Shown here: positions 1-64,000 of the stretch, piece by piece | How the letters are laid out: every line of letters starts with the position of its first letter | How positions within the stretch are numbered: the first letter of the stretch is position 1 | DNA from: Candidatus Gastranaerophilales bacterium | Lineage (GTDB): Bacteria; Cyanobacteriota; Vampirovibrionia; Gastranaerophilales; Gastranaerophilaceae | Assembly: GCA_944326425.1 (NCBI GenBank) | Contig: CALVDX010000007.1 | Coordinates: 1-64,000 of the forward strand | Direction: 5' to 3' | Length of the DNA: 64,000 bases | The notes under the pieces: generated by a model | The model's input: only the letters and a program-made list of their open reading frames with translations | Database searches by the model: none | Told to the model about the DNA's origin: nothing | Position numbers and translations under genes: made by a program

Positions 1-42
1 ATTCTTGAATGGAAAGTATAAAGCAGGGCAAGGGGAGACTTT

Positions 43-95
43 CCATATTTACCCATTTGCCCCCTCGTTTACCCCCTTATTTACCCCTCCGGAGG
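43..95 (+). repeat. C-rich TTTACCCC repeat leader ending in a palindromic Shine-Dalgarno
   Basis: The leader of the flagellin gene carries TTTACCC-type units three to four times between 45 and 87. It then ends in CCTCCGGAGG (86-95), a perfect palindrome that contains the ribosome binding site. The C-rich units could pair with GGAGG, so the leader may mask the site; this is inference. CCATATTTACCC (43-54) and TTTACCCCCTT (68-78) recur exactly inside the radical SAM gene near 53.9 kb. Confidence 0.6.
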
Positions 96-99
96 TATT

Positions 100-3054
100 A
101 TGGTAAGTATTAATACAAATATCTCCTCATTAATAGTGCAATCTTCTCTGAATAAATCCACATCCAATTTAGAGACCGCCCTTGAACGATTGTCAACAGG
201 ATTTAGAATAAATCATGCAAAAGACGATGCAGCGGGATATGCAATAGCATCCGATATAACAAATAAGATAAATTCGTATATGACGGCAGAAGATAATATT
301 CTATCAGGAATAGACCTTCTGAATACCGCATCAGAAACAATAGAACTGATGACAAATCAGATATTAAGATTAAGAGATATAGCAACACAAGCCCAGAACG
401 GCACATACGATACCCAATCACTGTCAGCTCTAAACCTGGAAGCAGAGAATATAATAAGTGAACTGGAGAGATTACGAACAAGCACCGAGTATAACGGAAT
501 ACCCCTTTTTGAAAGCACCACCCAAGCAACCCCGACCCCTCCTGTAACAGAAATACGGACAGTAGGAATAGAAAAAGAATCAACAAGCGAAATAACAGTA
601 ACAGAAACTCAAACAGCAGCAGGAAGCACAACGCTTGGTACCTTCCTGAATTTTGATACATTAAAAGAGATAGAAGTAAAAGACAGTACAGGCTCAACTG
701 TAGCCGCAGAAAGCTTTGATGAATACAATACGATAAATGACCTATTAAGCTTTGCAAGACGAAACGGCCTAAATGCAACAATAACAGATGGAATAATAAC
801 AATAAACTCAACAACAGGCCTTTACCTTGAAGATAAAACATCAAACGGAGTACTGGATGCATTGGGGATAGGTTATTCACCGAATGCGACAGTGACAACG
901 ACAGTGGGAACGAGTACGACCTCCAGCGGTGAAGTAACGTACGGAAACAACCGACCGGCAGAAATAACCGATACAATCGGGAGTGTGGTTAATTTTAGCG
1001 GAACGCAGACGATAACGGTAAAGAATCAGAACGGAACAGCACAGGGAACGTACGGGATAACGCAGAGTACAACATTTGATGACTTGTTTACCTTCCTTAA
1101 CCAGCACGGAATAAGCGGCGGCATAACAAACGGAGTAATAACGTTAAACTCAACATCGAATTATGTAGAGGGGAGTATTCTCGCACAGCTTGGAATCGGG
1201 ACAGATGAGGATATAACCAGCCAGACTGTTGTGACTAATGCGACATCTGGGAGGATTACGTATAAAGAAAAAGAAATATATGAATATATTTCATCTCACC
1301 GTCCTGCTGAACCTGACGATATTATTGTTCCTGAGGGGATCGGCGGTTATGGACATGGGGCTATTACTTCAATGACTTTTTTGGTTGGTATAGGGTATAT
1401 TGGGAATGCTGAATATGAATCTTATAATTTGAATTATGGTGCAACATATCAGGATTTAATTGATATTTTAAATGATAAACATGGTTTAAATGCGTCATTA
1501 TCTAACGGAACTTTTACAAGAGATGAAACAGATATGGATGGCTGGATGGGGGTAGGTGCAGTATATATACGCTTTTATTTTCAGGATGGAAGTTCTTATA
1601 GATATGATTTTCTAGAACATACAACTGTAGAGATACCAACAGCTTTTGAAACCCAAACAATAACTACAACACAAACTGCCAGTGCCTCCACCCGTTTTTC
1701 AACCCTTGGAATAAACGGAACGTATACAATCAAAGCAGATGATGGCACAAGCGTCACCCTGCGCAGCAGTTCTACCCTCCGGAATGTGTTGAACTTTTTT
1801 AATACTTACAGCGCAGCCCATGGCGAGGGGAGTAATACATTTTCAAACGGGAGCTTTACCTTGACAGACTCTGTTGCAATGGCAATAGCCTCCGGCTCAA
1901 TGAGTATTGATAGTACTCTAAAAAACAAATTAGGTCTAAACAATATAAGTATAAGCACTACTAGCGTAACAAACAAATCTAATACAACAGACGGTGCAGT
2001 TCTTCACTCAGGAGTATCAGATACAGTAAAACAAGATACTACTCTATCCCAGCTCGGAATAACAAACACCCAGTATATAACAATATCCCAAAACGGCACA
2101 GAAGAACTAATAACCCTGAAACCAACAGATACAGCCGATGATATCCTAACGTCACTAACAAACAAAGGAATAACGGCCTCTCTAACAAACGGGCGCTTCA
2201 CATTTACAGGTAATGAAACCACATACATAGTAGATATGTCCTCAGACCTGGAAAGCGTACTGAAAATAACAACACCATATTATACAACAAGTACAAATAA
2301 CTTAAACTCCAATACCCCATCAAATAAACTGACGTATACACAAACAAACCCGATAACAGCCTCAACCACATTATCAGACCTTGGGATAAATACAACCCAG
2401 TCAATAGTAGTAACAAGAAACGATGCAGATACAACAATAGAACTTGATTCTACAGATACGTTAAATAACCTAATTACAGAACTTCGCAGAAACGGCTTAA
2501 CCTCCACAATAACAAACGGGAAGATTCATTTAAACGCATCAGATACTGCGTATATAAATACAATGGATACAAGCCTTCAAACAGCATTAAAATTAACAAC
2601 TCCGTTCAGCGACCAGAAAGAGGTAACAGTAAGCCCCGGCCTTGGCGGCGGCGGAGTACACGAGATAGTAATCCAGGCGGGAATAGACGGCTCAAACAAT
2701 TCACGAATAACAGTAGATACCGCCTTTAGTTTTCAGAACTTGCAGACAGTCCTTGATAACGGGATAGAATCAGCAGATGTGATAGAAAAGATAGATGAAC
2801 TTCTGAATACAACCTTAAATAAACAAACGATACTTGGCGCCTCAATAAACAGACTGGAGAGTGCGTATAAGGCGGCGAATATAAACAGAACGCAGTTGGT
2901 GTCATCACTATCGACGATAAAAGATGCTGATATAGCGGAAGAGAGCAGCGAGTATCTAAGACAACAGATATTACAGAGTGCGAGTGCAACGCTGTTATCA
3001 ACGGCAAACCAAACATCAAATGTGGCTTTATCCCTGATAAACGGGCTGAGATAG
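100..3054 (+). CDS. fliC: Giant flagellin with repeated IN-type central domain
   Basis: This is the flagellar filament protein, 984 residues, against roughly 275-500 for most flagellins. Residues 1-140 are a typical D0/D1 N-terminus (starts MVSINTNISSL, with LERLSTGFRINHAKDDAAGY). Residues about 875-984 are the matching C-terminal D1/D0 helices (ending SNVALSLINGLR). Between them lie five or six copies of a unit of about 85-110 residues resembling the flagellin hook IN motif: LGI, then a strand, a TL..LL..L block, then a TNG strand and a closing L..LGI. Approximate starts are residues 175, 290, 430 (degenerate), 529, 646 and 752. The start codon follows GGAGG at a good distance. The segment 1255-1650 has T-rich codon use unlike the ACA/AAC-rich remainder. 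Confidence 0.93.
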   Translation: MVSINTNISSLIVQSSLNKSTSNLETALERLSTGFRINHAKDDAAGYAIASDITNKINSYMTAEDNILSGIDLLNTASETIELMTNQILRLRDIATQAQNGTYDTQSLSALNLEAENIISELERLRTSTEYNGIPLFESTTQATPTPPVTEIRTVGIEKESTSEITVTETQTAAGSTTLGTFLNFDTLKEIEVKDSTGSTVAAESFDEYNTINDLLSFARRNGLNATITDGIITINSTTGLYLEDKTSNGVLDALGIGYSPNATVTTTVGTSTTSSGEVTYGNNRPAEITDTIGSVVNFSGTQTITVKNQNGTAQGTYGITQSTTFDDLFTFLNQHGISGGITNGVITLNSTSNYVEGSILAQLGIGTDEDITSQTVVTNATSGRITYKEKEIYEYISSHRPAEPDDIIVPEGIGGYGHGAITSMTFLVGIGYIGNAEYESYNLNYGATYQDLIDILNDKHGLNASLSNGTFTRDETDMDGWMGVGAVYIRFYFQDGSSYRYDFLEHTTVEIPTAFETQTITTTQTASASTRFSTLGINGTYTIKADDGTSVTLRSSSTLRNVLNFFNTYSAAHGEGSNTFSNGSFTLTDSVAMAIASGSMSIDSTLKNKLGLNNISISTTSVTNKSNTTDGAVLHSGVSDTVKQDTTLSQLGITNTQYITISQNGTEELITLKPTDTADDILTSLTNKGITASLTNGRFTFTGNETTYIVDMSSDLESVLKITTPYYTTSTNNLNSNTPSNKLTYTQTNPITASTTLSDLGINTTQSIVVTRNDADTTIELDSTDTLNNLITELRRNGLTSTITNGKIHLNASDTAYINTMDTSLQTALKLTTPFSDQKEVTVSPGLGGGGVHEIVIQAGIDGSNNSRITVDTAFSFQNLQTVLDNGIESADVIEKIDELLNTTLNKQTILGASINRLESAYKAANINRTQLVSSLSTIKDADIAEESSEYLRQQILQSASATLLSTANQTSNVALSLINGLR

Positions 3055-3145
3055 CCATACCCCCATCCAGGGCTGAACCATCCCCCCTGTATGGTCTCTT
3101 CCGTCGGACGAGTGGAGAAAATAGAGAAATACGCATTCCCAAATT

Positions 3146-3190
3146 GTAGGTTTTAGTAATTTTTGATTATCGAACCTACTATATTTTTTG
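3146..3190 (+). terminator. Weak terminator after flagellin
   Basis: GTAGGTT (3146-3152) pairs with AACCTAC (3173-3179) and is followed by TATATTTTTT. The loop is long and the site lies about 90 bases past the flagellin stop. The 3055-3145 stretch before it holds a C-rich imperfect hairpin (CCATAC...GTATGG) and no gene. Confidence 0.4.
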
Positions 3191-3269
3191 CAAAGGATAT
3201 CCAGCGACTTATGAAAAGCTATTATCGGGATAAAACTCAACCTAGAATTTCCCAAGTAATTTTGACACG

Positions 3270-4652
3270 CTATACAGCTTCTTTTTCAGTCCCAGCCGGT
3301 TGATTTAGATAATCTACTCCGCCGACTGCTTTGTAAAGATTTATTGTTGAAACTACATAGTCAATTTTTGATGAAATTTCTTCTTCTTCGACCTGCAGCA
3401 TTTCTTTTTCGTGTTTTAAGTAATCAAGTCTTGACATTGCACCTATATCAAATTTTTGTGATGCAAGCTCAAACTTATGTTTTTGGTTTTTAAATATATC
3501 TGTTCCGTTAGTATAATTATCCCGCATAAGTTTTGCGGAAGTAAGCGAGTCATTAATCTCCTGCATAGAAGTAAGTACTACTTTTTCATACTCTTGAAGT
3601 GCTTCTTTTAAACCCAGTTTGCTTATTCTGAAAAATGCCATTTTTGCTCCGCCGGTAAAAAGGTCAATATTAGGAGTAATACCTGCCGAGGACATGAATG
3701 TGCTCGGGGTAAACATTTTTCCTGTCTGATAAGCGTTATATCCTATACTCCCAAAGATTGTAAAAGTAGGAAGCAGACTTGCCCTTGCCGCTTTAAGATC
3801 GTATCCTCTTTTCTCTACGTTCAATTGCATTTTTTGATAATCCGGACGGTATTGTATTAATGCTCCGTTTAATTCTGACGGAATTTCAAAAGTTGCAACA
3901 TCTTCCCAGTCGCTGACCTGAATTTTTGACGGTGTGCGGCTGCCCAGAATAACAACCATTTGGTTTTCAAGAAGATCCTCAAACTCTTTCAAATTGTTTA
4001 AATGATTTTTGAGTTGTGAAAGCGATTGTTTTTCAGATAATACTTCCGTATAGCTGCACAGGCCCCAAGTATACTTTGTTTCTGTCATTTCAGCAATTTC
4101 TGTCTGAATTTCCAGCATTTTTTCGTAGTTTGAAATTAACTTTTTTGTTTTTATTAAGTTAAAATAATCTGCTGCAAAATTTGAAATCGTGGAAATGTAT
4201 GCTGCGCGCTCGTTTTCTTTTACCATTGCCAATGATTTTTTTACAGAGCGTTTATTATTGAGATTTTTTCCCCAGATATCAATCTCATAAGAGGCAGACA
4301 GCGGCATTATAAACTGGCTTTGTTTGTAACTTGGTATCATCATTGACCCGTATTCGTTATCACTTGAGTGGAATGTTCTCTGGGCAGTTCCTTCAAACCC
4401 GATATATGGTAATTGATTAGCAACAGCCATTTTTACAGCTTCCTGTGCTTCCTGTGTTCTTATATTTGCTATTTTTAAATCCTGGTTATTCATAACCAGT
4501 TCTTGTATATATCCGACCAGTTTCTCATCATTGTATTTATTCCACCAGTCCATATTTGTATACGCCATACGGTAATCTGTTTCGGCAGCACAAACTAACT
4601 GTGAGGTAATAATTACAGATAAGAGCAGTCCCATTAATTTTTTAATTGTCAT
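3270..4652 (-). CDS. TolC/OprM-type outer membrane efflux protein
   Basis: This is an outer membrane channel subunit of a tripartite efflux or secretion system, 460 residues. The sequence begins with a signal peptide (MTIKKLMGLLLSVIITSQL, then VCAA). It continues with two long helical halves typical of the outer membrane efflux protein family: IRTQEAQEAVKMAVANQLP near residue 65 in the first half, and LNVEKRGYDLKAARASLLP in the second. I chose the ATG at 4652 rather than the first in-frame ATG at 4682 because AAGGAGC lies 9 bases before it and it gives a clean signal peptide. No inner-membrane pump or adaptor is adjacent, so the partners must be encoded elsewhere. Whether a lipid-anchored cysteine exists is uncertain. 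Confidence 0.88.
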   Translation of the reverse strand: MTIKKLMGLLLSVIITSQLVCAAETDYRMAYTNMDWWNKYNDEKLVGYIQELVMNNQDLKIANIRTQEAQEAVKMAVANQLPYIGFEGTAQRTFHSSDNEYGSMMIPSYKQSQFIMPLSASYEIDIWGKNLNNKRSVKKSLAMVKENERAAYISTISNFAADYFNLIKTKKLISNYEKMLEIQTEIAEMTETKYTWGLCSYTEVLSEKQSLSQLKNHLNNLKEFEDLLENQMVVILGSRTPSKIQVSDWEDVATFEIPSELNGALIQYRPDYQKMQLNVEKRGYDLKAARASLLPTFTIFGSIGYNAYQTGKMFTPSTFMSSAGITPNIDLFTGGAKMAFFRISKLGLKEALQEYEKVVLTSMQEINDSLTSAKLMRDNYTNGTDIFKNQKHKFELASQKFDIGAMSRLDYLKHEKEMLQVEEEEISSKIDYVVSTINLYKAVGGVDYLNQPAGTEKEAV

Positions 4653-4715
4653 TTGTACACTTGCTCCTTGTGTTATTATCATAACACAGTAAACTATTTT
4701 TTTTCAATAGCTTTA

Positions 4716-4731
4716 TGTAAATATTTTGTAA
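4716..4731 (-). promoter_or_regulatory. TTACA direct repeat with 11-base period upstream of tolC-like gene
   Basis: On the minus strand two TTACA elements are spaced 11 bases start to start, about 65-80 bases before the tolC-like start. The spacing is one base longer than the HLR1 consensus and equals that of WalR/PhoB-type boxes. The rest of 4653-4885 shows no gene. Confidence 0.3.
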
Positions 4732-4885
4732 TATAGAAAGAGAAAGGGTAAAACGGATGAACAACTGGTGTATCTGTACCTGCATTGTAGTGTAAAATAA
4801 ATTATTGTAAAAAAAATTAATGACAGGGCAAATTTTTTGACTTACCGTTTTTAACATGCTTGTATTTAATAATCAGGAGACAGCA

Positions 4886-7003
4886 GTGAAAGTCAAATTT
4901 AACCCGAATACCGGCAATATAAAGCAAACGTTAAAACAGGTTATGAAATATAACACCGGCAGGCTTTTGCCGCAAAGTAATACTGCTGATAGTTTTGTTT
5001 CATCTGTCTCTAAAAACGTGAACAGAAAGAACTGTTCAAACGATTATATCACTATGGCGGCGGCTATTGCGGATTATGCAAAGTACGGCTTTAAAAGTGC
5101 AGAGAGTTTAAAACTTATGAGTAAGTATTGTATGGAGGGCGGGCTTGTTTATATTCCGGCGCTTTTTCTTGCTTTGCGTATGTATAAAGAATTGGGCGGT
5201 GACGGTTCTTCCGATAAAGATAATTTTATTTTTAACTCGTGTGAAAGAAATTTTATAAACTATCTGGATTCTATGAAAACAAACAAAAGGTTTGATACAG
5301 ATAAAGTTAAACTTGCGCAAAAAATAGAAGCGCCTTTTAATTTCTTAAAGTTTCAATCAACGCTTGATGAATTGAAGGTGAAAAAGAAGGATTATCCTGT
5401 AATAAATGAGGCGCTTGATAACGTTTCAAGTATTTTTCTTGTAAGGGACGGACTTTATTTTTTGAATGAGACTCATAAACCTTATAAACATATTCTTGAT
5501 ATGGTAAATCTTTATAAAAAATTGCAGGAAAACAGCGGTAATATTTGTCCGGAGAATATTGCAATACGCTGTTATGATATACCTGAGCAGGCTCTTGAGT
5601 TTTATACTCCGGAAGTTATAAGGGCGCTGGATGGCATGTATCCGGGTGAATTCCATCCTGACAGTATGAATGTTGCAAAAGCTATAAAACAGGATGTGTT
5701 AAAGTTTAGCAGTCTATATAGTAAGTTTAATAATTTGCGTTTTATAACATCTGTAATGATTAATACCGACGAGAAAACTAAATGCCATTATGTGCAGGGG
5801 GTTGTACAGGATTTATACGCGGGAAGCGCAGATCTGGAGATTAAGGCGTACACCCGGGATGGGGAATTACTATATAATAACAAAATACATATTGATAATA
5901 CACAGGCTGAACCTGTAGTAATGAAAAGCCATATTGAGGATTATAAGTCCAATTCAATTATTGACAGAGTTTTTGAAAGAAAAATTGAGACCGTTGATAT
6001 TGTAAAAGAGCAGACTATAACACGGAAAACTCCTGACGGGCAAATTATAAGAAAAGAGTATTACAAACAATCACAGCTGCCCGGTGTGTTTGATGTGTTT
6101 TACGCTTATCCTGACGGAGATGTTGAAGTAGTTTCAAGAGGTGTAGAGGAACCTATAACAGGAGAAAAAGTTAAGAAAATGCATGTAACCTCGGCGGGCG
6201 GAGTTTCCGGCAAAACAGACTATGTGGAAACATTGAAGGGCGACAGTTCTTATAAATTCAGTATTACTGCTCCGGACGGCAAAGAATTGTTATCAAGAAC
6301 AGTTCTAAAGAAAGTTATTGATGATAATCATATTATTTCAATAGTTGACGGCAGGGAATACAGTATAGAACTCGGGGATAAAAATATTACGGTTATCCGG
6401 CTGCAGGATGGCAAGCCTTGCGGCAAAAAATATTATTTAAAACGGGTAGAGGGTGAAAACAAAAAAGCACGGCCGGTTGTAAAGTCATTAGGAGGGGCTG
6501 TCAATGCTTTAAAACAAACACCTGCAGAGTTTATTATAGATTTAATACGGAGGAAAGTTATAGTTGAGGATACAAATTCTGCCGGTGCTTCTTTTCAGCC
6601 TGATAAAAATACAATTTTATTAGATTTGGACAATACCGGCAGCGGGTTTGTACTTACCCATGAGGGAACTCATTCTGCGGATTTGGAAAAACTATCTTAC
6701 GGGCAAAGTTTTAAATATAATTTATCAACTGATAAATCTTTAAGAAAAGTAATGAAAAAAGAGCTGATGTCTGTGATAAAGACAGAGCCTTCTGTAATTC
6801 TTGAGCGCGATATGAATTATTATTTTATGTTTACTAATAAAAACAGGGGAGAATGTGAAGTTCTGGCAGATGCAGGTGCTCTTTTCAATACAGCGCCTGA
6901 TAAAACGAGTGTTGCGCTCAGGGTATTTGAATTATTGAGAAATTTCCCCGAAACAATTGCTAAATGCGCAGAAATATTGACGCAGCATCATAGGAATAGT
7001 TAG
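4886..7003 (+). CDS. Unknown protein with C-terminal HEGTH zinc-peptidase-like domain
   Basis: The protein has 705 residues from the GTG at 4886, which has AGGAGA five bases upstream; an ATG 30 bases earlier lacks such a site. The family is not recognised. Residues 1-350 are mostly helical, and 350-560 are beta-rich with charged DG turns. Near the C-terminus HEGTH (residues 592-596) fits the HExxH zinc/catalytic motif, and a downstream ECEVLADAG segment (about 656-664) could give the third ligand, as in gluzincin-type or lethal-factor-like peptidases. No signal peptide is evident. The stop overlaps the stop of the convergent comEC by four bases. The peptidase role is inferred from the motif only. 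Confidence 0.75.
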   Translation: MKVKFNPNTGNIKQTLKQVMKYNTGRLLPQSNTADSFVSSVSKNVNRKNCSNDYITMAAAIADYAKYGFKSAESLKLMSKYCMEGGLVYIPALFLALRMYKELGGDGSSDKDNFIFNSCERNFINYLDSMKTNKRFDTDKVKLAQKIEAPFNFLKFQSTLDELKVKKKDYPVINEALDNVSSIFLVRDGLYFLNETHKPYKHILDMVNLYKKLQENSGNICPENIAIRCYDIPEQALEFYTPEVIRALDGMYPGEFHPDSMNVAKAIKQDVLKFSSLYSKFNNLRFITSVMINTDEKTKCHYVQGVVQDLYAGSADLEIKAYTRDGELLYNNKIHIDNTQAEPVVMKSHIEDYKSNSIIDRVFERKIETVDIVKEQTITRKTPDGQIIRKEYYKQSQLPGVFDVFYAYPDGDVEVVSRGVEEPITGEKVKKMHVTSAGGVSGKTDYVETLKGDSSYKFSITAPDGKELLSRTVLKKVIDDNHIISIVDGREYSIELGDKNITVIRLQDGKPCGKKYYLKRVEGENKKARPVVKSLGGAVNALKQTPAEFIIDLIRRKVIVEDTNSAGASFQPDKNTILLDLDNTGSGFVLTHEGTHSADLEKLSYGQSFKYNLSTDKSLRKVMKKELMSVIKTEPSVILERDMNYYFMFTNKNRGECEVLADAGALFNTAPDKTSVALRVFELLRNFPETIAKCAEILTQHHRNS

Positions 7004-9423
7004 TATTTAAACGGTTTATATTTTTTGTATTTCATATCCCAGTTGTAAACTTTGTAACCTTCCGGTGTAACATTTATTTTAATAGAGTTGTTTATATCAG
7101 TTCTTGCGCAGGGAATATTTTGAAGCAGATCTAAAGTTGATCTAGCCGGATGCCCATAGATGTTTTTACCTACAGAAATAACTGCAAAAGAAGGGGTTAG
7201 TTTATTAAGAACACTTTCATCAAGGACACCATAAGCGCCATGATGCGGAACTTTTAAAATATCAATATCAGGGATGTTCCAGTTTATATGATTAAAAGCG
7301 CTCACTCCCGCGTCGCCCGTAAATAAAAGCTTAGTATTACAGTATTCAACAAGAGTTATTATAGAGTTTTCATTATCTTCTTCATCAGGATTAAAACCGG
7401 CAAAATAATTTGTTAATTTTAACCCGGGCTCTTCATAAATGACTTCGTTATTTTTTGCGTAAATAACTTTTGTATCTTTATATTTTTCCAGTGTCCTAAA
7501 AATATTTTTGGCAGTATAAGTTTTCTGTTTGTTTGAATTTAAATATACTTTATCCGGTTTGCCAAATTTAATTAAGTCTGCAGTGCCGCCGGCATGGTCA
7601 TTATCAAAGTGTGTGACAATAATGAAATCTAATTTCTTTATTCCGTTGTCTTTCATATACTTTGTTACGATAAATTCAGCCTGGGATTTTCCGCCGTTAT
7701 ATCCGGATTTGCCGGTGTCTATCATAATATATTTGTTTTGGGGAGTTTTCAGCATTATGCAGTCGGCGTTCTGTACATCGAAGAAAATTATTTCAAGGTT
7801 TCTACCGGGAATCCTTATAAAAGAAAGTAAAAAGACCAGTGTTAATACTGATATTGAAATTAAGACAGGTTTTGTAAATAATTTGTTTCTTAAGATATAA
7901 ACTAACAGGATAAGTAACGTGTAATAAACCAGAATTTGAAAAATTAAAGGGCGGGTTGTAATAATAAGAGAATTCGGCAGAGAAGAAAAGAAGGCTGAAA
8001 TATTGATTATTGCGGTGAGAAACGGGGTTAGTACAAAATCAAAAATCCTGCAAATAAAACCTCCGATAACAGGAATGCTTGCGATAATTGAGCCTATAAA
8101 ACCGCCAAAACTTACAACGGCCAAAAAAGGAACTGTTATTATATTAGCAAAAACAGAATATAAGCTTATTGTATTAAAGTAAAACATCTGTATCGGCATA
8201 ACCCAGATTTGAGCAATAAGCGGAACAAATATGCTGCCGGAGATACTGTTTAAAACTTTATCCTTAAACGAAAGAGTGTTTCCGTCACCGAATTTTATTA
8301 TAAGCGGGGAACAGACAAGTATCCCGAAAGTGACGATAAACGAAAGTTGAAAACTAACGTTATTTATATAAGCCGGATTATACAGCAGCATAAGAAATGC
8401 AACCAGAGATAACAATGCGATACTATGGGTGTCGCGGTCAATAAGTTTTCCGGCGAGTATAAAAATAATCATGATTGCTGCTCTCACGACAGATGCACCG
8501 AGACCTGTCATCAGCGAGTAGGCTATAATTAGCGGGATGCCGCCGGCTATCCTGAGTTTAAAAGGCAGTTTAAACCAGCCTGCAATGATAAACCAAAACC
8601 CGTAAATAAAGGCTACATTCATTCCTGAAGCTGCAAGAATATGTAATAATCCTGAGTTTATGAAAGAAGTTTTTATATACTCGGGCGGTGCAACGGCGTC
8701 ATCACCAAATACAATACCTCCAAGTAATTCAAGGTTGGGTGATTTTAAATATTGCCCGTGGGTAGATAGTATTTTGCCCCTGAGTTCATTTAATTTTTGT
8801 ATAAATATCCCCCGGAACGTGGGTTTTATATTTTCAGAGGTTATTTTTGAAATATCGCTGTATAAGATAGTATGTGCTCCGTAGTTTCTAAGATAAGCGC
8901 CGTAATCAAATTGCGACGGATTCCCAGGTTTAAACGGAGGTCTGAGGCTGCCATTTATTGTGTAATAATTTGATATTTTTAAGTTCTTAAATGCATCCTT
9001 TCCCTCTTCGCTTTTAAGGTTTACAAGAAGTTTTGCGTTTATATCATCAAGGGTTTTATGTTCATAGACTGCTTTTGAAACTTTAAAGAAAAAATTTGAG
9101 TTATTCTCAATATTACTGTTGGGGATTGATATAATCTGTCCTGTAAAAGCTCCCTCTACAGGCGCAATGTTAAGTAAAATATCGGAATCTGATATTCTAT
9201 ACATTGCGTTAAACAACCCCAGATAAAACACAAATCCCCATATCAGCGGATATTTGGGTTTTGTAATTCCGCTGATACAAATTGCGGAAAGGAGTATTGT
9301 TACAAACAATGAAAAAATTATTGAATGATGGAGCATACAGGCACACAGTCCTAAAATGTATACAAATGATGTTATGAACATCAATGCATTTTTGTTAATA
9401 TTGACTTGTGTAATTTTTTGCAT
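7000..9423 (-). CDS. comEC: ComEC/Rec2-family DNA uptake channel protein
   Basis: This is the inner membrane channel that brings single-stranded DNA into the cell during natural transformation, 807 residues. Order of parts: N-terminal membrane helices and an OB-like soluble region (to about 230), a ComEC core with LLHILAASGMNVAFIYG near 258 and multiple membrane segments (to about 530), and a C-terminal metallo-beta-lactamase-like domain with THFDNDHAGGT near 600 and KVPHHGAYG. The longest frame begins at a TTG at 9489, but that extension contains a perfect HLR1-like box. The ATG at 9423 (MQKITQVNINKN) is therefore the more likely start. No other competence genes are near. Confidence 0.93.
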   Translation of the reverse strand: MQKITQVNINKNALMFITSFVYILGLCACMLHHSIIFSLFVTILLSAICISGITKPKYPLIWGFVFYLGLFNAMYRISDSDILLNIAPVEGAFTGQIISIPNSNIENNSNFFFKVSKAVYEHKTLDDINAKLLVNLKSEEGKDAFKNLKISNYYTINGSLRPPFKPGNPSQFDYGAYLRNYGAHTILYSDISKITSENIKPTFRGIFIQKLNELRGKILSTHGQYLKSPNLELLGGIVFGDDAVAPPEYIKTSFINSGLLHILAASGMNVAFIYGFWFIIAGWFKLPFKLRIAGGIPLIIAYSLMTGLGASVVRAAIMIIFILAGKLIDRDTHSIALLSLVAFLMLLYNPAYINNVSFQLSFIVTFGILVCSPLIIKFGDGNTLSFKDKVLNSISGSIFVPLIAQIWVMPIQMFYFNTISLYSVFANIITVPFLAVVSFGGFIGSIIASIPVIGGFICRIFDFVLTPFLTAIINISAFFSSLPNSLIITTRPLIFQILVYYTLLILLVYILRNKLFTKPVLISISVLTLVFLLSFIRIPGRNLEIIFFDVQNADCIMLKTPQNKYIMIDTGKSGYNGGKSQAEFIVTKYMKDNGIKKLDFIIVTHFDNDHAGGTADLIKFGKPDKVYLNSNKQKTYTAKNIFRTLEKYKDTKVIYAKNNEVIYEEPGLKLTNYFAGFNPDEEDNENSIITLVEYCNTKLLFTGDAGVSAFNHINWNIPDIDILKVPHHGAYGVLDESVLNKLTPSFAVISVGKNIYGHPARSTLDLLQNIPCARTDINNSIKINVTPEGYKVYNWDMKYKKYKPFKY

Positions 9424-9461
9424 GAACTTATTATGATACAAACAATTAGAATTAATCAGTG

Positions 9462-9479
9462 AATGTAAAAATTTGTAAA
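9462..9479 (-). promoter_or_regulatory. HLR1-like box upstream of comEC
   Basis: Minus-strand reading is TTTACAAA-TT-TTTACATT. It fits the cyanobacterial RpaB/HLR1 consensus (G/T)TTACA(T/A)(T/A)-N2-(G/T)TTACA(T/A)(T/A) at every position. It lies about 40 bases before the ATG at 9423, with a possible TATCAT -10 element between. Confidence 0.5.
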
Positions 9480-9534
9480 AAACAGGCAAATAATAATATT
9501 CACATGTTTTATACAGTGAAGAAAAGATATAAAT

Positions 9535-12423
9535 ATGAAAATAGTGCCAATAAATAATAATATATATTCGGGCAAAAAATACTTTAACTCTTCCCCGAAA
9601 TACTCTTTGCTCAAATCTTTTACGGGCAGGCCTGATTTAACAAGGCCTGGTTTCTTAAAGGGGTTAAAATCTGCGATTGCAAAGTTTGCTGCGCCGGCAG
9701 GGACTGTTTTTACAGTTCCGGCCCTATTGCCAGATAGCCGGACTGATAATGCTGCCGAGCGTAATAATCTTTATTTGGAATTAAATACTGATATTGTTTC
9801 TCCGAAATTATTTTTTGATTTTTATAATACTTCTCCGCAATTGGCAAGAACAGTTGTTAAATCAGGCAGAAGGGTTACGGATTTTGATATTGTCAGGTTA
9901 AATGATTTGAAAAGTTATAATCTTTCCGATAATCAGTATGAAGCTTTGGGGTGTATTTTAGGTGCTAAGTATATTAATAACAGACCGGTTTTTTCTACCG
10001 GAGAAATAACTGCAACATATATTGATGCTTTGGATGAAAGTACCAGTATTGCCATTATTAATAATAGAGAAAAACTTGATAATATTTTTTCAAGTATTCA
10101 TAGTACTCTTAATGCAGGAAAGGATTATTTTGATACGGCGGTAGTTCTTAACTCTTCTAAAGATTTAGGGGCTGAGGAGATGCAGCAGTATTTTGAAGTA
10201 ATGTCCGAGTATGATTTATCTGCTTTACAAGCCTGGGCGGGCTGCGATATCAGTGTAAGGCAGGAGGTTTTGCATCAGATTAGTGAGAATAAGTATTTAG
10301 AGCCTTATCTTGAAAAATATTATTCCGCAATTATACCAAGTGAAAATCTTCTTAGAAAATTTGAATTGATAACGGATTTTGAGAAAAATGGAGAGTCACT
10401 GGAGAATATACTAAAATCTCCGCAGGATATACTGGATAGTGTGTATGATGCTGATAATATAAAAAAGGGAATTTCCCGTATTAAGTCGCTGCCGCCGGAG
10501 ATGTTTCAAAATGTGTGTAAAACTTATATGGGGGATATTATTGTACATTATGAAACCTTAAAGGATATTGGAAGTGTCCAACAGTCTACACCGGTGGAGG
10601 ATTATATTTGGATTGTCGAGAATACAGAATTGTTGTCCGACGAACTTCGGGAGGCTCTTTTCAACTCCGAGAGGATTTTTAGCCTTCCGCTGCTGACAGA
10701 TGATAATAAAGCTTCTTTCGGCAGAAATGCTGCTTTGCTAAACCGCATGTCCGGTAAAGATATAAATATTCCGGGATATAATATTCTTGATATTTTATTA
10801 AACAGGGATGCCGAGGATAACTATCGGAAAGCTGAACACGTTATAAATGACAGTGTTAAAGATATCCTGAAGGAAATTGAATATAAATGCAGGGATACAA
10901 ATCCCGTATTTGTGGATATAGCAAGAAAATATCTTAGTAACAAAGACAATATTTCTTCTTTGCTTCTAATCCCTGATATAAATAAAGAGAGTATAGTTGA
11001 TAACTTTTTTCAGGTTTCTAAAATTCGTGCAGCTATAGCTAAGGCGCCTGAAAAATATTTGAATAATACAAAAGATAATTTTTCGGATTTGGAGTTATGT
11101 TTTTTACAAAAGTATCTTGAACTAGGAAATAAGGATGTTAAAGCAGCAAAGGAGTTTTTTGATACATTAAATTCTTCTATGCAGGAGAAATTCTTTTTAG
11201 TAGCAACCAGTATAGATTATAATAATATACATTATATGAATATACTGTACAGTGCACTTGCAGTAACAGACGCTGAATATATGAATATGCTTCTTGCAAA
11301 ACGTTTGAATAAATTCAGGATGAGTATAGGCAAAATTTACAATTTACCTTATAATTCCAAAAGTGTTATTAATAAACTCATAAGACATGGTAAAAACAGG
11401 AATGAAAAGGGAGAAATAATCAAATTATCCGGCAGACAAAAAGAACTGATAATTGATTATATTCCTGCAATGCAAAAAACATTAGGTAAACGGTTGGATT
11501 CTTTAATAGAGAAATATAGCGAACCTGTTGGCCGAAAGCAGGATTTTGTATTTGATCTGGAAGGGTTTATAACGGAATACAGCCGGATAGTGTTTGAAAA
11601 ACTGGGGTATGATAACGATTTGCATGCTAAATATGCACAATCTTTGGGAGAATGGGATAAAAATTATATTCATCATTTATTGCTGCCTAATTCCAGAGAT
11701 ACCGGCGAACTTAAACTTGTTTTTGATTTAGTAACCAGAGGAACGTTTAATGAATACATTTCAAATCCTTTTACCCCTCACGGGCAATCAAATAAACAAA
11801 CAAAGGATATGTTTGGTATATATGGAATCAATTTTGATGTTTGGCTTAAAGGGATTGAGCCGGAAAATATTGCCTGCGCAGGCAATATTTATACCATAAA
11901 GCTTTTGGACCGCAGCGCCAAAAATATGCTCTTCATGGGAAATTATACCTCCTGTTGTACGGCGTTGAATGAGGAAAAGGGGGATTCTGTTCCCAATTAT
12001 CTTTTAAATACAGCTTTTAATGTTATTGAAATTGTGGACAAAAACGGTAAAATTGCTGCGACATCAAGAATTTTCATGAGTACGGATGTTAATGATGAAC
12101 CGTTTCTTGTAGTGGATAATATAGAAGTAAGTAATAAGTTCCGCGCAACTTTAAATGATGATACAAGCAGAGAGTTTGTAAAAGATGTATGGAAGTACAT
12201 TCAAAAGTATGCAGAAAATTTATCTGATAAACATATTCCTGTTTATATGTCGCATAAATATCCCAAAATAAAACTTCCTGATGTTCCCGTAGAATCGCGG
12301 AGAATAAAGCTTTTGGGCAATACTACAAAACAAAAACTTTATATTAATACCGTTGGTGAACATGTTAATACAAGAGACAGTTATGTTTGTGATGTATTAA
12401 ATATATTCAACGAACCTTTATGA
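9535..12423 (+). CDS. Large unknown protein with MKI-INN N-terminus
   Basis: The protein has 962 residues and its family is not recognised. It begins MKIVPINNNIYSGKKYF and has SFTGRP about 28 residues in, resembling the start of the small protein at 62189-62515. A short hydrophobic stretch (FAAPAGTVFTVPALL) lies near residue 51. The body to about residue 720 is helical and charged. The last 200 residues contain GNYTSCCTAL (about 800-810), then VIEIVDKNGKIAATSRIF and LVVDNIEVSN (about 860), a strand pattern that recalls GNAT-like folds; this is a weak inference. The stop overlaps the longest bioD frame, so the two may be co-transcribed. Confidence 0.8.
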   Translation: MKIVPINNNIYSGKKYFNSSPKYSLLKSFTGRPDLTRPGFLKGLKSAIAKFAAPAGTVFTVPALLPDSRTDNAAERNNLYLELNTDIVSPKLFFDFYNTSPQLARTVVKSGRRVTDFDIVRLNDLKSYNLSDNQYEALGCILGAKYINNRPVFSTGEITATYIDALDESTSIAIINNREKLDNIFSSIHSTLNAGKDYFDTAVVLNSSKDLGAEEMQQYFEVMSEYDLSALQAWAGCDISVRQEVLHQISENKYLEPYLEKYYSAIIPSENLLRKFELITDFEKNGESLENILKSPQDILDSVYDADNIKKGISRIKSLPPEMFQNVCKTYMGDIIVHYETLKDIGSVQQSTPVEDYIWIVENTELLSDELREALFNSERIFSLPLLTDDNKASFGRNAALLNRMSGKDINIPGYNILDILLNRDAEDNYRKAEHVINDSVKDILKEIEYKCRDTNPVFVDIARKYLSNKDNISSLLLIPDINKESIVDNFFQVSKIRAAIAKAPEKYLNNTKDNFSDLELCFLQKYLELGNKDVKAAKEFFDTLNSSMQEKFFLVATSIDYNNIHYMNILYSALAVTDAEYMNMLLAKRLNKFRMSIGKIYNLPYNSKSVINKLIRHGKNRNEKGEIIKLSGRQKELIIDYIPAMQKTLGKRLDSLIEKYSEPVGRKQDFVFDLEGFITEYSRIVFEKLGYDNDLHAKYAQSLGEWDKNYIHHLLLPNSRDTGELKLVFDLVTRGTFNEYISNPFTPHGQSNKQTKDMFGIYGINFDVWLKGIEPENIACAGNIYTIKLLDRSAKNMLFMGNYTSCCTALNEEKGDSVPNYLLNTAFNVIEIVDKNGKIAATSRIFMSTDVNDEPFLVVDNIEVSNKFRATLNDDTSREFVKDVWKYIQKYAENLSDKHIPVYMSHKYPKIKLPDVPVESRRIKLLGNTTKQKLYINTVGEHVNTRDSYVCDVLNIFNEPL

Positions 12424-12437
12424 AGTATAATTGGGTT

Positions 12438-13127
12438 ATGACAAAAGTAATTTTTATAACCGGAACAGGTACTGATATAGGTAAAACGTATGTTTCAGCG
12501 TTAATAGCGAGAAGTTTAACACTGGGAGGATACAACTGCAGATATTACAAACCGGTGTTAAGCGGGGCTGTTATGCGTGATGGAGTGCTGCATCCCGGAG
12601 ATTGCGAATATGTTATTAAAACCGGCATGCTGAAACAGATTCCGTCAGATTCCGCAAGCTATATTTTTGAGGAGGCTGTTTCTCCGCATTTAGCGGCTCT
12701 TCATTCCGGTGTGAAAATAGACCGGTATAAGATACTTGAAGATTTTGAAAGGGCAAAACAGGGATGTGACTATTTAATAGTTGAAGGAGCAGGCGGAATT
12801 ACCTGCCCGTTGTCGCTTGAAGATGATAACAACTATTTGATGTCTGATCTTATCAGGGATATGGGGCTGGATTGCATTGTTGCTGCGGATGGGGGGCTTG
12901 GAACAATTAACTCCGTATTGCTTACCTGTGCGTGGGCAAGCAGTAAAAGTATTAATATTAAGGGCGTGATAATGAACAGGTACAGGTATTTTGACAAAAT
13001 GTATGAGGATAATATTAAATCTGTTGAAAGGCTTTGCGCGGTACCTGTTTTAGGTGTAATTGAAGAAAATGCTCTTGATATTGATACAAGAGGATATAAA
13101 TTATCGGACATGTTTGAGGAGGACTAG
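12438..13127 (+). CDS. bioD: Dethiobiotin synthetase
   Basis: BioD is the ATP-dependent enzyme that closes the ureido ring of dethiobiotin from diaminopelargonic acid and CO2. It is 229 residues, normal for the family. The P-loop GTGTDIGKT sits at the N-terminus, followed by YKPVLSG and VEGAGG, all expected for BioD. The ATG at 12438 gives the usual MTKVIFITGTGTDIG start; an in-frame ATG at 12420 overlaps the upstream stop and would add six residues. bioA follows three bases after the stop. bioB and bioF are not in this window. Confidence 0.95.
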   Translation: MTKVIFITGTGTDIGKTYVSALIARSLTLGGYNCRYYKPVLSGAVMRDGVLHPGDCEYVIKTGMLKQIPSDSASYIFEEAVSPHLAALHSGVKIDRYKILEDFERAKQGCDYLIVEGAGGITCPLSLEDDNNYLMSDLIRDMGLDCIVAADGGLGTINSVLLTCAWASSKSINIKGVIMNRYRYFDKMYEDNIKSVERLCAVPVLGVIEENALDIDTRGYKLSDMFEED

Positions 13128-13130
13128 TCT

Positions 13131-14474
13131 ATGGATTGGCAGGCAGAAGATTTAAAGTATATTTGGCATCCGTGCTCTCAGATGAAAGATTATGAAACAC
13201 TTCCTCCGATTGTAATTGAGCGCGGTGAGGGTATCAACCTTTATGATATTAACGGAAAATGTTACAAGGATGTGGTAAGTTCGTGGTGGTGCAATCTTTT
13301 GGGCCATTGTAATCCCCGTATTACAAAAGCCCTGAAAGAGCAGTCTGAAAAACTGGAACATGTTATTTTTGCAAACTTTACCCACAAGCCGGCGGTAACT
13401 TTATGTCAGAAACTTGTTAAATATCTCCCGGAAGGGCTTTGTAAGTTTAATTTCGCCGATAACGGCTCATCGTCAATTGAAATGGCTCTTAAAATGAGTT
13501 TTCAATACCATTATCAGACAGGAAATCCGCAAAAGAAAAGATTTATGGCACTCTCAGACGGTTACCACGGTGAAACAATAGGCGCTCTTTCGGTCGGGGC
13601 GCTTGATTTGTACGCAGAAATTTATAAGCCCATTCTTCTGGAAGTTAATCGTATTAAGGCTCCGGACTGCTTTAGATGCCCTTATGGCAAATGCCGTGAT
13701 AATTGTCAGTGCGAGTGTATAGAGCAGGCGCAAAAAATGTTTGAACACTGCGGGGAGGAAACGGCTGCGCTTATTATAGAACCTCTGCTGCAGGGCTCCG
13801 CAGGCATGCGGGTTTATCCGCCGCTTTATATTAAAAAGCTAAGAGAACTCTGTGATAAATATAATGTACATTTAATAGCCGATGAAATAGCAACCGGGTA
13901 CGGCCGGACAGGGAAAATGTTTGCCTGTGATTGGGCGGAGGTTTCTCCTGATATAATGTGTCTTTCAAAAGGTCTGACCGGCGGGTATATGCCGATGGCG
14001 GTTGCAATTACTACTCAGAAAATATTTGATGCTTTTTATGACGATTATTTAAAAGGCAAAGCTTTTATGCACTCTCACACTTATGCGGGCAATCCTCTTG
14101 CATGCGCCTGCGCTAATGCTGTTCTTGACATTTTTGATACAGATAAGGTTTTAGATACATTACCTGCTGGAAACGCTCTTTTTCATAAGATTGTCAGTGA
14201 AAAATTCCTTTCCAATAAGAATGTTGGTGAAGTCCGTCATATAGGATTTATTAATGCAATAGAACTTGTTAAGGATAAGCGGACAAAAGAGCCGTTAGAT
14301 TCTAATTTGCGTACAGGTTATCAAATTTATAAAAAAGCGCTTGAAAAAGGGCTTATTCTGCGACCGCTGGGTGATGTTTTATACTTCAATCCGCCGCTTA
14401 TAATTACGGAAGAAGATATGCACACGGTTGTTAATATGGCCTATGAGTCTATGGTTGAAATATTAGGGGCATAA
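13131..14474 (+). CDS. bioA: Adenosylmethionine-8-amino-7-oxononanoate aminotransferase
   Basis: BioA is the PLP enzyme that makes 7,8-diaminopelargonate, the substrate of the preceding BioD. It is 447 residues, normal for the family. Visible motifs are WHPCSQMKDYE at the N-terminus, ADNGSSSIEMALKM, DEIATGYGRTG, and the PLP lysine in CLSKGLTGG. A GAGGAGG sequence precedes the ATG. Residues about 180-197 form a cysteine cluster (CFRCPYGKCRDNCQCEC), seven cysteines in seventeen residues. That is denser than the CxRCP segment known in Bacillus-type BioA and may bind metal or a cluster. Confidence 0.96.
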   Translation: MDWQAEDLKYIWHPCSQMKDYETLPPIVIERGEGINLYDINGKCYKDVVSSWWCNLLGHCNPRITKALKEQSEKLEHVIFANFTHKPAVTLCQKLVKYLPEGLCKFNFADNGSSSIEMALKMSFQYHYQTGNPQKKRFMALSDGYHGETIGALSVGALDLYAEIYKPILLEVNRIKAPDCFRCPYGKCRDNCQCECIEQAQKMFEHCGEETAALIIEPLLQGSAGMRVYPPLYIKKLRELCDKYNVHLIADEIATGYGRTGKMFACDWAEVSPDIMCLSKGLTGGYMPMAVAITTQKIFDAFYDDYLKGKAFMHSHTYAGNPLACACANAVLDIFDTDKVLDTLPAGNALFHKIVSEKFLSNKNVGEVRHIGFINAIELVKDKRTKEPLDSNLRTGYQIYKKALEKGLILRPLGDVLYFNPPLIITEEDMHTVVNMAYESMVEILGA

Positions 14475-14477
14475 GTT

Positions 14478-14699
14478 TTATATTCTGAGTCCGGCCTGGA
14501 ATTTTTCCATTTGTTTGGATAATATTTTTGCCATTCTTGCCAGTACAAGTACAAGTGCTGAAACATCGCGTCTGCTGAGATTGCCGCTGTCATTTATATA
14601 TATTTCTTCGAGGATTATTGTTAGATGCTTAATATTGCTAATTTCACACCCGATTTTATTTATCTGGTATTCAAGTCTTTTTAAATCTTTTACTTTCAT
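14478..14699 (-). CDS. Small helical protein of unknown function
   Basis: This 73-residue protein is predicted helical and basic, with leucine/isoleucine heptads (LKRLEYQINKIGCEISNIKHL). The ATG has AAGGA nine bases upstream, which is the main reason to accept it over the opposite-strand frame at 14515-14703. It converges tail-to-tail with bioA, three bases apart. No family is recognised. Confidence 0.6.
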   Translation of the reverse strand: MKVKDLKRLEYQINKIGCEISNIKHLTIILEEIYINDSGNLSRRDVSALVLVLARMAKILSKQMEKFQAGLRI

Positions 14700-14770
14700 T
14701 TGATGTTCCTTATTAATTTTTATAAACTTATTGTTGAAAAATATAACTTATGCAAGACAAATATATCTTG

Positions 14771-14776
14771 TATAAT
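14771..14776 (+). promoter_or_regulatory. -10 element for the small helical regulator-like gene
   Basis: A TATAAT hexamer preceded by TTG sits about 30 bases before the candidate start codons at 14808/14829. No clear -35 element was seen. Confidence 0.4.
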
Positions 14777-14807
14777 ACTATTAGTTGTCATATTTGTCAA
14801 GTAATTG

Positions 14808-15047
14808 ATGAAAACGTATAATAGGAGAATGGAAAATTTTGTAAGAAAGCAGATTAAGATTTTACTCCTTCAGGAAGATATGATGCTGAAAGAGCTTGCT
14901 GCAAAGTTATCAGACAAACTTGGTAAAAAATATACACCGGATTCTTTATCCCACAAAATTGCAAGAAACAGTATTACTTATAGTGAAATGGTGGTTATTG
15001 CTGATCTTCTGGAGTATGATATTAAATTTGAAAAGCGGAAAATATAA
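14808..15047 (+). CDS. Small helix-turn-helix-like protein (DUF6471-like)
   Basis: The protein has 79 residues from ATG 14808, or 72 from ATG 14829. The pattern is LLLQEDMMLKELAAKLSDKLG, then YTPDSLSHKIARN and TYSEMVVIADLLEYDI. This reads as a compact helical DNA-binding-like fold similar to the DUF6471 family; I assign this from memory of the pattern, not a search. The start is ambiguous: AGGAG lies only one base before ATG 14829, and ATG 14808 has no visible Shine-Dalgarno. It may be a regulator of unknown target. Confidence 0.65.
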   Translation: MKTYNRRMENFVRKQIKILLLQEDMMLKELAAKLSDKLGKKYTPDSLSHKIARNSITYSEMVVIADLLEYDIKFEKRKI

Positions 15048-15106
15048 ATGTTTATAGGTTTTACGGATATTAAATAGTTCTGAGCACGGTTGGACTTTTT
15101 CAATAC

Positions 15107-16378
15107 TCATTGCCCGCCAGTAATAACCGGTAAATCAATAATAAAGGTTGAACCGTTATTAACTTCGCTCTTTACGGAAATTTTGCCCCCGTGGAGTTCT
15201 ACGAGTTCTTTTGTAATGGTAAGACCGAGACCTGTAGATGCTTCTTTCTTTGTATATGCAGAATCAAGCTGTACAAATTTTGCAAATATTTTCCCGTGGT
15301 ATTTCGGGTCGATACCGATACCGTTATCGTGTACGGATAAAATTACACGGTTCTTTTTATTTTCTGCGCCGAGTAAAATTTCACCGTTTTCAGGGGTAAA
15401 TTTAATTGCGTTGCTTACAAGATTATAAAAAACCTGCTGCATCTTTTGATAGTCTGCATAGATTTCAAAATCCTCATCAAAATCTTTAATCATTCTTATG
15501 TTTTTCTTTGCTGCAAGCGGTGCAAGTACGTTGCAGACTTCTGTATAAAGCATGTCAATACTAAATCTGCTGCGGGAAATCTTCATTGCCTTTGCTTCAA
15601 TTTTTGAAATATCGAGGATTTCGTTAATCATCCCGAGAAGCCGTAATCCTGAAACGCGGATTTCGTCGACAAATTCTTTTTGTTTAGAAGAAAGTTCTCC
15701 GTACATGCCGTTTTGCAGAATTTCAGAAAAGCCGAGTATAGAGTTTAGCGGTGTTCTTAATTCATGGGACACGTTTGCAAGAAACTCGTTTTTTACTTTG
15801 TCCGCTTCTAAAATTTTTTCATTTTGTTCCTTTATTGTTTTGTAGGCGTTATTCTTTTCAATAATTCCGTCTTTTAAAGCTTTTAACTGAATTTTAAATA
15901 CATTGGAGAGTTCAAGGTCTTTTATTACATAAGAAATTATGCAGGAACAGGTTTTTAAAATCGCCAGATCTTCATCAGTGTATAGCTGTCCGTCATTTCT
16001 GACAAGCACAAGAATCCCGAAAACAGTTTGCCTGATGATTAGTTTGGATATAGCATAGTTACAGTCTTTGCCCTGAATTTTTAAAGTCTTTATTATCGGG
16101 TTGTTTTCATCTGCAATATAATTATCTTCAGAATAAATAAGTTTTTTTTGCCGTGTACTGAACGGGAAAGTGCTGTTGATTGAATAATTTGAATAATCGT
16201 TAAATGAATACTTTAATTGCAGGCTTTCAGGGTTTACATAGTAAATAAAGACTTCTGTAAACTCGAAAATTTTTCCAAGTTTTTCAAAGATACCGCTGAT
16301 ACCGCCTTTTTCGTTCAGGTTGGTTTCAAAAAAGAGCGGAAAAATATTAAGTACTTCATTATTGCTGATTTTTGGCAT
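15107..16378 (-). CDS. Soluble GAF-type sensor histidine kinase
   Basis: This is an ATP-dependent sensor kinase of 423 residues without membrane segments. Residues 1-150 look like a GAF sensor domain (ILVLVRNDGQLYTDEDLAIL at its end). A coiled-coil linker of about 40 residues follows. Then comes the HisKA domain with the phospho-acceptor His205 in FLANVSHELRTPLNSILGFS. The C-terminal HATPase domain has NLVSNAIKFTP, DNGIGIDPKYHGKIF and GLGLTITKELVELHGG. No response regulator is adjacent, so it is an orphan kinase. The signal is unknown. Confidence 0.93.
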   Translation of the reverse strand: MPKISNNEVLNIFPLFFETNLNEKGGISGIFEKLGKIFEFTEVFIYYVNPESLQLKYSFNDYSNYSINSTFPFSTRQKKLIYSEDNYIADENNPIIKTLKIQGKDCNYAISKLIIRQTVFGILVLVRNDGQLYTDEDLAILKTCSCIISYVIKDLELSNVFKIQLKALKDGIIEKNNAYKTIKEQNEKILEADKVKNEFLANVSHELRTPLNSILGFSEILQNGMYGELSSKQKEFVDEIRVSGLRLLGMINEILDISKIEAKAMKISRSRFSIDMLYTEVCNVLAPLAAKKNIRMIKDFDEDFEIYADYQKMQQVFYNLVSNAIKFTPENGEILLGAENKKNRVILSVHDNGIGIDPKYHGKIFAKFVQLDSAYTKKEASTGLGLTITKELVELHGGKISVKSEVNNGSTFIIDLPVITGGQ

Positions 16379-16391
16379 AATTAAATTTTAG

Positions 16392-16438
16392 CAGAGTATA
16401 GGACTCAGAGCAATAATATATTTATATGTTATACTCTA
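16392..16438. promoter_or_regulatory. Inverted repeat AGAGTATA/TATACTCT near a -10 element
   Basis: AGAGTATA near 16393 is matched by TATACTCT near 16431, between the divergent kinase and dehydrogenase genes. The right arm overlaps a TATACT that could be the -10 of the dehydrogenase gene. The operator role is inference. Confidence 0.3.
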
Positions 16439-16517
16439 AGAAAGAAAACAGAGTTTTGCAGGGAGCAAATTACAAATAAAGTATCCCGAGGTAGAGCAAG
16501 TAGAAGCGGAGGTAAAA

Positions 16518-17480
16518 ATGAGAGCAATAGTATTTGATGAAACACTGCAGTATGTTGAAGATTATAAAAAACCGCTCCCGCAGCCGGGCGAGGCGCTTAT
16601 AAAAGTTACGCTTGCCGGCATTTGCAACACTGATTATGAAATAACAAAGGGTTATATGGGATACAAGGGAATACTTGGGCATGAATTTGTCGGAATAGTT
16701 GAGGAAGTTAACGGTGAGGATAAGTCACTTATTGGCAAGCGTGTAGTTGCAGAAATAAGCTGGGGCTGTGATAAACCTGATTGCGAATGGTGTGCGGTTA
16801 AAAACTACCGTCACTGTCCGGAACGTCATACACTTGGGATTTGGCGCAAGGACGGATGTTTTGCTGATTATGTAACAATACCCGTTAAAGTTCTTTTTGA
16901 AGTTCCTGATAACGTAACTGATGAGCAGGCTGTGTTTACAGAACCTCTTGCTGCAGCTTGCGAGATTTCAGAGCAATTGCATATAGAACCCTGTCAGAGA
17001 GTTCTTGTTCAGGGTGATGGTAAACTCGGGCTTATTACTGCAATGACCTTGAATTCACAAAATTATGATGTTACCCTTGTAGGAAAGCATCCTGAAAAAC
17101 TTGATTTAGTAAAAGGGTTGGGTATAAAAACAGTTCTTCTTGATGCGCTGGGCGGAAAGAAGTATGATGTGGTAGTAGAGGCAACCGGTTCTGTTTCAGG
17201 GTTTGAATCTGCTATGGCGCATACAAAACCGCGTGGTGTTCTGGTATTAAAAAGTACTGTTGCAACCGGAAAAGAGCTTAATCTTGCCCCTATTGTTATT
17301 GATGAAATTACTGTGCTTGGCTCACGCTGCGGGCAGTTTAAACCGGCTTTGAGACTGCTTGAGCGGCAGGCAATTGATTTTTCAAAACTTATTACGGCAG
17401 TTTATCCGGTTGAAAAATCTTTAGAAGCTTTTGAAAGAAATAAAGATAAAGACTCCGTTAAAGTCCTTGTTAAGTTTTAA
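16518..17480 (+). CDS. Zinc-dependent alcohol dehydrogenase-family oxidoreductase
   Basis: This is a medium-chain dehydrogenase/reductase of 320 residues. The N-terminal GroES-like half holds catalytic zinc residues (AGICNTDYEI and GHEFVG) and a structural zinc loop (CDKPDCEWCAVKNYRHC). The C-terminal half is a Rossmann nucleotide fold (VLVQGDGKLGLITAM). The closest subtypes I can think of are sugar or polyol dehydrogenases; the substrate cannot be read from sequence. GGAGG lies just before the ATG. It stands alone, between a divergent kinase and a small unknown gene. Confidence 0.9.
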   Translation: MRAIVFDETLQYVEDYKKPLPQPGEALIKVTLAGICNTDYEITKGYMGYKGILGHEFVGIVEEVNGEDKSLIGKRVVAEISWGCDKPDCEWCAVKNYRHCPERHTLGIWRKDGCFADYVTIPVKVLFEVPDNVTDEQAVFTEPLAAACEISEQLHIEPCQRVLVQGDGKLGLITAMTLNSQNYDVTLVGKHPEKLDLVKGLGIKTVLLDALGGKKYDVVVEATGSVSGFESAMAHTKPRGVLVLKSTVATGKELNLAPIVIDEITVLGSRCGQFKPALRLLERQAIDFSKLITAVYPVEKSLEAFERNKDKDSVKVLVKF

Positions 17481-17579
17481 CATGTCTTTTGCCTGCATGT
17501 AAGCAGAAGATACCGGATTTAATAAAGTTATTATGTTATAACTTTTCTAAAATGTGGCACTAATTATATTGGAGGTGTC

Positions 17580-17897
17580 ATGTTTTCTTCCGTATCAGGA
17601 ATAAGTTTTTATCGTTACGATGATGAGCTTGAGGCTAAATATATTGCCCGCCGGCTTATGTCGTACGGAATTCCGCCTACAGGAGATGTAACTACTGATA
17701 GACAGCTTCTTAAAAAGGTTGAAGCCGGTGCGGCGCTGCAGCCCGTCGAAGCAACGAGAAGCACAGAGGCGGAGATGTTTACAGGCGGAACAGAGTATAG
17801 CCAAAATATTAATCCCGAACGTACAGCGCTCGAAACAGAACGCCCGGGTGCAGAACAGTTAAGTATACTTATGAAGCTTAGATTAGGGTTAATTTAG
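17580..17897 (+). CDS. Unknown 105-residue protein
   Basis: A strong GGAGGTG lies before the ATG. The N-terminus (MFSSVSGISFYRYDDELEAKYIARRLMSYGIPPTGD) looks like a short folded helix pair. The middle is Thr/Glu-rich and probably disordered. The stop codon overlaps that of the convergent thrB by four bases. I do not recognise the family. Confidence 0.65.
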   Translation: MFSSVSGISFYRYDDELEAKYIARRLMSYGIPPTGDVTTDRQLLKKVEAGAALQPVEATRSTEAEMFTGGTEYSQNINPERTALETERPGAEQLSILMKLRLGLI

Positions 17898-18838
17898 TTC
17901 TGGTCAAGAATAACAGCGCCCTGTTCTTCTACCTTTAACGTTCTTACGTCTGCTGATATTCCAAAGCCTTCCCATATCTCTTTTACGTAGGATTTAATTT
18001 TATCTGTATTGTAGCTTTTTGAAATAACAAGCAAAGTTGGACCGGCACCGCTAATCACACATCCGAGAATTCCCTGTTCATTTTTTAATTTATCCATGAT
18101 TTCAGTCATTCCGGGAATTAATTTTACTCTGTACGGCTGGTGAATTTTGTCGTTTAGCGCCCTTATCATAAGCTCGTCATCAGCTGTTTCTATTGCGTGA
18201 ATTAACATTGCAGAGTGTTTCAGGTTATAAATCGCATCTGTAAGCGGGATTTCTTTAGGGATAACAGAACGTGCAATTGCGGTTGAGAGTTCAAAATCCG
18301 GTACACATATAGTCAAATCCCAATCTTCCGGCCACTTTAGTTTTCTGTAAATAACGCTGCCGTCCTCCTCCAGAGATGAAAATACCACACCGCCCAGTAT
18401 AGCGGGGGTTACATTATCAGGATGCCCCTCAACTTCTGTAGCAATTGATATTAAAGCCGTTTCATCAGCAGGAAATCCGTGAAGTTTATTTGCGGCAATC
18501 AGCGCCCCTACTATGACTGAAGCAGAGCTTCCTAACCCTCTGGTAATCGGGATTTCTGATTGTATATTAATCTTAAGTTCGGAGGGCTCCTGGCCTATTG
18601 AATTATATAACAGCTCGATTGCTTTGTAAGCAAGATTATTTTCGTCACGCGGAATATCTTCAAGAAAGGCTGTTCCTGCGTCACTGCTGTTTGCAATTAT
18701 GTTAATTTCTATTCCTGAGCCCGGAAGAACAGTTTCTTCTATTGTAATAGTGTTATAAATAGGCAGCGCCAGACCGAAACAATCAAATCCGGGTCCTAGG
18801 TTTGCTGACGTTGCAGGAACTCTTACACTAACTTTCAT
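17894..18838 (-). CDS. thrB: Homoserine kinase
   Basis: ThrB phosphorylates homoserine in threonine synthesis. It is a GHMP kinase of 314 residues, normal for ThrB. It shows VRVPATSANLGPGFDCFGLAL at the start, the ATP-binding PITRGLGSSASVIVGAL near residue 95, HPDNVTPAILGG, and the late GCVISGAGPTLLVIS. GAGGATG precedes the ATG. Other threonine genes are not adjacent. Confidence 0.95.
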   Translation of the reverse strand: MKVSVRVPATSANLGPGFDCFGLALPIYNTITIEETVLPGSGIEINIIANSSDAGTAFLEDIPRDENNLAYKAIELLYNSIGQEPSELKINIQSEIPITRGLGSSASVIVGALIAANKLHGFPADETALISIATEVEGHPDNVTPAILGGVVFSSLEEDGSVIYRKLKWPEDWDLTICVPDFELSTAIARSVIPKEIPLTDAIYNLKHSAMLIHAIETADDELMIRALNDKIHQPYRVKLIPGMTEIMDKLKNEQGILGCVISGAGPTLLVISKSYNTDKIKSYVKEIWEGFGISADVRTLKVEEQGAVILDQN

Positions 18839-18863
18839 AAATCATCCTCATACTTTAAACAAA

Positions 18864-19691
18864 TTATAACATGGACACATTTATCTTCCCGAATTTAGCC
18901 GATAAATCATCCAGATGATGCACTAAATATAGTTCCGGATCCAAATCTTTTTCACTTAAATCGATAATTGCACCCCATTCTGCTCTTCCGTGGTGTGCAG
19001 CAATCATTTTTGCTATATTTTTAAATCCTGCATTCATACAAATAGAAAAACCGTATTGTGAGTGCGTAAGCCAGTCTTTTCTGAAATTTTCATCATAATC
19101 TATCAATCCGGTTTCGGTATCGATTGTGTACTCAAAAATTTTGCCTATATCATGCAGCAGGCATGCCGCTATAACTTCGTCTTTATTAATTTTAGCCGCA
19201 AATAAAGGAATATTTACTTCTGCAAAACTCAGGCATTCCAGAGTGTGTACCATCAATCCGCCAATATAGTTATGGTGCATAAGTTTTGCTGCCGGAGACA
19301 CTTTGATTTTCTCTTCGTTTTCTTTATAAACACTCAGGGTGAATTCTTTTAATTCCTGATTAGAAATTCTGTCAATATATCCTGTTAGCTGTTTAAAGGC
19401 ATTATCCCGTTCTTGTTCGTTTAGCCCTGTTTTGGCTTCTTTTATTAATTCTAATGCCGAAACAAGGCAGTTGTTATATTTCTCGTTAAAAGAGCCTGAA
19501 ACAATTCTAAGAAGATTACCGGAACGAAAAAGCTTTGCATCAAGCCTGTTTAAGGTTTCTTCCCAGAGAATACAGTTAAGCAGGGATTCATCTGTGGTAT
19601 CTTTTAATTGAAGTTTTCCCATTTTTGTTCCTGCTTTTGTATCGCCTATAGAGAATACAACTACTTCATATATTGTTTCGGTACTAAACAT
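18864..19691 (-). CDS. HD-domain OB-fold protein, YhaM-like 3'-5' exoribonuclease
   Basis: The protein has 275 residues. The N-terminal 90 are an OB-like nucleic-acid-binding fold (GKLQLKDTTDESLLNCILWEE). The C-terminal part is an HD phosphohydrolase domain: HNYIGGLMVHTLECLSFAE, ACLLHDIGKIFEY, and LTHSQYGFSIC with MIAAHHG. This order is that of YhaM/Cbf1-type 3'-5' exoribonucleases. AGGAG precedes the ATG. Its stop is 25 bases before the thrB start, so the two probably share a transcript. Confidence 0.85.
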   Translation of the reverse strand: MFSTETIYEVVVFSIGDTKAGTKMGKLQLKDTTDESLLNCILWEETLNRLDAKLFRSGNLLRIVSGSFNEKYNNCLVSALELIKEAKTGLNEQERDNAFKQLTGYIDRISNQELKEFTLSVYKENEEKIKVSPAAKLMHHNYIGGLMVHTLECLSFAEVNIPLFAAKINKDEVIAACLLHDIGKIFEYTIDTETGLIDYDENFRKDWLTHSQYGFSICMNAGFKNIAKMIAAHHGRAEWGAIIDLSEKDLDPELYLVHHLDDLSAKFGKINVSML

Positions 19692-19790
19692 AACGACTCC
19701 TATATTTTACTGTTCTTTAGTACCATAATAGCAGAAACAGGGGTAAAGTTAAAAATCTTATACGCTGTGATTATATTTGCAAAACAAAAC

Positions 19791-19822
19791 AACGGATTTA
19801 AAATCCGTATTCCTCCGTTTTT
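19791..19822 (-). terminator. Terminator of the 83-residue gene
   Basis: ACGGATTT / AAATCCGT (19792-19799, 19801-19808) form a near-perfect palindrome. On the minus strand it is followed by TGTTTTGTTTT, and on the plus strand by CCGTTTTTT, so it may act in both directions. A second hairpin (CATCTT...AAGATG) lies within 19866-19891. No gene is seen in 19692-19908. Confidence 0.5.
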
Positions 19823-19908
19823 TGTTCTCTAAACCTAACAGAAACCCGCCATCCCCTCTGCTCTTCCATCTTCCCCCCTGGGCTGAAAGATGGGCGGTTG
19901 CCAGACTG

Positions 19909-20160
19909 TTAAGCCAGATAGTTAAAAGTTTCTTTTTGAGACTCGTCAGTGATTATCTTTTTTTCACAAAAGTCTTTCCATAATGCTATTTTATGGAACA
20001 TTTCTTCCATTGTATTTTGAGGAGTGCTGTTTTCCTTTTTTGCCCCAAAATAATTATAATGGTCGTAATGACTATTTTTTACTGCAGGTTTTGCAGTATT
20101 TCCCCCTAAATATGAATTGTTTTTCGCAGATGATAAACTGGAAATTGCAGACACTAACAT
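19909..20160 (-). CDS. Unknown small protein (83 residues)
   Basis: AAGGAGTG eight bases before the ATG supports translation. It starts MLVSAISSLSSAKNNSYLGG, has a polar linker rich in Asn/Lys/His/Tyr, and ends in an amphipathic helix (MEEMFHKIALWKDFCEKKI). No signal peptide or known domain is visible. It is divergent from the giant helical gene at 20380. Confidence 0.7.
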   Translation of the reverse strand: MLVSAISSLSSAKNNSYLGGNTAKPAVKNSHYDHYNYFGAKKENSTPQNTMEEMFHKIALWKDFCEKKIITDESQKETFNYLA

Positions 20161-20379
20161 GCAAAATTCACTCCTTCTAAACTAATTTTACCATGGAGAA
20201 AATAAAAAAACAATAATCCTGAAGCAGAATTTTTTTTAGTAATATAGTTTAATTTCGGGGCTATAATGTAACAAAATGTAAATATTCTTCAAAAAACGTT
20301 AAAGTTTTCTGCAAAAGATACCGTAATACAGAGAGTAATGTAGTACAGGTATGTGTTAATCCAAAGAAAGGAGAAATAT

Positions 20380-23292
20380 ATGACGACGGATGTATCACAA
20401 ATGATAGCAGAATACCGCGCTAAGAATCCGGTTGAGACACTATGTAAAACGGATAAAGAAGTGGCGAATATGATGCTTGCCCAACCCGGAGCATTGACTT
20501 ATCTTGAAATGGAAGCTCTAATGAAAGCATTTAGCGGAGAGCCGGATCCGATTGGCGATATGGCGGATTTTTCCGGTAAAAAAACATCAGAGGTTGATGA
20601 CAGCAAGTTTGCTAAGTATATGCCTCAAGGGGATGTTCCTGCACCTAAAGATTCTAAAAAAGGATGGCTGGCTGCTGCTATCGGCGGTGCAGTTGCTATC
20701 GGTGCAGCCTTTTTAACCAGAGGAAAAGGCGGTAAAGCAGTAGCAGCATTTGAAAAAGCCGCTGCCGGTAATGCCGGTAAGGTGTTCAAAGGTGTAGCCG
20801 GTGCCGCAGCAGGAGTGACAGGTGCAGCAGCACTGACAAGCTGCAGCGAGGATTTTACATACGCTCCGGACACAGATATAGATTTTAATGTTACATTTGA
20901 TATATCTGATCTTACGGTACGGTTAGATGAGCTTATTGCACAGAATTCTGCAAATACAGCATTATTTCAAAGCATGCTTGATTATATTGAAAAACTAACT
21001 GAAAACCAAGTAGAGCTTTCCAATACTATAAAAACCATGTTAAATGATATACTGACTATCTTAAATGATATGAAAACAGGTGATGATGAAAGAGCTGTTC
21101 TGCTGGAAAAGATTCTGGATGAAATCGTGAATGGAAAAGAAGAAAATCAACAATTGCTGAAAGATATTCTGGATATTATTAAGTCATTTAAAGATGAGCA
21201 AAGCGGCTTTAATAATATGGTAGTTGCGTTGTTGAATGAAATGCTTACTAAGCTTGACAGCATGGATAATACAAACAGAACATACTATGATAAGATACTG
21301 AATGCCATAAATGAACTTGCTATGGGAAATACTGAATCGGCAGAAAAATTTATGGATGTTCTCAACAAAATCTGGGAAGCTATTAATTCAGGAAATGAAA
21401 TTTCATCTAGTCAACGGGCAATTCTAGATGCAATCTTAACAGCAATTACAGAGATGAAGAATACTGCGCCTGAAGTTGCAGAGGAAATCTCCAGCTTCTT
21501 GAATCAGATACTTGATGCTGTTAATAAAAATAACAACCTTACATCAGAACAAACGGTTCTTATTAACGCAATTCTTGAGGCTGTTACCGGTATTCAAGAG
21601 GGAACTCCTGAAACAGTCGAAAAACTTACTGAATTCTTGCAGAAAATACTTGATGCAGTTAATGAAAATAACAACTTTACATCAGAGCAAACGGTTATTC
21701 TTAATGGAATTCTTGAAGCTGTTACTTCTCTTCAAAATTCTACTCCTGAAGCAGCTGAAAAACTTACAGCTATGCTGCAAAAAATTCTGGATTCTGTTAA
21801 CAACTGTACACAGGTTAATGTTGACGGATTTAATGCAGTTATTGAAGTTCTTAAATCTATTAAGGCTGCTGATGCTGAACAGGCAGAAAATATTGCTAAC
21901 CTAATAAGTGATATGTGGGAAGGTATTGTTGCCGGTAATCAGGAAATCATTAATGCTCTTAAAGAGCTTAGTACGTCCGGTGCTGCTAATAATAAAGAAC
22001 TTATGGAATTTATTCAAGGGCTTTATGATAACTCACAAATCAGTGCCGATGAACGTACTGATAAGATTGTTGATGCAATTAACAGTGTCGGTCAAATGGT
22101 TGCAAAACTTGAAGAAACTGTTAAGACTACAGGTGATGCTATTTCAAATGCTATTCAGGATCTTGGTACAAAACTGGATGCTCTTCTTAAAGCTTATCAG
22201 GAAGGCAATGCAACAACCCAGGATGTATTATCTGAACTGCGTACAATTATTAACGCCCTTAATGAAAATAACGGTTTAACCAGTACAACCAATGAATATC
22301 TGCAAGAACTTCTCAATAAAGCAGATCAAATAATTAATGGCGGCGGTGATTTTGTAGATTATACTGAAATCCTTAATCAAATCCTTGATGCAATCAACAA
22401 TGTTGCAGCCGGCATTGAAGATATTAAGATTGGCATGGGCGAAAACAATGACGATATTGTTGCTGCTTTAGAACAAATCATTAATAATCAAAATGTTCAA
22501 ACGGATGCGCTTAATGAATTTGCTGCCGCAAGTACTGCAAATCAACAAAAATTGATTGAACAAGGTAATACAATTATTGAAAAATTAGAAAAAATCAGCG
22601 GTGACTTAGGCCAAGGTATTGCTACCATAATAGAAAAGCTAAAAGACAGCGATGCACAGCTTGCTGCGGAACTGGCGGCATTAACCGAGGCTCTTGGGCT
22701 TAAGATGGATGATAATGCTCAGGATATCGTAAATGCAATCAACGGTTTGGAAGGTAATCTGACAGCTATTGAAGAGGCTATTAAAAACCTGATCGATGTT
22801 GCAGGCAATGATAATCTTGATTTAACAACTACAAATAACTTAATACAAACAGTTATTAACCTGTTAAGTAATCAAAGCGATCCTGCTTTTGACCTAAGTG
22901 AAGTTACTTCATTACTTGCTGCAAACAACGATTTGTTGGAACAGCTGCTTAATAAAGAAACAGGCGGGTCAATTGATACCGGTGCAATAGAAAATGCATT
23001 GGCAGAGATATTAGATGTTATACGTAACATGAATGTTGGCGGCGGATCAGGAGGTGTAGATCTTACTACAACAAACAACCTGATACAAACCTGTATCAAC
23101 CAGTTGTCACTGTTAGTACAAGCGCAGTCTACAAATGCAGATATCATGGCAAGTGTAACAAATCTTGGAACGCAGTTGACAGAAGTTATTTCCAACTTGC
23201 AATCAGGTAATGTTACTACTGATGAAATTAATGCTAAACTCGATGAAATTATGGATGCTATTAATCAGCTTTCAAATAGTATTAATTCATAA
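20380..23292 (+). CDS. Giant helical repeat protein with internal lipobox-like LTSC
   Basis: The protein has 970 residues from ATG 20380, which follows AAAGGAGAA; an in-frame ATG 27 bases earlier lacks such a site. Residues 1-90 are a globular helical start. Residues about 95-155 hold two hydrophobic Ala/Gly stretches and end in LTSC (Cys155), which has the form of a lipobox but lies far from the N-terminus. The rest is almost wholly amphipathic helix built of repeats. The clearest are three 46-residue copies at about 347-484 (pattern ILEAVT..Q..TPE..EKLT..LQKILDAVN.NN..TSEQT), and a later VDLTTTNNLIQT pair. The function is unknown; a long rod or surface fibre is one possibility. Confidence 0.85.
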   Translation: MTTDVSQMIAEYRAKNPVETLCKTDKEVANMMLAQPGALTYLEMEALMKAFSGEPDPIGDMADFSGKKTSEVDDSKFAKYMPQGDVPAPKDSKKGWLAAAIGGAVAIGAAFLTRGKGGKAVAAFEKAAAGNAGKVFKGVAGAAAGVTGAAALTSCSEDFTYAPDTDIDFNVTFDISDLTVRLDELIAQNSANTALFQSMLDYIEKLTENQVELSNTIKTMLNDILTILNDMKTGDDERAVLLEKILDEIVNGKEENQQLLKDILDIIKSFKDEQSGFNNMVVALLNEMLTKLDSMDNTNRTYYDKILNAINELAMGNTESAEKFMDVLNKIWEAINSGNEISSSQRAILDAILTAITEMKNTAPEVAEEISSFLNQILDAVNKNNNLTSEQTVLINAILEAVTGIQEGTPETVEKLTEFLQKILDAVNENNNFTSEQTVILNGILEAVTSLQNSTPEAAEKLTAMLQKILDSVNNCTQVNVDGFNAVIEVLKSIKAADAEQAENIANLISDMWEGIVAGNQEIINALKELSTSGAANNKELMEFIQGLYDNSQISADERTDKIVDAINSVGQMVAKLEETVKTTGDAISNAIQDLGTKLDALLKAYQEGNATTQDVLSELRTIINALNENNGLTSTTNEYLQELLNKADQIINGGGDFVDYTEILNQILDAINNVAAGIEDIKIGMGENNDDIVAALEQIINNQNVQTDALNEFAAASTANQQKLIEQGNTIIEKLEKISGDLGQGIATIIEKLKDSDAQLAAELAALTEALGLKMDDNAQDIVNAINGLEGNLTAIEEAIKNLIDVAGNDNLDLTTTNNLIQTVINLLSNQSDPAFDLSEVTSLLAANNDLLEQLLNKETGGSIDTGAIENALAEILDVIRNMNVGGGSGGVDLTTTNNLIQTCINQLSLLVQAQSTNADIMASVTNLGTQLTEVISNLQSGNVTTDEINAKLDEIMDAINQLSNSINS

Positions 23293-23312
23293 GTTGTACA
23301 AACAAAGCAGAG

Positions 23313-23345
23313 GGGCGCGGTTTATGCAAGCCGCGCCTTTTTTTT
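23313..23345 (+). terminator. Rho-independent terminator of the helical repeat gene
   Basis: GGCGCGG (23314-23320) pairs with CCGCGCC (23331-23337) across a 10-base loop, followed by eight T. It lies 21 bases after the stop codon and is the cleanest terminator in the window. Confidence 0.93.
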
Positions 23346-23487
23346 GTTATCAAAGGAACAACAGAAGGTTCATGTGTTTGGGCTTATATTTCGTTCTGAT
23401 TTATTATTGCTTTTTCTGCGCCACTTATACTTTATTCTTTTCCCCTTCCTTGCCTTGTGTTATAATACTCTGTAAAAAGAGGAATTT

Positions 23488-24486
23488 ATGAGAACGATTA
23501 CATTAATTCAAGGCGACGGGATTGGACCGGAAATAACAGAAGCTGTTGTAAAAGTTATTGATGCGGCCGGCTGCGATATTGACTGGGATTTACAGACTGC
23601 CGGGGCGGATGTTATAGAAAAGGAAGGAACACCGCTTCCCGAACGCGTACTGGATTCGGTTCGTAAAAATGGTGCAGCTCTGAAGTCACCGGTCACAACG
23701 CCTATAGGAAAAGGGTTTAGATCGGTTAACGTTGCTTTACGGAAAGAGCTTGATTTGTATGCTAATCTGCGCCCCTGCTGTAATATTCCTTCTGTTAAAA
23801 CACGGTATGATAACGTGGACATTGTGGTTGTAAGGGAAAATACAGAGGATTTATATGCCGGAGTTGAGGAAAAAATTGATGATAATACGGCGCATAGTAT
23901 AAAAATTATTACAAGGCAGGCTTCGGAGAGAATAGCTGAGTTCGCATTTGAGTATGCTCTTAAAAATAACAGAAAACAGGTTTCTGCAGTTACGAAGGCT
24001 AATATTTGCAAACTTTCTGACGGCTTATTCCTTGATGCAGCAAGAAGTGTTGCGGAAAAATATCCGCAAATACAGTACAGAGAAATTCTTGTTGATAACT
24101 GCTGTATGCAGTTAGTGCAAAATCCCTGCCAGTTTGATGTTCTGCTTTTGCCAAATTTGTACGGCGATATAGTTTCAGATCTTACAGCCGGATTAATCGG
24201 CGGCCTTGGAGTTGCACAGGGGGCTAATATTGGTAAAAATTGCGCGGTTTTTGAACCTGTTCACGGTTCGGCGCCGGATATTGCGGGGCAAAACAAAGCT
24301 AATCCTACGGCTATTATACTTAGCGCCGTTGAAATGCTAAATTATATTGGTGAAACGAAAAAAGGTTTAATAATAAAAAATGCATTGTTTAATACTTTCC
24401 GGCAGGGAATATGCACTGCAGATTTGGGCGGAACATATTCTTGTACGGCATTTACAGATGCAGTTATAAAAAATTTACAGGAGTAA
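23488..24486 (+). CDS. Isocitrate/isopropylmalate dehydrogenase-family protein, probably NAD-isocitrate dehydrogenase
   Basis: This is an oxidative decarboxylase of a 2-hydroxy diacid, 332 residues. It shows LIQGDGIGPEIT, LYANLRPCCNIPSVKTRYDN, VVRENTEDLYAGVEE, VTKANICKLSDGLF, LYGDIVSDLTAGLIGGLG and PVHGSAPDIAGQNKANPTA. ANLRPC and RENTEDLYAG favour isocitrate dehydrogenase over LeuB, and no leu genes are adjacent, but homoisocitrate or tartrate-type activity cannot be excluded. A GAGGAA site precedes the ATG. Confidence 0.88.
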   Translation: MRTITLIQGDGIGPEITEAVVKVIDAAGCDIDWDLQTAGADVIEKEGTPLPERVLDSVRKNGAALKSPVTTPIGKGFRSVNVALRKELDLYANLRPCCNIPSVKTRYDNVDIVVVRENTEDLYAGVEEKIDDNTAHSIKIITRQASERIAEFAFEYALKNNRKQVSAVTKANICKLSDGLFLDAARSVAEKYPQIQYREILVDNCCMQLVQNPCQFDVLLLPNLYGDIVSDLTAGLIGGLGVAQGANIGKNCAVFEPVHGSAPDIAGQNKANPTAIILSAVEMLNYIGETKKGLIIKNALFNTFRQGICTADLGGTYSCTAFTDAVIKNLQE

Positions 24487-24491
24487 AAATT

Positions 24492-25079
24492 ATGACAGTG
24501 TTAGAAAAAACAGTTAAATTTGATCCGGGCTGGGGCAGCTATGTGCTTGTTTATTCAGGCAGTGTGGAGTATTTATACAAGGATATTAATAAATTTAAAA
24601 ACCTTAGCCAGCGAAGTTTTAAATTTAAGCAATATTTCCCTAAAATATTAAAGCTCCTTGAAAATAATATAGGCTTTTACCTCGGCTGTCTTTTGTGGGC
24701 GGTTTATTTGAAAAATTCCGGTGATGCAGAATTTGTTGGTAATCATTGTCTCGGGCAAAAATACGATGAAAAGTCGCCTGATTTGGAAATTGATTATATT
24801 TTGACAAGTATAGATAAATTGAAAGCGGATTATAAATACTATACAGGCAAGACTACAGATTTTCCGGAAATTTATAAACTGGTTCTTGTTACTTACAACG
24901 AGTTTTCGGAAATAAACAAGGGTTTTACGGAAACTTATAATACAATTGATTTGAAATTGCCGGCAAATCTTAAAACTCCTTCTAAAGAAGATTTGGAAAA
25001 AATCAATTCTGCAATAGAGTCAGTTGTTGAATCCGGAAATCTGGAAGAACTTATCCCGCTTGCAGGTATTATATTATAA
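24492..25079 (+). CDS. Unknown 195-residue protein
   Basis: The start is ATG 24492, with AGGAG eight bases upstream inside the end of the dehydrogenase gene; the longer frame from 24411 would overlap that gene by 76 bases and is not supported. The sequence is mainly helical (FKFKQYFPKILKLLENNIGFYLGCLLWAVYL) with an acidic C-terminal half. No known motif is seen. Five bases separate it from the dehydrogenase stop, so they are likely co-transcribed. Confidence 0.7.
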   Translation: MTVLEKTVKFDPGWGSYVLVYSGSVEYLYKDINKFKNLSQRSFKFKQYFPKILKLLENNIGFYLGCLLWAVYLKNSGDAEFVGNHCLGQKYDEKSPDLEIDYILTSIDKLKADYKYYTGKTTDFPEIYKLVLVTYNEFSEINKGFTETYNTIDLKLPANLKTPSKEDLEKINSAIESVVESGNLEELIPLAGIIL

Positions 25080-25117
25080 AGGCAGCAGAATGATGTTTGG
25101 AGAAAGGCACAGCAGTT

Positions 25118-26866
25118 ATGGAATACGTACGTATAATAAACAGTGCAAGGGGGCTTGAAAAAGCAGATCTTGTTATCAAAAATGCAGGTGTTGTAAATGT
25201 CTTGACCGATGAAATCTATAAAGCCGATATTGCAATAACAGATGGTGTTATTGCAGGTGTTGGCAATGATTACTCAGGTATTCGTGAAATTGATGCAAGA
25301 GGAAAGTTTGTAACTCCGTCTTTTATAGATGGTCACGTCCACCTTGAAAGTTCTATGCTGATGCCGTCAGAGTTCGCCAAACTGGTTGTACCTTGCGGGA
25401 CTACGACAGTTATTGCAGATCCGCATGAAATATCCAATGTTCTCGGACTTCATGGTATAAGTTTTCTTAAAAACGCTGTTGAAGGACTGCCGTTGGATGT
25501 ATATTGTACTCTTCCTTCCTGCGTGCCTGCTACGGGATTTGAAACTTCGGGGTTTGATTTACAAAGTTATGATTTATCAATGCTTATTGACCGTCCCTGG
25601 GTTTTGGGATTGGCGGAAATGATGAATTTTACAGGAGTGCTTAACAATGATCCTGTTGTTTTGTCTAAAATAGAACTTGCCAGACAGTACAACAAACGTA
25701 TTGACGGGCATGCTCCGCAATTAACCGGAAAAGATTTGTGCGCGTATGCAGCGGCCGGCGTGGCTTCTGATCATGAGTGTACAACTCCGGAGGAAGCTGT
25801 CGAAAAATTAAGACTCGGTATGTATCTTATGATACGCGAGGGAACGGCTGCCAAAGATTTGGAAGCCCTGATTCCTGTTCTTCTTTCCTGCAACACGGAT
25901 AAGTGTTTATTTGTAACGGATGATCGTCATCCGCATGATTTGAAACCTCATATTAACGGGATGGTAAAAATGTGTGTCAAAGCCGGATTGAGTCCTGTTA
26001 AGGCGGTAAGAATTGCGAGCCTTAATACTGCGGAGTATTTTGGATTAAAGAATTTAGGTGCCATAGCTCCCGGGTATAAGGCGGATTTACTGATTTTGCC
26101 TGATTTAGACAACTTTGAACCCGAACTTGTGTTAAAGAACGGTAATATTGTTGCACAGGACGGCAAACTCTTATATGAAATTAATTCCTCAATTCAGGGA
26201 ACTGCACGCGGGTCTGTAAATGTCCGTTGGATTGAACGTTCGGATTTCAAAATAGAGGCCGGCGGCGATAACAAAAGTCCTGTAGCACGGGTCAATGCTA
26301 TACAGGTAATACCAAATCAGCTTATTACAAAAATATATGATGCAAACGTGAATATAATAAACGGTTATGCTGAACCTAATCTGGATGATGATATTCTGAA
26401 AATTTGTGTAATAGAACGCCATAGAGCCTCCGGAAACATTGGGCGCGGGTTTGTGAGAGGGTTTAATCTTAAGTCGGGGGCTATAGCGTCAACTGTTGCC
26501 CATGATTCACATAATATGGTTATTATAGGAACAAATGATGAAGATATGTATCGTGCTGCAGTAAGGCTTATAAAACTTCAGGGCGGCAAGGTGGTTGTAA
26601 ATAATGGTGAAATTCTTGCAGAGCTTCCGCTGCCGATTGCAGGGCTTATTTCAGATAGGGATTATGAGTATGTAATCAATCAGTGTGATGCTTTAAATAA
26701 TGCTGCCGCGGGGCTTGGCTGCACCCTCAATGATCCTTTTATGGCAATGGGATTTTTATCCCTGCCGGTTATTCCTGAAATTAAGATTACTGATAAAGGT
26801 GTGTTTGATACTGGCAAATTTGATTTTATAGATATTTTTTCAGAGACAGGTGCTGTTGTAAAATAG
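25118..26866 (+). CDS. ade: Adenine deaminase
   Basis: Adenine deaminase converts adenine to hypoxanthine and ammonia in purine salvage. It is an amidohydrolase-superfamily metalloenzyme of 582 residues, typical length. Visible motifs: DGHVHLESSMLMPSEFAKLVVPCGTTTVIADPHE near residue 65, GHAPQLTGKDLCAYAAAGVASDHE, TDDRHPHDL, and the C-terminal AHDSHNMVIIGTNDEDM. The ATG at 25118 has GGAGAAAGG upstream; an in-frame TTG at 25097 is the alternative. It lies in the same orientation as the isocitrate dehydrogenase-like gene. Confidence 0.95.
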   Translation: MEYVRIINSARGLEKADLVIKNAGVVNVLTDEIYKADIAITDGVIAGVGNDYSGIREIDARGKFVTPSFIDGHVHLESSMLMPSEFAKLVVPCGTTTVIADPHEISNVLGLHGISFLKNAVEGLPLDVYCTLPSCVPATGFETSGFDLQSYDLSMLIDRPWVLGLAEMMNFTGVLNNDPVVLSKIELARQYNKRIDGHAPQLTGKDLCAYAAAGVASDHECTTPEEAVEKLRLGMYLMIREGTAAKDLEALIPVLLSCNTDKCLFVTDDRHPHDLKPHINGMVKMCVKAGLSPVKAVRIASLNTAEYFGLKNLGAIAPGYKADLLILPDLDNFEPELVLKNGNIVAQDGKLLYEINSSIQGTARGSVNVRWIERSDFKIEAGGDNKSPVARVNAIQVIPNQLITKIYDANVNIINGYAEPNLDDDILKICVIERHRASGNIGRGFVRGFNLKSGAIASTVAHDSHNMVIIGTNDEDMYRAAVRLIKLQGGKVVVNNGEILAELPLPIAGLISDRDYEYVINQCDALNNAAAGLGCTLNDPFMAMGFLSLPVIPEIKITDKGVFDTGKFDFIDIFSETGAVVK

Positions 26867-26867
26867 C

Positions 26868-27284
26868 TTAAATATTATATTTTTTTTCAAAGAAGGGTAA
26901 TAATTTTAAAACAGTGCTCACTTCATTCTCTTCATCCTGCCAGCATTGAGTTGTTCTTGTTAGTGTGCCGTCCTCCATCGCGCGCTTAATTAGTACTGCA
27001 TAGTTAATATTTACGAAGTCGATTTTTGATAATTTTTCAAGATAAAAATCACTCCCGCCGCAGTTGTGGCAAAATTTTTCGGCGGGAATGATGCTTTCGC
27101 CCTTCTTCACGCTTTGTAATCTTACCCCGCAGCACTTGCAGCGGGTTATGTACCACTCATTAACAATATATCTGCCGCAATCAGGACAGTATTCTCCGTC
27201 AGATAACGGTGAAACCTTGTCATGCTGACATTCGCTTTTGGGTATAAGATTGTAAACTAATTCAAGAAACAGATTGTTTATCAT
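26868..27284 (-). CDS. Multi-zinc-ribbon protein of unknown function
   Basis: The protein has 138 residues with three CxxC-type pairs: CPDCG, CKCCG and CHNCGG (about residues 33-80), plus Cys19. This suggests two zinc ribbons. The C-terminal third is helical (LIKRAMEDGTLTRTTQCWQDEENEVSTVLKLL). GGAG precedes the ATG. No family is recognised, and nothing adjacent suggests a role. Confidence 0.75.
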   Translation of the reverse strand: MINNLFLELVYNLIPKSECQHDKVSPLSDGEYCPDCGRYIVNEWYITRCKCCGVRLQSVKKGESIIPAEKFCHNCGGSDFYLEKLSKIDFVNINYAVLIKRAMEDGTLTRTTQCWQDEENEVSTVLKLLPFFEKKYNI

Positions 27285-27387
27285 AGTAGGGTTACTCCAT
27301 ATGTACAGTTATTGTTTTAATAATACTTTTATTTATGTCAATATTATGCTATGATTTTTTTACTTGTAATACGGAATAAAGCAGAAA

Positions 27388-28410
27388 ATGGATAATACAG
27401 TATTTTCAATAATATTACCTGTGTATAATGTTGAGCAATATTTGCGGGAATGTCTGGATAGTATTATAAACCAGACTTTTCAAGAGTTTGAGGTAATCTG
27501 TATTGATGACGGGTCGACTGATAATTCGTTCTCCGTATTACAGGAATACGCACAAAAAGATAAACGTTTCAAAATCTTCAGGCAAGAAAATCAAGGCTCT
27601 GGTATCGCTAGAAATTATGGAATAAACACAGCTAAAGGCAAGTATCTGGTATTTGTTGATCCTGATGATTGGGTTGTCCAGGATTATCTGGAGCAATTAT
27701 ACGATGCGTTTAAAGAATCGGGTGCAGATGTTCTTCAGTTTGATTATATGAAATATAATGATATATCAAAAAAAGGAAAACCGCGTACTTATGGTTACGA
27801 ATTAAAAAAATCCGGCGGGAAGAAAAATATTTTCAAAGACCCGTATTATGACCGGTCGGATTTAAAACTGTATATTCGCGGGATGGTGTGGGATAAAGCG
27901 TATACTCTTAATTTTATAAGAAGTAAGCATCTAAAACTTGCACCTACTAGAATTGGACAAGATAATTTGTTTTCAATCGGAGCGGTTTTAACGGCGGACA
28001 AAATATTTTATTTAAACAAATACTTGTATTATTATCGTACAAGACCCGGTTCTGCGGTTAACAAGGTTACTAAAAAAGCTTTTTGTGTATTTGATAATAT
28101 ACAATATGTACATGATTTTCTGAAAGAAAAAAATCTTTTTGACGAATGCTACGAGGATTTTGCGGAATACAAAATACAACATCTGCGTTTATTCTATAAT
28201 CTTATTCCTGAAGAATTAAAAAATGATTATATTGAACAGACAAAAGGAATTCTTTCAGAGAGTGAATATAAAAGGCTTTATCACCAAATTAAAACAAAAA
28301 ACCGTTCATTTTTACAACAAGTTTTTTCAATCGGCAATAAGTATGATAATGCCGTAAAGAGCAAAATAGTAACAATTCTTGGCATTGATTTTGAGATTGG
28401 TAAAAAATAA
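27388..28410 (+). CDS. Family 2 glycosyltransferase
   Basis: The protein has 340 residues. The GT-A nucleotide-sugar binding region is plain: FSIILPVYNVEQYLRECLDSIINQTF, EVICIDDGSTDNS, GSGIARNYGINTAKGKYLVFVDPDDW (about residues 73-98, DPD as metal-binding DxD). The C-terminal part is positively charged and helical. The donor and acceptor are unknown; an LPS or capsule role is plausible given kdsB nearby, but is not shown. No strong Shine-Dalgarno is visible. Confidence 0.92.
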   Translation: MDNTVFSIILPVYNVEQYLRECLDSIINQTFQEFEVICIDDGSTDNSFSVLQEYAQKDKRFKIFRQENQGSGIARNYGINTAKGKYLVFVDPDDWVVQDYLEQLYDAFKESGADVLQFDYMKYNDISKKGKPRTYGYELKKSGGKKNIFKDPYYDRSDLKLYIRGMVWDKAYTLNFIRSKHLKLAPTRIGQDNLFSIGAVLTADKIFYLNKYLYYYRTRPGSAVNKVTKKAFCVFDNIQYVHDFLKEKNLFDECYEDFAEYKIQHLRLFYNLIPEELKNDYIEQTKGILSESEYKRLYHQIKTKNRSFLQQVFSIGNKYDNAVKSKIVTILGIDFEIGKK

Positions 28411-28422
28411 CTGCGTATTATC

Positions 28423-28440
28423 GTTACAAAAATTTGTAAA
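28423..28440. promoter_or_regulatory. Inverted TTACAAA box upstream of accD
   Basis: GTTACAAA-AA-TTTGTAAA is an inverted version of the HLR1-like box. It ends 26 bases before a good -10 (TATAAT, 28467-28472), so it lies at or just above the -35 position of the accD promoter. Confidence 0.45.
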
Positions 28441-28466
28441 CTTCTGGACTGAGGTTTTTTTGGGTG

Positions 28467-28472
28467 TATAAT
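28467..28472 (+). promoter_or_regulatory. accD promoter -10
   Basis: TATAAT with a TG two bases upstream (extended -10). No consensus -35 is seen; the inverted TTACAAA box lies upstream instead. Confidence 0.5.
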
Positions 28473-28534
28473 ATAAATGTATTTTTTTATAATAATTTTG
28501 TGTATTAGTTTATAAACGGAGTTTGATAGTATTT

Positions 28535-29401
28535 ATGACTATTCAGGATTGGTTTGAAAAGCGAAAAGAGGCGCAGATTAGGCGCCGTGAAGCTGAAAAA
28601 CATATGGAAGATGATGGACAGCCCAGTTTGTGGACTAAATGTATTCATTGCGAAAACCAGATTTTAAAAGCTGATTTAGAAGAAAATATGATGGTTTGCC
28701 CCGTATGTGAATACCATTACAGAATAAATGCAACAAAAAGAATAAAACTTTTGTTTGATAATGACTCCTTTGTTGAAAGATTTAAAAATATTAAACCGAC
28801 TGATCCGCTTGACTTTGTTGATACAGAGCCGTATAAGGAACGTCTGGAAAAGGCGCATTCTAAAACTAATTTGGATGAGGCTGTTATAACCGGAACAGGT
28901 ACCATAAAAGGACATCGTGTTGCTGCTGCAATAATGGATTTTGACTATATGGGCGGCTCTATGGGCAGCGTTGTCGGAGAGAAAGTTACAAGAATGATGG
29001 AAGAAGCAATCAAACAAAGAGTTCCTATGATTGCAATAACATCATCAGGCGGGGCCAGAATGCAGGAAAGCGCATTGAGTCTTATGCAGATGGCCAAAAC
29101 TTCCTGTGCTGCCGGTAAGCTTGATGAAGCAGGACTTTTATATATCAATGTCCTTACAGAACCTACATTTGGCGGTATTACTGCAAGCTTTGGCACTCTG
29201 GGTGATATAATTATTGCAGAACAGGGTGCCCGTATTGGTTTTGCCGGACGCAGGGTAATTGAGCAAACAATCAGGCAAAGCCTTCCGGCGGATTTCCAAA
29301 CGGCAGAATACCTGTTAAAATACGGACAGGTTGATATTATCTCTAAACGGGCCGAGTTAAGGGATAAGCTTGCAGACGTGCTCAGTATGCATGGAATGTA
29401 A
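28535..29401 (+). CDS. accD: Acetyl-CoA carboxylase carboxyltransferase subunit beta
   Basis: AccD forms the alpha2-beta2 carboxyltransferase with AccA, moving CO2 from biotin to acetyl-CoA for fatty acid synthesis. It is 288 residues. The N-terminal zinc ribbon is intact (Cys36, Cys39, Cys55, Cys58). The crotonase-like core has FDYMGGSMGSVVGEK and ITSSGGARMQES. ATG 28535 gives the usual MTIQDWFEKRK start; an upstream in-frame ATA at 28523 is unlikely. accA follows after 128 bases of relatively GC-rich sequence in which I see no gene. Confidence 0.97.
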   Translation: MTIQDWFEKRKEAQIRRREAEKHMEDDGQPSLWTKCIHCENQILKADLEENMMVCPVCEYHYRINATKRIKLLFDNDSFVERFKNIKPTDPLDFVDTEPYKERLEKAHSKTNLDEAVITGTGTIKGHRVAAAIMDFDYMGGSMGSVVGEKVTRMMEEAIKQRVPMIAITSSGGARMQESALSLMQMAKTSCAAGKLDEAGLLYINVLTEPTFGGITASFGTLGDIIIAEQGARIGFAGRRVIEQTIRQSLPADFQTAEYLLKYGQVDIISKRAELRDKLADVLSMHGM

Positions 29402-29529
29402 TCCGGCAAAGTACGGCAAACGGTCAGCCCCCGATATCAAAAAACGGTTTGGCTTTACGATCGGAATATGACAAGCCATAGGCGGCGGGTAGCCCGATAA
29501 AATATAAAAACTAAATTGGAGTATAGAGA

Positions 29530-30480
29530 ATGACAGTGTTGGAGTTTGAAAAACCGATTTTAGAAATACAAAAAAAGATAGATGAATTTAAAAAAATGAG
29601 TTTGGAGTCAGGTATGGACTTTAATGGCGAAATTGAAAACCTTGAAAAACAGGCTAATGAAATAAAAAGAGAAATGTATGAGTCCTTAAAACCGTCTCAA
29701 AAGCTTCAAATCGCAAGGCACAGCGAACGTCCTAACTTTTTGGATTATACCAATATGATGTGTGAGAATTTTATAGAGCTTCACGGAGACAGAGAAGGCT
29801 CTGATGACAGGGCTATAATCGGAGGTCTTGCTACCATTGATGGCCGTAATGTCGTTTTGATTGGTACCCAGAAGGGAAAATCTACAAAAGAAAATCTTGA
29901 GTATAATTTCGGGATGCCGCAGCCGCAAGGGTATAGAAAGGCATTGAGATTATTTAAACATGCCGAAAAATTCAGGCTCCCGATTATAACACTTATAGAC
30001 ACACCGGGAGCTTATCCGGGGATTACTGCCGAGCAGACGGGGCAAGGTATTGCAATTGCAGTAAACCTCAGAGAAATGTCAAAACTTACAGTTCCTGTTA
30101 TTGCCGTTATTACCGGCGAAGGGTGCAGCGGCGGAGCGCTGGGGCTTGCTGTTGCAAACAGGGTATTTATGCTTGAATATGCATACTATACGGTTATTTC
30201 ACCTGAAGGGTGTGCGTCTATACTCTGGAGAGATGCTGCAAGGGCTGCGGATGCGGCTGATGCGCTTAAAATTACTGCAGATGATTTGCTTAAGTTTGGC
30301 GTTATTGACGGCAAGATTAATGAGCCGTTAGGCGGCGCGCATACTAACCCGCAGGATATGAGCGACAGACTTAAAAATGCGCTTATCGGCGCGCTGGAAG
30401 AGTTGGATTCCTATTCTCCCGAGGAATTAAAAGCCCAAAGATACAGCAAATTCAGAGGAATGGGTGTATTTAACGAATAA
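29530..30480 (+). CDS. accA: Acetyl-CoA carboxylase carboxyltransferase subunit alpha
   Basis: AccA is the partner of AccD, 316 residues as usual. An N-terminal helix pair is followed by FIELHGDREGSDDRAIIGG, KGKSTKENLEYNFGMPQPQGYRKALRL, TLIDTPGAYPGITAEQTGQG and ITGEGCSGGALGLAVAN. TGGAG precedes the ATG. Its TAA stop overlaps the prmA start by one base. The biotin carrier and carboxylase subunits are not in the window. Confidence 0.97.
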   Translation: MTVLEFEKPILEIQKKIDEFKKMSLESGMDFNGEIENLEKQANEIKREMYESLKPSQKLQIARHSERPNFLDYTNMMCENFIELHGDREGSDDRAIIGGLATIDGRNVVLIGTQKGKSTKENLEYNFGMPQPQGYRKALRLFKHAEKFRLPIITLIDTPGAYPGITAEQTGQGIAIAVNLREMSKLTVPVIAVITGEGCSGGALGLAVANRVFMLEYAYYTVISPEGCASILWRDAARAADAADALKITADDLLKFGVIDGKINEPLGGAHTNPQDMSDRLKNALIGALEELDSYSPEELKAQRYSKFRGMGVFNE

Positions 30481-31382
30481 TGGACAATTATTTTGAACTT
30501 GTTATAGATATTAATCCTGCTATATCCGATGTTGTATCTGATATTTGCTTTTCAAATTTTGACTGCGAAGGGGTAATACTTGCAGAAGAAACCTATAAGG
30601 ATTTGGAAATGGTTTCAACAACCGAGGGGGAGTTGAAAGCGTTTCTTGTGGCAAATCCCGGTAAATCCGTTATAGCTCGTATTTTGACTGAAAACAGAAA
30701 CTTGCTTTTAACGCGCGGGTTTAGCGACGAAGAACTCGGAAGTTGGGCTTTTACAATTGCGGAAAAAGAAAATCAGGACTGGTCGAAGAAATGGAAAGAA
30801 AAATGGGATGTCACGCATGTAAGTGACAGAATAACCATTGTTCCTAGCTGGATAGAGTATAAACAAAAAAGACCGGATGAGGCTATAATCACTCTTGACC
30901 CGGGATGTGCCTTTGGTACTGGTACGCACCCGACTACACAGTTGTGTATGCGCGCGATAGAAAAATATGTTAAATCAGGGGATTCCGTTGCCGATATTGG
31001 CATGGGATCGGGGATTCTCGCTATTTGCGCCAAAAAATTCGGCGCAGGATACGTTTACGGATGTGATAATGATGAAACGGTTATTGATGTAGCAAAAGAA
31101 AATGCCGTTAAAAATAATATTGACGCAGTTTTTGAACTCAATACGGCCGATAAAGTCAAGCAGGAATTTGATTTTGTGTGTGCAAACATTCTTCATAATG
31201 TTCTTGCAGAAATTATGGGTGATTTAAAAGCCTTGATGAAACAGGGCGGGAAAATTGTTTTAAGCGGTATTCTTGATGAAAAGAAGATGGTTGTATTTGA
31301 GGCGGTTAAGGCAAGTTCGTTAAAAGTGGTGGAGGAAACACACCTTAATCAGTGGGCGGCAATAATAGCAGAGAGGGTATAA
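30480..31382 (+). CDS. prmA: Ribosomal protein L11 methyltransferase
   Basis: PrmA is an SAM-dependent methyltransferase that trimethylates ribosomal protein L11; 300 residues. It has the PrmA N-terminal domain (SWAFTIAEKENQDWSKKWKEKW) and a class I methyltransferase core: LDPGCAFGTGTHPTTQLCM, VADIGMGSGILAICAKKFG and FVCANILHNVL. It overlaps the accA stop by one base and the kdsB start follows two bases after its stop, so accA-prmA-kdsB is one transcription unit. Confidence 0.95.
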   Translation: MDNYFELVIDINPAISDVVSDICFSNFDCEGVILAEETYKDLEMVSTTEGELKAFLVANPGKSVIARILTENRNLLLTRGFSDEELGSWAFTIAEKENQDWSKKWKEKWDVTHVSDRITIVPSWIEYKQKRPDEAIITLDPGCAFGTGTHPTTQLCMRAIEKYVKSGDSVADIGMGSGILAICAKKFGAGYVYGCDNDETVIDVAKENAVKNNIDAVFELNTADKVKQEFDFVCANILHNVLAEIMGDLKALMKQGGKIVLSGILDEKKMVVFEAVKASSLKVVEETHLNQWAAIIAERV

Positions 31383-31384
31383 AG

Positions 31385-32122
31385 ATGGAAAAAGGCGGAT
31401 GTACGGCAATAATAATTCCTGCAAGGTATGGTTCAAGCAGGCTTGAAGGGAAGCCGCTCATTAAAGTGCTTGATAAACCTATTATTCAGTGGGTTTGGGA
31501 GAAAGCAAAGCGTTCTGCCAAAGCTGATAAGGTGATTGTCGCAACAGACGATAAAAGGATTTATGACGCGGTAGAAGCCTTCGGCGGAGATGTAGAAATG
31601 ACATCAACGGAGCATAAAAGCGGGTCAGACAGGATTGCGGAAGTCGCTTCCCGTCATCCTGAGATTGATATTATAATAAATTTGCAGGGGGATGAGCCGT
31701 TAATCAGCCTTGATGACATAAATGCCGTGATTGACGGGGTTAAAAACGATGAAACGGTTGATATTTCAACACTTGTACGCGAGATTAAGGATGAAGAAGA
31801 GGCAAACAATCCTAATCTTGTAAAATGCGTATTTGATATAAACAATTATGCGTTGTATTTTTCCCGCTCCAAAATCCCGTTTGAACGCAATACCGGTATG
31901 AGTAAAATTTACGGTCATTTAGGGATTTATGGTTACAGAAAAGAATCGTTATTTAAGATGACAAAACTCCCGCAGACTAATCTGGAAAAAGCAGAAAGCC
32001 TTGAACAATTGCGGGCGCTCCAGTCCGGCATGCGTATAAAAGTTGCCGTAACGGAAAATATTCCTGTTGGAATAGATACGATTGAAGATTTGGAACATTT
32101 TAAACAATTGGTAGAAAAATAA
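31385..32122 (+). CDS. kdsB: 3-deoxy-manno-octulosonate cytidylyltransferase
   Basis: KdsB activates Kdo as CMP-Kdo for the inner core of lipopolysaccharide. It is 245 residues, family-typical. It shows IIIPARYGSSRLEGKPL, VATDDKRI, TSTEHKSGSDRIAE, NLQGDEPLI and ENIPVGIDTIEDLE. ATG 31385 follows the prmA stop directly; a longer frame from 31352 overlaps prmA and is unlikely. It is direct evidence for an LPS outer membrane. Confidence 0.96.
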   Translation: MEKGGCTAIIIPARYGSSRLEGKPLIKVLDKPIIQWVWEKAKRSAKADKVIVATDDKRIYDAVEAFGGDVEMTSTEHKSGSDRIAEVASRHPEIDIIINLQGDEPLISLDDINAVIDGVKNDETVDISTLVREIKDEEEANNPNLVKCVFDINNYALYFSRSKIPFERNTGMSKIYGHLGIYGYRKESLFKMTKLPQTNLEKAESLEQLRALQSGMRIKVAVTENIPVGIDTIEDLEHFKQLVEK

Positions 32123-32123
32123 T

Positions 32124-32157
32124 AAAAAACCGGTTTATTAAAAACCGGTTTTATTAT
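32124..32157. terminator. Bidirectional terminator between kdsB and the Gly-rich gene
   Basis: AAAAACCGGTTT pairs with AAAACCGGTTTT across a short loop; T or A tracts flank both sides. It sits just after the kdsB stop and before the stop of the convergent gene at 32184. Confidence 0.8.
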
Positions 32158-32183
32158 GCAGTACTTAAAGGTCTATTATTATT

Positions 32184-33485
32184 TTACACAATTACGTTTG
32201 AGTTTTTCAGTTGGTTCATTTCTGCGATTAATCTATCAAAACCTGCTTTGTCGATATTGCCGTTTGTAGCGTATTTGTTAAATATCTTAGTAAGTTTAAC
32301 CATATCGTAAGCATCCATATCAACTGTATCGTGGTATCTGCTGCCTGCGCCGTATGCTGTGTCTGCTGTTGCTCTCATTGCGTCGGCTTCATAACCTGAT
32401 AAGTATGCTATGAATTCGTCAAATGAGATTTTGTCGTCACCGTGTGCATATTCTTCAAATATTTTGTCAGAGTTTTTAGTAACCTGTGCAATACTTGCAT
32501 CGTTGTGGTTTAATAACCAGGAACCGAATGTAGAGCCGACTTTTACACAGTTACCGTTTTGTTTATCTCTGCCGTCGAATGTTACTGTTGTAACTTCCGC
32601 ATCTGCTTCAGACCAGTTTTGTGTTACGTTTTGGTTTTTAGTTTCGTCAATATTTTTGGGTTTTGCTACTTCGTCGGTACAATTTTCACTAAATTTATTG
32701 AATGTTGTACCATCCGGAAGCTTGTATTGTTTTGTATCAGGATCATATTTGAACGCTGTTTTGTTGCCTTGTTCATCTTTATAAATAACATATACATTGC
32801 CTGCGCCGTCTTTTGCTAATTGTAATCTGTTATTGTTCCAGGCTTTATCAAGGCCTGCAGCTTTTTCATCAAGCCCGATTGATGTCCAGAAGTTTTTGCG
32901 TGCTTCTTTTGCTTCTTCTGATGATAACGGATTCTTAGGGTTGCCTTTATCGTCTAATAAATCATCAAGGTTATATTTGTTGTCTACGACTTCCGCCTCT
33001 TTCTTAGGTGGAGTTGGCGGTGTTTGCTCTACCGGTTGAGTTGGTTGAGTCGGTTGAGTTGGTTGTGTAGGTTGTGGTTGTTGTGTTTGGGTGCTTACTT
33101 TACCAATAGTAGAATATTGTCCGGGAATGTACGGATTGTATGGGTTATACGGGTTATAGCTGCTATAGTTATTATAGCTGTTATGACCGCAAGTACATCC
33201 GCCGCCTTGTTGACCGCCGCCAAACCAGCCGCCGTTGCCGCCGAAAATGTTGCCGAGTAAGCCGTTGCCGCCGAAGAGACCGTTAAATATGCCCATTCCT
33301 AAGCCTATGCCGATACCTTTACCGAACATTGGCCAGAAACCGCCGCCGAAGCCAAATCCAAATCCGCCGTAACATCTGCCGCTGCGTCTTGAACCGTTAA
33401 AGATGTTAATTACTTTGGTGTTCCTGATATTTACACCGCCGTGGCAATGTCTTGCGTCGAAGTTACAAGGTAAAACCCAGACCAT
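32184..33485 (-). CDS. Gly-rich, PTQ-repeat protein with EF-hand-like C-terminus
   Basis: The protein has 433 residues; the family is not recognised. Order of parts: a His/Cys start (MVWVLPCNFDARHCHGG), a Gly/Phe-rich segment (about 35-95), an Asn/Tyr/Pro segment with YNPYNPYNPY, and a PTQ repeat (five units, about 140-155). An acidic folded region (about 170-340) is followed by two EF-hand-like helix-loop-helix units (DKISFDEFIAYL and FNKYATNGNIDKAGFDRLI). The EF loops lack some calcium-binding acidic residues. A GAGG site precedes the ATG. There is no classic signal peptide. It may be a scaffold or surface protein; this is a guess from composition. Confidence 0.8.
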   Translation of the reverse strand: MVWVLPCNFDARHCHGGVNIRNTKVINIFNGSRRSGRCYGGFGFGFGGGFWPMFGKGIGIGLGMGIFNGLFGGNGLLGNIFGGNGGWFGGGQQGGGCTCGHNSYNNYSSYNPYNPYNPYIPGQYSTIGKVSTQTQQPQPTQPTQPTQPTQPVEQTPPTPPKKEAEVVDNKYNLDDLLDDKGNPKNPLSSEEAKEARKNFWTSIGLDEKAAGLDKAWNNNRLQLAKDGAGNVYVIYKDEQGNKTAFKYDPDTKQYKLPDGTTFNKFSENCTDEVAKPKNIDETKNQNVTQNWSEADAEVTTVTFDGRDKQNGNCVKVGSTFGSWLLNHNDASIAQVTKNSDKIFEEYAHGDDKISFDEFIAYLSGYEADAMRATADTAYGAGSRYHDTVDMDAYDMVKLTKIFNKYATNGNIDKAGFDRLIAEMNQLKNSNVIV

Positions 33486-33534
33486 ATTTTTATCCTCATA
33501 TTTTGTACTGCTTATATATATAAAGTATATAAGG

Positions 33535-33540
33535 ATTATA
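33535..33540 (-). promoter_or_regulatory. -10 element of the Gly-rich gene
   Basis: TATAAT read on the minus strand, about 50 bases before the start codon. An HLR1-like box lies 24-41 bases further upstream. Confidence 0.45.
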
Positions 33541-33563
33541 AAATTTCACATTTGAGAGGATTT

Positions 33564-33581
33564 GTTACAAAACTTAACAAA
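33564..33581. promoter_or_regulatory. HLR1-like box (TTACA/TTAACA)
   Basis: GTTACAAA-AC-TTAACAAA differs from the HLR1 consensus only in TTAACA for TTTACA in the second half. It is placed around the -35 position of the Gly-rich gene. Confidence 0.4.
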
Positions 33582-33614
33582 CATGTCTGAAGCCCTCTGC
33601 GCATGGGTTTCAGC

Positions 33615-33652
33615 ATGAAAAAAGCATCCTGTTTCAGGACACTTTTTTTCAT
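33615..33652 (-). terminator. Terminator of the 38.0-34.1 kb minus-strand operon
   Basis: ATGAAAAAAG...CCTG-TTT-CAGG...CTTTTTTTCAT forms a hairpin with T tract on either strand. It is the first such structure downstream of the minus-strand peptidase gene, though over 400 bases away. Confidence 0.5.
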
Positions 33653-33710
33653 GTATTTATATTTATTAAGTATATACTACAGAGCAAAAATATCGGGATA
33701 ATATTTTATA

Positions 33711-34104
33711 TCGGGGCTATACGCCCCGAACCCCGTATCTGCCATATCATAGGTTACATAAGTTTTTGTCGGGCTAAAGCCCGACCTATATATCTTTTGT
33801 CCTTCCGGACGGGAGCAGTAACGCCTCCGGCGGGTCCTCCGGACGGGGTCTCTTTTGGCGGCAAAAGAGACGTAAAACCGTCACCCTGTTGCTGCGTTCG
33901 CTCATCAATTGTATAGTTCAACATCAAGCGGGCAAACTCGACACTGTGTGTCTCAAACAATGCCCGCCCTGTAGTTGTTTCACTAACATTGATGGCTCAC
34001 TTCGCAGAGGGTGATTTTTTAATCCTGCAATTGCGGGGTTGGATTAAAAGATGGGTGATCATCCCGGACAATAATATGTAAATCGGGGACGTATAGCCCC
34101 GATT
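33711..34104. repeat. Hairpin-rich non-coding block bounded by inverted copies
   Basis: The left end ATCGGGGCTATACGCCCCGA (33711-33730) recurs inverted at the right end (34082-34103, with one extra base and one or two changes). Inside lie TCGGGCTAAAGCCCGA (33769-33784), a 9-bp stem GTCTCTTTT/AAAAGAGAC with a GGCGGC loop (about 33848-33871), and GC-rich CTCCGG units. A 68-codon minus-strand frame (33754-33960) runs through these stems and looks fortuitous. The base composition is more GC-rich than the neighbours. A non-autonomous element or structured RNA are options. Confidence 0.5.
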
Positions 34105-34109
34105 TAGTC

Positions 34110-35339
34110 TTAATTATTATAAATATTAAAGAAATTTTTAAGTATTTCGTACCCTTTCAGCATTGTTTTATAGTTTACCCTTTCTTCTGCCGAGTGCATA
34201 TTGTATACATCTGCTGTTCCTACTAAGAATGGAATAAATTTTTCTCCGTGTTTGTTTTTGTTATTTGCATAAATATGAGTTTCTGCTCCTGCGTGGAAGG
34301 ATTCAACAGAATTTTTTACACCCGCCATTTCGCTTGCTTTTGTGTGAACCTCCGGTATAAAATCGTCGTCGGATTTTTCAAACGGCAGAAGATGAACTGA
34401 AAATTCAATTTCTGCTTTGGCAAGTCCTGCGTATTTCTTATTGAAATTTTCTATGTAATTAATCATTATATTTTTAAGTTCCTGTTCTTTTTGAAGGTTA
34501 GAACTCCTTATTGAATAAGAGACTTTAGCAAGTGTATTGATTATATTAGTTGAGGAACGGTCAACAATTTCTGTAATATAGTCTTTTGAATCAACTTTAT
34601 CATCAACAATTGCTTTTACCGCATTTTGTATACCGCCGCCTGCTATTGCGCCGATGTTGCAGGAGGTTACGACACCGGTTTCATCTTTGTAATAAACTCC
34701 TTGAGGGAAGTGGTTAATAAGTTCGCAGACAAGTTTTACGGCATTAAGTCTTGATTCATCATCAATATCGATTCCTGAGTGGCCGCCTTTTAGCGCCCTT
34801 ACTGTAACTTTTACATTTGTATAACCTGCACCTGCAATTTGTAACTGGCCTAATTTGTCAGCATCCAGTACAAGAACATACTTTGAGTCTATTCTGTCAA
34901 ACTCTGCATTCTCAATCCCGCTCATTCCGGTTTCTTCATCCCTTGTAAACAGAATTTCAAGTCCGCCGTGTTTAATGCCGCTGCTTTTAACATCTTTTGC
35001 AAGTTTTAACGCACAGGCTACACCGGCTTTATCGTCGGCACCTAAAGTCCTGCCGTTTGCTTTGATGTAATCGCCGTCAAAAATTAATTCAACAGGTGAT
35101 GCGTCTCCGACAACATCCATGTGCGCAGATAATAGAATTGGTTGTTTGTTATTATCTGTCGCCGGAATTTTTAAGTATAAATTGTTGTAATGATCGCTTT
35201 CACATTGAATTTCATTTTCTTTTGCAAACTTCTTTATCCATGCAATTACTTTTTCTTCCTTTTTAGAGGGACTTGGAAGCTCTGCAAGAGAGCAAAAAAT
35301 ATCTATTAATTCATTTTCTTGTCTAACATTATTCTGCAC
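34110..35339 (-). CDS. M20-family peptidase, PepT-like
   Basis: This is a zinc di- or tripeptidase of 409 residues. It shows LLSAHMDVVGDA (first zinc ligands), TLGADDKAGVACAL, FTRDEETGMSGIEN (catalytic Glu pair), VLDADKLGQL, and KGGHSGIDI in the lid domain. The start is a GTG at 35339 with AAGGAGGT six bases upstream. The preceding zinc-ribbon frame ends inside this gene (11-base overlap), so the two are probably coupled. The exact subtype (PepT or a deacetylase relative) is inferred. Confidence 0.9.
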   Translation of the reverse strand: MQNNVRQENELIDIFCSLAELPSPSKKEEKVIAWIKKFAKENEIQCESDHYNNLYLKIPATDNNKQPILLSAHMDVVGDASPVELIFDGDYIKANGRTLGADDKAGVACALKLAKDVKSSGIKHGGLEILFTRDEETGMSGIENAEFDRIDSKYVLVLDADKLGQLQIAGAGYTNVKVTVRALKGGHSGIDIDDESRLNAVKLVCELINHFPQGVYYKDETGVVTSCNIGAIAGGGIQNAVKAIVDDKVDSKDYITEIVDRSSTNIINTLAKVSYSIRSSNLQKEQELKNIMINYIENFNKKYAGLAKAEIEFSVHLLPFEKSDDDFIPEVHTKASEMAGVKNSVESFHAGAETHIYANNKNKHGEKFIPFLVGTADVYNMHSAEERVNYKTMLKGYEILKNFFNIYNN

Positions 35340-35607
35340 GGAAAAACCTCCTTCCTGTACCTTCTTTTCCGATTTTTACTGATAATTTAGCGCCGCATCG
35401 CGGACAGCAGCCTACGTATGCAGTACCTTCTCTATTCTTATACAATCTGCCGTAAGTCTTGCAGCATGAAAACCATATACCGAGAAATTTTCTCGTGGTT
35501 AATTCTTTGTTTTCATTTTCTTTGCCCGTTTTTCCATCTCCTTTTTGAGCCGTTTCTCTTCTTTTCTGCATTTTTTGCATTTTTTGTCTTTTTTGCATTT
35601 TGTGCAA
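35329..35607 (-). CDS. Small zinc-ribbon protein overlapping the GHL10 gene
   Basis: The conserved-looking part is the C-terminal half, FLGIWFSCCKTYGRLYKN, then GTAYVGCCPRCGAKLSVKIG and RRFFRAE. The N-terminal half of the 92-codon frame lies inside the Lys-rich tail of the upstream gene and is unlikely to be translated. No ATG, GTG or TTG lies near the conserved part; AAGGAG at about 35541-35546 precedes an in-frame ACG. So the start is undecided and may be non-standard. It sits between the glycosidase-like gene and the M20 peptidase in one operon. Confidence 0.55.
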   Translation of the reverse strand: MHKMQKRQKMQKMQKRRETAQKGDGKTGKENENKELTTRKFLGIWFSCCKTYGRLYKNREGTAYVGCCPRCGAKLSVKIGKEGTGRRFFRAE

Positions 35608-37397
35608 ACATGAACTTTTGGGGCTTCATAAGCAACTCTTTGTCTGCTCCCGTCATTAAATGCGCTTGCTGTAAGAATATTCATATATTCGCACCCAAAA
35701 TGTGCATAATCAAATATGATAACGCCACCAAGTCCGAAACGTCTGCTTTCATGAACTATTCTGATTAAATCTTCAGGCGCTCCTTTCATAAATGTTACAA
35801 ATAATCCGGCATAGAGTTTTGTTTTTCTGGCACTCATATTTCTGATTTCGTTAATCATACTTGCCGTAGTTTTTGGGTCGCATGTTAAAAATAAAGGTGT
35901 AAAGCCATCTACATAATCGTTTCTTGACCACGTACGCCAATCCTGAATTTTAGTGGTCAGTGCTGTTTTATAGTTTGGGAAAATAACTGTTGTAAGGGTA
36001 ACATTTTTTGTACGGCATAAATCCGATGCTTTTTTTACAAAATCAGTAATTTTTTGTGCTCTGTAAAATAACCACGCATCCCAGAGAACATCGGTCCTTG
36101 TTAGTTCTACAGGGTCAATGCCGTACTGTGCTTTAAACCCTTCTCTTGTATACGAAGTATATCCCCAGGTTGATTTTTCATAGCCCGGAATTTCGGGTGA
36201 AATGGACTGCGGATAGCGGATGTAATCAAGGTTAATACCGTCAGGGGAGTATTTGCAAATTATTTCGTCAAGGAGTTTCAGTAAAAATTCCTGTACTTCG
36301 GGATTGGCCGGGTCAATAAAATATCCGTTATGTTCAGAGGTTGAATAAACAGGTTCTATAGAATTTGCGCTGTTTCCCGGAAGATTTGTCCAACCGGGCC
36401 GTATTGACAGGATGTAGTTTGGATAATTCTTCGGGTTTTTGTTTCCGACATAGAAGGTTTCAAACCAGATATGTACTTTCATTTTTCGCTTGTGAGCTTC
36501 TTTTATCCAGATGTCTAACGGATCAAAGCCGATAAATTCTTCATTCTGTTCGATAAATCCGTAAGAAAGCATCAAGTCGCTCGGATAAATTGTTTTTCCA
36601 TGATAATAGGTTTCCAGAAATACCGTATTAATACCGGATTTATTTAAAAGATCAAGGACTTGTATTATATCGTCTTTGGATTTGCAGGTTGGACGTATCC
36701 ATACACCTCTTAATTCATCCTGTTTATAAGGTACGACGAGTGACAGCGCTTCATTAGCATACTCTATGGCTTTTCCTGAGTACTTTTGTACATTTGCGCT
36801 GTCTTTCTGTGCTTTATATATGTTTTCTTTGGATTTGTTAATTGCAGTAACGGTTTTTCTTGCATCATATCTAGGAGTTGTTTTAATATAGAAGTTCATT
36901 ATATTTTGAACTTCTACAAGTTTAAGTTTGGCGCTGAATAAGAATGTGTCGGATGTTATATAAGATGTAATGGTTTTATTTACCGGGTCAATATAAACTT
37001 TAGCGCCTACAATCAGGTTTTCATTTATCCAGTGTTTGGCTTCTCCATGTCCGCTTATTACAACACCGTTTGCAGGAATTAAAGTATTTGCGCCGCTTAA
37101 TTGGGTTACAATTCCGTTAACGACGAGTGCCTCTGTACCAAATTCATTAGTATTTGTGCGCCGCCCGAATTCAGGAGTGTATACTACAAGCTGATTTGTG
37201 CCCCTTAATCCGGGAAACCGCGCACTTCTGGGGTTGTTTTCACTTGTCGGGTCAATTACACTTACTTTGTGCATGGTCTGATTAAAAATGATTTCTTTTG
37301 CATCCGGCTGAAACGGCTGAAATACAGCCATCGCATCGGCTGCATTAATACTGATACTCATAAATATTAACAGTATTAGTATAAAAAGACGTCTCAT
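35499..37397 (-). CDS. Exported GHL10-type glycosyl hydrolase-like protein
   Basis: The protein has 632 residues with a signal peptide (MRRLFILILLIFMSISINA). Residues 1-210 are a beta-rich region like copper amine oxidase N-terminal/SH3-type repeats. From about 230 there is a TIM-barrel domain of the GHL10/DUF187 (YngK-like) family: DELRGVWIRPTCKSKDD, NTVFLETYYHGKTIYPS, KVHIWFETFYVGN, GINLDYIRYPQS. The C-terminus is an unusual Cys/Lys-rich tail (CTKCKKDKKCKKCRKEEKR). It probably acts on cell-wall or outer-surface glycan; the substrate is unknown. It follows the TPR gene by eight bases. Confidence 0.9.
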   Translation of the reverse strand: MRRLFILILLIFMSISINAADAMAVFQPFQPDAKEIIFNQTMHKVSVIDPTSENNPRSARFPGLRGTNQLVVYTPEFGRRTNTNEFGTEALVVNGIVTQLSGANTLIPANGVVISGHGEAKHWINENLIVGAKVYIDPVNKTITSYITSDTFLFSAKLKLVEVQNIMNFYIKTTPRYDARKTVTAINKSKENIYKAQKDSANVQKYSGKAIEYANEALSLVVPYKQDELRGVWIRPTCKSKDDIIQVLDLLNKSGINTVFLETYYHGKTIYPSDLMLSYGFIEQNEEFIGFDPLDIWIKEAHKRKMKVHIWFETFYVGNKNPKNYPNYILSIRPGWTNLPGNSANSIEPVYSTSEHNGYFIDPANPEVQEFLLKLLDEIICKYSPDGINLDYIRYPQSISPEIPGYEKSTWGYTSYTREGFKAQYGIDPVELTRTDVLWDAWLFYRAQKITDFVKKASDLCRTKNVTLTTVIFPNYKTALTTKIQDWRTWSRNDYVDGFTPLFLTCDPKTTASMINEIRNMSARKTKLYAGLFVTFMKGAPEDLIRIVHESRRFGLGGVIIFDYAHFGCEYMNILTASAFNDGSRQRVAYEAPKVHVCTKCKKDKKCKKCRKEEKRLKKEMEKRAKKMKTKN

Positions 37398-37405
37398 CCT
37401 TAAAT

Positions 37406-38050
37406 TTAATCCTCGACGAAATGAATCCTTGTATTTTTATAATATAACGTATTGGATGAATTTAATTCCTCTAATAAGCGTATTTTAGTATTTAATTCTT
37501 CGGACGGATTAATTTTGTAGGCTTCTTTTAAGTACTTCAATGCAGAGCGTGTGTCGCCTAATTTCTGGTAAATTGTGCCGATTTTATTATTAACATTGTA
37601 TATGGACGGGTTCCTTATGTAGGCTTCATTGTATTGTTTAAGCGCTCTTCTGTACTCATCTCTGTTATAGTAATAATTTCCGAAAACTTCATAGCCCGGG
37701 GCATAGTTTTCGTCGATAGTCAGAGTCCTGTAATAAAATTCTTTGGCATACCGGTTTTTGCCGGTCAGTTCATAAAGAATTCCCAATTTAAGAGCGTAGG
37801 CCGGATTGTCAGGGTGTTTAGACAGCAGCGTTCTGTAGCACCCTATGGCATATTCGGCATTCCTGAGCCTTTCTTCTTCTATTTGAGAAGTTGTTGCAAT
37901 TGTGTAATACTGAAATCCCTTATCCTCAAACTCTTTTGTGTTAATCAAGGAATAATCTATTTTAGGGGTGTATTCAATTCCGCCTTTTTCAACAGCAAAA
38001 GCTGTGCTGGTAACAAATATAATGAGTAATAATAAAATAAATCTGAGCAT
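37406..38050 (-). CDS. Exported TPR-repeat protein
   Basis: The protein has 214 residues. A signal peptide (MLRFILLLLIIFVTSTAFA) is followed by at least three tetratricopeptide units (PAYALKLGILYELTGKNRYAKEFY, APGYEVFGNYYYNRDEYRRALKQY, YNVNNKIGTIYQKLGDTRSALKYL). This is a periplasmic protein-protein interaction scaffold. It heads the minus-strand operon with the GHL10 protein, so the two may work together in the envelope. It is divergent from the OmpH-like gene. Confidence 0.88.
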   Translation of the reverse strand: MLRFILLLLIIFVTSTAFAVEKGGIEYTPKIDYSLINTKEFEDKGFQYYTIATTSQIEEERLRNAEYAIGCYRTLLSKHPDNPAYALKLGILYELTGKNRYAKEFYYRTLTIDENYAPGYEVFGNYYYNRDEYRRALKQYNEAYIRNPSIYNVNNKIGTIYQKLGDTRSALKYLKEAYKINPSEELNTKIRLLEELNSSNTLYYKNTRIHFVED

Positions 38051-38108
38051 ATTCTTATTATATCAACAATCTGCCGGATTATAAAAGATGTTGTTATTTT
38101 AGAAATTT

Positions 38109-38114
38109 TATAAT
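38109..38114 (+). promoter_or_regulatory. -10 element of the OmpH-like gene
   Basis: TATAAT lies 33 bases before the start codon, in the divergent region between the TPR and OmpH-like genes; the -35 is not clear. Confidence 0.4.
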
Positions 38115-38147
38115 ATACTGTACTTATTATAAACAGGAGGGTTTCTA

Positions 38148-38612
38148 ATGGATAAACATTTTAAGTCAGTATTGGCAATCTCAATTGCATTTGTTCTGGG
38201 CTGTGGTTTTAACAGTATTGCAAATTCAAGTACAACTGTTAGTAAAATTGCTGTTGTTGATGTACCAAGAGTTGTTTCTCAATCAACACAGGTTAAAAAT
38301 TTAAAAGCTGAACATGATAAAAAGAAAAATGAAATGATTCAGCTTATGAATAAAGCAAAATCAGAAGTAGATGCACAAACTGATATTAATAAGAAAAAAG
38401 CTATAGCAGAAAAATACGATAAAGAATTAGCAGCTAAAAGGGAAGCTGCGGCAAAAGATTATGCAAAGAAACTTGCAGATATAGATAAGAATATAACTGC
38501 CGTTATTACAAAACAAGCACAGGCTTCCGGCTATGATATGGTTATAGCTAAAGCTTCCGTACTTTACGGCGGTGATAATATTACTGAACAAGTTATTAAA
38601 AATATCAAATAA
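38148..38612 (+). CDS. OmpH/Skp-family periplasmic chaperone
   Basis: The protein has 154 residues. A signal peptide (MDKHFKSVLAISIAFVLGCGF) is followed by KIAVVDVPRVVSQSTQVKNLK, the usual OmpH beginning, a coiled-coil tentacle of Lys/Glu-rich helix (about 50-120), and a C-terminal QASGYDMVIAKASVLYGGDNITEQVI. Family proteins carry unfolded outer membrane proteins across the periplasm. GGAGGG precedes the ATG. No bamA or lpxD is next to it, unlike in Proteobacteria. Confidence 0.9.
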   Translation: MDKHFKSVLAISIAFVLGCGFNSIANSSTTVSKIAVVDVPRVVSQSTQVKNLKAEHDKKKNEMIQLMNKAKSEVDAQTDINKKKAIAEKYDKELAAKREAAAKDYAKKLADIDKNITAVITKQAQASGYDMVIAKASVLYGGDNITEQVIKNIK

Positions 38613-38639
38613 GCTTGTTTTAAAATAGTTAAATTTTAA

Positions 38640-38669
38640 GGTGCAGTACAATATACTGCACCATTTTTA
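38640..38669 (+). terminator. Terminator after the OmpH-like gene
   Basis: GGTGCAGTA (38640-38648) and TACTGCACC (38654-38662) form a perfect 9-bp stem followed by ATTTTTATT. Confidence 0.9.
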
Positions 38670-38677
38670 TTATGAAT

Positions 38678-38695
38678 TTTACATATATTTACAAC
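38678..38695 (+). promoter_or_regulatory. HLR1-like box upstream of yidC
   Basis: TTTACATA-TA-TTTACAAC matches HLR1 except the last base. It lies 14 bases above a TTGACT (38710-38715) that could be the yidC -35. Confidence 0.45.
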
Positions 38696-38773
38696 GACAG
38701 GCTGTTTTATTGACTTGCTCCTGCGTTTACGTTATCGTTTTATTGATAAATTTAATGGAGAGAAGGTAAACTT

Positions 38774-39856
38774 ATGGATTTTGCAACTAGTTTTACTATA
38801 GATGTATTAAAGGCCCTTGGCTCTTTTGCGGGGTACGGTGTCGGGATTATAATTCTTACAATTATTGTGAGGGCCGCGCTCTGGCCGTTAGGTGTTTCCC
38901 AGCAGCGTTCAATGCGTATGATGCAGAAGCTTCAGCCCAAAATGAAGGCTATTCAGGAACGTTATAAAAACGATCCGCAGACCATGCAGCGTAAGATGAT
39001 GGATTTTTACAAAGAGCATAAATTTAATCCTATGGCAGGATGTTTTCCGCTTCTTGTACAAATGCCTATCTTTATTTTGTTATATTCTGCATTGATGAGT
39101 CCTCAATTTATTCAATTGGCGGGTGATTCACAGTTTTTATTTATAAAAAGACTTGATTCTACGCTTAAAACCAGCGCCGGCATCTCTCAGGACGGCGTTT
39201 TAGGTGTTTCTAAATACGACACATTCATGACCGGCAAAGTCGCTAAGGTATATCTCAAAGACGAGGTTCTTGATAATGTAAAAATTACAAAGCCGACCAA
39301 GGCAATAGAGGTTCAGGGAGAACTTACCCCGGGGCAGCCTGTTGATTTTAAAGTCAGTCTTGATAATTTAAACCTTAAATTCAGCCAGTTAGACAGTATC
39401 GAAAAGGCGGAAATTGATGTAACCGACCTTCAGACTAAGGAAACAGAAACCCTTACTTTTGAAAGAAAAGGCGGAATCTTAGTTGCAACAACACCGACCA
39501 AAGAGGTGCAGACTGCTTTCCACTATGATGTACTGTTGTTGATAATTCTGTTTGGTTTAACGATGCTTGCTTCCCAAAAAGCAATGATGGCAATGACTAA
39601 AGGACAGGAAATGGACGAGGCGCAAAAGGCTATGCAAAAGTCTATGAATACTTTTATGCCGATTATGCTGATGTTTACTTTTGTAATTATTCCTATCCCT
39701 GCCGGTGTCCTGCTTTATTTGATTTCAAGCAACGTGTTCCAGGTTCTTCAAACTATTGCGATTAATAAGCAGCTGGAAATGGAGGACCATAAAAAAGCAG
39801 AAGTTGTCAGTGATGAAGATTTAAAGAATGCTAAGAAAATTCAGGCGAAAGAATAA
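38774..39856 (+). CDS. yidC: YidC/Oxa1-family membrane protein insertase
   Basis: YidC inserts and folds inner membrane proteins, with or without SecYEG. It is 360 residues. It begins with a membrane segment (GYGVGIIILTIIVRAALWPLG), has the cytoplasmic hairpin with MQKLQPKMKAIQERYKNDPQ, then FNPMAGCFPLLVQMPIFILLYSAL. An extracytoplasmic region of about 130 residues follows, then the two last membrane segments (ending IPIPAGVLLYLISSNVFQVLQ). It lacks the large N-terminal periplasmic domain of proteobacterial YidC. GGAGAGAAGG precedes the ATG. It overlaps queA by one base. Confidence 0.94.
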   Translation: MDFATSFTIDVLKALGSFAGYGVGIIILTIIVRAALWPLGVSQQRSMRMMQKLQPKMKAIQERYKNDPQTMQRKMMDFYKEHKFNPMAGCFPLLVQMPIFILLYSALMSPQFIQLAGDSQFLFIKRLDSTLKTSAGISQDGVLGVSKYDTFMTGKVAKVYLKDEVLDNVKITKPTKAIEVQGELTPGQPVDFKVSLDNLNLKFSQLDSIEKAEIDVTDLQTKETETLTFERKGGILVATTPTKEVQTAFHYDVLLLIILFGLTMLASQKAMMAMTKGQEMDEAQKAMQKSMNTFMPIMLMFTFVIIPIPAGVLLYLISSNVFQVLQTIAINKQLEMEDHKKAEVVSDEDLKNAKKIQAKE

Positions 39857-40899
39857 TGCTTGTAAGTGATTTTGATTATAATTTACCGGAAGAATTGATA
39901 GCACAAGTCCCTGCTGATAAGCGGGATTTGTCGCGTATGATGGTTTTAAACCGTAAGGATAAAACCATTCGCCACCATATTTTTAAGGATATTGTAGACT
40001 TGATTGATGAAAACTCAATTCTTATCCTGAATAATACAAGAGTAATACCTGCAAGGCTTTACGGATATAAAGATACAGGCGCAAAGATTGAAGTGTTTTT
40101 GTTAAAAGAACTTGAACCACACAGATGGGAGGCGCTTGTAAAACCGTCTAAGCGTGTTAAATCCGGTATGATACTTAAAATTACAGATGAATTGTCGGTA
40201 GAAATCCTCTCCCCTGCGGAGGATGACGGCAAGTGGAATGTAAGTCTAGAATATGAGGGGAATATTTACGACGTACTGTCGCGTGCTGGTAATGTGCCGC
40301 TGCCTCCTTATATTGAACGCAAAATGACACCTGAAGAGATTAAAAAACTTGATTACGAACGTTATCAGACGGTTTTTGCACAAAAAGAAGGCTCTGTTGC
40401 CGCACCTACTGCGGGACTGCATTTTACAACGGAAATTCTTGAAAAACTAAAAAATAAAGGTGTTCAAATAGGTTATGTAACATTAAATGTCGGGTTAGGA
40501 ACATTCCGCCCTGTAAAATGTGATGTTGTAGAAGAACACAAAATGGACAGTGAGAGTTTTGAAATTTCCGCCCGGACGGCAGAGTTGATTAATAATGCAA
40601 AAGCTGCAGGCAAAAAGCTTATTGCTGTCGGGACTACTTCCGTAAGAACACTTGAGACTGCCTATAAACAGTTTGGAGAAATAAAGGAATGTCAATCGGC
40701 ATCCACGCTTTTTATTTACCCCCCGTATGAGTTTAAAGTTGTTGACAGTTTGATTACAAATTTTCACCTGCCGAAATCGACACTTCTAATGCTGGTGTCA
40801 GCGCTTGCCGGCAGAGAGTTTATAATGGAAGCCTATAAAGAGGCGATAGAAAATAAATACAGATTCTACAGTTACGGTGATTGTATGTTTATAAATTAA
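39856..40899 (+). CDS. queA: tRNA preQ1(34) S-adenosylmethionine ribosyltransferase-isomerase
   Basis: QueA transfers the ribosyl group of SAM to 7-aminomethyl-7-deazaguanine in tRNA, making epoxyqueuosine. It is 347 residues, normal. It starts DFDYNLPEELIAQ and shows LILNNTRVIPARLYG, GSVAAPTAGLHFT, NVGLGTFRPV and TNFHLPKSTLLMLVSA. The start ATG overlaps the yidC stop by one base (TAATG type), indicating co-translation. Confidence 0.97.
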   Translation: MLVSDFDYNLPEELIAQVPADKRDLSRMMVLNRKDKTIRHHIFKDIVDLIDENSILILNNTRVIPARLYGYKDTGAKIEVFLLKELEPHRWEALVKPSKRVKSGMILKITDELSVEILSPAEDDGKWNVSLEYEGNIYDVLSRAGNVPLPPYIERKMTPEEIKKLDYERYQTVFAQKEGSVAAPTAGLHFTTEILEKLKNKGVQIGYVTLNVGLGTFRPVKCDVVEEHKMDSESFEISARTAELINNAKAAGKKLIAVGTTSVRTLETAYKQFGEIKECQSASTLFIYPPYEFKVVDSLITNFHLPKSTLLMLVSALAGREFIMEAYKEAIENKYRFYSYGDCMFIN

Positions 40900-40938
40900 A
40901 AACCAAGGCGGCAGTGTAATTTCTGCCGCGCAGGTTTT
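40899..40938. terminator. Bidirectional terminator between queA and a convergent gene
   Basis: GCGGCAG (40908-40914) pairs with CTGCCGC (40923-40929), extended outside by AAAACC/GGTTTT. It serves the queA end and the convergent 40938-41336 gene. Confidence 0.85.
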
Positions 40939-41336
40939 TAACCCATAAAGCCCGGTTCATCTTTATCAGATTTATTTTCTTTGTCCAATTCTTTAACTGT
41001 TTCCTCAAGAGCTTTTTTTAAATCATTATCCTGATCTATTTCTCTGATGGTTTCTATGATAGTATTCTCTGTATCACGGTTTTGCTCTAACATCATACCC
41101 ATAATACTTCCGGAGGAATTTTTCTTGGGATTATTAGATATTTCATAGTTAACCATCCAATGATTGATATAAGCTTGATCCTGTGTTGACAAAGATGCCT
41201 TGTTATCTTTAAGCCAGATGCTCAGTTTGTTATATTCTTCTTGGCTATCAATCTTCTTGTTTTCTCCGCCAAATTTTTCAAAAAGTTTTTGAATATTCTG
41301 AGGAACCTTATTGTTAGGTTCATTGTGTATTGCCAT
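40938..41336 (-). CDS. Unknown acidic 132-residue protein
   Basis: AAAGGAG lies eight bases before the ATG. The start MAIHNEPNNKVPQNIQKLFEKFGG and the middle (YNKLSIWLKDNKASLSTQDQAYINHWM) look like a small helical domain. The last 50 residues are highly charged Asp/Glu/Lys helix. No family is recognised. It is divergent from gatA, with TTACA-type boxes in the 284-base intergenic region between them. Confidence 0.7.
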   Translation of the reverse strand: MAIHNEPNNKVPQNIQKLFEKFGGENKKIDSQEEYNKLSIWLKDNKASLSTQDQAYINHWMVNYEISNNPKKNSSGSIMGMMLEQNRDTENTIIETIREIDQDNDLKKALEETVKELDKENKSDKDEPGFMG

Positions 41337-41423
41337 AATTAACTCCTTTCTATTTTACACATGTATTTTAATAGTATGTATAACGGCACGGTTTAGAAAA
41401 ACTTTAATAATTTAAAGTGCATT

Positions 41424-41441
41424 GTTACAAAAATTTACAAA
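41424..41441 (+). promoter_or_regulatory. Perfect HLR1-like box upstream of gatA
   Basis: GTTACAAA-AA-TTTACAAA fits the HLR1 consensus at every position. It lies 180 bases before gatA and about 90 bases before the divergent 132-residue gene, so either may be the target. Another TTTACAAA stands at 41478-41485. Confidence 0.5.
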
Positions 41442-41552
41442 AGGATAAAGGGTATGAGAAGGTTAATGATCTTATTTTTTACAAATTATATACGGCGATG
41501 ACCGCTCGCTTTTTATGTGTAATTTATAATGTTTTTTTAGGGGATTTTTAAC

Positions 41553-41570
41553 TTTACAATCATTTGTAAA
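41553..41570. promoter_or_regulatory. Inverted TTACAA box near gatA
   Basis: TTTACAAT-CA-TTTGTAAA has the same inverted layout as the box before accD. A TATAAT (41525-41530) lies upstream, so the box would sit near the transcript start and could repress. Confidence 0.4.
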
Positions 41571-41620
41571 ATGAGTTTTTTTGTACTACTATTTCTTTAT
41601 AAATACCTTAAGGAGAAAAG

Positions 41621-43084
41621 ATGGAAGAATTACTTAGAAAGAGTGCAAAAGAACAGAGCGAAGCTTTAAGAAACAAAGAGGTTTCTGCTGTAGAATTAAC
41701 AACAGCTTCATTAAACAGAATTAAAAATATTGATGATAAACTAGGCGCATTTAATTCTTTGACAGAAGAAACGGCGCTTAATACCGCAAAAAAAGTCGAC
41801 GAGAAACTGGCAAAGGGTGAAAAATTACCGCTTTTGGCAGGTGTTCCGCTTGCTTTAAAAGATAATATGAATCTTATCGGGTCTAAGACAACAGCATCAA
41901 GTAAAATTTTGGAAAACTTTGTATCACCTTATAATGCGACAGTTACAGAAAAACTTTTAAACAACCTTGTTCCTATTGTAGGGAAAGCAAATCTTGATGA
42001 GTTTGCAATGGGGTCGTCAAATGAAAACTCTGCATTTAAAAAGGTTCATAATCCTTGGAATTTAAACAAGGTTCCCGGCGGGTCATCCGGCGGTTCTGCT
42101 GCAGCGGTAGCATCCTGCGAGGCAACTCTTGCACTCGGTTCTGATACCGGCGGGAGTATAAGACTTCCTGCAAGCTTCTGCGGTATTGTAGGTATGAAGC
42201 CGACTTACGGTATTGTTTCACGTTATGGTTTAATTGCGTTTGCATCATCCTTAGACCAGATCGGGCCTTTTGCCAGGACTGTTGAAGATGCCGCAATGCT
42301 CTTGGAAGTTATTGCAGGGCATGATAAACACGATTCAACATCTTTAAATCGCCCTGTCGAAAATTACACGGCACATTTGACGGATGATATTAAAGGCAAA
42401 AAAGTCGGTGTAATTAAGGATTTGATGGGTGAAGGGCTTTCTGATGATGTAAGAAAAGCTGTTGAAAATGCTATTGAAACATACAAATCTCTCGGCGCTG
42501 AAATTGTTGAAATTGACCTTCCGAATATCAAATACTCAATCGGTATTTATTATATTCTTGCAACTGCTGAATGCAGTTCTAACCTTGCCCGTTTTGACGG
42601 TGTAAAATACGGACACAGAACAGAAAATGCGCAAAACCTGCTTGAAATGTACTGTAAAACCAGAGCCGAAGGTTTCGGGGATGAAGTAAAACGCCGTATA
42701 ATGCTTGGTACTTACGCTTTAAGTTCAGGGTATTATGATGCGTACTACAAAAAAGCACAGCAAATGCGCAGGCTTGTAACGGAAGATTTTGTAAACGCGT
42801 TTAAGAAGGCGGATATTTTGATTTCTCCGACCTGTCCGAACACGGCGTTTGATTTGGGCTCAAAGGCCAACGACCCGCTTGCAATGTATTTAACTGATAT
42901 TGCTACAATTAGCGCAAACCTTGCAGGTATCCCGGGAATGAGTGTTCCAGCTGGTTTTGACAAAGATGGTATGCCGATAGGTTTACAAATACTTGCACCA
43001 CAGCTTGGCGAAACTTCATTATTCAACTTTGGTTACAAGTTTGAACAAGAACACGACTATTACAAAAAGCAGCCTAAAATTTAA
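41621..43084 (+). CDS. gatA: Asp/Glu-tRNA amidotransferase subunit A
   Basis: GatA is the glutaminase subunit of GatCAB that turns Glu-tRNA(Gln) or Asp-tRNA(Asn) into Gln- or Asn-tRNA. It is 487 residues, typical. The amidase catalytic triad is visible: Lys in GVPLALKDNM, and the serines in VPGGSSGGSAAAVAS and GSDTGGSIRLPASFCG. AAGGAG precedes the ATG. gatB and gatC are elsewhere. nanE follows by two bases, an unusual neighbour for gatA. Confidence 0.97.
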   Translation: MEELLRKSAKEQSEALRNKEVSAVELTTASLNRIKNIDDKLGAFNSLTEETALNTAKKVDEKLAKGEKLPLLAGVPLALKDNMNLIGSKTTASSKILENFVSPYNATVTEKLLNNLVPIVGKANLDEFAMGSSNENSAFKKVHNPWNLNKVPGGSSGGSAAAVASCEATLALGSDTGGSIRLPASFCGIVGMKPTYGIVSRYGLIAFASSLDQIGPFARTVEDAAMLLEVIAGHDKHDSTSLNRPVENYTAHLTDDIKGKKVGVIKDLMGEGLSDDVRKAVENAIETYKSLGAEIVEIDLPNIKYSIGIYYILATAECSSNLARFDGVKYGHRTENAQNLLEMYCKTRAEGFGDEVKRRIMLGTYALSSGYYDAYYKKAQQMRRLVTEDFVNAFKKADILISPTCPNTAFDLGSKANDPLAMYLTDIATISANLAGIPGMSVPAGFDKDGMPIGLQILAPQLGETSLFNFGYKFEQEHDYYKKQPKI

Positions 43085-43086
43085 TT

Positions 43087-43767
43087 ATGATTAACAGATT
43101 AAAAAACAAGGTCATTGTCTCCTGTCAGGCAATGCCGTCAGAACCTTTATATAAAGAAGACTGCATGATTGCAATGATGCAGTCTGTAGTAAAAGGCGGC
43201 GCCGGCGGTTTGAGAGTTGCAGGGATAAGGGATGTTGCAAACGCTAAAAAGTTATTTGATATTCCTGTAATAGGTATTACAAAACCGGAGGTTATACCTA
43301 AAAACTATAAAGAAATAGTTTATATAACTCCTACAATCAGCGATGCTCTTGCCCTTGTCCGCGCAGGGGCCGATATTGTTGCTTTTGACGGTACGCAACG
43401 CCCGCGTAAAGATTCAACGCTTAATGAGATTATTAAGTATATAAAAATAAATAACCGCGTTGCAATGGCGGATATTTCAACTGTTGAAGAGGGGCTGAAG
43501 GCTAAGGAAGCAGGCGCGGATATCCTTTCAACGACCCTTTCGGGATATACAATTGAATCAGGCGACAGGGGGGAAGGCCCTGATTTTGAACTGTTGGAGG
43601 CTCTTGTTAATCAGTCCGGTATACCTGTGGTGCTTGAGGGGCGGATTTGGACAACGGAGCAGGTTAACAAAGCCTTTGAAATTGGTGCGCACTGTGTTGT
43701 TATAGGGTCGGCTATTACGCGCCCGCAGTTGATTACTAAGAGGTTTGTTTCAAGGCAGGGAGTTTAG
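43087..43767 (+). CDS. nanE: N-acetylmannosamine-6-phosphate 2-epimerase
   Basis: NanE interconverts ManNAc-6-P and GlcNAc-6-P in sialic acid/amino sugar catabolism. It is a TIM barrel of 226 residues, normal length. Visible: VIVSCQAMPSEPLYKEDCMIAMMQ, GAGGLRVAGI, GITKPE, ADIVAFDGTQRPRK (catalytic region), MADISTVEEG and VVLEGRIWTTEQ. The following ROK kinase gene starts four bases after its stop, supporting a ManNAc utilisation or cell-wall recycling role. Confidence 0.95.
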   Translation: MINRLKNKVIVSCQAMPSEPLYKEDCMIAMMQSVVKGGAGGLRVAGIRDVANAKKLFDIPVIGITKPEVIPKNYKEIVYITPTISDALALVRAGADIVAFDGTQRPRKDSTLNEIIKYIKINNRVAMADISTVEEGLKAKEAGADILSTTLSGYTIESGDRGEGPDFELLEALVNQSGIPVVLEGRIWTTEQVNKAFEIGAHCVVIGSAITRPQLITKRFVSRQGV

Positions 43768-43771
43768 CTGG

Positions 43772-44647
43772 ATGGAAGTGCTCGGTATAGATATTGGCGG
43801 TACAAAGATTTATTGTGCAAAAATTAATGAAAAAGGGGAAATAACCGGTGAAGTTTTGAAGAATAAAACCCCTCAGAATAAGATTGAGTTTGAAGCGCTT
43901 ATGAAGGAAATTATAGCCGGTTATGGAAATGGGGTTTGCGGGGTAGCAATTTCAACCGCCGGTACTGTGTCTAATGAAAACGACAGGATAATAGGTTCAA
44001 CCGGTAATATGTTTAAAGAGTACCCTAAAACTGATTTTAAATCACTGACGCACCTGCCTGTGTTCATAGAGAATGACGCAAATTCTGCTGCCTGGGCAGA
44101 GTATAAAATCGGGGCATCAAAGGGCTCTTCTGTTTCTGTACTCTTAACACTCGGGACGGGTGTTGGCGGCGGGATAATTATTAATAATAAACTTCTTAAA
44201 GGTAAATCAGGCGGAGCCGGAGAGATGCATTTTAAAATGCGGATGGATGGGCACAGACGATGCACCTGTGGAGCGTATGACTGTTTTGAGATTTATGCCT
44301 CGGGAACGGGACTTAGAATCACGGCGCAGGAAATGTCGTGCAATCCCGATATTACAACCTATGACGTGGTTGCGGGACTTAAATCCGGTGATAAATTAAT
44401 GACAGATATATTTGAACGCTGGGAGAGTGATATAACAGAAGGGGTAATCGGTCTTGCAAATCTTTTTGACCCCGATTGTGTTGTGTTATCAGGCTCTATG
44501 GCAGAGTACGTTAATACTGAAAAAATAGAGGACAGAGTAAATTCTGAAATAGTTACGGCTCCGACAAGGGTTGTAAAAGCTGCGGCTGGGAATTATGCAG
44601 GCATGATAGGTGCTGCTTTGCTTGCAATAGAGGTCTGGTATGGGTAA
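43772..44647 (+). CDS. ROK-family sugar kinase
   Basis: This is an ATP-dependent hexose or N-acetylhexosamine kinase of 291 residues. It has the N-terminal phosphate loop LGIDIGGTKIYCAKI, FIENDANSAAWAEYKIG (catalytic Asp), LTLGTGVGGGIIINNKLL, and the ROK zinc motif CTCGAYDCFE with an upstream GHRR. Directly behind nanE, so N-acetylmannosamine kinase (NanK-like) is the best guess. ATG 43772 is preferred to a start at 43745 that overlaps nanE. Confidence 0.9.
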   Translation: MEVLGIDIGGTKIYCAKINEKGEITGEVLKNKTPQNKIEFEALMKEIIAGYGNGVCGVAISTAGTVSNENDRIIGSTGNMFKEYPKTDFKSLTHLPVFIENDANSAAWAEYKIGASKGSSVSVLLTLGTGVGGGIIINNKLLKGKSGGAGEMHFKMRMDGHRRCTCGAYDCFEIYASGTGLRITAQEMSCNPDITTYDVVAGLKSGDKLMTDIFERWESDITEGVIGLANLFDPDCVVLSGSMAEYVNTEKIEDRVNSEIVTAPTRVVKAAAGNYAGMIGAALLAIEVWYG

Positions 44648-44831
44648 AGCTAAGAAACGCGGTTTTAACAGAAAACAAAACGGTTTATATCAGAATATAA
44701 CACGTGCAGAGGCTGTTGCGGAAGTTATACGCATGAAACAAAACAATGAAGATCCCGAGTATTTAATGTCATTGTTCGGGCTGACTGTAGAAGAACTCCT
44801 TGAGGCCGGCGCAAGTTATGAGGATATTTAA
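44640..44831 (+). CDS. Small unknown protein (63 residues)
   Basis: It starts eight bases inside the end of the ROK gene, preceded by AGAGG. The N-terminus is basic (MGKAKKRGFNRKQNG). The rest is helical and ends LFGLTVEELLEAGASYEDI, which resembles a short helix-turn-helix unit. No family is recognised; tight coupling to the ROK gene makes it likely real. Confidence 0.6.
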   Translation: MGKAKKRGFNRKQNGLYQNITRAEAVAEVIRMKQNNEDPEYLMSLFGLTVEELLEAGASYEDI

Positions 44832-44859
44832 GAAATATCCGTTTTTTATTTAATGATTT

Positions 44860-44912
44860 ATTACAAAACTTAATTTATACTTGTATTTTAAAAATGTTTT
44901 ATTTATTATAAT
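44860..44912 (+). promoter_or_regulatory. rplS promoter region with partial TTACAAA box
   Basis: ATTACAAA-AC-TTAATTTA (44860-44877), a half-matching HLR1-like box, is followed 29 bases later by a TATAAT (44907-44912), 39 bases before rplS. Confidence 0.35.
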
Positions 44913-44951
44913 TTATAGCACTATGTACACAAGAAATAAGGAATAGCAAAA

Positions 44952-45305
44952 ATGAATCCGATAATCAAGAATTTAGAAAGTCAATATACGACAAGGGAAC
45001 TTCCGGAAATGAATCCGGGTGATACTGTTAAAGTATTTGTAAGAATTATTGAAGGTAACAAAGAAAGAGTACAGGCTTTTGAAGGTACTATTATTAAGGA
45101 ACATGGTTCAGGTATCAACAAAACTATCACTGTAAGAAAAGTGTTCCAGGGTGTTGGTGTTGAACGTGTATTCTTAGTATACTCTCCGCGTATTGAAAAA
45201 ATTAACGTATTAAGACGCGGTGATGTAAGACGTTCAAAACTCTACTACCTGAGAGAACGTTCAGGCAAAGCTACTCGTATTAAGGAAAAGATTGAAAAAA
45301 GATAA
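44952..45305 (+). CDS. rplS: Ribosomal protein L19
   Basis: L19 is a 50S subunit protein at the interface to the 30S subunit; 117 residues, normal. Diagnostic segments are PGDTVKVFVRIIEGNKERVQAFEGTII, TITVRKVFQGVGVERVF and RRGDVRRSKLYYLRERSGKA. rbgA begins inside its last codons. Confidence 0.98.
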   Translation: MNPIIKNLESQYTTRELPEMNPGDTVKVFVRIIEGNKERVQAFEGTIIKEHGSGINKTITVRKVFQGVGVERVFLVYSPRIEKINVLRRGDVRRSKLYYLRERSGKATRIKEKIEKR

Positions 45306-46158
45306 GTCACATATTCACTGGTATCCGGGGCATATTGCTAAGGCGGAGCGGCAGTTAAAAGAACAACTTAAACTTATAGATGTCGTAATAGAAGTCTTAG
45401 ATGCCAGAATACCTTTAAGCAGTACTTATAACGACATAAAGAAACTTCTGGGAGACAAACCGAGGTTTCTTTTGTTAAATAAGTCTGATCTGGTTGACCC
45501 GCAGGAGATTAAGCAGTGGATGGAGTATCTCAAATTAGAGACGGGCTGCACGGTGCTTTTAAGCGACGGGAAGAACTCGTTTAATTTTAATAAGATTATT
45601 GATACGGCTGTGGGTCTTGCCGAGCCCAAAATTCAAGCTTTGATGGCAAAGGGGCTTTTGAGGCGCCCTGCCAGAGTTATGGTCTGCGGGATGCCGAATG
45701 TCGGTAAATCAAGTATTATTAACCGGCTTACCCGTTCGTCAAAGACTAAAACCGGCGCAAAGGCGGGAGTAACCCGCCAGCAGCAATGGGTGAGAATCAA
45801 TCCGAAACTTGAACTTCTTGATACTCCGGGGATTATTCCGACACGTCAGGACGACCAGAATGCTGCATCAAAGCTTGCGATGGTTAATTCCGTTTCAGAA
45901 AATGCTTATACTGCTGAATTTGTTGCAAGGGAACTTCTTGAAATCCTTGATAAAAAATACCTTGCAAAATTACGTGAATATTATAAAATTAGTGAATTTC
46001 CGACTTTAGAAAATATTGCACTTTCAAGAAACTGGATAAAATCTGCCGCGGAGCCGGATATTGAGCGTACTGCAAAATATGTTTTAAAAGCATTCAGGGA
46101 TGGGGATACAGGCAGATTTATTCTTGATGATTTGCCCGATAAACCTGAGAAAGAGTAG
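45292..46158 (+). CDS. rbgA: Ribosome biogenesis GTPase A
   Basis: RbgA/YlqF is a circularly permuted GTPase needed for late 50S assembly; 288 residues. It starts HIHWYPGHIAKAERQL, has DVVIEVLDARIPLSS, LNKSDLVDP (G4) ahead of the P-loop GMPNVGKSSIINRL (G1) and DTPGI (G3), the permuted order. The TTG start at 45292 overlaps rplS by 14 bases and has AAGGAAAAG upstream; coupling with rplS fits its ribosomal role. Confidence 0.95.
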   Translation: MKKDKSHIHWYPGHIAKAERQLKEQLKLIDVVIEVLDARIPLSSTYNDIKKLLGDKPRFLLLNKSDLVDPQEIKQWMEYLKLETGCTVLLSDGKNSFNFNKIIDTAVGLAEPKIQALMAKGLLRRPARVMVCGMPNVGKSSIINRLTRSSKTKTGAKAGVTRQQQWVRINPKLELLDTPGIIPTRQDDQNAASKLAMVNSVSENAYTAEFVARELLEILDKKYLAKLREYYKISEFPTLENIALSRNWIKSAAEPDIERTAKYVLKAFRDGDTGRFILDDLPDKPEKE

Positions 46159-46313
46159 TCAATATTTTTCGCCGGCATTATTCCCGAAATGTTTTTAAAA
46201 ATAGCCATATAAATTGTTTTTTGCTTAAAAATCCTATAAGTATACGATGTATATCATGCCCAAATAATGTAAACTTCCTACTGTAGTACATCTACACTTG
46301 GTGAGAGGTAAAG

Positions 46314-46757
46314 TTGAAGAAATTTAAATTCCGGCTGGATGTTGTTTTAAACATGCGTCAGCGCGAGTTAGAAAAAAAACAGCAGGAGATGGCTGAGATT
46401 ATTAAGGTTATTGAGGAACAACAGGCAAAGCTTTACTCAATACTTGATGAACGCTCAAAAACGGAATCAAATTTAGAAACACTGATGAACTCGGAAGCAA
46501 TAGATGTAGTTATGATTAACGGGCATAGGAATTATTCGCTAAAACTCGTTAATGATGCCAGAAACCAGGAGGCGGTTATCAATCGTGCCAAACAGCTTTT
46601 AGAACACAAAAAACAGGAAGTTCAGGAAGCATACAAAAAAGTAAAAATCCTTGAAAAACTTAAGGAAAAACAAGAAAAGCAATATATGACAAATATAGAA
46701 CAGATATTGGCAAAAGAAATCGATGATATAGCTGTAACAAGGTATAAAGCAGGTTAA
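46314..46757 (+). CDS. fliJ: Flagellar FliJ-like protein
   Basis: The protein has 147 residues and is almost wholly coiled coil, starting MKKFKFRLDVVLNMRQRELEKKQQEM as FliJ proteins do. FliJ works in the flagellar export ATPase complex as a stalk and chaperone escort. The TTG start follows GAGAGGTAAAG. fliK follows by two bases. fliI, its usual neighbour, is not in the window. Confidence 0.82.
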   Translation: MKKFKFRLDVVLNMRQRELEKKQQEMAEIIKVIEEQQAKLYSILDERSKTESNLETLMNSEAIDVVMINGHRNYSLKLVNDARNQEAVINRAKQLLEHKKQEVQEAYKKVKILEKLKEKQEKQYMTNIEQILAKEIDDIAVTRYKAG

Positions 46758-46759
46758 AT

Positions 46760-49159
46760 ATGGTAAAAGAACTTGTAATGGACAATATGTATAATCCGGA
46801 CATGCTCTCAGACAGAATGAAGGGGGCGGACCGGTTTGCATTTGATGATACCAGCGCCTTTCAGAATATCTTTGATAACAAAAATACTTATTCAAATGTT
46901 GATGATAAATTTTATCCCGGACGTGATTTGTTATTAAAAAATAATAATACTTCTGACGGCGGAAGATTTTCTGATAATAATGGTTTTGTTAAACAGAACA
47001 GATTTGAAACCCAGGATAAATATCAAGATAGAGTGCGCCCCGATTCAACAACCAGAACACCGGACAAATTAACAAATACTTCTGATAGAAAGTTTCGGCA
47101 GGATAATTTTACAGAGTCTGACGGTTATTCTTTTTCTGTAAGGGATTCTTTACAGGAACGAAGCGTGGAAGTTGATTCCTGCAAGGATACAGAACAGAAT
47201 ATTTCAAATGAAACAACCACCGGCACAAGTGATACAATATTTGATTCTGATGATGCAGTGCAAACTGAAGATTTATTAAAGCAGGAAGGTGATTATTCAG
47301 ATAATAATGATAGTACTAACCTTGATTCTGAAAAAACAGATATAAAAACTTTTAACACGCAGCCGGCAGTAGAAAATATAACAGATACAGTTCCTGTGTT
47401 AACGCAAAATATAACTGCAGCAATTCCTGAGAATGTGCAAATAGCAGCTAATACAGAAATACCTGAAAAATTGGAGGATATAACTAATTCACTCTCGGGT
47501 TATAATTCCGAGTCTGTAATTGATGATGCTGTTATAACTAATAATACAAATTCAAGTACTTTACAAGCTTTTACCGGCGTTGAAACAGAAACTAAACAAC
47601 CATTGGATAATGGTATTCAAATCAGCTCTGATGATGGTTGGGAAATCCTTGATAAGAATTCGCAGTATGAGTATACAGATATGGTTATGATAAATGAAAC
47701 ATCAGAAGCAGCTGCTGATACTACTGCGGAAGTTTCTGCAAATTCTAATTTGACACAAACAGTTGAAACCATTGATGAGAATTCAATAACAGAGTCGGAA
47801 ACGTTTAAGAAGAATCAAATTAATGATAGTATTCTTAAATCAGAACTTCAGACTGAAGTCACGGCAGGTGGTGATATTGAAACAGAAACAATTTCAAATA
47901 ACAGCAGCAATAGCGGGGCGGGTGCAGATGAAAACCCTGTCACAGAAACAAGGACAGATAATGAAGCCCCTTCTAACTCTATTGAGAATGGCGATTTAAA
48001 ATCTCAAATTGTTGAAGATGAGGATGCAGTTTTGGATTCTGTATCAAATGAAGAAAAAAATGTTCAAAAGCAGAAAACAAGAGTTCAGGAACAAACAGAA
48101 ACAGATTTGAGAAGCATTTCTCCTGATGAACAATCTGATACTGATGTTGAACAGGTTACTGGAAATGAAAATGATGACAGTGAAATAACAGTTGATGAAG
48201 AAAATACAGATACAGAAATAGAAATAATTTCTGATACGGAGAATTTAACTGACAGTGAAAATCCAAAATCTGGATACTCTAATGAAAAATATAATAATGA
48301 TGCAGATACTTCTTTACAGGAACGAACCAGATTAGCTTATGTTGATATGACAAATGTTTCCGAACCGGTTGAAAATGATATTCTGACCCAGTTGGAAAAC
48401 AGGTTTGGCAGTGACGGTAATGAAATATATTCGTCAGTATCTAAAGAAACCGATTCTGTCAATGATTTAATTAATAATACGGATGCGGATGCAGAGCTGT
48501 TAAATGAAAACAAAATGAAAGCCGCTTCTTTAGAAGAGGTAGTGGATGAGGGAATGGCTGATGAACTTAATATTAAATTAACTGATAATGCGTCAGGTTC
48601 TAAGCAGGTTTATTCCGGTACAAATTCCACAGCCGAACAATTAATAAGGTATTCTATAGAAGGGGAAACAGGGTTTGATAATAGGTTGGCCTCTGCCCTT
48701 AAACAAAATGTGTCTCAACAGTCATCAAATGTAATGACTAATTCTAAAGAGATACTTGCTCAAATTAATGAAAAACTAACAACTTTTAATTTCCGACCGG
48801 GGGCAAAGCTTACTATGCAGTTAAGCCCTGAAAATCTTGGTACTGTTGAGATTAAGTTAACAAATACACTGGAGGGGATAAGGGCAGAAATGACAGCCAC
48901 CTCTGATGATGCTGGAAATGCTTTAAACAAACATATTGACGACTTAAGAGACACATTACAAAAGTACGGTGTACGTTTGGACAGGGTTTCTGTTTCAACA
49001 ACCCAGCCCCAGCAATCTAATACCCAACAGGATTATACAGAACAGGGGCACTCGCAACGCCAACAGCAGGAGCAAAAGGGGCAATACAAAGAAGAACGGG
49101 GAACTCAGAAATTTGAGGATATGGTAAGTTCGTTTTATGAAGAAGGAAACAAGGAGTAG
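46760..49159 (+). CDS. fliK: Flagellar hook-length control protein
   Basis: FliK is the secreted ruler that sets hook length and switches export specificity. It is 799 residues, long for the family. The first 650 residues are low-complexity, rich in Asp, Glu, Asn, Thr and Ser and probably disordered. The C-terminal Flg_hook domain (about 665-760) has FRPGAKLTMQLSPENLGTVEIKL and DDLRDTLQKYGVRLDRVSV. A Gln-rich tail follows. Position between fliJ and flgD supports the call. The hook ruler segment cannot be measured from sequence. Confidence 0.9.
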   Translation: MVKELVMDNMYNPDMLSDRMKGADRFAFDDTSAFQNIFDNKNTYSNVDDKFYPGRDLLLKNNNTSDGGRFSDNNGFVKQNRFETQDKYQDRVRPDSTTRTPDKLTNTSDRKFRQDNFTESDGYSFSVRDSLQERSVEVDSCKDTEQNISNETTTGTSDTIFDSDDAVQTEDLLKQEGDYSDNNDSTNLDSEKTDIKTFNTQPAVENITDTVPVLTQNITAAIPENVQIAANTEIPEKLEDITNSLSGYNSESVIDDAVITNNTNSSTLQAFTGVETETKQPLDNGIQISSDDGWEILDKNSQYEYTDMVMINETSEAAADTTAEVSANSNLTQTVETIDENSITESETFKKNQINDSILKSELQTEVTAGGDIETETISNNSSNSGAGADENPVTETRTDNEAPSNSIENGDLKSQIVEDEDAVLDSVSNEEKNVQKQKTRVQEQTETDLRSISPDEQSDTDVEQVTGNENDDSEITVDEENTDTEIEIISDTENLTDSENPKSGYSNEKYNNDADTSLQERTRLAYVDMTNVSEPVENDILTQLENRFGSDGNEIYSSVSKETDSVNDLINNTDADAELLNENKMKAASLEEVVDEGMADELNIKLTDNASGSKQVYSGTNSTAEQLIRYSIEGETGFDNRLASALKQNVSQQSSNVMTNSKEILAQINEKLTTFNFRPGAKLTMQLSPENLGTVEIKLTNTLEGIRAEMTATSDDAGNALNKHIDDLRDTLQKYGVRLDRVSVSTTQPQQSNTQQDYTEQGHSQRQQQEQKGQYKEERGTQKFEDMVSSFYEEGNKE

Positions 49160-49171
49160 GAGGAAAATATT

Positions 49172-49819
49172 ATGTCAATGGTAACAGACCAGATAACAAG
49201 TTTACAAAATCAATCGGAATTTGCGCAGGCAAATAATCAATCATCTAATACATCAAATAGTGTTGAATCTGATTATACAATGTTTTTAACCCTGATGCTT
49301 GAACAGTTGGAAAATCAAGACCCGACAGAGCCTATGGATAACAGTGAATGGCTGTCCCAGCTTGCACAATATTCAACATTAGAACAAATGACCCAGATGA
49401 ATGCTAATATGGAAGATATTATGACCGGCTTAGACGGTATTTCATCAAGCGTCGGTACAAATGCCGTTATTACCCAAACTATGTCACTTGTTGGAAAAGA
49501 AGTTACTATTGAGTATTCGGAAACCATAAAGGATGAAAACGGTGAGCCGGTTACAAATGAAAACGGAACAGCACAGACAGAAGAAAAAACCGTAAGCGGT
49601 GTTGTTACGGAAGCAAAATTTGAAGGCGGTATCGGTTATGTTAAAGTCGGTGATGAATATTATTCAATTGCCAATGTAACCTCAATACGGGAGCCGGCAG
49701 AAAGTGCGGAAGAAAGTACAGCTTCCGGCGGGAATGCGGCGGTTGATGCGGCGGCAGCAGCGTATGGCGCTCAGCAGAGAACGCGTTCAACTGCAAGTAT
49801 AATTAACGATATTTTATAA
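49172..49819 (+). CDS. flgD: Flagellar hook assembly (capping) protein
   Basis: FlgD caps the growing hook so that FlgE can polymerise. It is 215 residues. The N-terminal signature is clear: SDYTMFLTLMLEQLENQDPTEPMDNSEWLSQLAQYSTLEQM. A small beta domain (about 105-180, MSLVGKEVTIEYSE to YYSIANVTSI) stands in place of the larger FlgD-Ig pair. The tail is Ala-rich. GGAGG lies before the ATG. It is followed by flgE. Confidence 0.93.
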   Translation: MSMVTDQITSLQNQSEFAQANNQSSNTSNSVESDYTMFLTLMLEQLENQDPTEPMDNSEWLSQLAQYSTLEQMTQMNANMEDIMTGLDGISSSVGTNAVITQTMSLVGKEVTIEYSETIKDENGEPVTNENGTAQTEEKTVSGVVTEAKFEGGIGYVKVGDEYYSIANVTSIREPAESAEESTASGGNAAVDAAAAAYGAQQRTRSTASIINDIL

Positions 49820-49866
49820 AACTAATAAACCTAAATATAAATGAGCAAATTCGGAGGAGGAAAAGA

Positions 49867-51243
49867 ATGTCACAAGCTCTTTACACATCAGGAACCGGGT
49901 TAAAAGCCGGAACCAACCAGATTAACGTTGTATCAAACAACGTTGCAAACATGAATACGACTGCATATAAATCAAGTCGTGTTAATTTTGAGACATTGTT
50001 TTACTCTGATTTGTCCCATAGTTCAACGGCGAGTGTTACATCCGGCGGAGTAAACGCAAAGCAGGTCGGACATGGTGTTCAAATCGGGAGTATAACACGT
50101 AACTTTACTCAGGGTACATTTATTAATACCGGACGTGATCAGGATATGATGATTTCCGGTAACGGATACTTTGTCGTTACTGACTCAAGCGGACAAAGTT
50201 TCTTAACCCGTGACGGGTCATTTTCTCTTGACTCGAACGGTGACCTTGTAACATCGTCAGGTTACTATGTAATGGGTGCAACAAACACTTATTCAACAAC
50301 AGCCTCAGATGTAAATATACATATCCCGACATTGTTAAATATGGATGTACACGCTACTACAGCGGCTGAGTTCGGCGAAACACTTGTTTCTGAAATGAAT
50401 AATGCCGATATTACAGCAGGAACCTTTACAATGATTATTAATGACGCAGGCGGGCCTCAGACTGTAAATATTACATTGGCACAGGATGATATTGATACAA
50501 TGGATATAAACGCTCTTGTCGGCGAAATTAACGCCCAGTTGCAAGGGGCAGGTGCCGATGACAAAGTTACCGCAACCGTTACAGATGGTACAATTACGTT
50601 TGAGGCCGCTGATGCCGATACTGCAATTGAGTTTGAAACACCTGAAGAAGGCGGTTCAAATTTCGTTGAAGAATTAGGCTTGTCTAATGTAGAAAAAGCC
50701 GAAGGCACAGACAACTATGTTACAAAAGTTGCCAACTATTCGGCAGTCGTTGATGAAGCCGGTTCATATAACGCAGCTGTAACGTTGGAAGACTGGGGGG
50801 TAAGCAATAATGGTATTATAGAAGCTACTTACTCGGATGGTTCAAAATTAACGGTTGCAATAGATGAGAATAATGAAATGACCTGGCAGATTACAACAGG
50901 TGATTTTGTTAAAATTACCGGCGATGATGTTACTATGGATGATGGTGTCCTCGACTATGCCAACATGATGCTTGAAATGTGCATGGTTGTTAATGAAAGC
51001 GGTTTGGAATCCGATAGTAACAACTTGTGGACGATTGGTTCAAATGCAGGGACTCCGTATTTCGGAGTTGCGGGCTACGCGGCATTTGGTACAATTCAGA
51101 CAGGCGGTTTGGAAGCATCTAACGTAGAGCTTTCGGATGAATTGTCTGAAATGATACTTGCCCAGCGGCTTGTGCAGGCAAATTCACGTGTATTCAACAC
51201 TGCAAGCAGTACACTTGAAACGCTTGTATACTTGGGGCAATAG
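49867..51243 (+). CDS. flgE: Flagellar hook protein
   Basis: FlgE forms the flagellar hook, 458 residues. It starts ALYTSGTGLKAGTNQINVVSNNVANMNTTAYKSS and has GNGYFVVTDSSG. It ends GGLEASNVELSDELSEMILAQRLVQANSRVF. The middle (about 165-330) is a variable surface domain. GGAGGAGG precedes the ATG. It closes the fliJ-fliK-flgD-flgE set in the window. Confidence 0.95.
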   Translation: MSQALYTSGTGLKAGTNQINVVSNNVANMNTTAYKSSRVNFETLFYSDLSHSSTASVTSGGVNAKQVGHGVQIGSITRNFTQGTFINTGRDQDMMISGNGYFVVTDSSGQSFLTRDGSFSLDSNGDLVTSSGYYVMGATNTYSTTASDVNIHIPTLLNMDVHATTAAEFGETLVSEMNNADITAGTFTMIINDAGGPQTVNITLAQDDIDTMDINALVGEINAQLQGAGADDKVTATVTDGTITFEAADADTAIEFETPEEGGSNFVEELGLSNVEKAEGTDNYVTKVANYSAVVDEAGSYNAAVTLEDWGVSNNGIIEATYSDGSKLTVAIDENNEMTWQITTGDFVKITGDDVTMDDGVLDYANMMLEMCMVVNESGLESDSNNLWTIGSNAGTPYFGVAGYAAFGTIQTGGLEASNVELSDELSEMILAQRLVQANSRVFNTASSTLETLVYLGQ

Positions 51244-51260
51244 TTAGGTTAATGTAAAGG

Positions 51261-51310
51261 CATGCCCTTTTGAATGAAAAAACGTGTCAAATATGTTACA
51301 AAAGGGCATG
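51261..51310. repeat. 12-bp inverted repeat after flgE
   Basis: CATGCCCTTTTG (51261-51272) is perfectly inverted as CAAAAGGGCATG (51299-51310) with a 26-base loop. No T tract follows, so it is not a standard terminator. Confidence 0.5.
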
Positions 51311-51312
51311 AA

Positions 51313-51330
51313 TTTACAAAACTTAACAAA
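51313..51330 (+). promoter_or_regulatory. HLR1-like box between flgE and yggS
   Basis: TTTACAAA-AC-TTAACAAA, the same form as the box at 33564. It lies about 80 bases above the yggS promoter -35. Confidence 0.4.
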
Positions 51331-51410
51331 GTGCAGGCATGCTGAAATACATGTAAATCATGGGTTTGAGCGTGCGGGTGAAAGAGGCAAAAATATTTAC
51401 AAAGATATAT

Positions 51411-51439
51411 TTGTCCGCCCATGAAAGTTATTATATAAT
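51411..51439 (+). promoter_or_regulatory. yggS-sepF promoter
   Basis: TTGTCC (51411-51416) and TATAAT (51434-51439) are 17 bases apart. The ATG at 51459 follows 20 bases later, so the longer upstream frame is probably not translated. Confidence 0.65.
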
Positions 51440-51458
51440 CAAAAAGAGGGTAGGGGAA

Positions 51459-52124
51459 ATGGGTAAGAGTACAATTGAAAAGAATCTTCTACTTATCAGA
51501 AACAATATCGCACCTTGGAAACCAAATATTATTGCAGTAACAAAATACTACGATAAAACAGCAATAGAAGAAGCTTATGAATGCGGGTTGAGGGATTTCG
51601 CAGAATCCCGCGCTAATGATGGGATATCGAAAATTGAGTCATTGTGTAAAGAGCTTAGGGAAAAATCGACGTTCCATTTTATCGGACACGTACAGAGTAA
51701 TAAAGCAAAAAAAATTGTTAAGTATTTTGATTATATCCAATCAGTTGATTCATTAAAAATTGCTGAAATTATTTCAGATTATGCTCTGGATATGGGTAAA
51801 AAGCAAAAAGTGCTTTTAGAACTTAACAGCGCGGGTGAAGAAACAAAATTTGGATATGCCAGAGAAGGGATGCTGAGGGATTTTGAACGTGTGGTCAGTC
51901 TGGATGGGATTGAAGTTTGCGGGATAATGAGTATGGCGCCACTGGCTGCAGAAGAGAGTGAGCTTGAATATTTGTTTGAGGATGTAAGAAAATTTAAGCA
52001 ATCACTCGAAGAGACATTTGGGTACAAGCTGCCGGAACTTTCTATGGGGATGAGTAATGATTATCATATCGCTGTTAAACATGGCGCAACTATGATAAGA
52101 ATAGGCAGAAAATTATTTAGTTAA
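51459..52124 (+). CDS. yggS: YggS/PipY-family PLP homeostasis protein
   Basis: This is a PLP-binding TIM-barrel protein with a regulatory role in vitamin B6 and amino acid balance; 221 residues. It has IIAVTKYYDKTAIEEAYECG (PLP lysine), FAESRANDG, FHFIGHVQSNKAKKIVKYFDYIQSVDS and LSMGMSNDYHIAVKHGATMIRIGR. ATG 51459 is chosen because a promoter lies just upstream and AGGGGAAA precedes it. sepF follows, the same order as in many cyanobacteria and Firmicutes. Confidence 0.94.
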   Translation: MGKSTIEKNLLLIRNNIAPWKPNIIAVTKYYDKTAIEEAYECGLRDFAESRANDGISKIESLCKELREKSTFHFIGHVQSNKAKKIVKYFDYIQSVDSLKIAEIISDYALDMGKKQKVLLELNSAGEETKFGYAREGMLRDFERVVSLDGIEVCGIMSMAPLAAEESELEYLFEDVRKFKQSLEETFGYKLPELSMGMSNDYHIAVKHGATMIRIGRKLFS

Positions 52125-52144
52125 AAAATTGGAGGAAAATAAGA

Positions 52145-52642
52145 ATGACTTTATCAGATGGTTTAAACGGAATAATCAGTTTTATAAAGAAAGGTTTTGA
52201 AGGCAGGGACGATGATCCGTTTGATTTTGGCGATGAGGGTGAAGAATATGTTTCTGATGGCAATGCAGCATTAGATGTAATGTATAGTCCTAAAAATGAA
52301 AACAGATGGGACAGAGAAAGAGATAACAAAGTTGTTTCCCACCCCAATTATCGTACAGGTGAAGTTACAATTATGGAACCGCGCTCATTCGGTGAAGCTG
52401 TTCAGATTGTTAAAAAATTAAAGGATAAAAATACAGTTGTTCTTAATTTACATCTTCTGGATAAAGAACAATCCCAAAGAACAATTGACTTTGTATGCGG
52501 AGCTGCACATGCATTAAACGGCACCCCGCAAAAAGTAGGTGATATGGTGTTTGTGTTCACACCTTCAAACGTTGCACTTTCTGTTGAATCTGCTATGGTT
52601 CAAAACAAGTTCAGCGAATCTTTGTGGAACAAACCCCTATAA
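52145..52642 (+). CDS. sepF: Cell division protein SepF
   Basis: SepF bundles and anchors FtsZ at the septal membrane. It is 165 residues. It has an N-terminal amphipathic helix (LSDGLNGIISFIKKGFEG), an acidic linker, and a C-terminal SepF domain from about residue 70 (EVTIMEPRSFGEAVQIVKKLKDKNTVVLNL, DFVCGAAHALNGTPQKVGDMVFVFTP). TTGGAGG precedes the ATG. Co-transcription with yggS is likely (20-base gap). Confidence 0.96.
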   Translation: MTLSDGLNGIISFIKKGFEGRDDDPFDFGDEGEEYVSDGNAALDVMYSPKNENRWDRERDNKVVSHPNYRTGEVTIMEPRSFGEAVQIVKKLKDKNTVVLNLHLLDKEQSQRTIDFVCGAAHALNGTPQKVGDMVFVFTPSNVALSVESAMVQNKFSESLWNKPL

Positions 52643-52696
52643 GAAGAGAGAGATTTTAAAATACTAATATATTGATTTGTGATAGTTGGATTTTCA

Positions 52697-52722
52697 GGGT
52701 GCATTTGCACCCTTCTTTTTAT
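52697..52722 (+). terminator. sepF terminator
   Basis: GGGTGC-ATTT-GCACCC followed by TTCTTTTTATT. It is 55 bases after the sepF stop. Confidence 0.9.
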
Positions 52723-52727
52723 TATTG

Positions 52728-52768
52728 TCAAAAAAATAGCTATCAAAATTATTATTTTGATAGCTATT
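52728..52768 (-). terminator. 15-bp perfect inverted repeat, minus-strand terminator-like
   Basis: AATAGCTATCAAAAT (52735-52749) is perfectly inverted at 52754-52768 around a 4-base loop. On the minus strand it is followed by a T tract. It could stop transcripts running leftward from the radical SAM gene. The rest of 52769-52969 shows no gene. Confidence 0.55.
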
Positions 52769-52969
52769 GCAAGAAATATGATAGTTTCAGGTGTTTCTCC
52801 ATAATAAATTATATATTTATTACAGTATGCTAAGCCCGAGTGGAAATTTCCTTTGAAGTCCTAATCTTCTGCTTTTCTGTAAAGTGCGCCTTTTTTTTAT
52901 AAACTGCTAAACTTATCAATGTAAAATTCCTAAGTTCGTTATAGGAATAATAGCATATATTATTTAAAA

Positions 52970-53185
52970 ATGAATATATTTAAACTGACCGGAATTAAAT
53001 ACAATAGTTATAATAATATGAATGACTTTAAACCTGTAAAACAAGAAAAATCTGTTATTAGTATAAGACTTGATACAGAAGTATTAAAAACAATAGACGA
53101 ACTTTCTCTTAAGACTGATATAAGCAGAAATGAGTTCATTGTGCAGGGTATTGAGTACGCTCTTAAGAATTTTAGGAAGGAGTAA
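52970..53185 (+). CDS. Ribbon-helix-helix DNA-binding protein
   Basis: The protein has 71 residues from ATG 52970; a second ATG at 53018 would give 55. The C-terminal 45 residues have the CopG/Arc ribbon-helix-helix form: SVISIRLDTEVLKTIDELSLKTDISRNEFIVQGIEYALKNF. No Shine-Dalgarno is clear. No toxin partner is adjacent; the next gene is the convergent radical SAM gene, one base away. The target is unknown. Confidence 0.75.
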   Translation: MNIFKLTGIKYNSYNNMNDFKPVKQEKSVISIRLDTEVLKTIDELSLKTDISRNEFIVQGIEYALKNFRKE

Positions 53186-53186
53186 T

Positions 53187-54143
53187 TTATTTCCTGCACC
53201 GAAGAGATAGCCCGGAGAGAATCGTTTGGAAATTAAAATCATATAATGCACGCATTTCTCCTGACATGCCAAGACCGCAAATATTACAGTAAGTCTTATC
53301 AGGACAGCCGGAATAACATTTCCCGTCAAGAGTTATGAAATTAGTTATCCAGCAGTCTTTTTTGAAATCAGGACTGATTAAATATTTGAGTCCCCTCTCG
53401 CTGTTTAAAATTTTATAACCGCGTTTTTTGTAGTTTAGAATAGTTTTTATGATAGCTTCACGGTCATTGACACATAGAGCGGTTTCTCCGTTTACCGGAT
53501 TGTAGAAGTTAAATGAAATCCCGTTAATATAAGGGCTTTTTTGTACAAATTCAAGCACCGCTTCTATTTCATCACGGTTTATCTGGTTAATAACCATATT
53601 TGCGGATACTTTTCGAGGGGCAGGAAACTTTGCAATATTTGCTTTTAGCGCTTCAAATGCTCCCTTTCCGCGGATAATATCGTGTGTTTTTATTCCGTCA
53701 ATGCTGACAAAAACATGGTCAGCGTTAAAATATGAAAAATCATAACTGGCGTTTGTTGTAACTGTTGCAGAATAAAAACCAATTGACTTTGCAAGAGTGC
53801 AGAGGTCGTTTATGGTTTTATATTCACCTGTTACCTCGCCGAGCTTGGTATCTAATTCTTTACCATATTTACCCCTATATTTCCCCCTGCCTCCCTTATA
53901 TTTACCCCCTTCGCCGCCTTCAAAATCCACAAACCGTGAGCCTTGATTATACGAGTAAATCAGATGTTCTTTGATTTCATCATAAGTCATGCTGTATGGT
54001 TTTGTTTTATCTACACAGCAGTGCTTGCAGTTGTAGTTGCATTCATTTGTAATAAAAATTACGGTCTGCAGCGGTATCTGTTTACCTGAAAAACGAATTT
54101 TAAAATACCAGAGCGGTAGGTATAATAATTGTTTTATATTCAT
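53187..54143 (-). CDS. Radical SAM protein with a low-complexity insertion
   Basis: The protein has 318 residues. The iron-sulphur/SAM motif is CNYNCKHCC (CxxxCxxC, about residue 35), and the C-terminus has further cysteines (DGKCYSGCPDKTYCNICG) that may bind a second cluster. After DFEGGE, where the family usually continues with P and a short loop, there is a segment of about 30 residues rich in Gly, Lys, Tyr and Arg (EGGKYKGGRGKYRGKYGKE). It is encoded by TTTACCCC-type repeat DNA. The gene overlaps the end of the UbiA-type gene by four bases, suggesting joint function, possibly prenyl-quinone or peptide modification; this is inference. Confidence 0.85.
   Translation of the reverse strand: MNIKQLLYLPLWYFKIRFSGKQIPLQTVIFITNECNYNCKHCCVDKTKPYSMTYDEIKEHLIYSYNQGSRFVDFEGGEGGKYKGGRGKYRGKYGKELDTKLGEVTGEYKTINDLCTLAKSIGFYSATVTTNASYDFSYFNADHVFVSIDGIKTHDIIRGKGAFEALKANIAKFPAPRKVSANMVINQINRDEIEAVLEFVQKSPYINGISFNFYNPVNGETALCVNDREAIIKTILNYKKRGYKILNSERGLKYLISPDFKKDCWITNFITLDGKCYSGCPDKTYCNICGLGMSGEMRALYDFNFQTILSGLSLRCRK
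53861..53911. repeat. TTTACCCC repeat inside the radical SAM gene
   Basis: The plus strand reads CCATATTTACCC (53863-53874) and later TTTACCCCCTT (53901-53911), both also present in the flagellin leader in the same order. The coding strand reads GGGGTAAATATA-type units, giving the GKYKGGRGKYRGKYG segment. Confidence 0.6.
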
Positions 54144-55111
54144 AATACCGCCTTCAGAATATAGTATAAGGAAATTATACTGACAAACAGTGTCATATAA
54201 TCGCGTGCCAGCAGCCAGCGTGAATAGAAATACTCGTTCCCTGTTTTTATGGCCGGTTTCCATATTTTTCTCGGGATAAGCTTGAATAATACTTTATGGC
54301 GTTTTGTATCTCTCATTACATATAAAAGATAAACCGCAGCAGGCAAAGTGATTAGCAGGATTAAACCAAGTTGTATTGAAATAGTGAAAGCCAGTCCGTA
54401 TGGTATGGTTGTAAGTAAAAACAGAGCAAAAAATCTTAAAAAGTCATTTTGTAAAAGAACAGCAAGTGTGGTTTTGGAACATGCAATATCTGCATTCATA
54501 TCTACAACAGAATGGACGTAAACAATATTAGCGGATAGCAGACCGGTGATTATAGAGACTATTACAGGAGCGGCATCAAGAGTTCCTGTTGTAACATAAT
54601 AAACCCCGCATCCTAATAATGGTCCGAACATAAGTCCGATTGTTAATTCTCCTAGTCCCCTGTAGGAAAGTTTGAAGGGCGGGGCACTGTAGCAAATTGA
54701 GAAGAAGGCGCCTGCCGCTATGAAGTATAGCACTGGAAAGCCAGTTTTGATTATGAAGTAAAGACCTATAATGGCGGCTGAAAATCCCAGCCAACAAGCC
54801 CAGATAAAGAAATCTTTCGGCGCTGCTTTGCCGTTAATAATGTTTTCACACTTTAGCGCGCGTCCTGTTTTAATTTTGTTTCTGGTCTGAACTTTGCCTT
54901 GTACGTAGTCAAAGAAATCGTCAAAAAGGTTGGCGCTGAGATGTACGCAAATTACACCTGTTAATGCAAGCAATGCATTTAATGGAGCGAATGTATTACT
55001 GTTTAATGCTGTGCAAATAATCACAACAGAACTCATTATACTTTGCGGCAAAGCCCTGTAACGTGCGTTAGCTAAAATAAAAGCCAGTTTGTTTTTAAGC
55101 CGGATAAACAT
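54140..55111 (-). CDS. UbiA-family prenyltransferase
   Basis: This is an integral membrane aromatic prenyltransferase of 323 residues, with about eight or nine hydrophobic segments. The first Asp-rich motif is SANLFDDFFDYVQG (about residues 58-71) and the second DMNADIACSKTTLA (about 208-221), both needed to bind prenyl diphosphate. MenA-type (menaquinone) is a reasonable guess, but the substrate is not shown. It is translated ahead of the radical SAM gene with a four-base overlap. Confidence 0.88.
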   Translation of the reverse strand: MFIRLKNKLAFILANARYRALPQSIMSSVVIICTALNSNTFAPLNALLALTGVICVHLSANLFDDFFDYVQGKVQTRNKIKTGRALKCENIINGKAAPKDFFIWACWLGFSAAIIGLYFIIKTGFPVLYFIAAGAFFSICYSAPPFKLSYRGLGELTIGLMFGPLLGCGVYYVTTGTLDAAPVIVSIITGLLSANIVYVHSVVDMNADIACSKTTLAVLLQNDFLRFFALFLLTTIPYGLAFTISIQLGLILLITLPAAVYLLYVMRDTKRHKVLFKLIPRKIWKPAIKTGNEYFYSRWLLARDYMTLFVSIISLYYILKAVL

Positions 55112-55143
55112 TAGATTTTAACCTTGTGAATATTTATTGATAT

Positions 55144-56529
55144 TTAAAATCTGCGCCCTTTTTGGAGTTGATTCATCATTTTTTTCATGCCAAGCAGGCT
55201 GCCTGCACCGCCGCCGAATTTACCGAATGATTTTTTCATATCGTTAACTCCTTTCATCATCTGGCGCATTTGTTCAAATTGTTTGATAAAAATATTGATA
55301 TCATGAAGCGGAATGCCTGATCCTGCAGCAATACGTTTTTTCCTGCTGGAATTAATAATGTCCGGATTTTCACGTTCCTGCGGGGTCATTGATGAAATAA
55401 ATACTTCAATTCTTTTGAATTGTTTTTCACCCTCTCTAGATATAAGCTGTTTATCGTCGCTCGACATATTCAATCCTGGAATCATGCCGAGAAGCTGGTC
55501 AAAAGAACCAAACATTTTCATTTGTTTTTGCATTTTTAAAAAGTCATTGAAAGAAAATTCTGCTTTAGCCATTTTCTTTTCAAGTTCTCTTGCTTCTTTT
55601 TCGTCAAATACTTCCTGCGCGCGTTCTACAAGGGATACGATATCGCCCATCCCGAGAATTCTTGTAGTCATTCTTTCAGGATAAAAATCTTCAAGTGCGT
55701 TGAGTTTTTCACCGGTGCCAGTCAGCTTGATTGGTTTACCGGTACAGTAGACAACGCTTAATGCAGCCCCCCCTCTTGAGTCGCCGTCAAGCTTTGTAAG
55801 AACAAGTCCTGTAAGGTTTAATTGTGCGTCAAAGTTTTCGGCAACATTGACAGCTTCCTGTCCTGTCATAGAATCAATTACAAGCAGTTTTTCCTGCGGT
55901 GCAAAAATCCGGTCAATTAACAGAAGTTCTGCCATCATATCTGTATCAATCTGTAAACGGCCTGCCGTATCTAGGATTAAGACATTATAGCCGTTAGATT
56001 TTGCATATTCTATTGCTGAGCGTACAATATCTGTAACATCTTTTGAATCTTTTGTAAAAACCTCTGTTTCAATTTCTTTCCCGAGAATTTGAAGTTGGTT
56101 TATTGCCGCCGGCCGGTAAATATCGCATGCGACAAGCAGCGGATTTTTACCTTCCTTTTTAAGTTTAACTGCAAGTTTTGCCGAAGAAGTTGTTTTGCCG
56201 GAGCCTTGCAGACCTAGCATCATAATAAGTGACGGGTGTCCGGAAAGGTTGAGCGGCTTAAGTTCCTCGCCAAGGAGTTTTACAAGTTCATCATGGACAA
56301 TTTTGATAAGCTGCTGGGATGGGTTTACTCCCTGGATTACATTTTCACCCTCTGCACGGTCTTTAATGTTTGATATAAAAGATTTAACGACTCTCAGGTT
56401 TACATCAGCTTCTAATAATGCACGGCGGATTTCTCTTATTGCATCGTGCATGTTTTCCTGAGTTAGTTCTTTTTCTCCGGAGGTGCTTCTTATTATATCC
56501 TGCAGTCTTGACGATAGTGATTCAAACAT
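55144..56529 (-). CDS. ffh: Signal recognition particle GTPase Ffh
   Basis: Ffh binds signal peptides and delivers ribosomes to the membrane receptor FtsY. It is 461 residues. The N domain is followed by the G domain (LGLQGSGKTTSSAKLA, VACDIYRPAA, ILDTAGRLQIDTDMM, TKLDGDSRGGAAL) and the Met-rich M domain (GMIPGLNMSS, RKKRIAAGSGIPLHDINIFIKQFEQMRQMMKG). It is upstream of the UbiA gene on the same strand, 32 bases away. Confidence 0.98.
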   Translation of the reverse strand: MFESLSSRLQDIIRSTSGEKELTQENMHDAIREIRRALLEADVNLRVVKSFISNIKDRAEGENVIQGVNPSQQLIKIVHDELVKLLGEELKPLNLSGHPSLIMMLGLQGSGKTTSSAKLAVKLKKEGKNPLLVACDIYRPAAINQLQILGKEIETEVFTKDSKDVTDIVRSAIEYAKSNGYNVLILDTAGRLQIDTDMMAELLLIDRIFAPQEKLLVIDSMTGQEAVNVAENFDAQLNLTGLVLTKLDGDSRGGAALSVVYCTGKPIKLTGTGEKLNALEDFYPERMTTRILGMGDIVSLVERAQEVFDEKEARELEKKMAKAEFSFNDFLKMQKQMKMFGSFDQLLGMIPGLNMSSDDKQLISREGEKQFKRIEVFISSMTPQERENPDIINSSRKKRIAAGSGIPLHDINIFIKQFEQMRQMMKGVNDMKKSFGKFGGGAGSLLGMKKMMNQLQKGRRF

Positions 56530-56634
56530 AACAGTATTATGGCTTAAACAAATAATAGTTGCAAGCGCAGCTGGATTTCCGGAACTCTGTTCTTAGAAAA
56601 ACGTATCTTTATTAATTCTTAATATCCGTAAATA

Positions 56635-56689
56635 TTGACCTTTAATGAAAAATATATTTTAATAAGTGTATTAAAAACATTAATAAGTG
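56635..56689 (+). promoter_or_regulatory. glnA promoter with 21-bp-spaced direct repeats
   Basis: TTGACC (56635-56640), 17-base spacer, TTTAAT (56658-56663). TAATAAGTG occurs twice, at 56660-56668 and 56681-56689, exactly 21 bases apart, overlapping the -10 and start site. No NtcA site (GTA-N8-TAC) is seen. A nitrogen regulator could bind the repeats; inference. Confidence 0.5.
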
Positions 56690-56717
56690 AATTGCGGGAG
56701 TAAAAAGGAGGGACACA

Positions 56718-58082
56718 ATGAAAGATTTTAGACATGTACCATTAAATGGAGAAAATTATACTGCTTCTGATATTAAGCAGTTGATAATGGAAAATAATGT
56801 CCGTTTCATTAAATTACAGTTTGTTGATATAAACGGACAGGTGAAAAATATGTCCGTTCCTGCAGAGCATATCGATAAAATTCTATCCAATGAAATTATG
56901 CTGGATGGCTCATCAATTAAAGGTTTCAGAAATATTGAAACTTCTGATATGTTTTTCTATCCGGATATGAATACCTTCCAGATACTTCCTTGGCAGGAAC
57001 GTGATGGGATGCGTTCCGCGCGGTTAATTTGTGATATTCACAATGCAGACGGAACTCCTTTTGAAGGGTGCCCGCGCTGTAACCTCAAACGGATTATGGC
57101 AGAAGCTGATAAGATGGGCTTTTCTATGAATATGGGGCCTGAAGCCGAGTTCTTTTTATTTAACCGCGACAAAGACGGTAATATAACAACAAAAACCCAG
57201 GATAATGCCGGATACTATGATGTAGGACCGGACGATCTGGGGGAAAATGTCCGCTCGGATATTGTTGCCTGCTTGCAGGAAATGGGGTTTGATATTGAAG
57301 CTTCCCACCACGAAGTTGCAGACGGGCAGCATGAAATAGATTTTAAATACTCAGATATTCTTACAACGGCTGATAACGTTGTAACTTTTAAAATGGCAGT
57401 AAAAGCTATTGCTACGCAGCATAATCTCCATGCTACATTTATGCCTAAACCGATTTTTGGTATAAACGGATCGGGAATGCATTGTAATATTTCGCTGTTT
57501 AAGGATGGGAAAAATGCTTTTTATGATCCGGATACAGAGTATCAGTTAAGTGATACTGCAAAGTATGCTGTTGGCGGACTCCTGAAAAATATTAAAAGTA
57601 TAACTGCAATTTTAAACCCTACGGTTAACAGTTATAAACGCCTTGTTCCGGGCTATGAAGCTCCTGTATATCTGGCCTGGTCACTGGCTAACAGAAGTGC
57701 ACTGTTAAGAGTTCCCGCAAAACGGGGAAATGCTACAAGAGTTGAACTCCGTTCTCCGGATCCGGCTTGTAATCCTTACTTAGCGTTTGCTACTATTCTT
57801 GAGGCCTGTCTTGACGGGGTAAGAAACAAAATAGAGCCTCCTGTTCCTGTTGAAAGTAATATATATAAACTATCTGATAAGGAGCGTAAAAAACAAAAAA
57901 TTGACTCGCTTCCGGGCAGCTTAAAAGAGGCACTTTGCTGTCTTGATAAATCCCTTATTGCAAATGCGGCCCTTGGTCAGCATATCATGCATGAATTTGT
58001 TACTGCAAAAGAACATGAGTGGGACGAGTTTAGAACGTATGTTTCACAATGGGAGCTTGATAAATATTTAGCCAGATATTAA
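56718..58082 (+). CDS. glnA: Glutamine synthetase, type I (alpha-like)
   Basis: GlnA makes glutamine from glutamate, ammonia and ATP, the entry of ammonia into metabolism. It is 454 residues. Visible: FVDINGQVKNMSVPAEH, LDGSSIKGF, MGPEAEFFLF, EVADGQHEIDF, NGSGMHCNISLF, RLVPGYEAPVYLAWS and RVELRSPDPACNPYLAF. The late segment NIYKLSDKERKK resembles the alpha type (Bacillus-like) rather than the adenylylated NLYDLPPEE of the beta type, so covalent control is unlikely. AAGGAGGG precedes the ATG. Confidence 0.97.
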   Translation: MKDFRHVPLNGENYTASDIKQLIMENNVRFIKLQFVDINGQVKNMSVPAEHIDKILSNEIMLDGSSIKGFRNIETSDMFFYPDMNTFQILPWQERDGMRSARLICDIHNADGTPFEGCPRCNLKRIMAEADKMGFSMNMGPEAEFFLFNRDKDGNITTKTQDNAGYYDVGPDDLGENVRSDIVACLQEMGFDIEASHHEVADGQHEIDFKYSDILTTADNVVTFKMAVKAIATQHNLHATFMPKPIFGINGSGMHCNISLFKDGKNAFYDPDTEYQLSDTAKYAVGGLLKNIKSITAILNPTVNSYKRLVPGYEAPVYLAWSLANRSALLRVPAKRGNATRVELRSPDPACNPYLAFATILEACLDGVRNKIEPPVPVESNIYKLSDKERKKQKIDSLPGSLKEALCCLDKSLIANAALGQHIMHEFVTAKEHEWDEFRTYVSQWELDKYLARY

Positions 58083-58088
58083 TTTGTG

Positions 58089-58134
58089 ATAAATGGCGGG
58101 CCGCAGATAATAATACCTGCGGCCCGCCATTTAT
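58089..58134 (+). terminator. 18-bp GC-rich perfect hairpin after glnA
   Basis: ATAAATGGCGGGCCGCAG (58089-58106) pairs completely with 58117-58134 around a 10-base loop. It has no T tract, so it may be a transcript-end stabiliser rather than a classic terminator. It lies seven bases after the glnA stop. Confidence 0.6.
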
Positions 58135-58176
58135 GTCTGTATTCACAAAAAAGAGTTAATGTAGTAAAATTTTTAT

Positions 58177-59469
58177 ATGATAGACAGATATTCATTACCT
58201 GAAATGAAAAAGGTTTGGACGCTTGAAAACAGGTTCCAGCGTTGTCTTGATGTGGAAATTGCAGTGTGTGAAGCATATTGCAGACTGGGAAAAATACCGG
58301 TTGAGAATTTTGAAGAAATTAAAAAAACTGCAAGGTTTGATGTTAAGCGTATAGATGAGATTGAAAGAGAAGTAAGACACGATATAATTGCCTTTTTGAC
58401 CAATGTAAATGAGAATGTTCCTGCCCGGTCAAATAAATATATTCATATGGGGCTTACAAGTTCGGATGTTGTTGATACCGCTAATGCTCTTTTATTGAGA
58501 GATGCGTCAAATATAATAATTAAGGATTTAGATACTGTAATCAGTTCTGTTAAAGAATTAGCATTTAAGCATAAAAATACCGTTTGTATCGGGCGTTCTC
58601 ACGGTGTGCACGCAGAAATTATAACTTTTGGATTTAAGCTTCTTAATTGGCTTGATGTTCTTGAAAGAGCAAAGAAAGACTTTATATACGCTGCTGAAGA
58701 GGTAAAAACTGGTCAGATTTCCGGTCCTGTCGGGACATACAGTAATGTTGATCCGGAGGTTGAACAAATAGCCTGTGAAATATTGGGGTTAACACCTGCA
58801 AGAATTTCAACACAGGTAATTGCAAGGGATATATATGCACGTTATTTGCAATCTCTCGGTATTATTGCGTCTGTGTTGGAACAGTTTGCTACTGAAATAC
58901 GTCATTTACAAAGAACGGAAGTCCGGGAAGTTGAAGAAGGTTTTGGTGCGCACCAGAAGGGCTCTTCTGCAATGCCACATAAACGTAATCCTGTTTTATC
59001 TGAGAATCTGTGCGGGCTTGCCAGAGTTGTAAGAAGTAACACGGTTGCTGCAATGGAAAATATAGTATTGTGGCATGAAAGAGATATTTCGCACAGCTCG
59101 GTCGAAAGAATTATTTTTGCAGATAGTACTATTTTGATTGATTTTATACTTAATCGGTTTAATGGAATTATAAAAAATCTTGTTGTTTATGATAAGAATA
59201 TGCTTAAAAATACCGATATGTACGGCGGGGTTATTTATTCCCAGAAAGTGTTGTTAAAACTTGTTGAAAAAGGCTTAAACAGAGAAGAAGCATATACTAT
59301 AGTTCAAAGAAATGCTCTATATGCGATGGATAATAATACAAGCTTTAGGGAAGGCCTTATGAAAGATTCAGATGTAAAAAAATATTTAAATGAGCAGGAA
59401 ATATTAGACTGTTTCGATATAAGCGGGTATTTGCGGAATATTGATAAAATTTTTGCCCGTTTTGAGTAG
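58177..59469 (+). CDS. purB: Adenylosuccinate lyase
   Basis: PurB acts twice in purine synthesis, splitting fumarate from SAICAR and from adenylosuccinate. It is 430 residues. Visible: IHMGLTSSDVVDTANALLL, IGRSHGVHAE (catalytic His), GPVGTYSNVDPEVE, and the superfamily signature GSSAMPHKRNPVLSENLCGLARV. The start ATG has no strong Shine-Dalgarno. It follows glnA after the large hairpin. Confidence 0.97.
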   Translation: MIDRYSLPEMKKVWTLENRFQRCLDVEIAVCEAYCRLGKIPVENFEEIKKTARFDVKRIDEIEREVRHDIIAFLTNVNENVPARSNKYIHMGLTSSDVVDTANALLLRDASNIIIKDLDTVISSVKELAFKHKNTVCIGRSHGVHAEIITFGFKLLNWLDVLERAKKDFIYAAEEVKTGQISGPVGTYSNVDPEVEQIACEILGLTPARISTQVIARDIYARYLQSLGIIASVLEQFATEIRHLQRTEVREVEEGFGAHQKGSSAMPHKRNPVLSENLCGLARVVRSNTVAAMENIVLWHERDISHSSVERIIFADSTILIDFILNRFNGIIKNLVVYDKNMLKNTDMYGGVIYSQKVLLKLVEKGLNREEAYTIVQRNALYAMDNNTSFREGLMKDSDVKKYLNEQEILDCFDISGYLRNIDKIFARFE

Positions 59470-59583
59470 CATTTACTTGCAAAAAATGATGTAGGTGCTA
59501 AAATAAAAAATGTAGCTTGATTGCAGGCCGAAAAGTTTTCAGGGTGCCGGCAATGGAAGTTGATAATTAAATACTAACAGTAT

Positions 59584-59657
<74 letters not shown>

Positions 59658-59820
59658 TTTTTTATGCCTTATCCTGTCTGCGTTTTGGGAACTGTATAAT
59701 ATTTGTTTCTCTCTCCTGCTTTTTTATTCTCACTTTTTTCTCACATTTTTCAAATATTGATTTTGAATAAAAATTAATTAAGAAATTGCGTCGCAATACT
59801 ACGACGCTTACCATCAATTG

Positions 59821-60376
59821 TTATAAATTGAAATTTATGTATGAAGAGTCAATTTCGTCTTGTGATATTCCTATATATCGTAATGTGATAGCCGGAGATG
59901 AGTGGTTTAGTATTTTTTGTAATAAAACAACATCATTATATTGTTTATAGAAAAAATAACCAAAGCTTTTACGCATCGTATGGGTACCAATATTGATATC
60001 TGTTATTCCAACAGCGCGGCAGGCGTCGTTTAAAAACCTGTAAACCTGTGAACGATGCAGCTTGCCCAGTTTTTTCCCTGTAAACAGCGGTTTATCGGAA
60101 TTTACCATCCCGTCAGTATATTCACCAATTAGTTTGCAGAGTTTTTTATTTAACGGAAAACGTTTATATTTTCCGGTTTTCTTCTCACGGTTTTCAAGAA
60201 ATGATTTGCCTAGTACATCACAAACGTTTAATCCGGGAATATCAGAAACCCTAAGTCCGGAATTAATTCCCATTGCAAAAATAAGCCGGTTCCGTTCGTT
60301 TGTCTTAGCTAAATAATTTTTTCAACTGATTCAATGTCTTTTTTTTTCTTTTGCCAGCTTCTACTAAATTTTTCAT
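59821..60376 (-). pseudogene. Tyrosine recombinase/integrase, frame disrupted near the start
   Basis: The intact C-terminal frame (59821-60273, 150 codons) has the catalytic residues of a tyrosine recombinase: Arg in GINSGLRVSD, HTMR, LNHSS and the nucleophile region TLRYIGIS. Upstream codons in the same frame (NYLAKTNERNRLIFA) read well back to an A6 tract and then hit TGA. A proper start with AAAGAGGT lies at ATG 60376 in a different frame (MKNLVEAGKRKKK). One extra A in the A6 tract, or losses in the A9 and A6 tracts, would explain the break. Repaired length is about 184-185 residues, normal for small integrases. It flanks tRNA-Arg. Confidence 0.75.
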
Positions 60377-60448
60377 ACTTACCTCTTTCTACAGTAAAAA
60401 GTTTTGCTGTATGAAAAATGTAAGAAGTAAACGTTCCGGTTTCAAATA

Positions 60449-60475
60449 CAAAAAGAGTGCGTAAAAACGCACTCT
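60449..60475 (-). terminator. pckA terminator
   Basis: On the minus strand AGAGTGCGT (pairing 60454-60462 with 60467-60475) closes a short loop and is followed by TTTTTG, just after the pckA stop. Confidence 0.88.
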
Positions 60476-60500
60476 CTATATTTATTTGTTCAGCAGTTGT

Positions 60501-62105
60501 CTAAATATTTGCTGTATTTTTAGGTCTTGGCCCTGCGGCTACGATTTCTGCCGGCATATTAGGATATTTTGCAGCAAAGTTATCAGCAAACATTTGTGCA
60601 AGTTTATTAGCTTGTTCATCGTAAGCTGCTTTATCTGACCAGAGTCCGCGAGCATCAAGTTGTTCATCAGGAACATTAGGACAAGATACAGGGTAGTCAA
60701 CATTAAATATTTCGTGATGTTTAAATTCAACATTATCGAAGGATCCGTTTAATGCAGCAGTAACCATTGCTCTTGTATAGGCAAGTTTCATACGTTTAGC
60801 CCCTGATGCGGCACTTCCGCCTGCCCAGCCAGTATTAACAAGATAAACTTTTGTGCCGTATTTATCAAGTTTTTCACCGAGCATTTGAGCATATACAGAA
60901 GCATCCATCGGCATGAACGGTTCACCGAACAGTGTTGAGAATGTCGGCTGTGGTTCTGTAACACCGCGTTCTGTACCGGCAAGTTTTGATGTGAAACCTG
61001 TTACAAAATGGTACATTGCAGCATTTTTATCAAGTCTGCTTATAGGAGGAAGTACACCAAATGCGTCTGCTGTTAAGAATATAACAACCTTTGGGATACC
61101 GCCTACACTTGGAATTTGAGCGTTATCAATGTAGTTAATAGGATAACCTACACGGGTGTTTTCAGTAAGACTCCCGTCTGCGAAATCAAATTCACGGGTT
61201 TCAGGATCCATAATAACATTTTCTACAAGAGAGCCAAATTTAATTGCGTTGTAGATTTCCGGTTCATGTTCGGCAGAGAGATTAATACATTTTGCGTAGC
61301 ACCCGCCTTCAAAATTAAAAATGCCATCCGGAGACCAGCCGTGTTCATCGTCACCGATTAATTTACGTGCCGGGTCTGCAGAGAGAGTGGTTTTTCCTGT
61401 TCCTGAAAGCCCGAAAAATACGGCAGTTTCTCCTGTTGCCGGATCCATATTTGCTGAGCAGTGCATCGGAAGAACATTCTTCTTTGTCATTATATAGTTC
61501 ATCGTAGAGAATACAGACTTTTTAATTTCGCCTGCATATTGTGAACCGCAAATAATGATTTCATGCGCTTCATAATCTATAATTATTGCTGCTTCGGAAT
61601 TTACACCATCAACTTCCGGATCACATTTAAATCCCGGAGCGCAAAGGATTGTATAATCCGGATTTCCGTAGCTTGCTAGTTCTTCAGCTGTTGGACGAAT
61701 TAATAACTGATGAATAAACAGGTTTTGGCTTGCAAGCTCATTTATGACACGAAATTTCTGAGTGTATTTTTTATCTGCACCTGCAAATCCATCAAAGATA
61801 AAGATTTCACGGTTTTGTAAATAAGCGGTTATTTTACCTCTTATTGAGTTATATTTTTCACGGCTGATTGGTCTGTTTACCTTTCCCCATGCTATTTCAT
61901 TATGGACTCCGTCAGTGTCTACAATGAATTTGTCTTTAGGTGAACGTCCGGTGTATTTACCTGTTGTAACAACTAATGCACCTGTGTTGCTTAAAGTCCC
62001 TTCACCTCTGCGTAATGCCGCTTCTGTAAGCTGTGCAGGAGTAAGGTTGCGATAAACCGCTTTGGGGGCTATGATACCCAGTTTTTCAATTCCATAAGTT
62101 TCCAT
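60501..62105 (-). CDS. pckA: Phosphoenolpyruvate carboxykinase (ATP)
   Basis: PckA interconverts oxaloacetate and phosphoenolpyruvate; in fermenters it often runs toward oxaloacetate. It is 534 residues. Motifs: TGKYTGRSPKDKFIVD, MHCSANMDPATGETAVFFGLSGTGKTT (phosphate loop), DDEHGWSPDGIFNFEGGCYAKCINLS and NTGWAGGSAASG. AAGGAGAA precedes the ATG and a TATAAT stands about 50 bases upstream. It stands alone with its own terminator. Confidence 0.97.
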   Translation of the reverse strand: METYGIEKLGIIAPKAVYRNLTPAQLTEAALRRGEGTLSNTGALVVTTGKYTGRSPKDKFIVDTDGVHNEIAWGKVNRPISREKYNSIRGKITAYLQNREIFIFDGFAGADKKYTQKFRVINELASQNLFIHQLLIRPTAEELASYGNPDYTILCAPGFKCDPEVDGVNSEAAIIIDYEAHEIIICGSQYAGEIKKSVFSTMNYIMTKKNVLPMHCSANMDPATGETAVFFGLSGTGKTTLSADPARKLIGDDEHGWSPDGIFNFEGGCYAKCINLSAEHEPEIYNAIKFGSLVENVIMDPETREFDFADGSLTENTRVGYPINYIDNAQIPSVGGIPKVVIFLTADAFGVLPPISRLDKNAAMYHFVTGFTSKLAGTERGVTEPQPTFSTLFGEPFMPMDASVYAQMLGEKLDKYGTKVYLVNTGWAGGSAASGAKRMKLAYTRAMVTAALNGSFDNVEFKHHEIFNVDYPVSCPNVPDEQLDARGLWSDKAAYDEQANKLAQMFADNFAAKYPNMPAEIVAAGPRPKNTANI

Positions 62106-62188
62106 AATTATTTCTCCTTCGTGTTTTATTTTACCATAATTATATATTATTCTAAATATTATACAATAAATAAGTTTAAAGAAAAAAC

Positions 62189-62515
62189 TCAGGGTGTTTT
62201 ATTAATAGTTTGCTTAGTGTTATTATCTTCGTCATTGTTATTATTTTTATCAAATTCATGCCCGATAATTGCTCCGCTTGCCGCAGAAAGGGCTGTATAT
62301 ACGGCAATAATAGGGAGAGAAATTCCTCCAAGAATAGCCGTTCCTATAACTGCACCAAGAGCTCCAGCTGTTCCGAACAATCCGCCTATCGTTTTTGTGT
62401 ATGTGTATTTGCCCTGAAAAACCGGTGTAAGTTGTGTAGTATGTGTGATTGTATGTGTTTTGGGGGCTGTTTGTTTATGAGGGATGTAATAATTGTTAAT
62501 TGATTGAATTTTCAT
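62189..62515 (-). CDS. Small membrane protein with MKI-INN N-terminus
   Basis: The protein has 108 residues. It starts MKIQSINNYYIPHKQ, with FQGKY near residue 33, then a Gly/Ala-rich hydrophobic hairpin (TIGGLFGTAGALGAVIGTAILGG and LPIIAVYTALSAASGAIIG, about 42-86), and an Asn/Asp-rich tail. The hydrophobic part looks like a two-helix membrane or glycine-zipper segment. The start resembles the 962-residue protein at 9535. Opposite-strand frames here are shadows. Family unknown. Confidence 0.7.
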   Translation of the reverse strand: MKIQSINNYYIPHKQTAPKTHTITHTTQLTPVFQGKYTYTKTIGGLFGTAGALGAVIGTAILGGISLPIIAVYTALSAASGAIIGHEFDKNNNNDEDNNTKQTINKTP

Positions 62516-62576
62516 ATTGGTATATTCCTATTGTTGTAATTCTAACAGGAAAACCCTGACCGGTCAGATAATCCGC

Positions 62577-62927
62577 TTACTCGCAAATATGTTCAAGTGC
62601 TTTTTCAAACACTGTTTTTACGTGGTGGTCACTTAAAGCATAATATACATTTTTTCCTGTTTTTTTAGCGCGTACAAGTTTTGCTGCGCGCAAGACTTTT
62701 AACTGGTGTGAAACTGCGGATTTTGTCATATTAAGAAGTACAGCCAAATCCCCGACACACATTTCACTTTCTTCCAATGCCCACAATAGCTGTATTCTTG
62801 TACTGTCGCCCATTACCTTGAAAAAATCCGATAGCTCATAAAGTAAATTCATATCCGGCATATTAGGCTTGATTTTATTGACAAGTTCTATATTTATTGC
62901 TTCGCAGTCCGATTTTTTATTTTCCAT
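62577..62927 (-). CDS. ArsR/SmtB-family zinc-responsive repressor
   Basis: This is a winged-helix metal sensor of 116 residues. The alpha-5 zinc site is complete: Asp100, His102, His113, Glu116, with the same spacing as SmtB/CzrA. Cys8 and Cys57 (in EMCVGDLA) could form part of an alpha-3N site, though only one Cys is present where CadC has two. The DNA-reading helix is MTKSAVSHQLKVLRAAKLV. AGAGGAAG precedes the ATG. It is divergent from a P-type ATPase with three matching operators between, as in ziaR-ziaA. Metal: zinc most likely. Confidence 0.93.
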   Translation of the reverse strand: MENKKSDCEAINIELVNKIKPNMPDMNLLYELSDFFKVMGDSTRIQLLWALEESEMCVGDLAVLLNMTKSAVSHQLKVLRAAKLVRAKKTGKNVYYALSDHHVKTVFEKALEHICE

Positions 62928-62955
62928 GGCTTCCTCTTTAGTAATTATATAACAG

Positions 62956-62971
62956 ATGAATAACTATTCAA
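62956..62971. promoter_or_regulatory. ArsR/SmtB-type operator O1 at the repressor promoter
   Basis: ATGAATAACTATTCAA, an imperfect palindrome of the 12-2-12 type. On the minus strand TTGAAT, a 16-base spacer and TATAAT form the repressor promoter, and O1 covers the -35: autoregulation is expected. Confidence 0.7.
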
Positions 62972-62989
62972 CTGTGTTAAGTAATGTAA

Positions 62990-63019
62990 CAGGGGTAAAT
63001 AAAGGGAGTAAATATAAAA
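62990..63019 (-). repeat. TTTACCCC repeat, third copy
   Basis: Read on the minus strand: TATTTACTCCC-TTTATTTACCCC. The same unit type as in the flagellin leader and radical SAM gene, here in the opposite orientation between the repressor and ATPase promoters. Confidence 0.45.
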
Positions 63020-63085
63020 CCCCGCGGCTATTGATTTATGAGCGTTGCATAGTTTTATCTTACAAAAAAATTTTGCCATATACAC

Positions 63086-63115
63086 TTGACAATTGAACAA
63101 CTATTCAATTATAAT
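63086..63115 (+). promoter_or_regulatory. ATPase promoter with embedded operator O2
   Basis: TTGACA (63086-63091), 18-base spacer, TATAAT (63110-63115). The palindrome TTGAACAACTATTCAA (63093-63108) fills the spacer, an ideal place for repressor block by the ArsR protein. Confidence 0.85.
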
Positions 63116-63128
63116 ATTAGTACAATAA

Positions 63129-63144
63129 TTGAATAATTATTCAA
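63129..63144. promoter_or_regulatory. ArsR/SmtB-type operator O3
   Basis: TTGAATAATTATTCAA is a perfect 16-base palindrome just past the expected transcript start and before the ATPase Shine-Dalgarno. Confidence 0.75.
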
Positions 63145-63164
63145 TTGTAAAAAGGAGAGCCGAT

Positions 63165-64000
63165 ATGTGCGAACACGAACATCACCACCACGATACACAA
63201 AAAGACAGAACAAGAATTTTCAGGATTATTTTCTCGCTGATTATTTTCGCAGCGGCTTTTCAGGTTGACGGAGCGGCGGCGTTTATAATATTTGCAGCGG
63301 CTTATCTCCTTGCAGGTGCTGATGTTTTGTATAAAGCTCTATTACATATTAAAAAGGGCAGACTCTTTGACGAAAATTTCCTTATGGGAATAGCGACCCT
63401 CGGGGCGTTTGCAATTAAAGAATACCCCGAAGCCGTTATGGTTATGGTTTTATATCAGATTGGCGAGTATTTTCAGGATTTAGCGGTTGAAAAATCCCGC
63501 CGTTCAATCACTGAGTTAATGGACATACGCCCGGATTACGCAAATGTTGAGACAGAAGGTAAACTTGTAAAAAAATCTCCGTCAGAAATTGCAGTCGGGG
63601 ATGAAATTGTTGTAACAAGCGGTGAAAAAATACCCTTGGATGGAATTGTGGTTTCAGGAAGCGCGGTTGTTGACACCTCTGCCTTAACTGGTGAAGCTGC
63701 ACCGAGAGAATTAAACACGAGTGATGAAGCAGTAAGCGGATGTATAAACACAAACGGATACTTAAAAATAAAAGTACAAAAAGAATTTGGAGAATCAACG
63801 GTTTCTAAAATTCTGGAACTTGTAGAACACGCTGCCGGTAAGAAAGCAAAAGCAGAAAATTTTATAACAAAATTTGCACGGTACTATACGCCGATAGTAG
63901 TTTTAGGCGCCGTTATCCTTGCAGTTGTTCCTCCGATTATTACAGGCGGCGCATTCAATATCTGGATATTCAGAGCATTAACATTCCTTGTTATTTCATG
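63165..64000 (+). CDS. Heavy-metal P-type ATPase (Zn/Cd type), truncated by window end
   Basis: This is a metal efflux pump of the P1B family; the first 278 codons are present and the frame is open at the end. It begins MCEHEHHHHD, a His-rich metal-binding start in place of an HMA domain. It then has membrane helices, DENFLMGIATLGAFAI, and the actuator domain with GEKIPLDGIVV and DTSALTGEAAP. The DKTGT phosphorylation site and the CPC metal motif lie beyond the window. AAAGGAG precedes the ATG. The divergent SmtB-type repressor and operators favour zinc or cadmium. Confidence 0.93.
   Translation, partial: MCEHEHHHHDTQKDRTRIFRIIFSLIIFAAAFQVDGAAAFIIFAAAYLLAGADVLYKALLHIKKGRLFDENFLMGIATLGAFAIKEYPEAVMVMVLYQIGEYFQDLAVEKSRRSITELMDIRPDYANVETEGKLVKKSPSEIAVGDEIVVTSGEKIPLDGIVVSGSAVVDTSALTGEAAPRELNTSDEAVSGCINTNGYLKIKVQKEFGESTVSKILELVEHAAGKKAKAENFITKFARYYTPIVVLGAVILAVVPPIITGGAFNIWIFRALTFLVIS

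What the first reader, a model, noticed from the sequence alone, without database searches (positions are those of the whole stretch)
20380..23292. 970-residue helical repeat protein with a lipobox far from the N-terminus
An Ala/Gly hydrophobic segment ends in LTSC at residue 155, followed by about 800 residues of amphipathic helical repeats, including three 46-residue copies that remain close at the DNA level. A signal-like segment this far in is abnormal. The gene has its own strong terminator. It could be a surface fibre anchored in an unconventional way, or a cytoplasmic scaffold.
Basis: partly seen in the sequence, partly recalled or inferred. Interest (0 to 1): 0.55.

Follow-up and report, generated by a model that had tools for sequence, protein, structure and literature searches.

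The report
Surface-type lipoprotein with buried signal
A bacterium related to cyanobacteria encodes a long helical protein whose fat-anchoring signal seems to sit about 150 residues inside the protein instead of at its start, and the same odd arrangement recurs in many genera of its family on quite different proteins, which points to an undescribed variant of how bacteria make anchored envelope proteins.

Summary
The ORF, LTSC at Cys155, helical repeats and terminator are real; only two repeat copies are close at the DNA level, not three. Translation does start far upstream: AGGAG at that start in 21 of 21, an SD-backed start near the lipobox in 0 of 21.

The arrangement recurs in the host's family. 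In 57 distinct junctions the Cys lies at residue 61-222 and the last charged residue before it is K/R in 57 of 57 (background 652 of 1349). Loci found through an unrelated C-terminal domain show it in 28 of 30, 16 of 18 if genes already seen are left out. It is not universal: 10 of 24 family genomes gave no signal match. The class-search hit opened outside the family is an ordinary lipoprotein.

Lgt, LspA and Omp85 are present. Most likely: an acidic helical lipoprotein stalk exported through an internal signal behind a conserved N-terminal extension. Lipidation, cleavage and surface location are not shown.

The parts
20369..20373 (+). Shine-Dalgarno AGGAG of the upstream start
   Evidence: sequence; present in 21 of 21 proteins compared
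20380..23292 (+). CDS, 970 aa
20380..20544 (+). N-terminal extension, conserved small helical domain (residues 1-55)
   Evidence: AF2 four short helices, ten-residue means 65-73 in residues 1-50; dN 0.109, dS 0.595 against L015
20662..20718 (+). further hydrophobic stretch, residues 95-113 (hydropathy above 1.4 in 6 of 7 orthologues; not listed as a separate peak in L019)
   Evidence: topology unresolved
20788..20844 (+). internal lipoprotein-type signal, Lys137 to Cys155 (K, uncharged Ala/Gly-rich stretch, LTSC)
20833..20844 (+). lipobox LTSC; Cys155 codon at 20842-20844
   Evidence: S154 and C155 invariant in 7 of 7
20896..22029 (+). amphipathic helix repeats, about 22-residue period (residues 173-550)
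   Evidence: copy number varies among orthologues
21496..21771 (+). two close tandem copies of a 138-nt (46-residue) unit, 80% identical
21817..23289 (+). most conserved part, C-terminal residues 480-970
   Evidence: low-confidence model
22819..22851 (+). DLTTTNNLIQT motif, copy 1 (residues 814-824)
   Evidence: invariant in 7 orthologues; DLTTTNNL also in the paralogue
23059..23091 (+). DLTTTNNLIQT motif, copy 2 (residues 894-904; residue 904 varies)
23309..23342 (+). intrinsic terminator

Best explanation
The gene encodes an N-extended lipoprotein. The ribosome first makes an extension of 154 residues. An internal signal (Lys137, an uncharged Ala/Gly-rich stretch, LTSC) then enters the Sec channel with its N-terminal side in the cytoplasm. 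Lgt attaches diacylglycerol to Cys155, and LspA probably cuts before it. The 816-residue, strongly acidic helical stalk is left lipid-anchored on the outer side of the inner membrane or further out in this diderm envelope. Its length varies by repeat number and a conserved C-terminal half forms its far end. Shown by sequence: the start, the conserved signal grammar, the recurrence in many genera, the enzymes in the genome, and purifying selection on the extension. Inferred: export, lipidation, cleavage, localisation, and a role as a surface or periplasmic stalk.
For: S154 and C155 invariant in 7 of 7 orthologues. Cys invariant in 21 aligned junctions. 57 distinct junctions: -1 is S (54) or G (3), -3 mostly L (35), last charged residue K/R in 57 of 57, 14-24 residues before the Cys with one at 35; [SG] at -1 was part of the choice for 21 of them. 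After thinning to 34 dissimilar signals it is 34 of 34, against 652 of 1349 background runs; the parts after the Cys are all acidic (-12 to -142, some cut by locus ends), extensions -4 to +8. Loci returned for an unrelated C-terminal domain carry the same internal signal in 28 of 30; 12 of the 30 had been read before through the signal, and 16 of the 18 new ones pass (overlap counted by place). AGGAG at the upstream start in 21 of 21; SD-backed start near the lipobox in 0 of 21. Lgt, LspA and Omp85 in the genome. Hits of the signal profile outside the family include canonical lipoproteins: L227, L162 and L163.
Against: The stretch is weakly hydrophobic (best 12-mer 1.44; 2.65 and 3.06 for the two convincing N-terminal lipoproteins in the sample). 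AF2 leaves 53-172 without confident structure. The orthologues have a second hydrophobic stretch with positive residues on both sides, so topology is ambiguous. No signal-peptide predictor was available. Lnt and LolC/E are not matched over their cut-offs, so triacylation and Lol export are unsupported. The signal profile gave no match in 10 of 24 family genomes. One place outside the family (L158) has LTSC inside a 176-residue frame followed by another hydrophobic stretch and could be read either way. Several g10 relatives have no Shine-Dalgarno at the start I chose. Sequences within one family are not independent, and profile searches favour hits with the signal.
Confidence: 0.7

Rival explanations
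1. Uncleaved membrane protein: the Ala-rich segment stays as a signal anchor, the cytoplasmic extension and the outer stalk remain one chain, and the Cys is lipidated or simply structural.
For: The extension is conserved and under purifying selection, as expected if it works in the final protein; the orthologues have a second hydrophobic stretch.
Against: A plain anchor would not need [ST][SG]C; -1 is S or G in 57 of 57 (partly selected) and -3 mostly L, which is cleavage-site grammar.
Confidence: 0.2
2. Soluble cytoplasmic helical scaffold; the hydrophobic stretch and LTSC are incidental.
For: AF2 gives no membrane helix; the stretch is weakly hydrophobic; helical repeats are common in cytoplasmic proteins.
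Against: The lipobox is conserved in distant relatives and on an unrelated ectodomain.
Confidence: 0.05
3. Phage tail tape-measure protein or remnant.
For: PHROGs match to tape-measure families, E 1.2e-11; weak tblastn hits to phage tape measures, best E 2e-4.
Against: The reversed mature part matches a tape-measure family just as well, E 7.3e-12, so the match is compositional. The gene is in all 6 other genomes of the genus searched, next to housekeeping-type genes in the loci read.
Confidence: 0.01
4. Substrate of an unidentified secretion route in which the extension is the targeting element and the Ala-rich segment is a secondary stop.
For: Extensions are conserved within genera and some carry an F-x-G-K type motif before the signal.
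Against: F-x-G-K is not clearly enriched at N-termini in the sampled home-genome ORFs (10 seen, 7.8 expected); the extensions differ between genera while the signal is constant.
Confidence: 0.04

Closest known systems
Bacterial lipoproteins (Lgt/LspA substrates)
   Same: Positively charged n-region, uncharged stretch, [L][TSA][SG]C lipobox, acidic mature part; Lgt and LspA in the genome.
   Different: The signal begins about 40-200 residues in, after a conserved extension; normal lipoprotein signals lie at the very N-terminus (recalled; L162, L163, L227 are examples seen here).
Extended signal peptides of autotransporters and two-partner secretion proteins (PMC2805444, passages seen, including parts of the abstract)
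   Same: An N-terminal extension precedes a segment that looks like a full signal peptide.
   Different: There the extension is about 25 residues and the cargo is an autotransporter or two-partner protein. Here it is roughly 40-200 residues, ends in a lipobox, differs by genus, and Pfam shows no autotransporter domain.
Designed helical repeat proteins / alpha-solenoids
   Same: Regular helix-turn-helix repeats; best Foldseek matches are designed helical repeats.
   Different: No match at E 0.001 or better (best 0.041); shape of the fold only, no family relation.

Membership tests
Bacterial lipoprotein (SPase II substrate) | Lipobox with invariant Cys | tested here: met
Bacterial lipoprotein (SPase II substrate) | n-h-c signal grammar (K/R, uncharged hydrophobic stretch, lipobox) | tested here: met
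   57 of 57, 28 of 30; stretch only weakly hydrophobic in the window protein
Bacterial lipoprotein (SPase II substrate) | Signal at the extreme N-terminus | tested here: not met
   Cys at 155; 61-222 in the 57 junctions; upstream start supported
Bacterial lipoprotein (SPase II substrate) | Lgt and LspA in the organism | tested here: met
Bacterial lipoprotein (SPase II substrate) | Lipid on the Cys and cleavage before it | not testable with these tools
   needs labelling or mass spectrometry
ESPR autotransporter / two-partner secretion | Translocator or autotransporter passenger domain | tested here: not met
   no such match in Pfam or NCBIfam up to E 1
Phage tail tape-measure protein | Homology beyond composition | tested here: not met
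   reversed mature part scores equally
Phage tail tape-measure protein | Phage gene neighbourhood | tested here: not met
   housekeeping-type neighbours in the window and in the orthologue loci read

The most novel reading that the evidence does not exclude
One gene makes two proteins: LspA splits the chain at the internal lipobox, releasing a lipid-anchored outer stalk and leaving a stable membrane protein whose conserved N-terminal domain (residues 1 to about 90) faces the cytoplasm and does a job of its own, for example reporting that the stalk was exported. The bacterial family uses this as a fixed chassis on which ectodomains are swapped.
Probability: 0.2. Interest if true: 0.8.

Novelty: new variant of a known kind. 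Interest (0 to 1): 0.6.

Why it matters
Lipoprotein predictors look at the N-terminus (recalled), so proteins of this design would likely be filed as cytoplasmic or hypothetical. [quoted passage not shown] If real, it shows that the lipoprotein pathway can work from an internal signal after about 40-200 residues, gives a sequence rule (K/R, roughly 14-24 residues without charge, LTSC) for finding more such proteins, and names likely envelope proteins of these bacteria. In one genus several of these genes lie at G tracts of 10-14, as one would expect of phase-variable surface proteins.

Tried and rejected
Tape-measure protein: rejected by the reversed-sequence control. Mis-called start: rejected for the 21 proteins tested. 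Motif frequency in unbiased ORFs as evidence: rejected, not clearly above control residues in the home-genome sample. F-x-G-K as a targeting motif: 10 in the first 80 residues against 7.8 expected in the home-genome sample, not persuasive. Structure of the conserved C-terminal half: model too poor (pLDDT 46), so not searched. Pfam and NCBIfam scans of the protein and of relatives gave only weak helix-type matches below cut-off or nothing. Helical type in type-B genomes: five weak A2 matches to the helical part outside the four type-H genera were opened; none is a relative: three long coiled-coil-like ORFs without a lipobox, one alanyl-tRNA-synthetase-like and one AAA-like protein (names mine). 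Literature: 'internal lipobox' has 0 occurrences in the 20 papers listed of 668 holding either of two terms; no paper for internal signal peptide + lipobox, for the four-term search, or for Gastranaerophilales + genome + phase variation; the titles listed show nothing on this protein class. PMC12636315 (abstract and passages) is about lipidated peptides. 'Not in print' rests on these searches only; most subscription journals are not held.

Rows dropped: I left out nine candidate Cys rows that belong to other genes or chance stretches, and the re-fetched loci L075-L084. Of the 20 regions fetched, 19 hold an N-extended lipobox protein and one (L118) does not. In one search, 2 of 30 (L200, L201) failed because the reading frame is interrupted at a G tract in the extension; starts of four others (L182, L184, L185, L197) have no Shine-Dalgarno. 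In one search, 2 of 26 gave no candidate (L225, L229), 1 was canonical (L227), 23 were N-extended; many of these 26 are genes seen before. In one search the Cys was picked as [SG]C after a hydrophobic stretch, as a Cys after an uncharged stretch, so those features are partly selected; the sign of the preceding charge was not an explicit criterion. Many weak matches were not opened.

Full report
OBSERVATION. The ORF runs 20380-23292 on the + strand, 970 aa, with AAAGGAG just before the ATG and a strong terminator at 23309-23342. LTSC is at residues 152-155. The part after Cys155 has net charge -87 and calculated pI 4.05. Hydrophobic periodicity in 175-480 is 3.55 residues with a 22-residue repeat. 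Two 138-nt units are 80% identical; the units on either side are 48-49%, so 'three close copies' is too strong.

HOST AND ORTHOLOGUES. Of the three titled records with a full-length match, one names Candidatus Gastranaerophilales (L014; lineage). With residues 1-187 as query, 7 of 39 genomes match: the window's own and all 6 other members of the genus searched; 0 of the other 32. Five of the six orthologue loci have an HD-domain gene on one side and an isocitrate-dehydrogenase-like gene on the other, as in the window; L018 differs on the one side that its contig shows (gene names are mine, from the sequences). In the 7-sequence alignment S154 and C155 are invariant, the repeat region varies in copy number, and residues 480-970 are the most conserved.

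THE EXTENSION IS REAL. In 21 of 21 proteins compared (7 orthologues, 5 paralogues, 9 from three other genera) an AGGAG precedes the upstream start, and no in-frame start 14-45 residues before the Cys has a Shine-Dalgarno-like site (0 of 21). Between the window and L015, dN and dS are 0.109 and 0.595 for residues 1-55, 0.101 and 1.047 for 56-94, while 95-155 varies freely (dN 0.284, dS saturated), as one would expect of a signal kept only for its character.

THE BURIED SIGNAL IS CONSERVED. Cys is invariant in the 21 junctions, from four genera. Searching 286 genomes of the order with that profile gave 69 with matches at E 0.01, all in the host's family. Opening 20 of the weaker places gave 19 with the same architecture, including proteins whose C-terminal parts look unrelated: runs such as DTVYLPGDTVY followed by about 200 residues (no Pfam match). 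Over 57 distinct junctions the Cys lies at residue 61-222; -1 is S in 54 and G in 3; the last charged residue before it is K or R in 57 of 57. In uncharged hydrophobic runs of sampled ORFs, K/R precedes in 652 of 1349; 34 dissimilar signals give 34 of 34. The probability printed there, 1.8e-11, ignores shared ancestry. N-extended proteins were read in 15 genera of the family (g1, g2, g5, g6, g7, g8, g10, g13, g14, g18, g38, g41, g46, g48, g51; the g5 start is weak). They are not everywhere: 10 of 24 family genomes gave no match to the signal profile, although that short profile misses some carriers (G020 has the type-B domain).

A PARTLY INDEPENDENT TEST. I built a profile of the C-terminal 200 residues of the unrelated type ('type B', A6), which does not contain the signal; its 12 rows had themselves been found through the signal. 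It matched 73 of 286 genomes in 11 genera. Of the 30 loci returned, 28 have a Cys at residue 61-175 after K/R and an uncharged stretch. Twelve of the 30 are genes already read; of the 18 new ones 16 pass. The two failures (L200, L201) have the same segment, but the frame is broken at a run of 11 G inside the extension.

TWO ECTODOMAIN TYPES. The helical type (H), taken as A2 matches in genera g1, g6, g38 and g46, is in 46 genomes; none of these has a type-B match. Twelve genomes outside those genera match both profiles. The A2 matches opened there are signal-only matches of other proteins or, in the five opened for this purpose, two of them in type-B genomes, unrelated proteins without the signal; not all were opened. 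With so few genera the exclusion may be descent, not exchange.

ORDINARY LIPOPROTEINS AS CONTRAST. A 31-position profile of the signal alone (A5) matched 44 of 194 genomes of the class, 42 in the host's family and 2 in family f8; the f8 locus opened is a canonical lipoprotein, Cys at 19 (L227). In one search six places outside the family got loci; I opened five: two canonical lipoproteins (L162, L163), one multi-pass membrane protein (L159), one without a Cys in the match (L161) and one ambiguous (L158). In the window's own genome the profile gives two clear matches, this gene and the 1216-codon frame on contig C10. In 413 sampled ORFs of that genome four have a lipobox-like site by residue 40, of which I judge two convincing (L053, L067). 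The genome has Lgt, LspA and Omp85; Lnt and LolC/E are not matched over cut-off. PMC4040986 (passages) describes diderm envelope genes and lipid A synthesis in this lineage.

STRUCTURE. AF2 with 7 sequences: mean pLDDT 58, pTM 0.45; residues 171-480 form regular helices at ten-residue means of 69-94, 481-550 lower; 53-172 lie below 50. Foldseek best hit E 0.041, designed helical repeats. The C-terminal half alone is poor (pLDDT 46). A PHROGs tape-measure match (E 1.2e-11) is compositional, since the reversed mature part scores E 7.3e-12 to another tape-measure family. The same caution applies to weak similarities between distant helical relatives; shared anchors and motifs carry more weight there than E-values.

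MECHANISM. I read this as export from an internal type II signal, with lipidation of Cys155 and probably cleavage, leaving an acidic helical stalk on the outer side. N-in orientation agrees with the K/R before the stretch and the acid part after it; the second hydrophobic stretch of this genus complicates topology. In genus g10, runs of 10-14 G or C lie upstream of or inside the extension of six of the loci examined; L108, also g10, has none. Background: 15 runs of 8 or more in 861 kb, of which 4 fall in the 100 kb of g10, so g10 is rich in such runs anyway. They are the usual sign of phase-variable surface proteins (my knowledge), but assembly error at such runs is possible.

VERDICT. Not a canonical lipoprotein (the N-terminal position is not met), but it very likely works like one. 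The novel element is the recurrent N-extension before the lipobox.

Noticed in passing
L105, L106, L107, L197, L200, L201 (genus g10; coordinates): Runs of 10-14 G or C upstream of the chosen start (four loci) or inside the N-extension (L200, L201) of type-B genes; in the latter two the frame from the SD-backed ATG is interrupted at the run. Phase-variation-like, though g10 is rich in such runs generally.
   Followed up: partly
286 genomes of the order: Helical (type H, 46 genomes in four genera) and DTVYLPGD-repeat (type B, 73 genomes) ectodomains were not found in the same genome.
   Followed up: partly
L021:2360-6004 (-), i.e. contig C10 of the window's genome: A 1215-aa relative with the same buried LTSC (Cys 80) and DLTTTNNL motifs; counterparts seen in other genomes of the genus (L045-L048, L079, L151).
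   Followed up: partly
L067:14258-19939 (-): 1894-aa ORF in the window's genome with GGAI / FxxN-type repeats at its start, reminiscent (recalled) of polymorphic outer-membrane autotransporters.
   Followed up: no
window 62192-62515 (-): 108-aa ORF starting MKIQSINN, with FQGK followed by a strongly hydrophobic stretch and no Cys.
   Followed up: no
window 19909-20160 (-): Small ORF (83 aa) divergent from the gene; the 82 residues scanned have no Pfam match up to E 1.
   Followed up: no
window 32187-33485 (-): ORF with a Gly/Phe-rich start.
   Followed up: no
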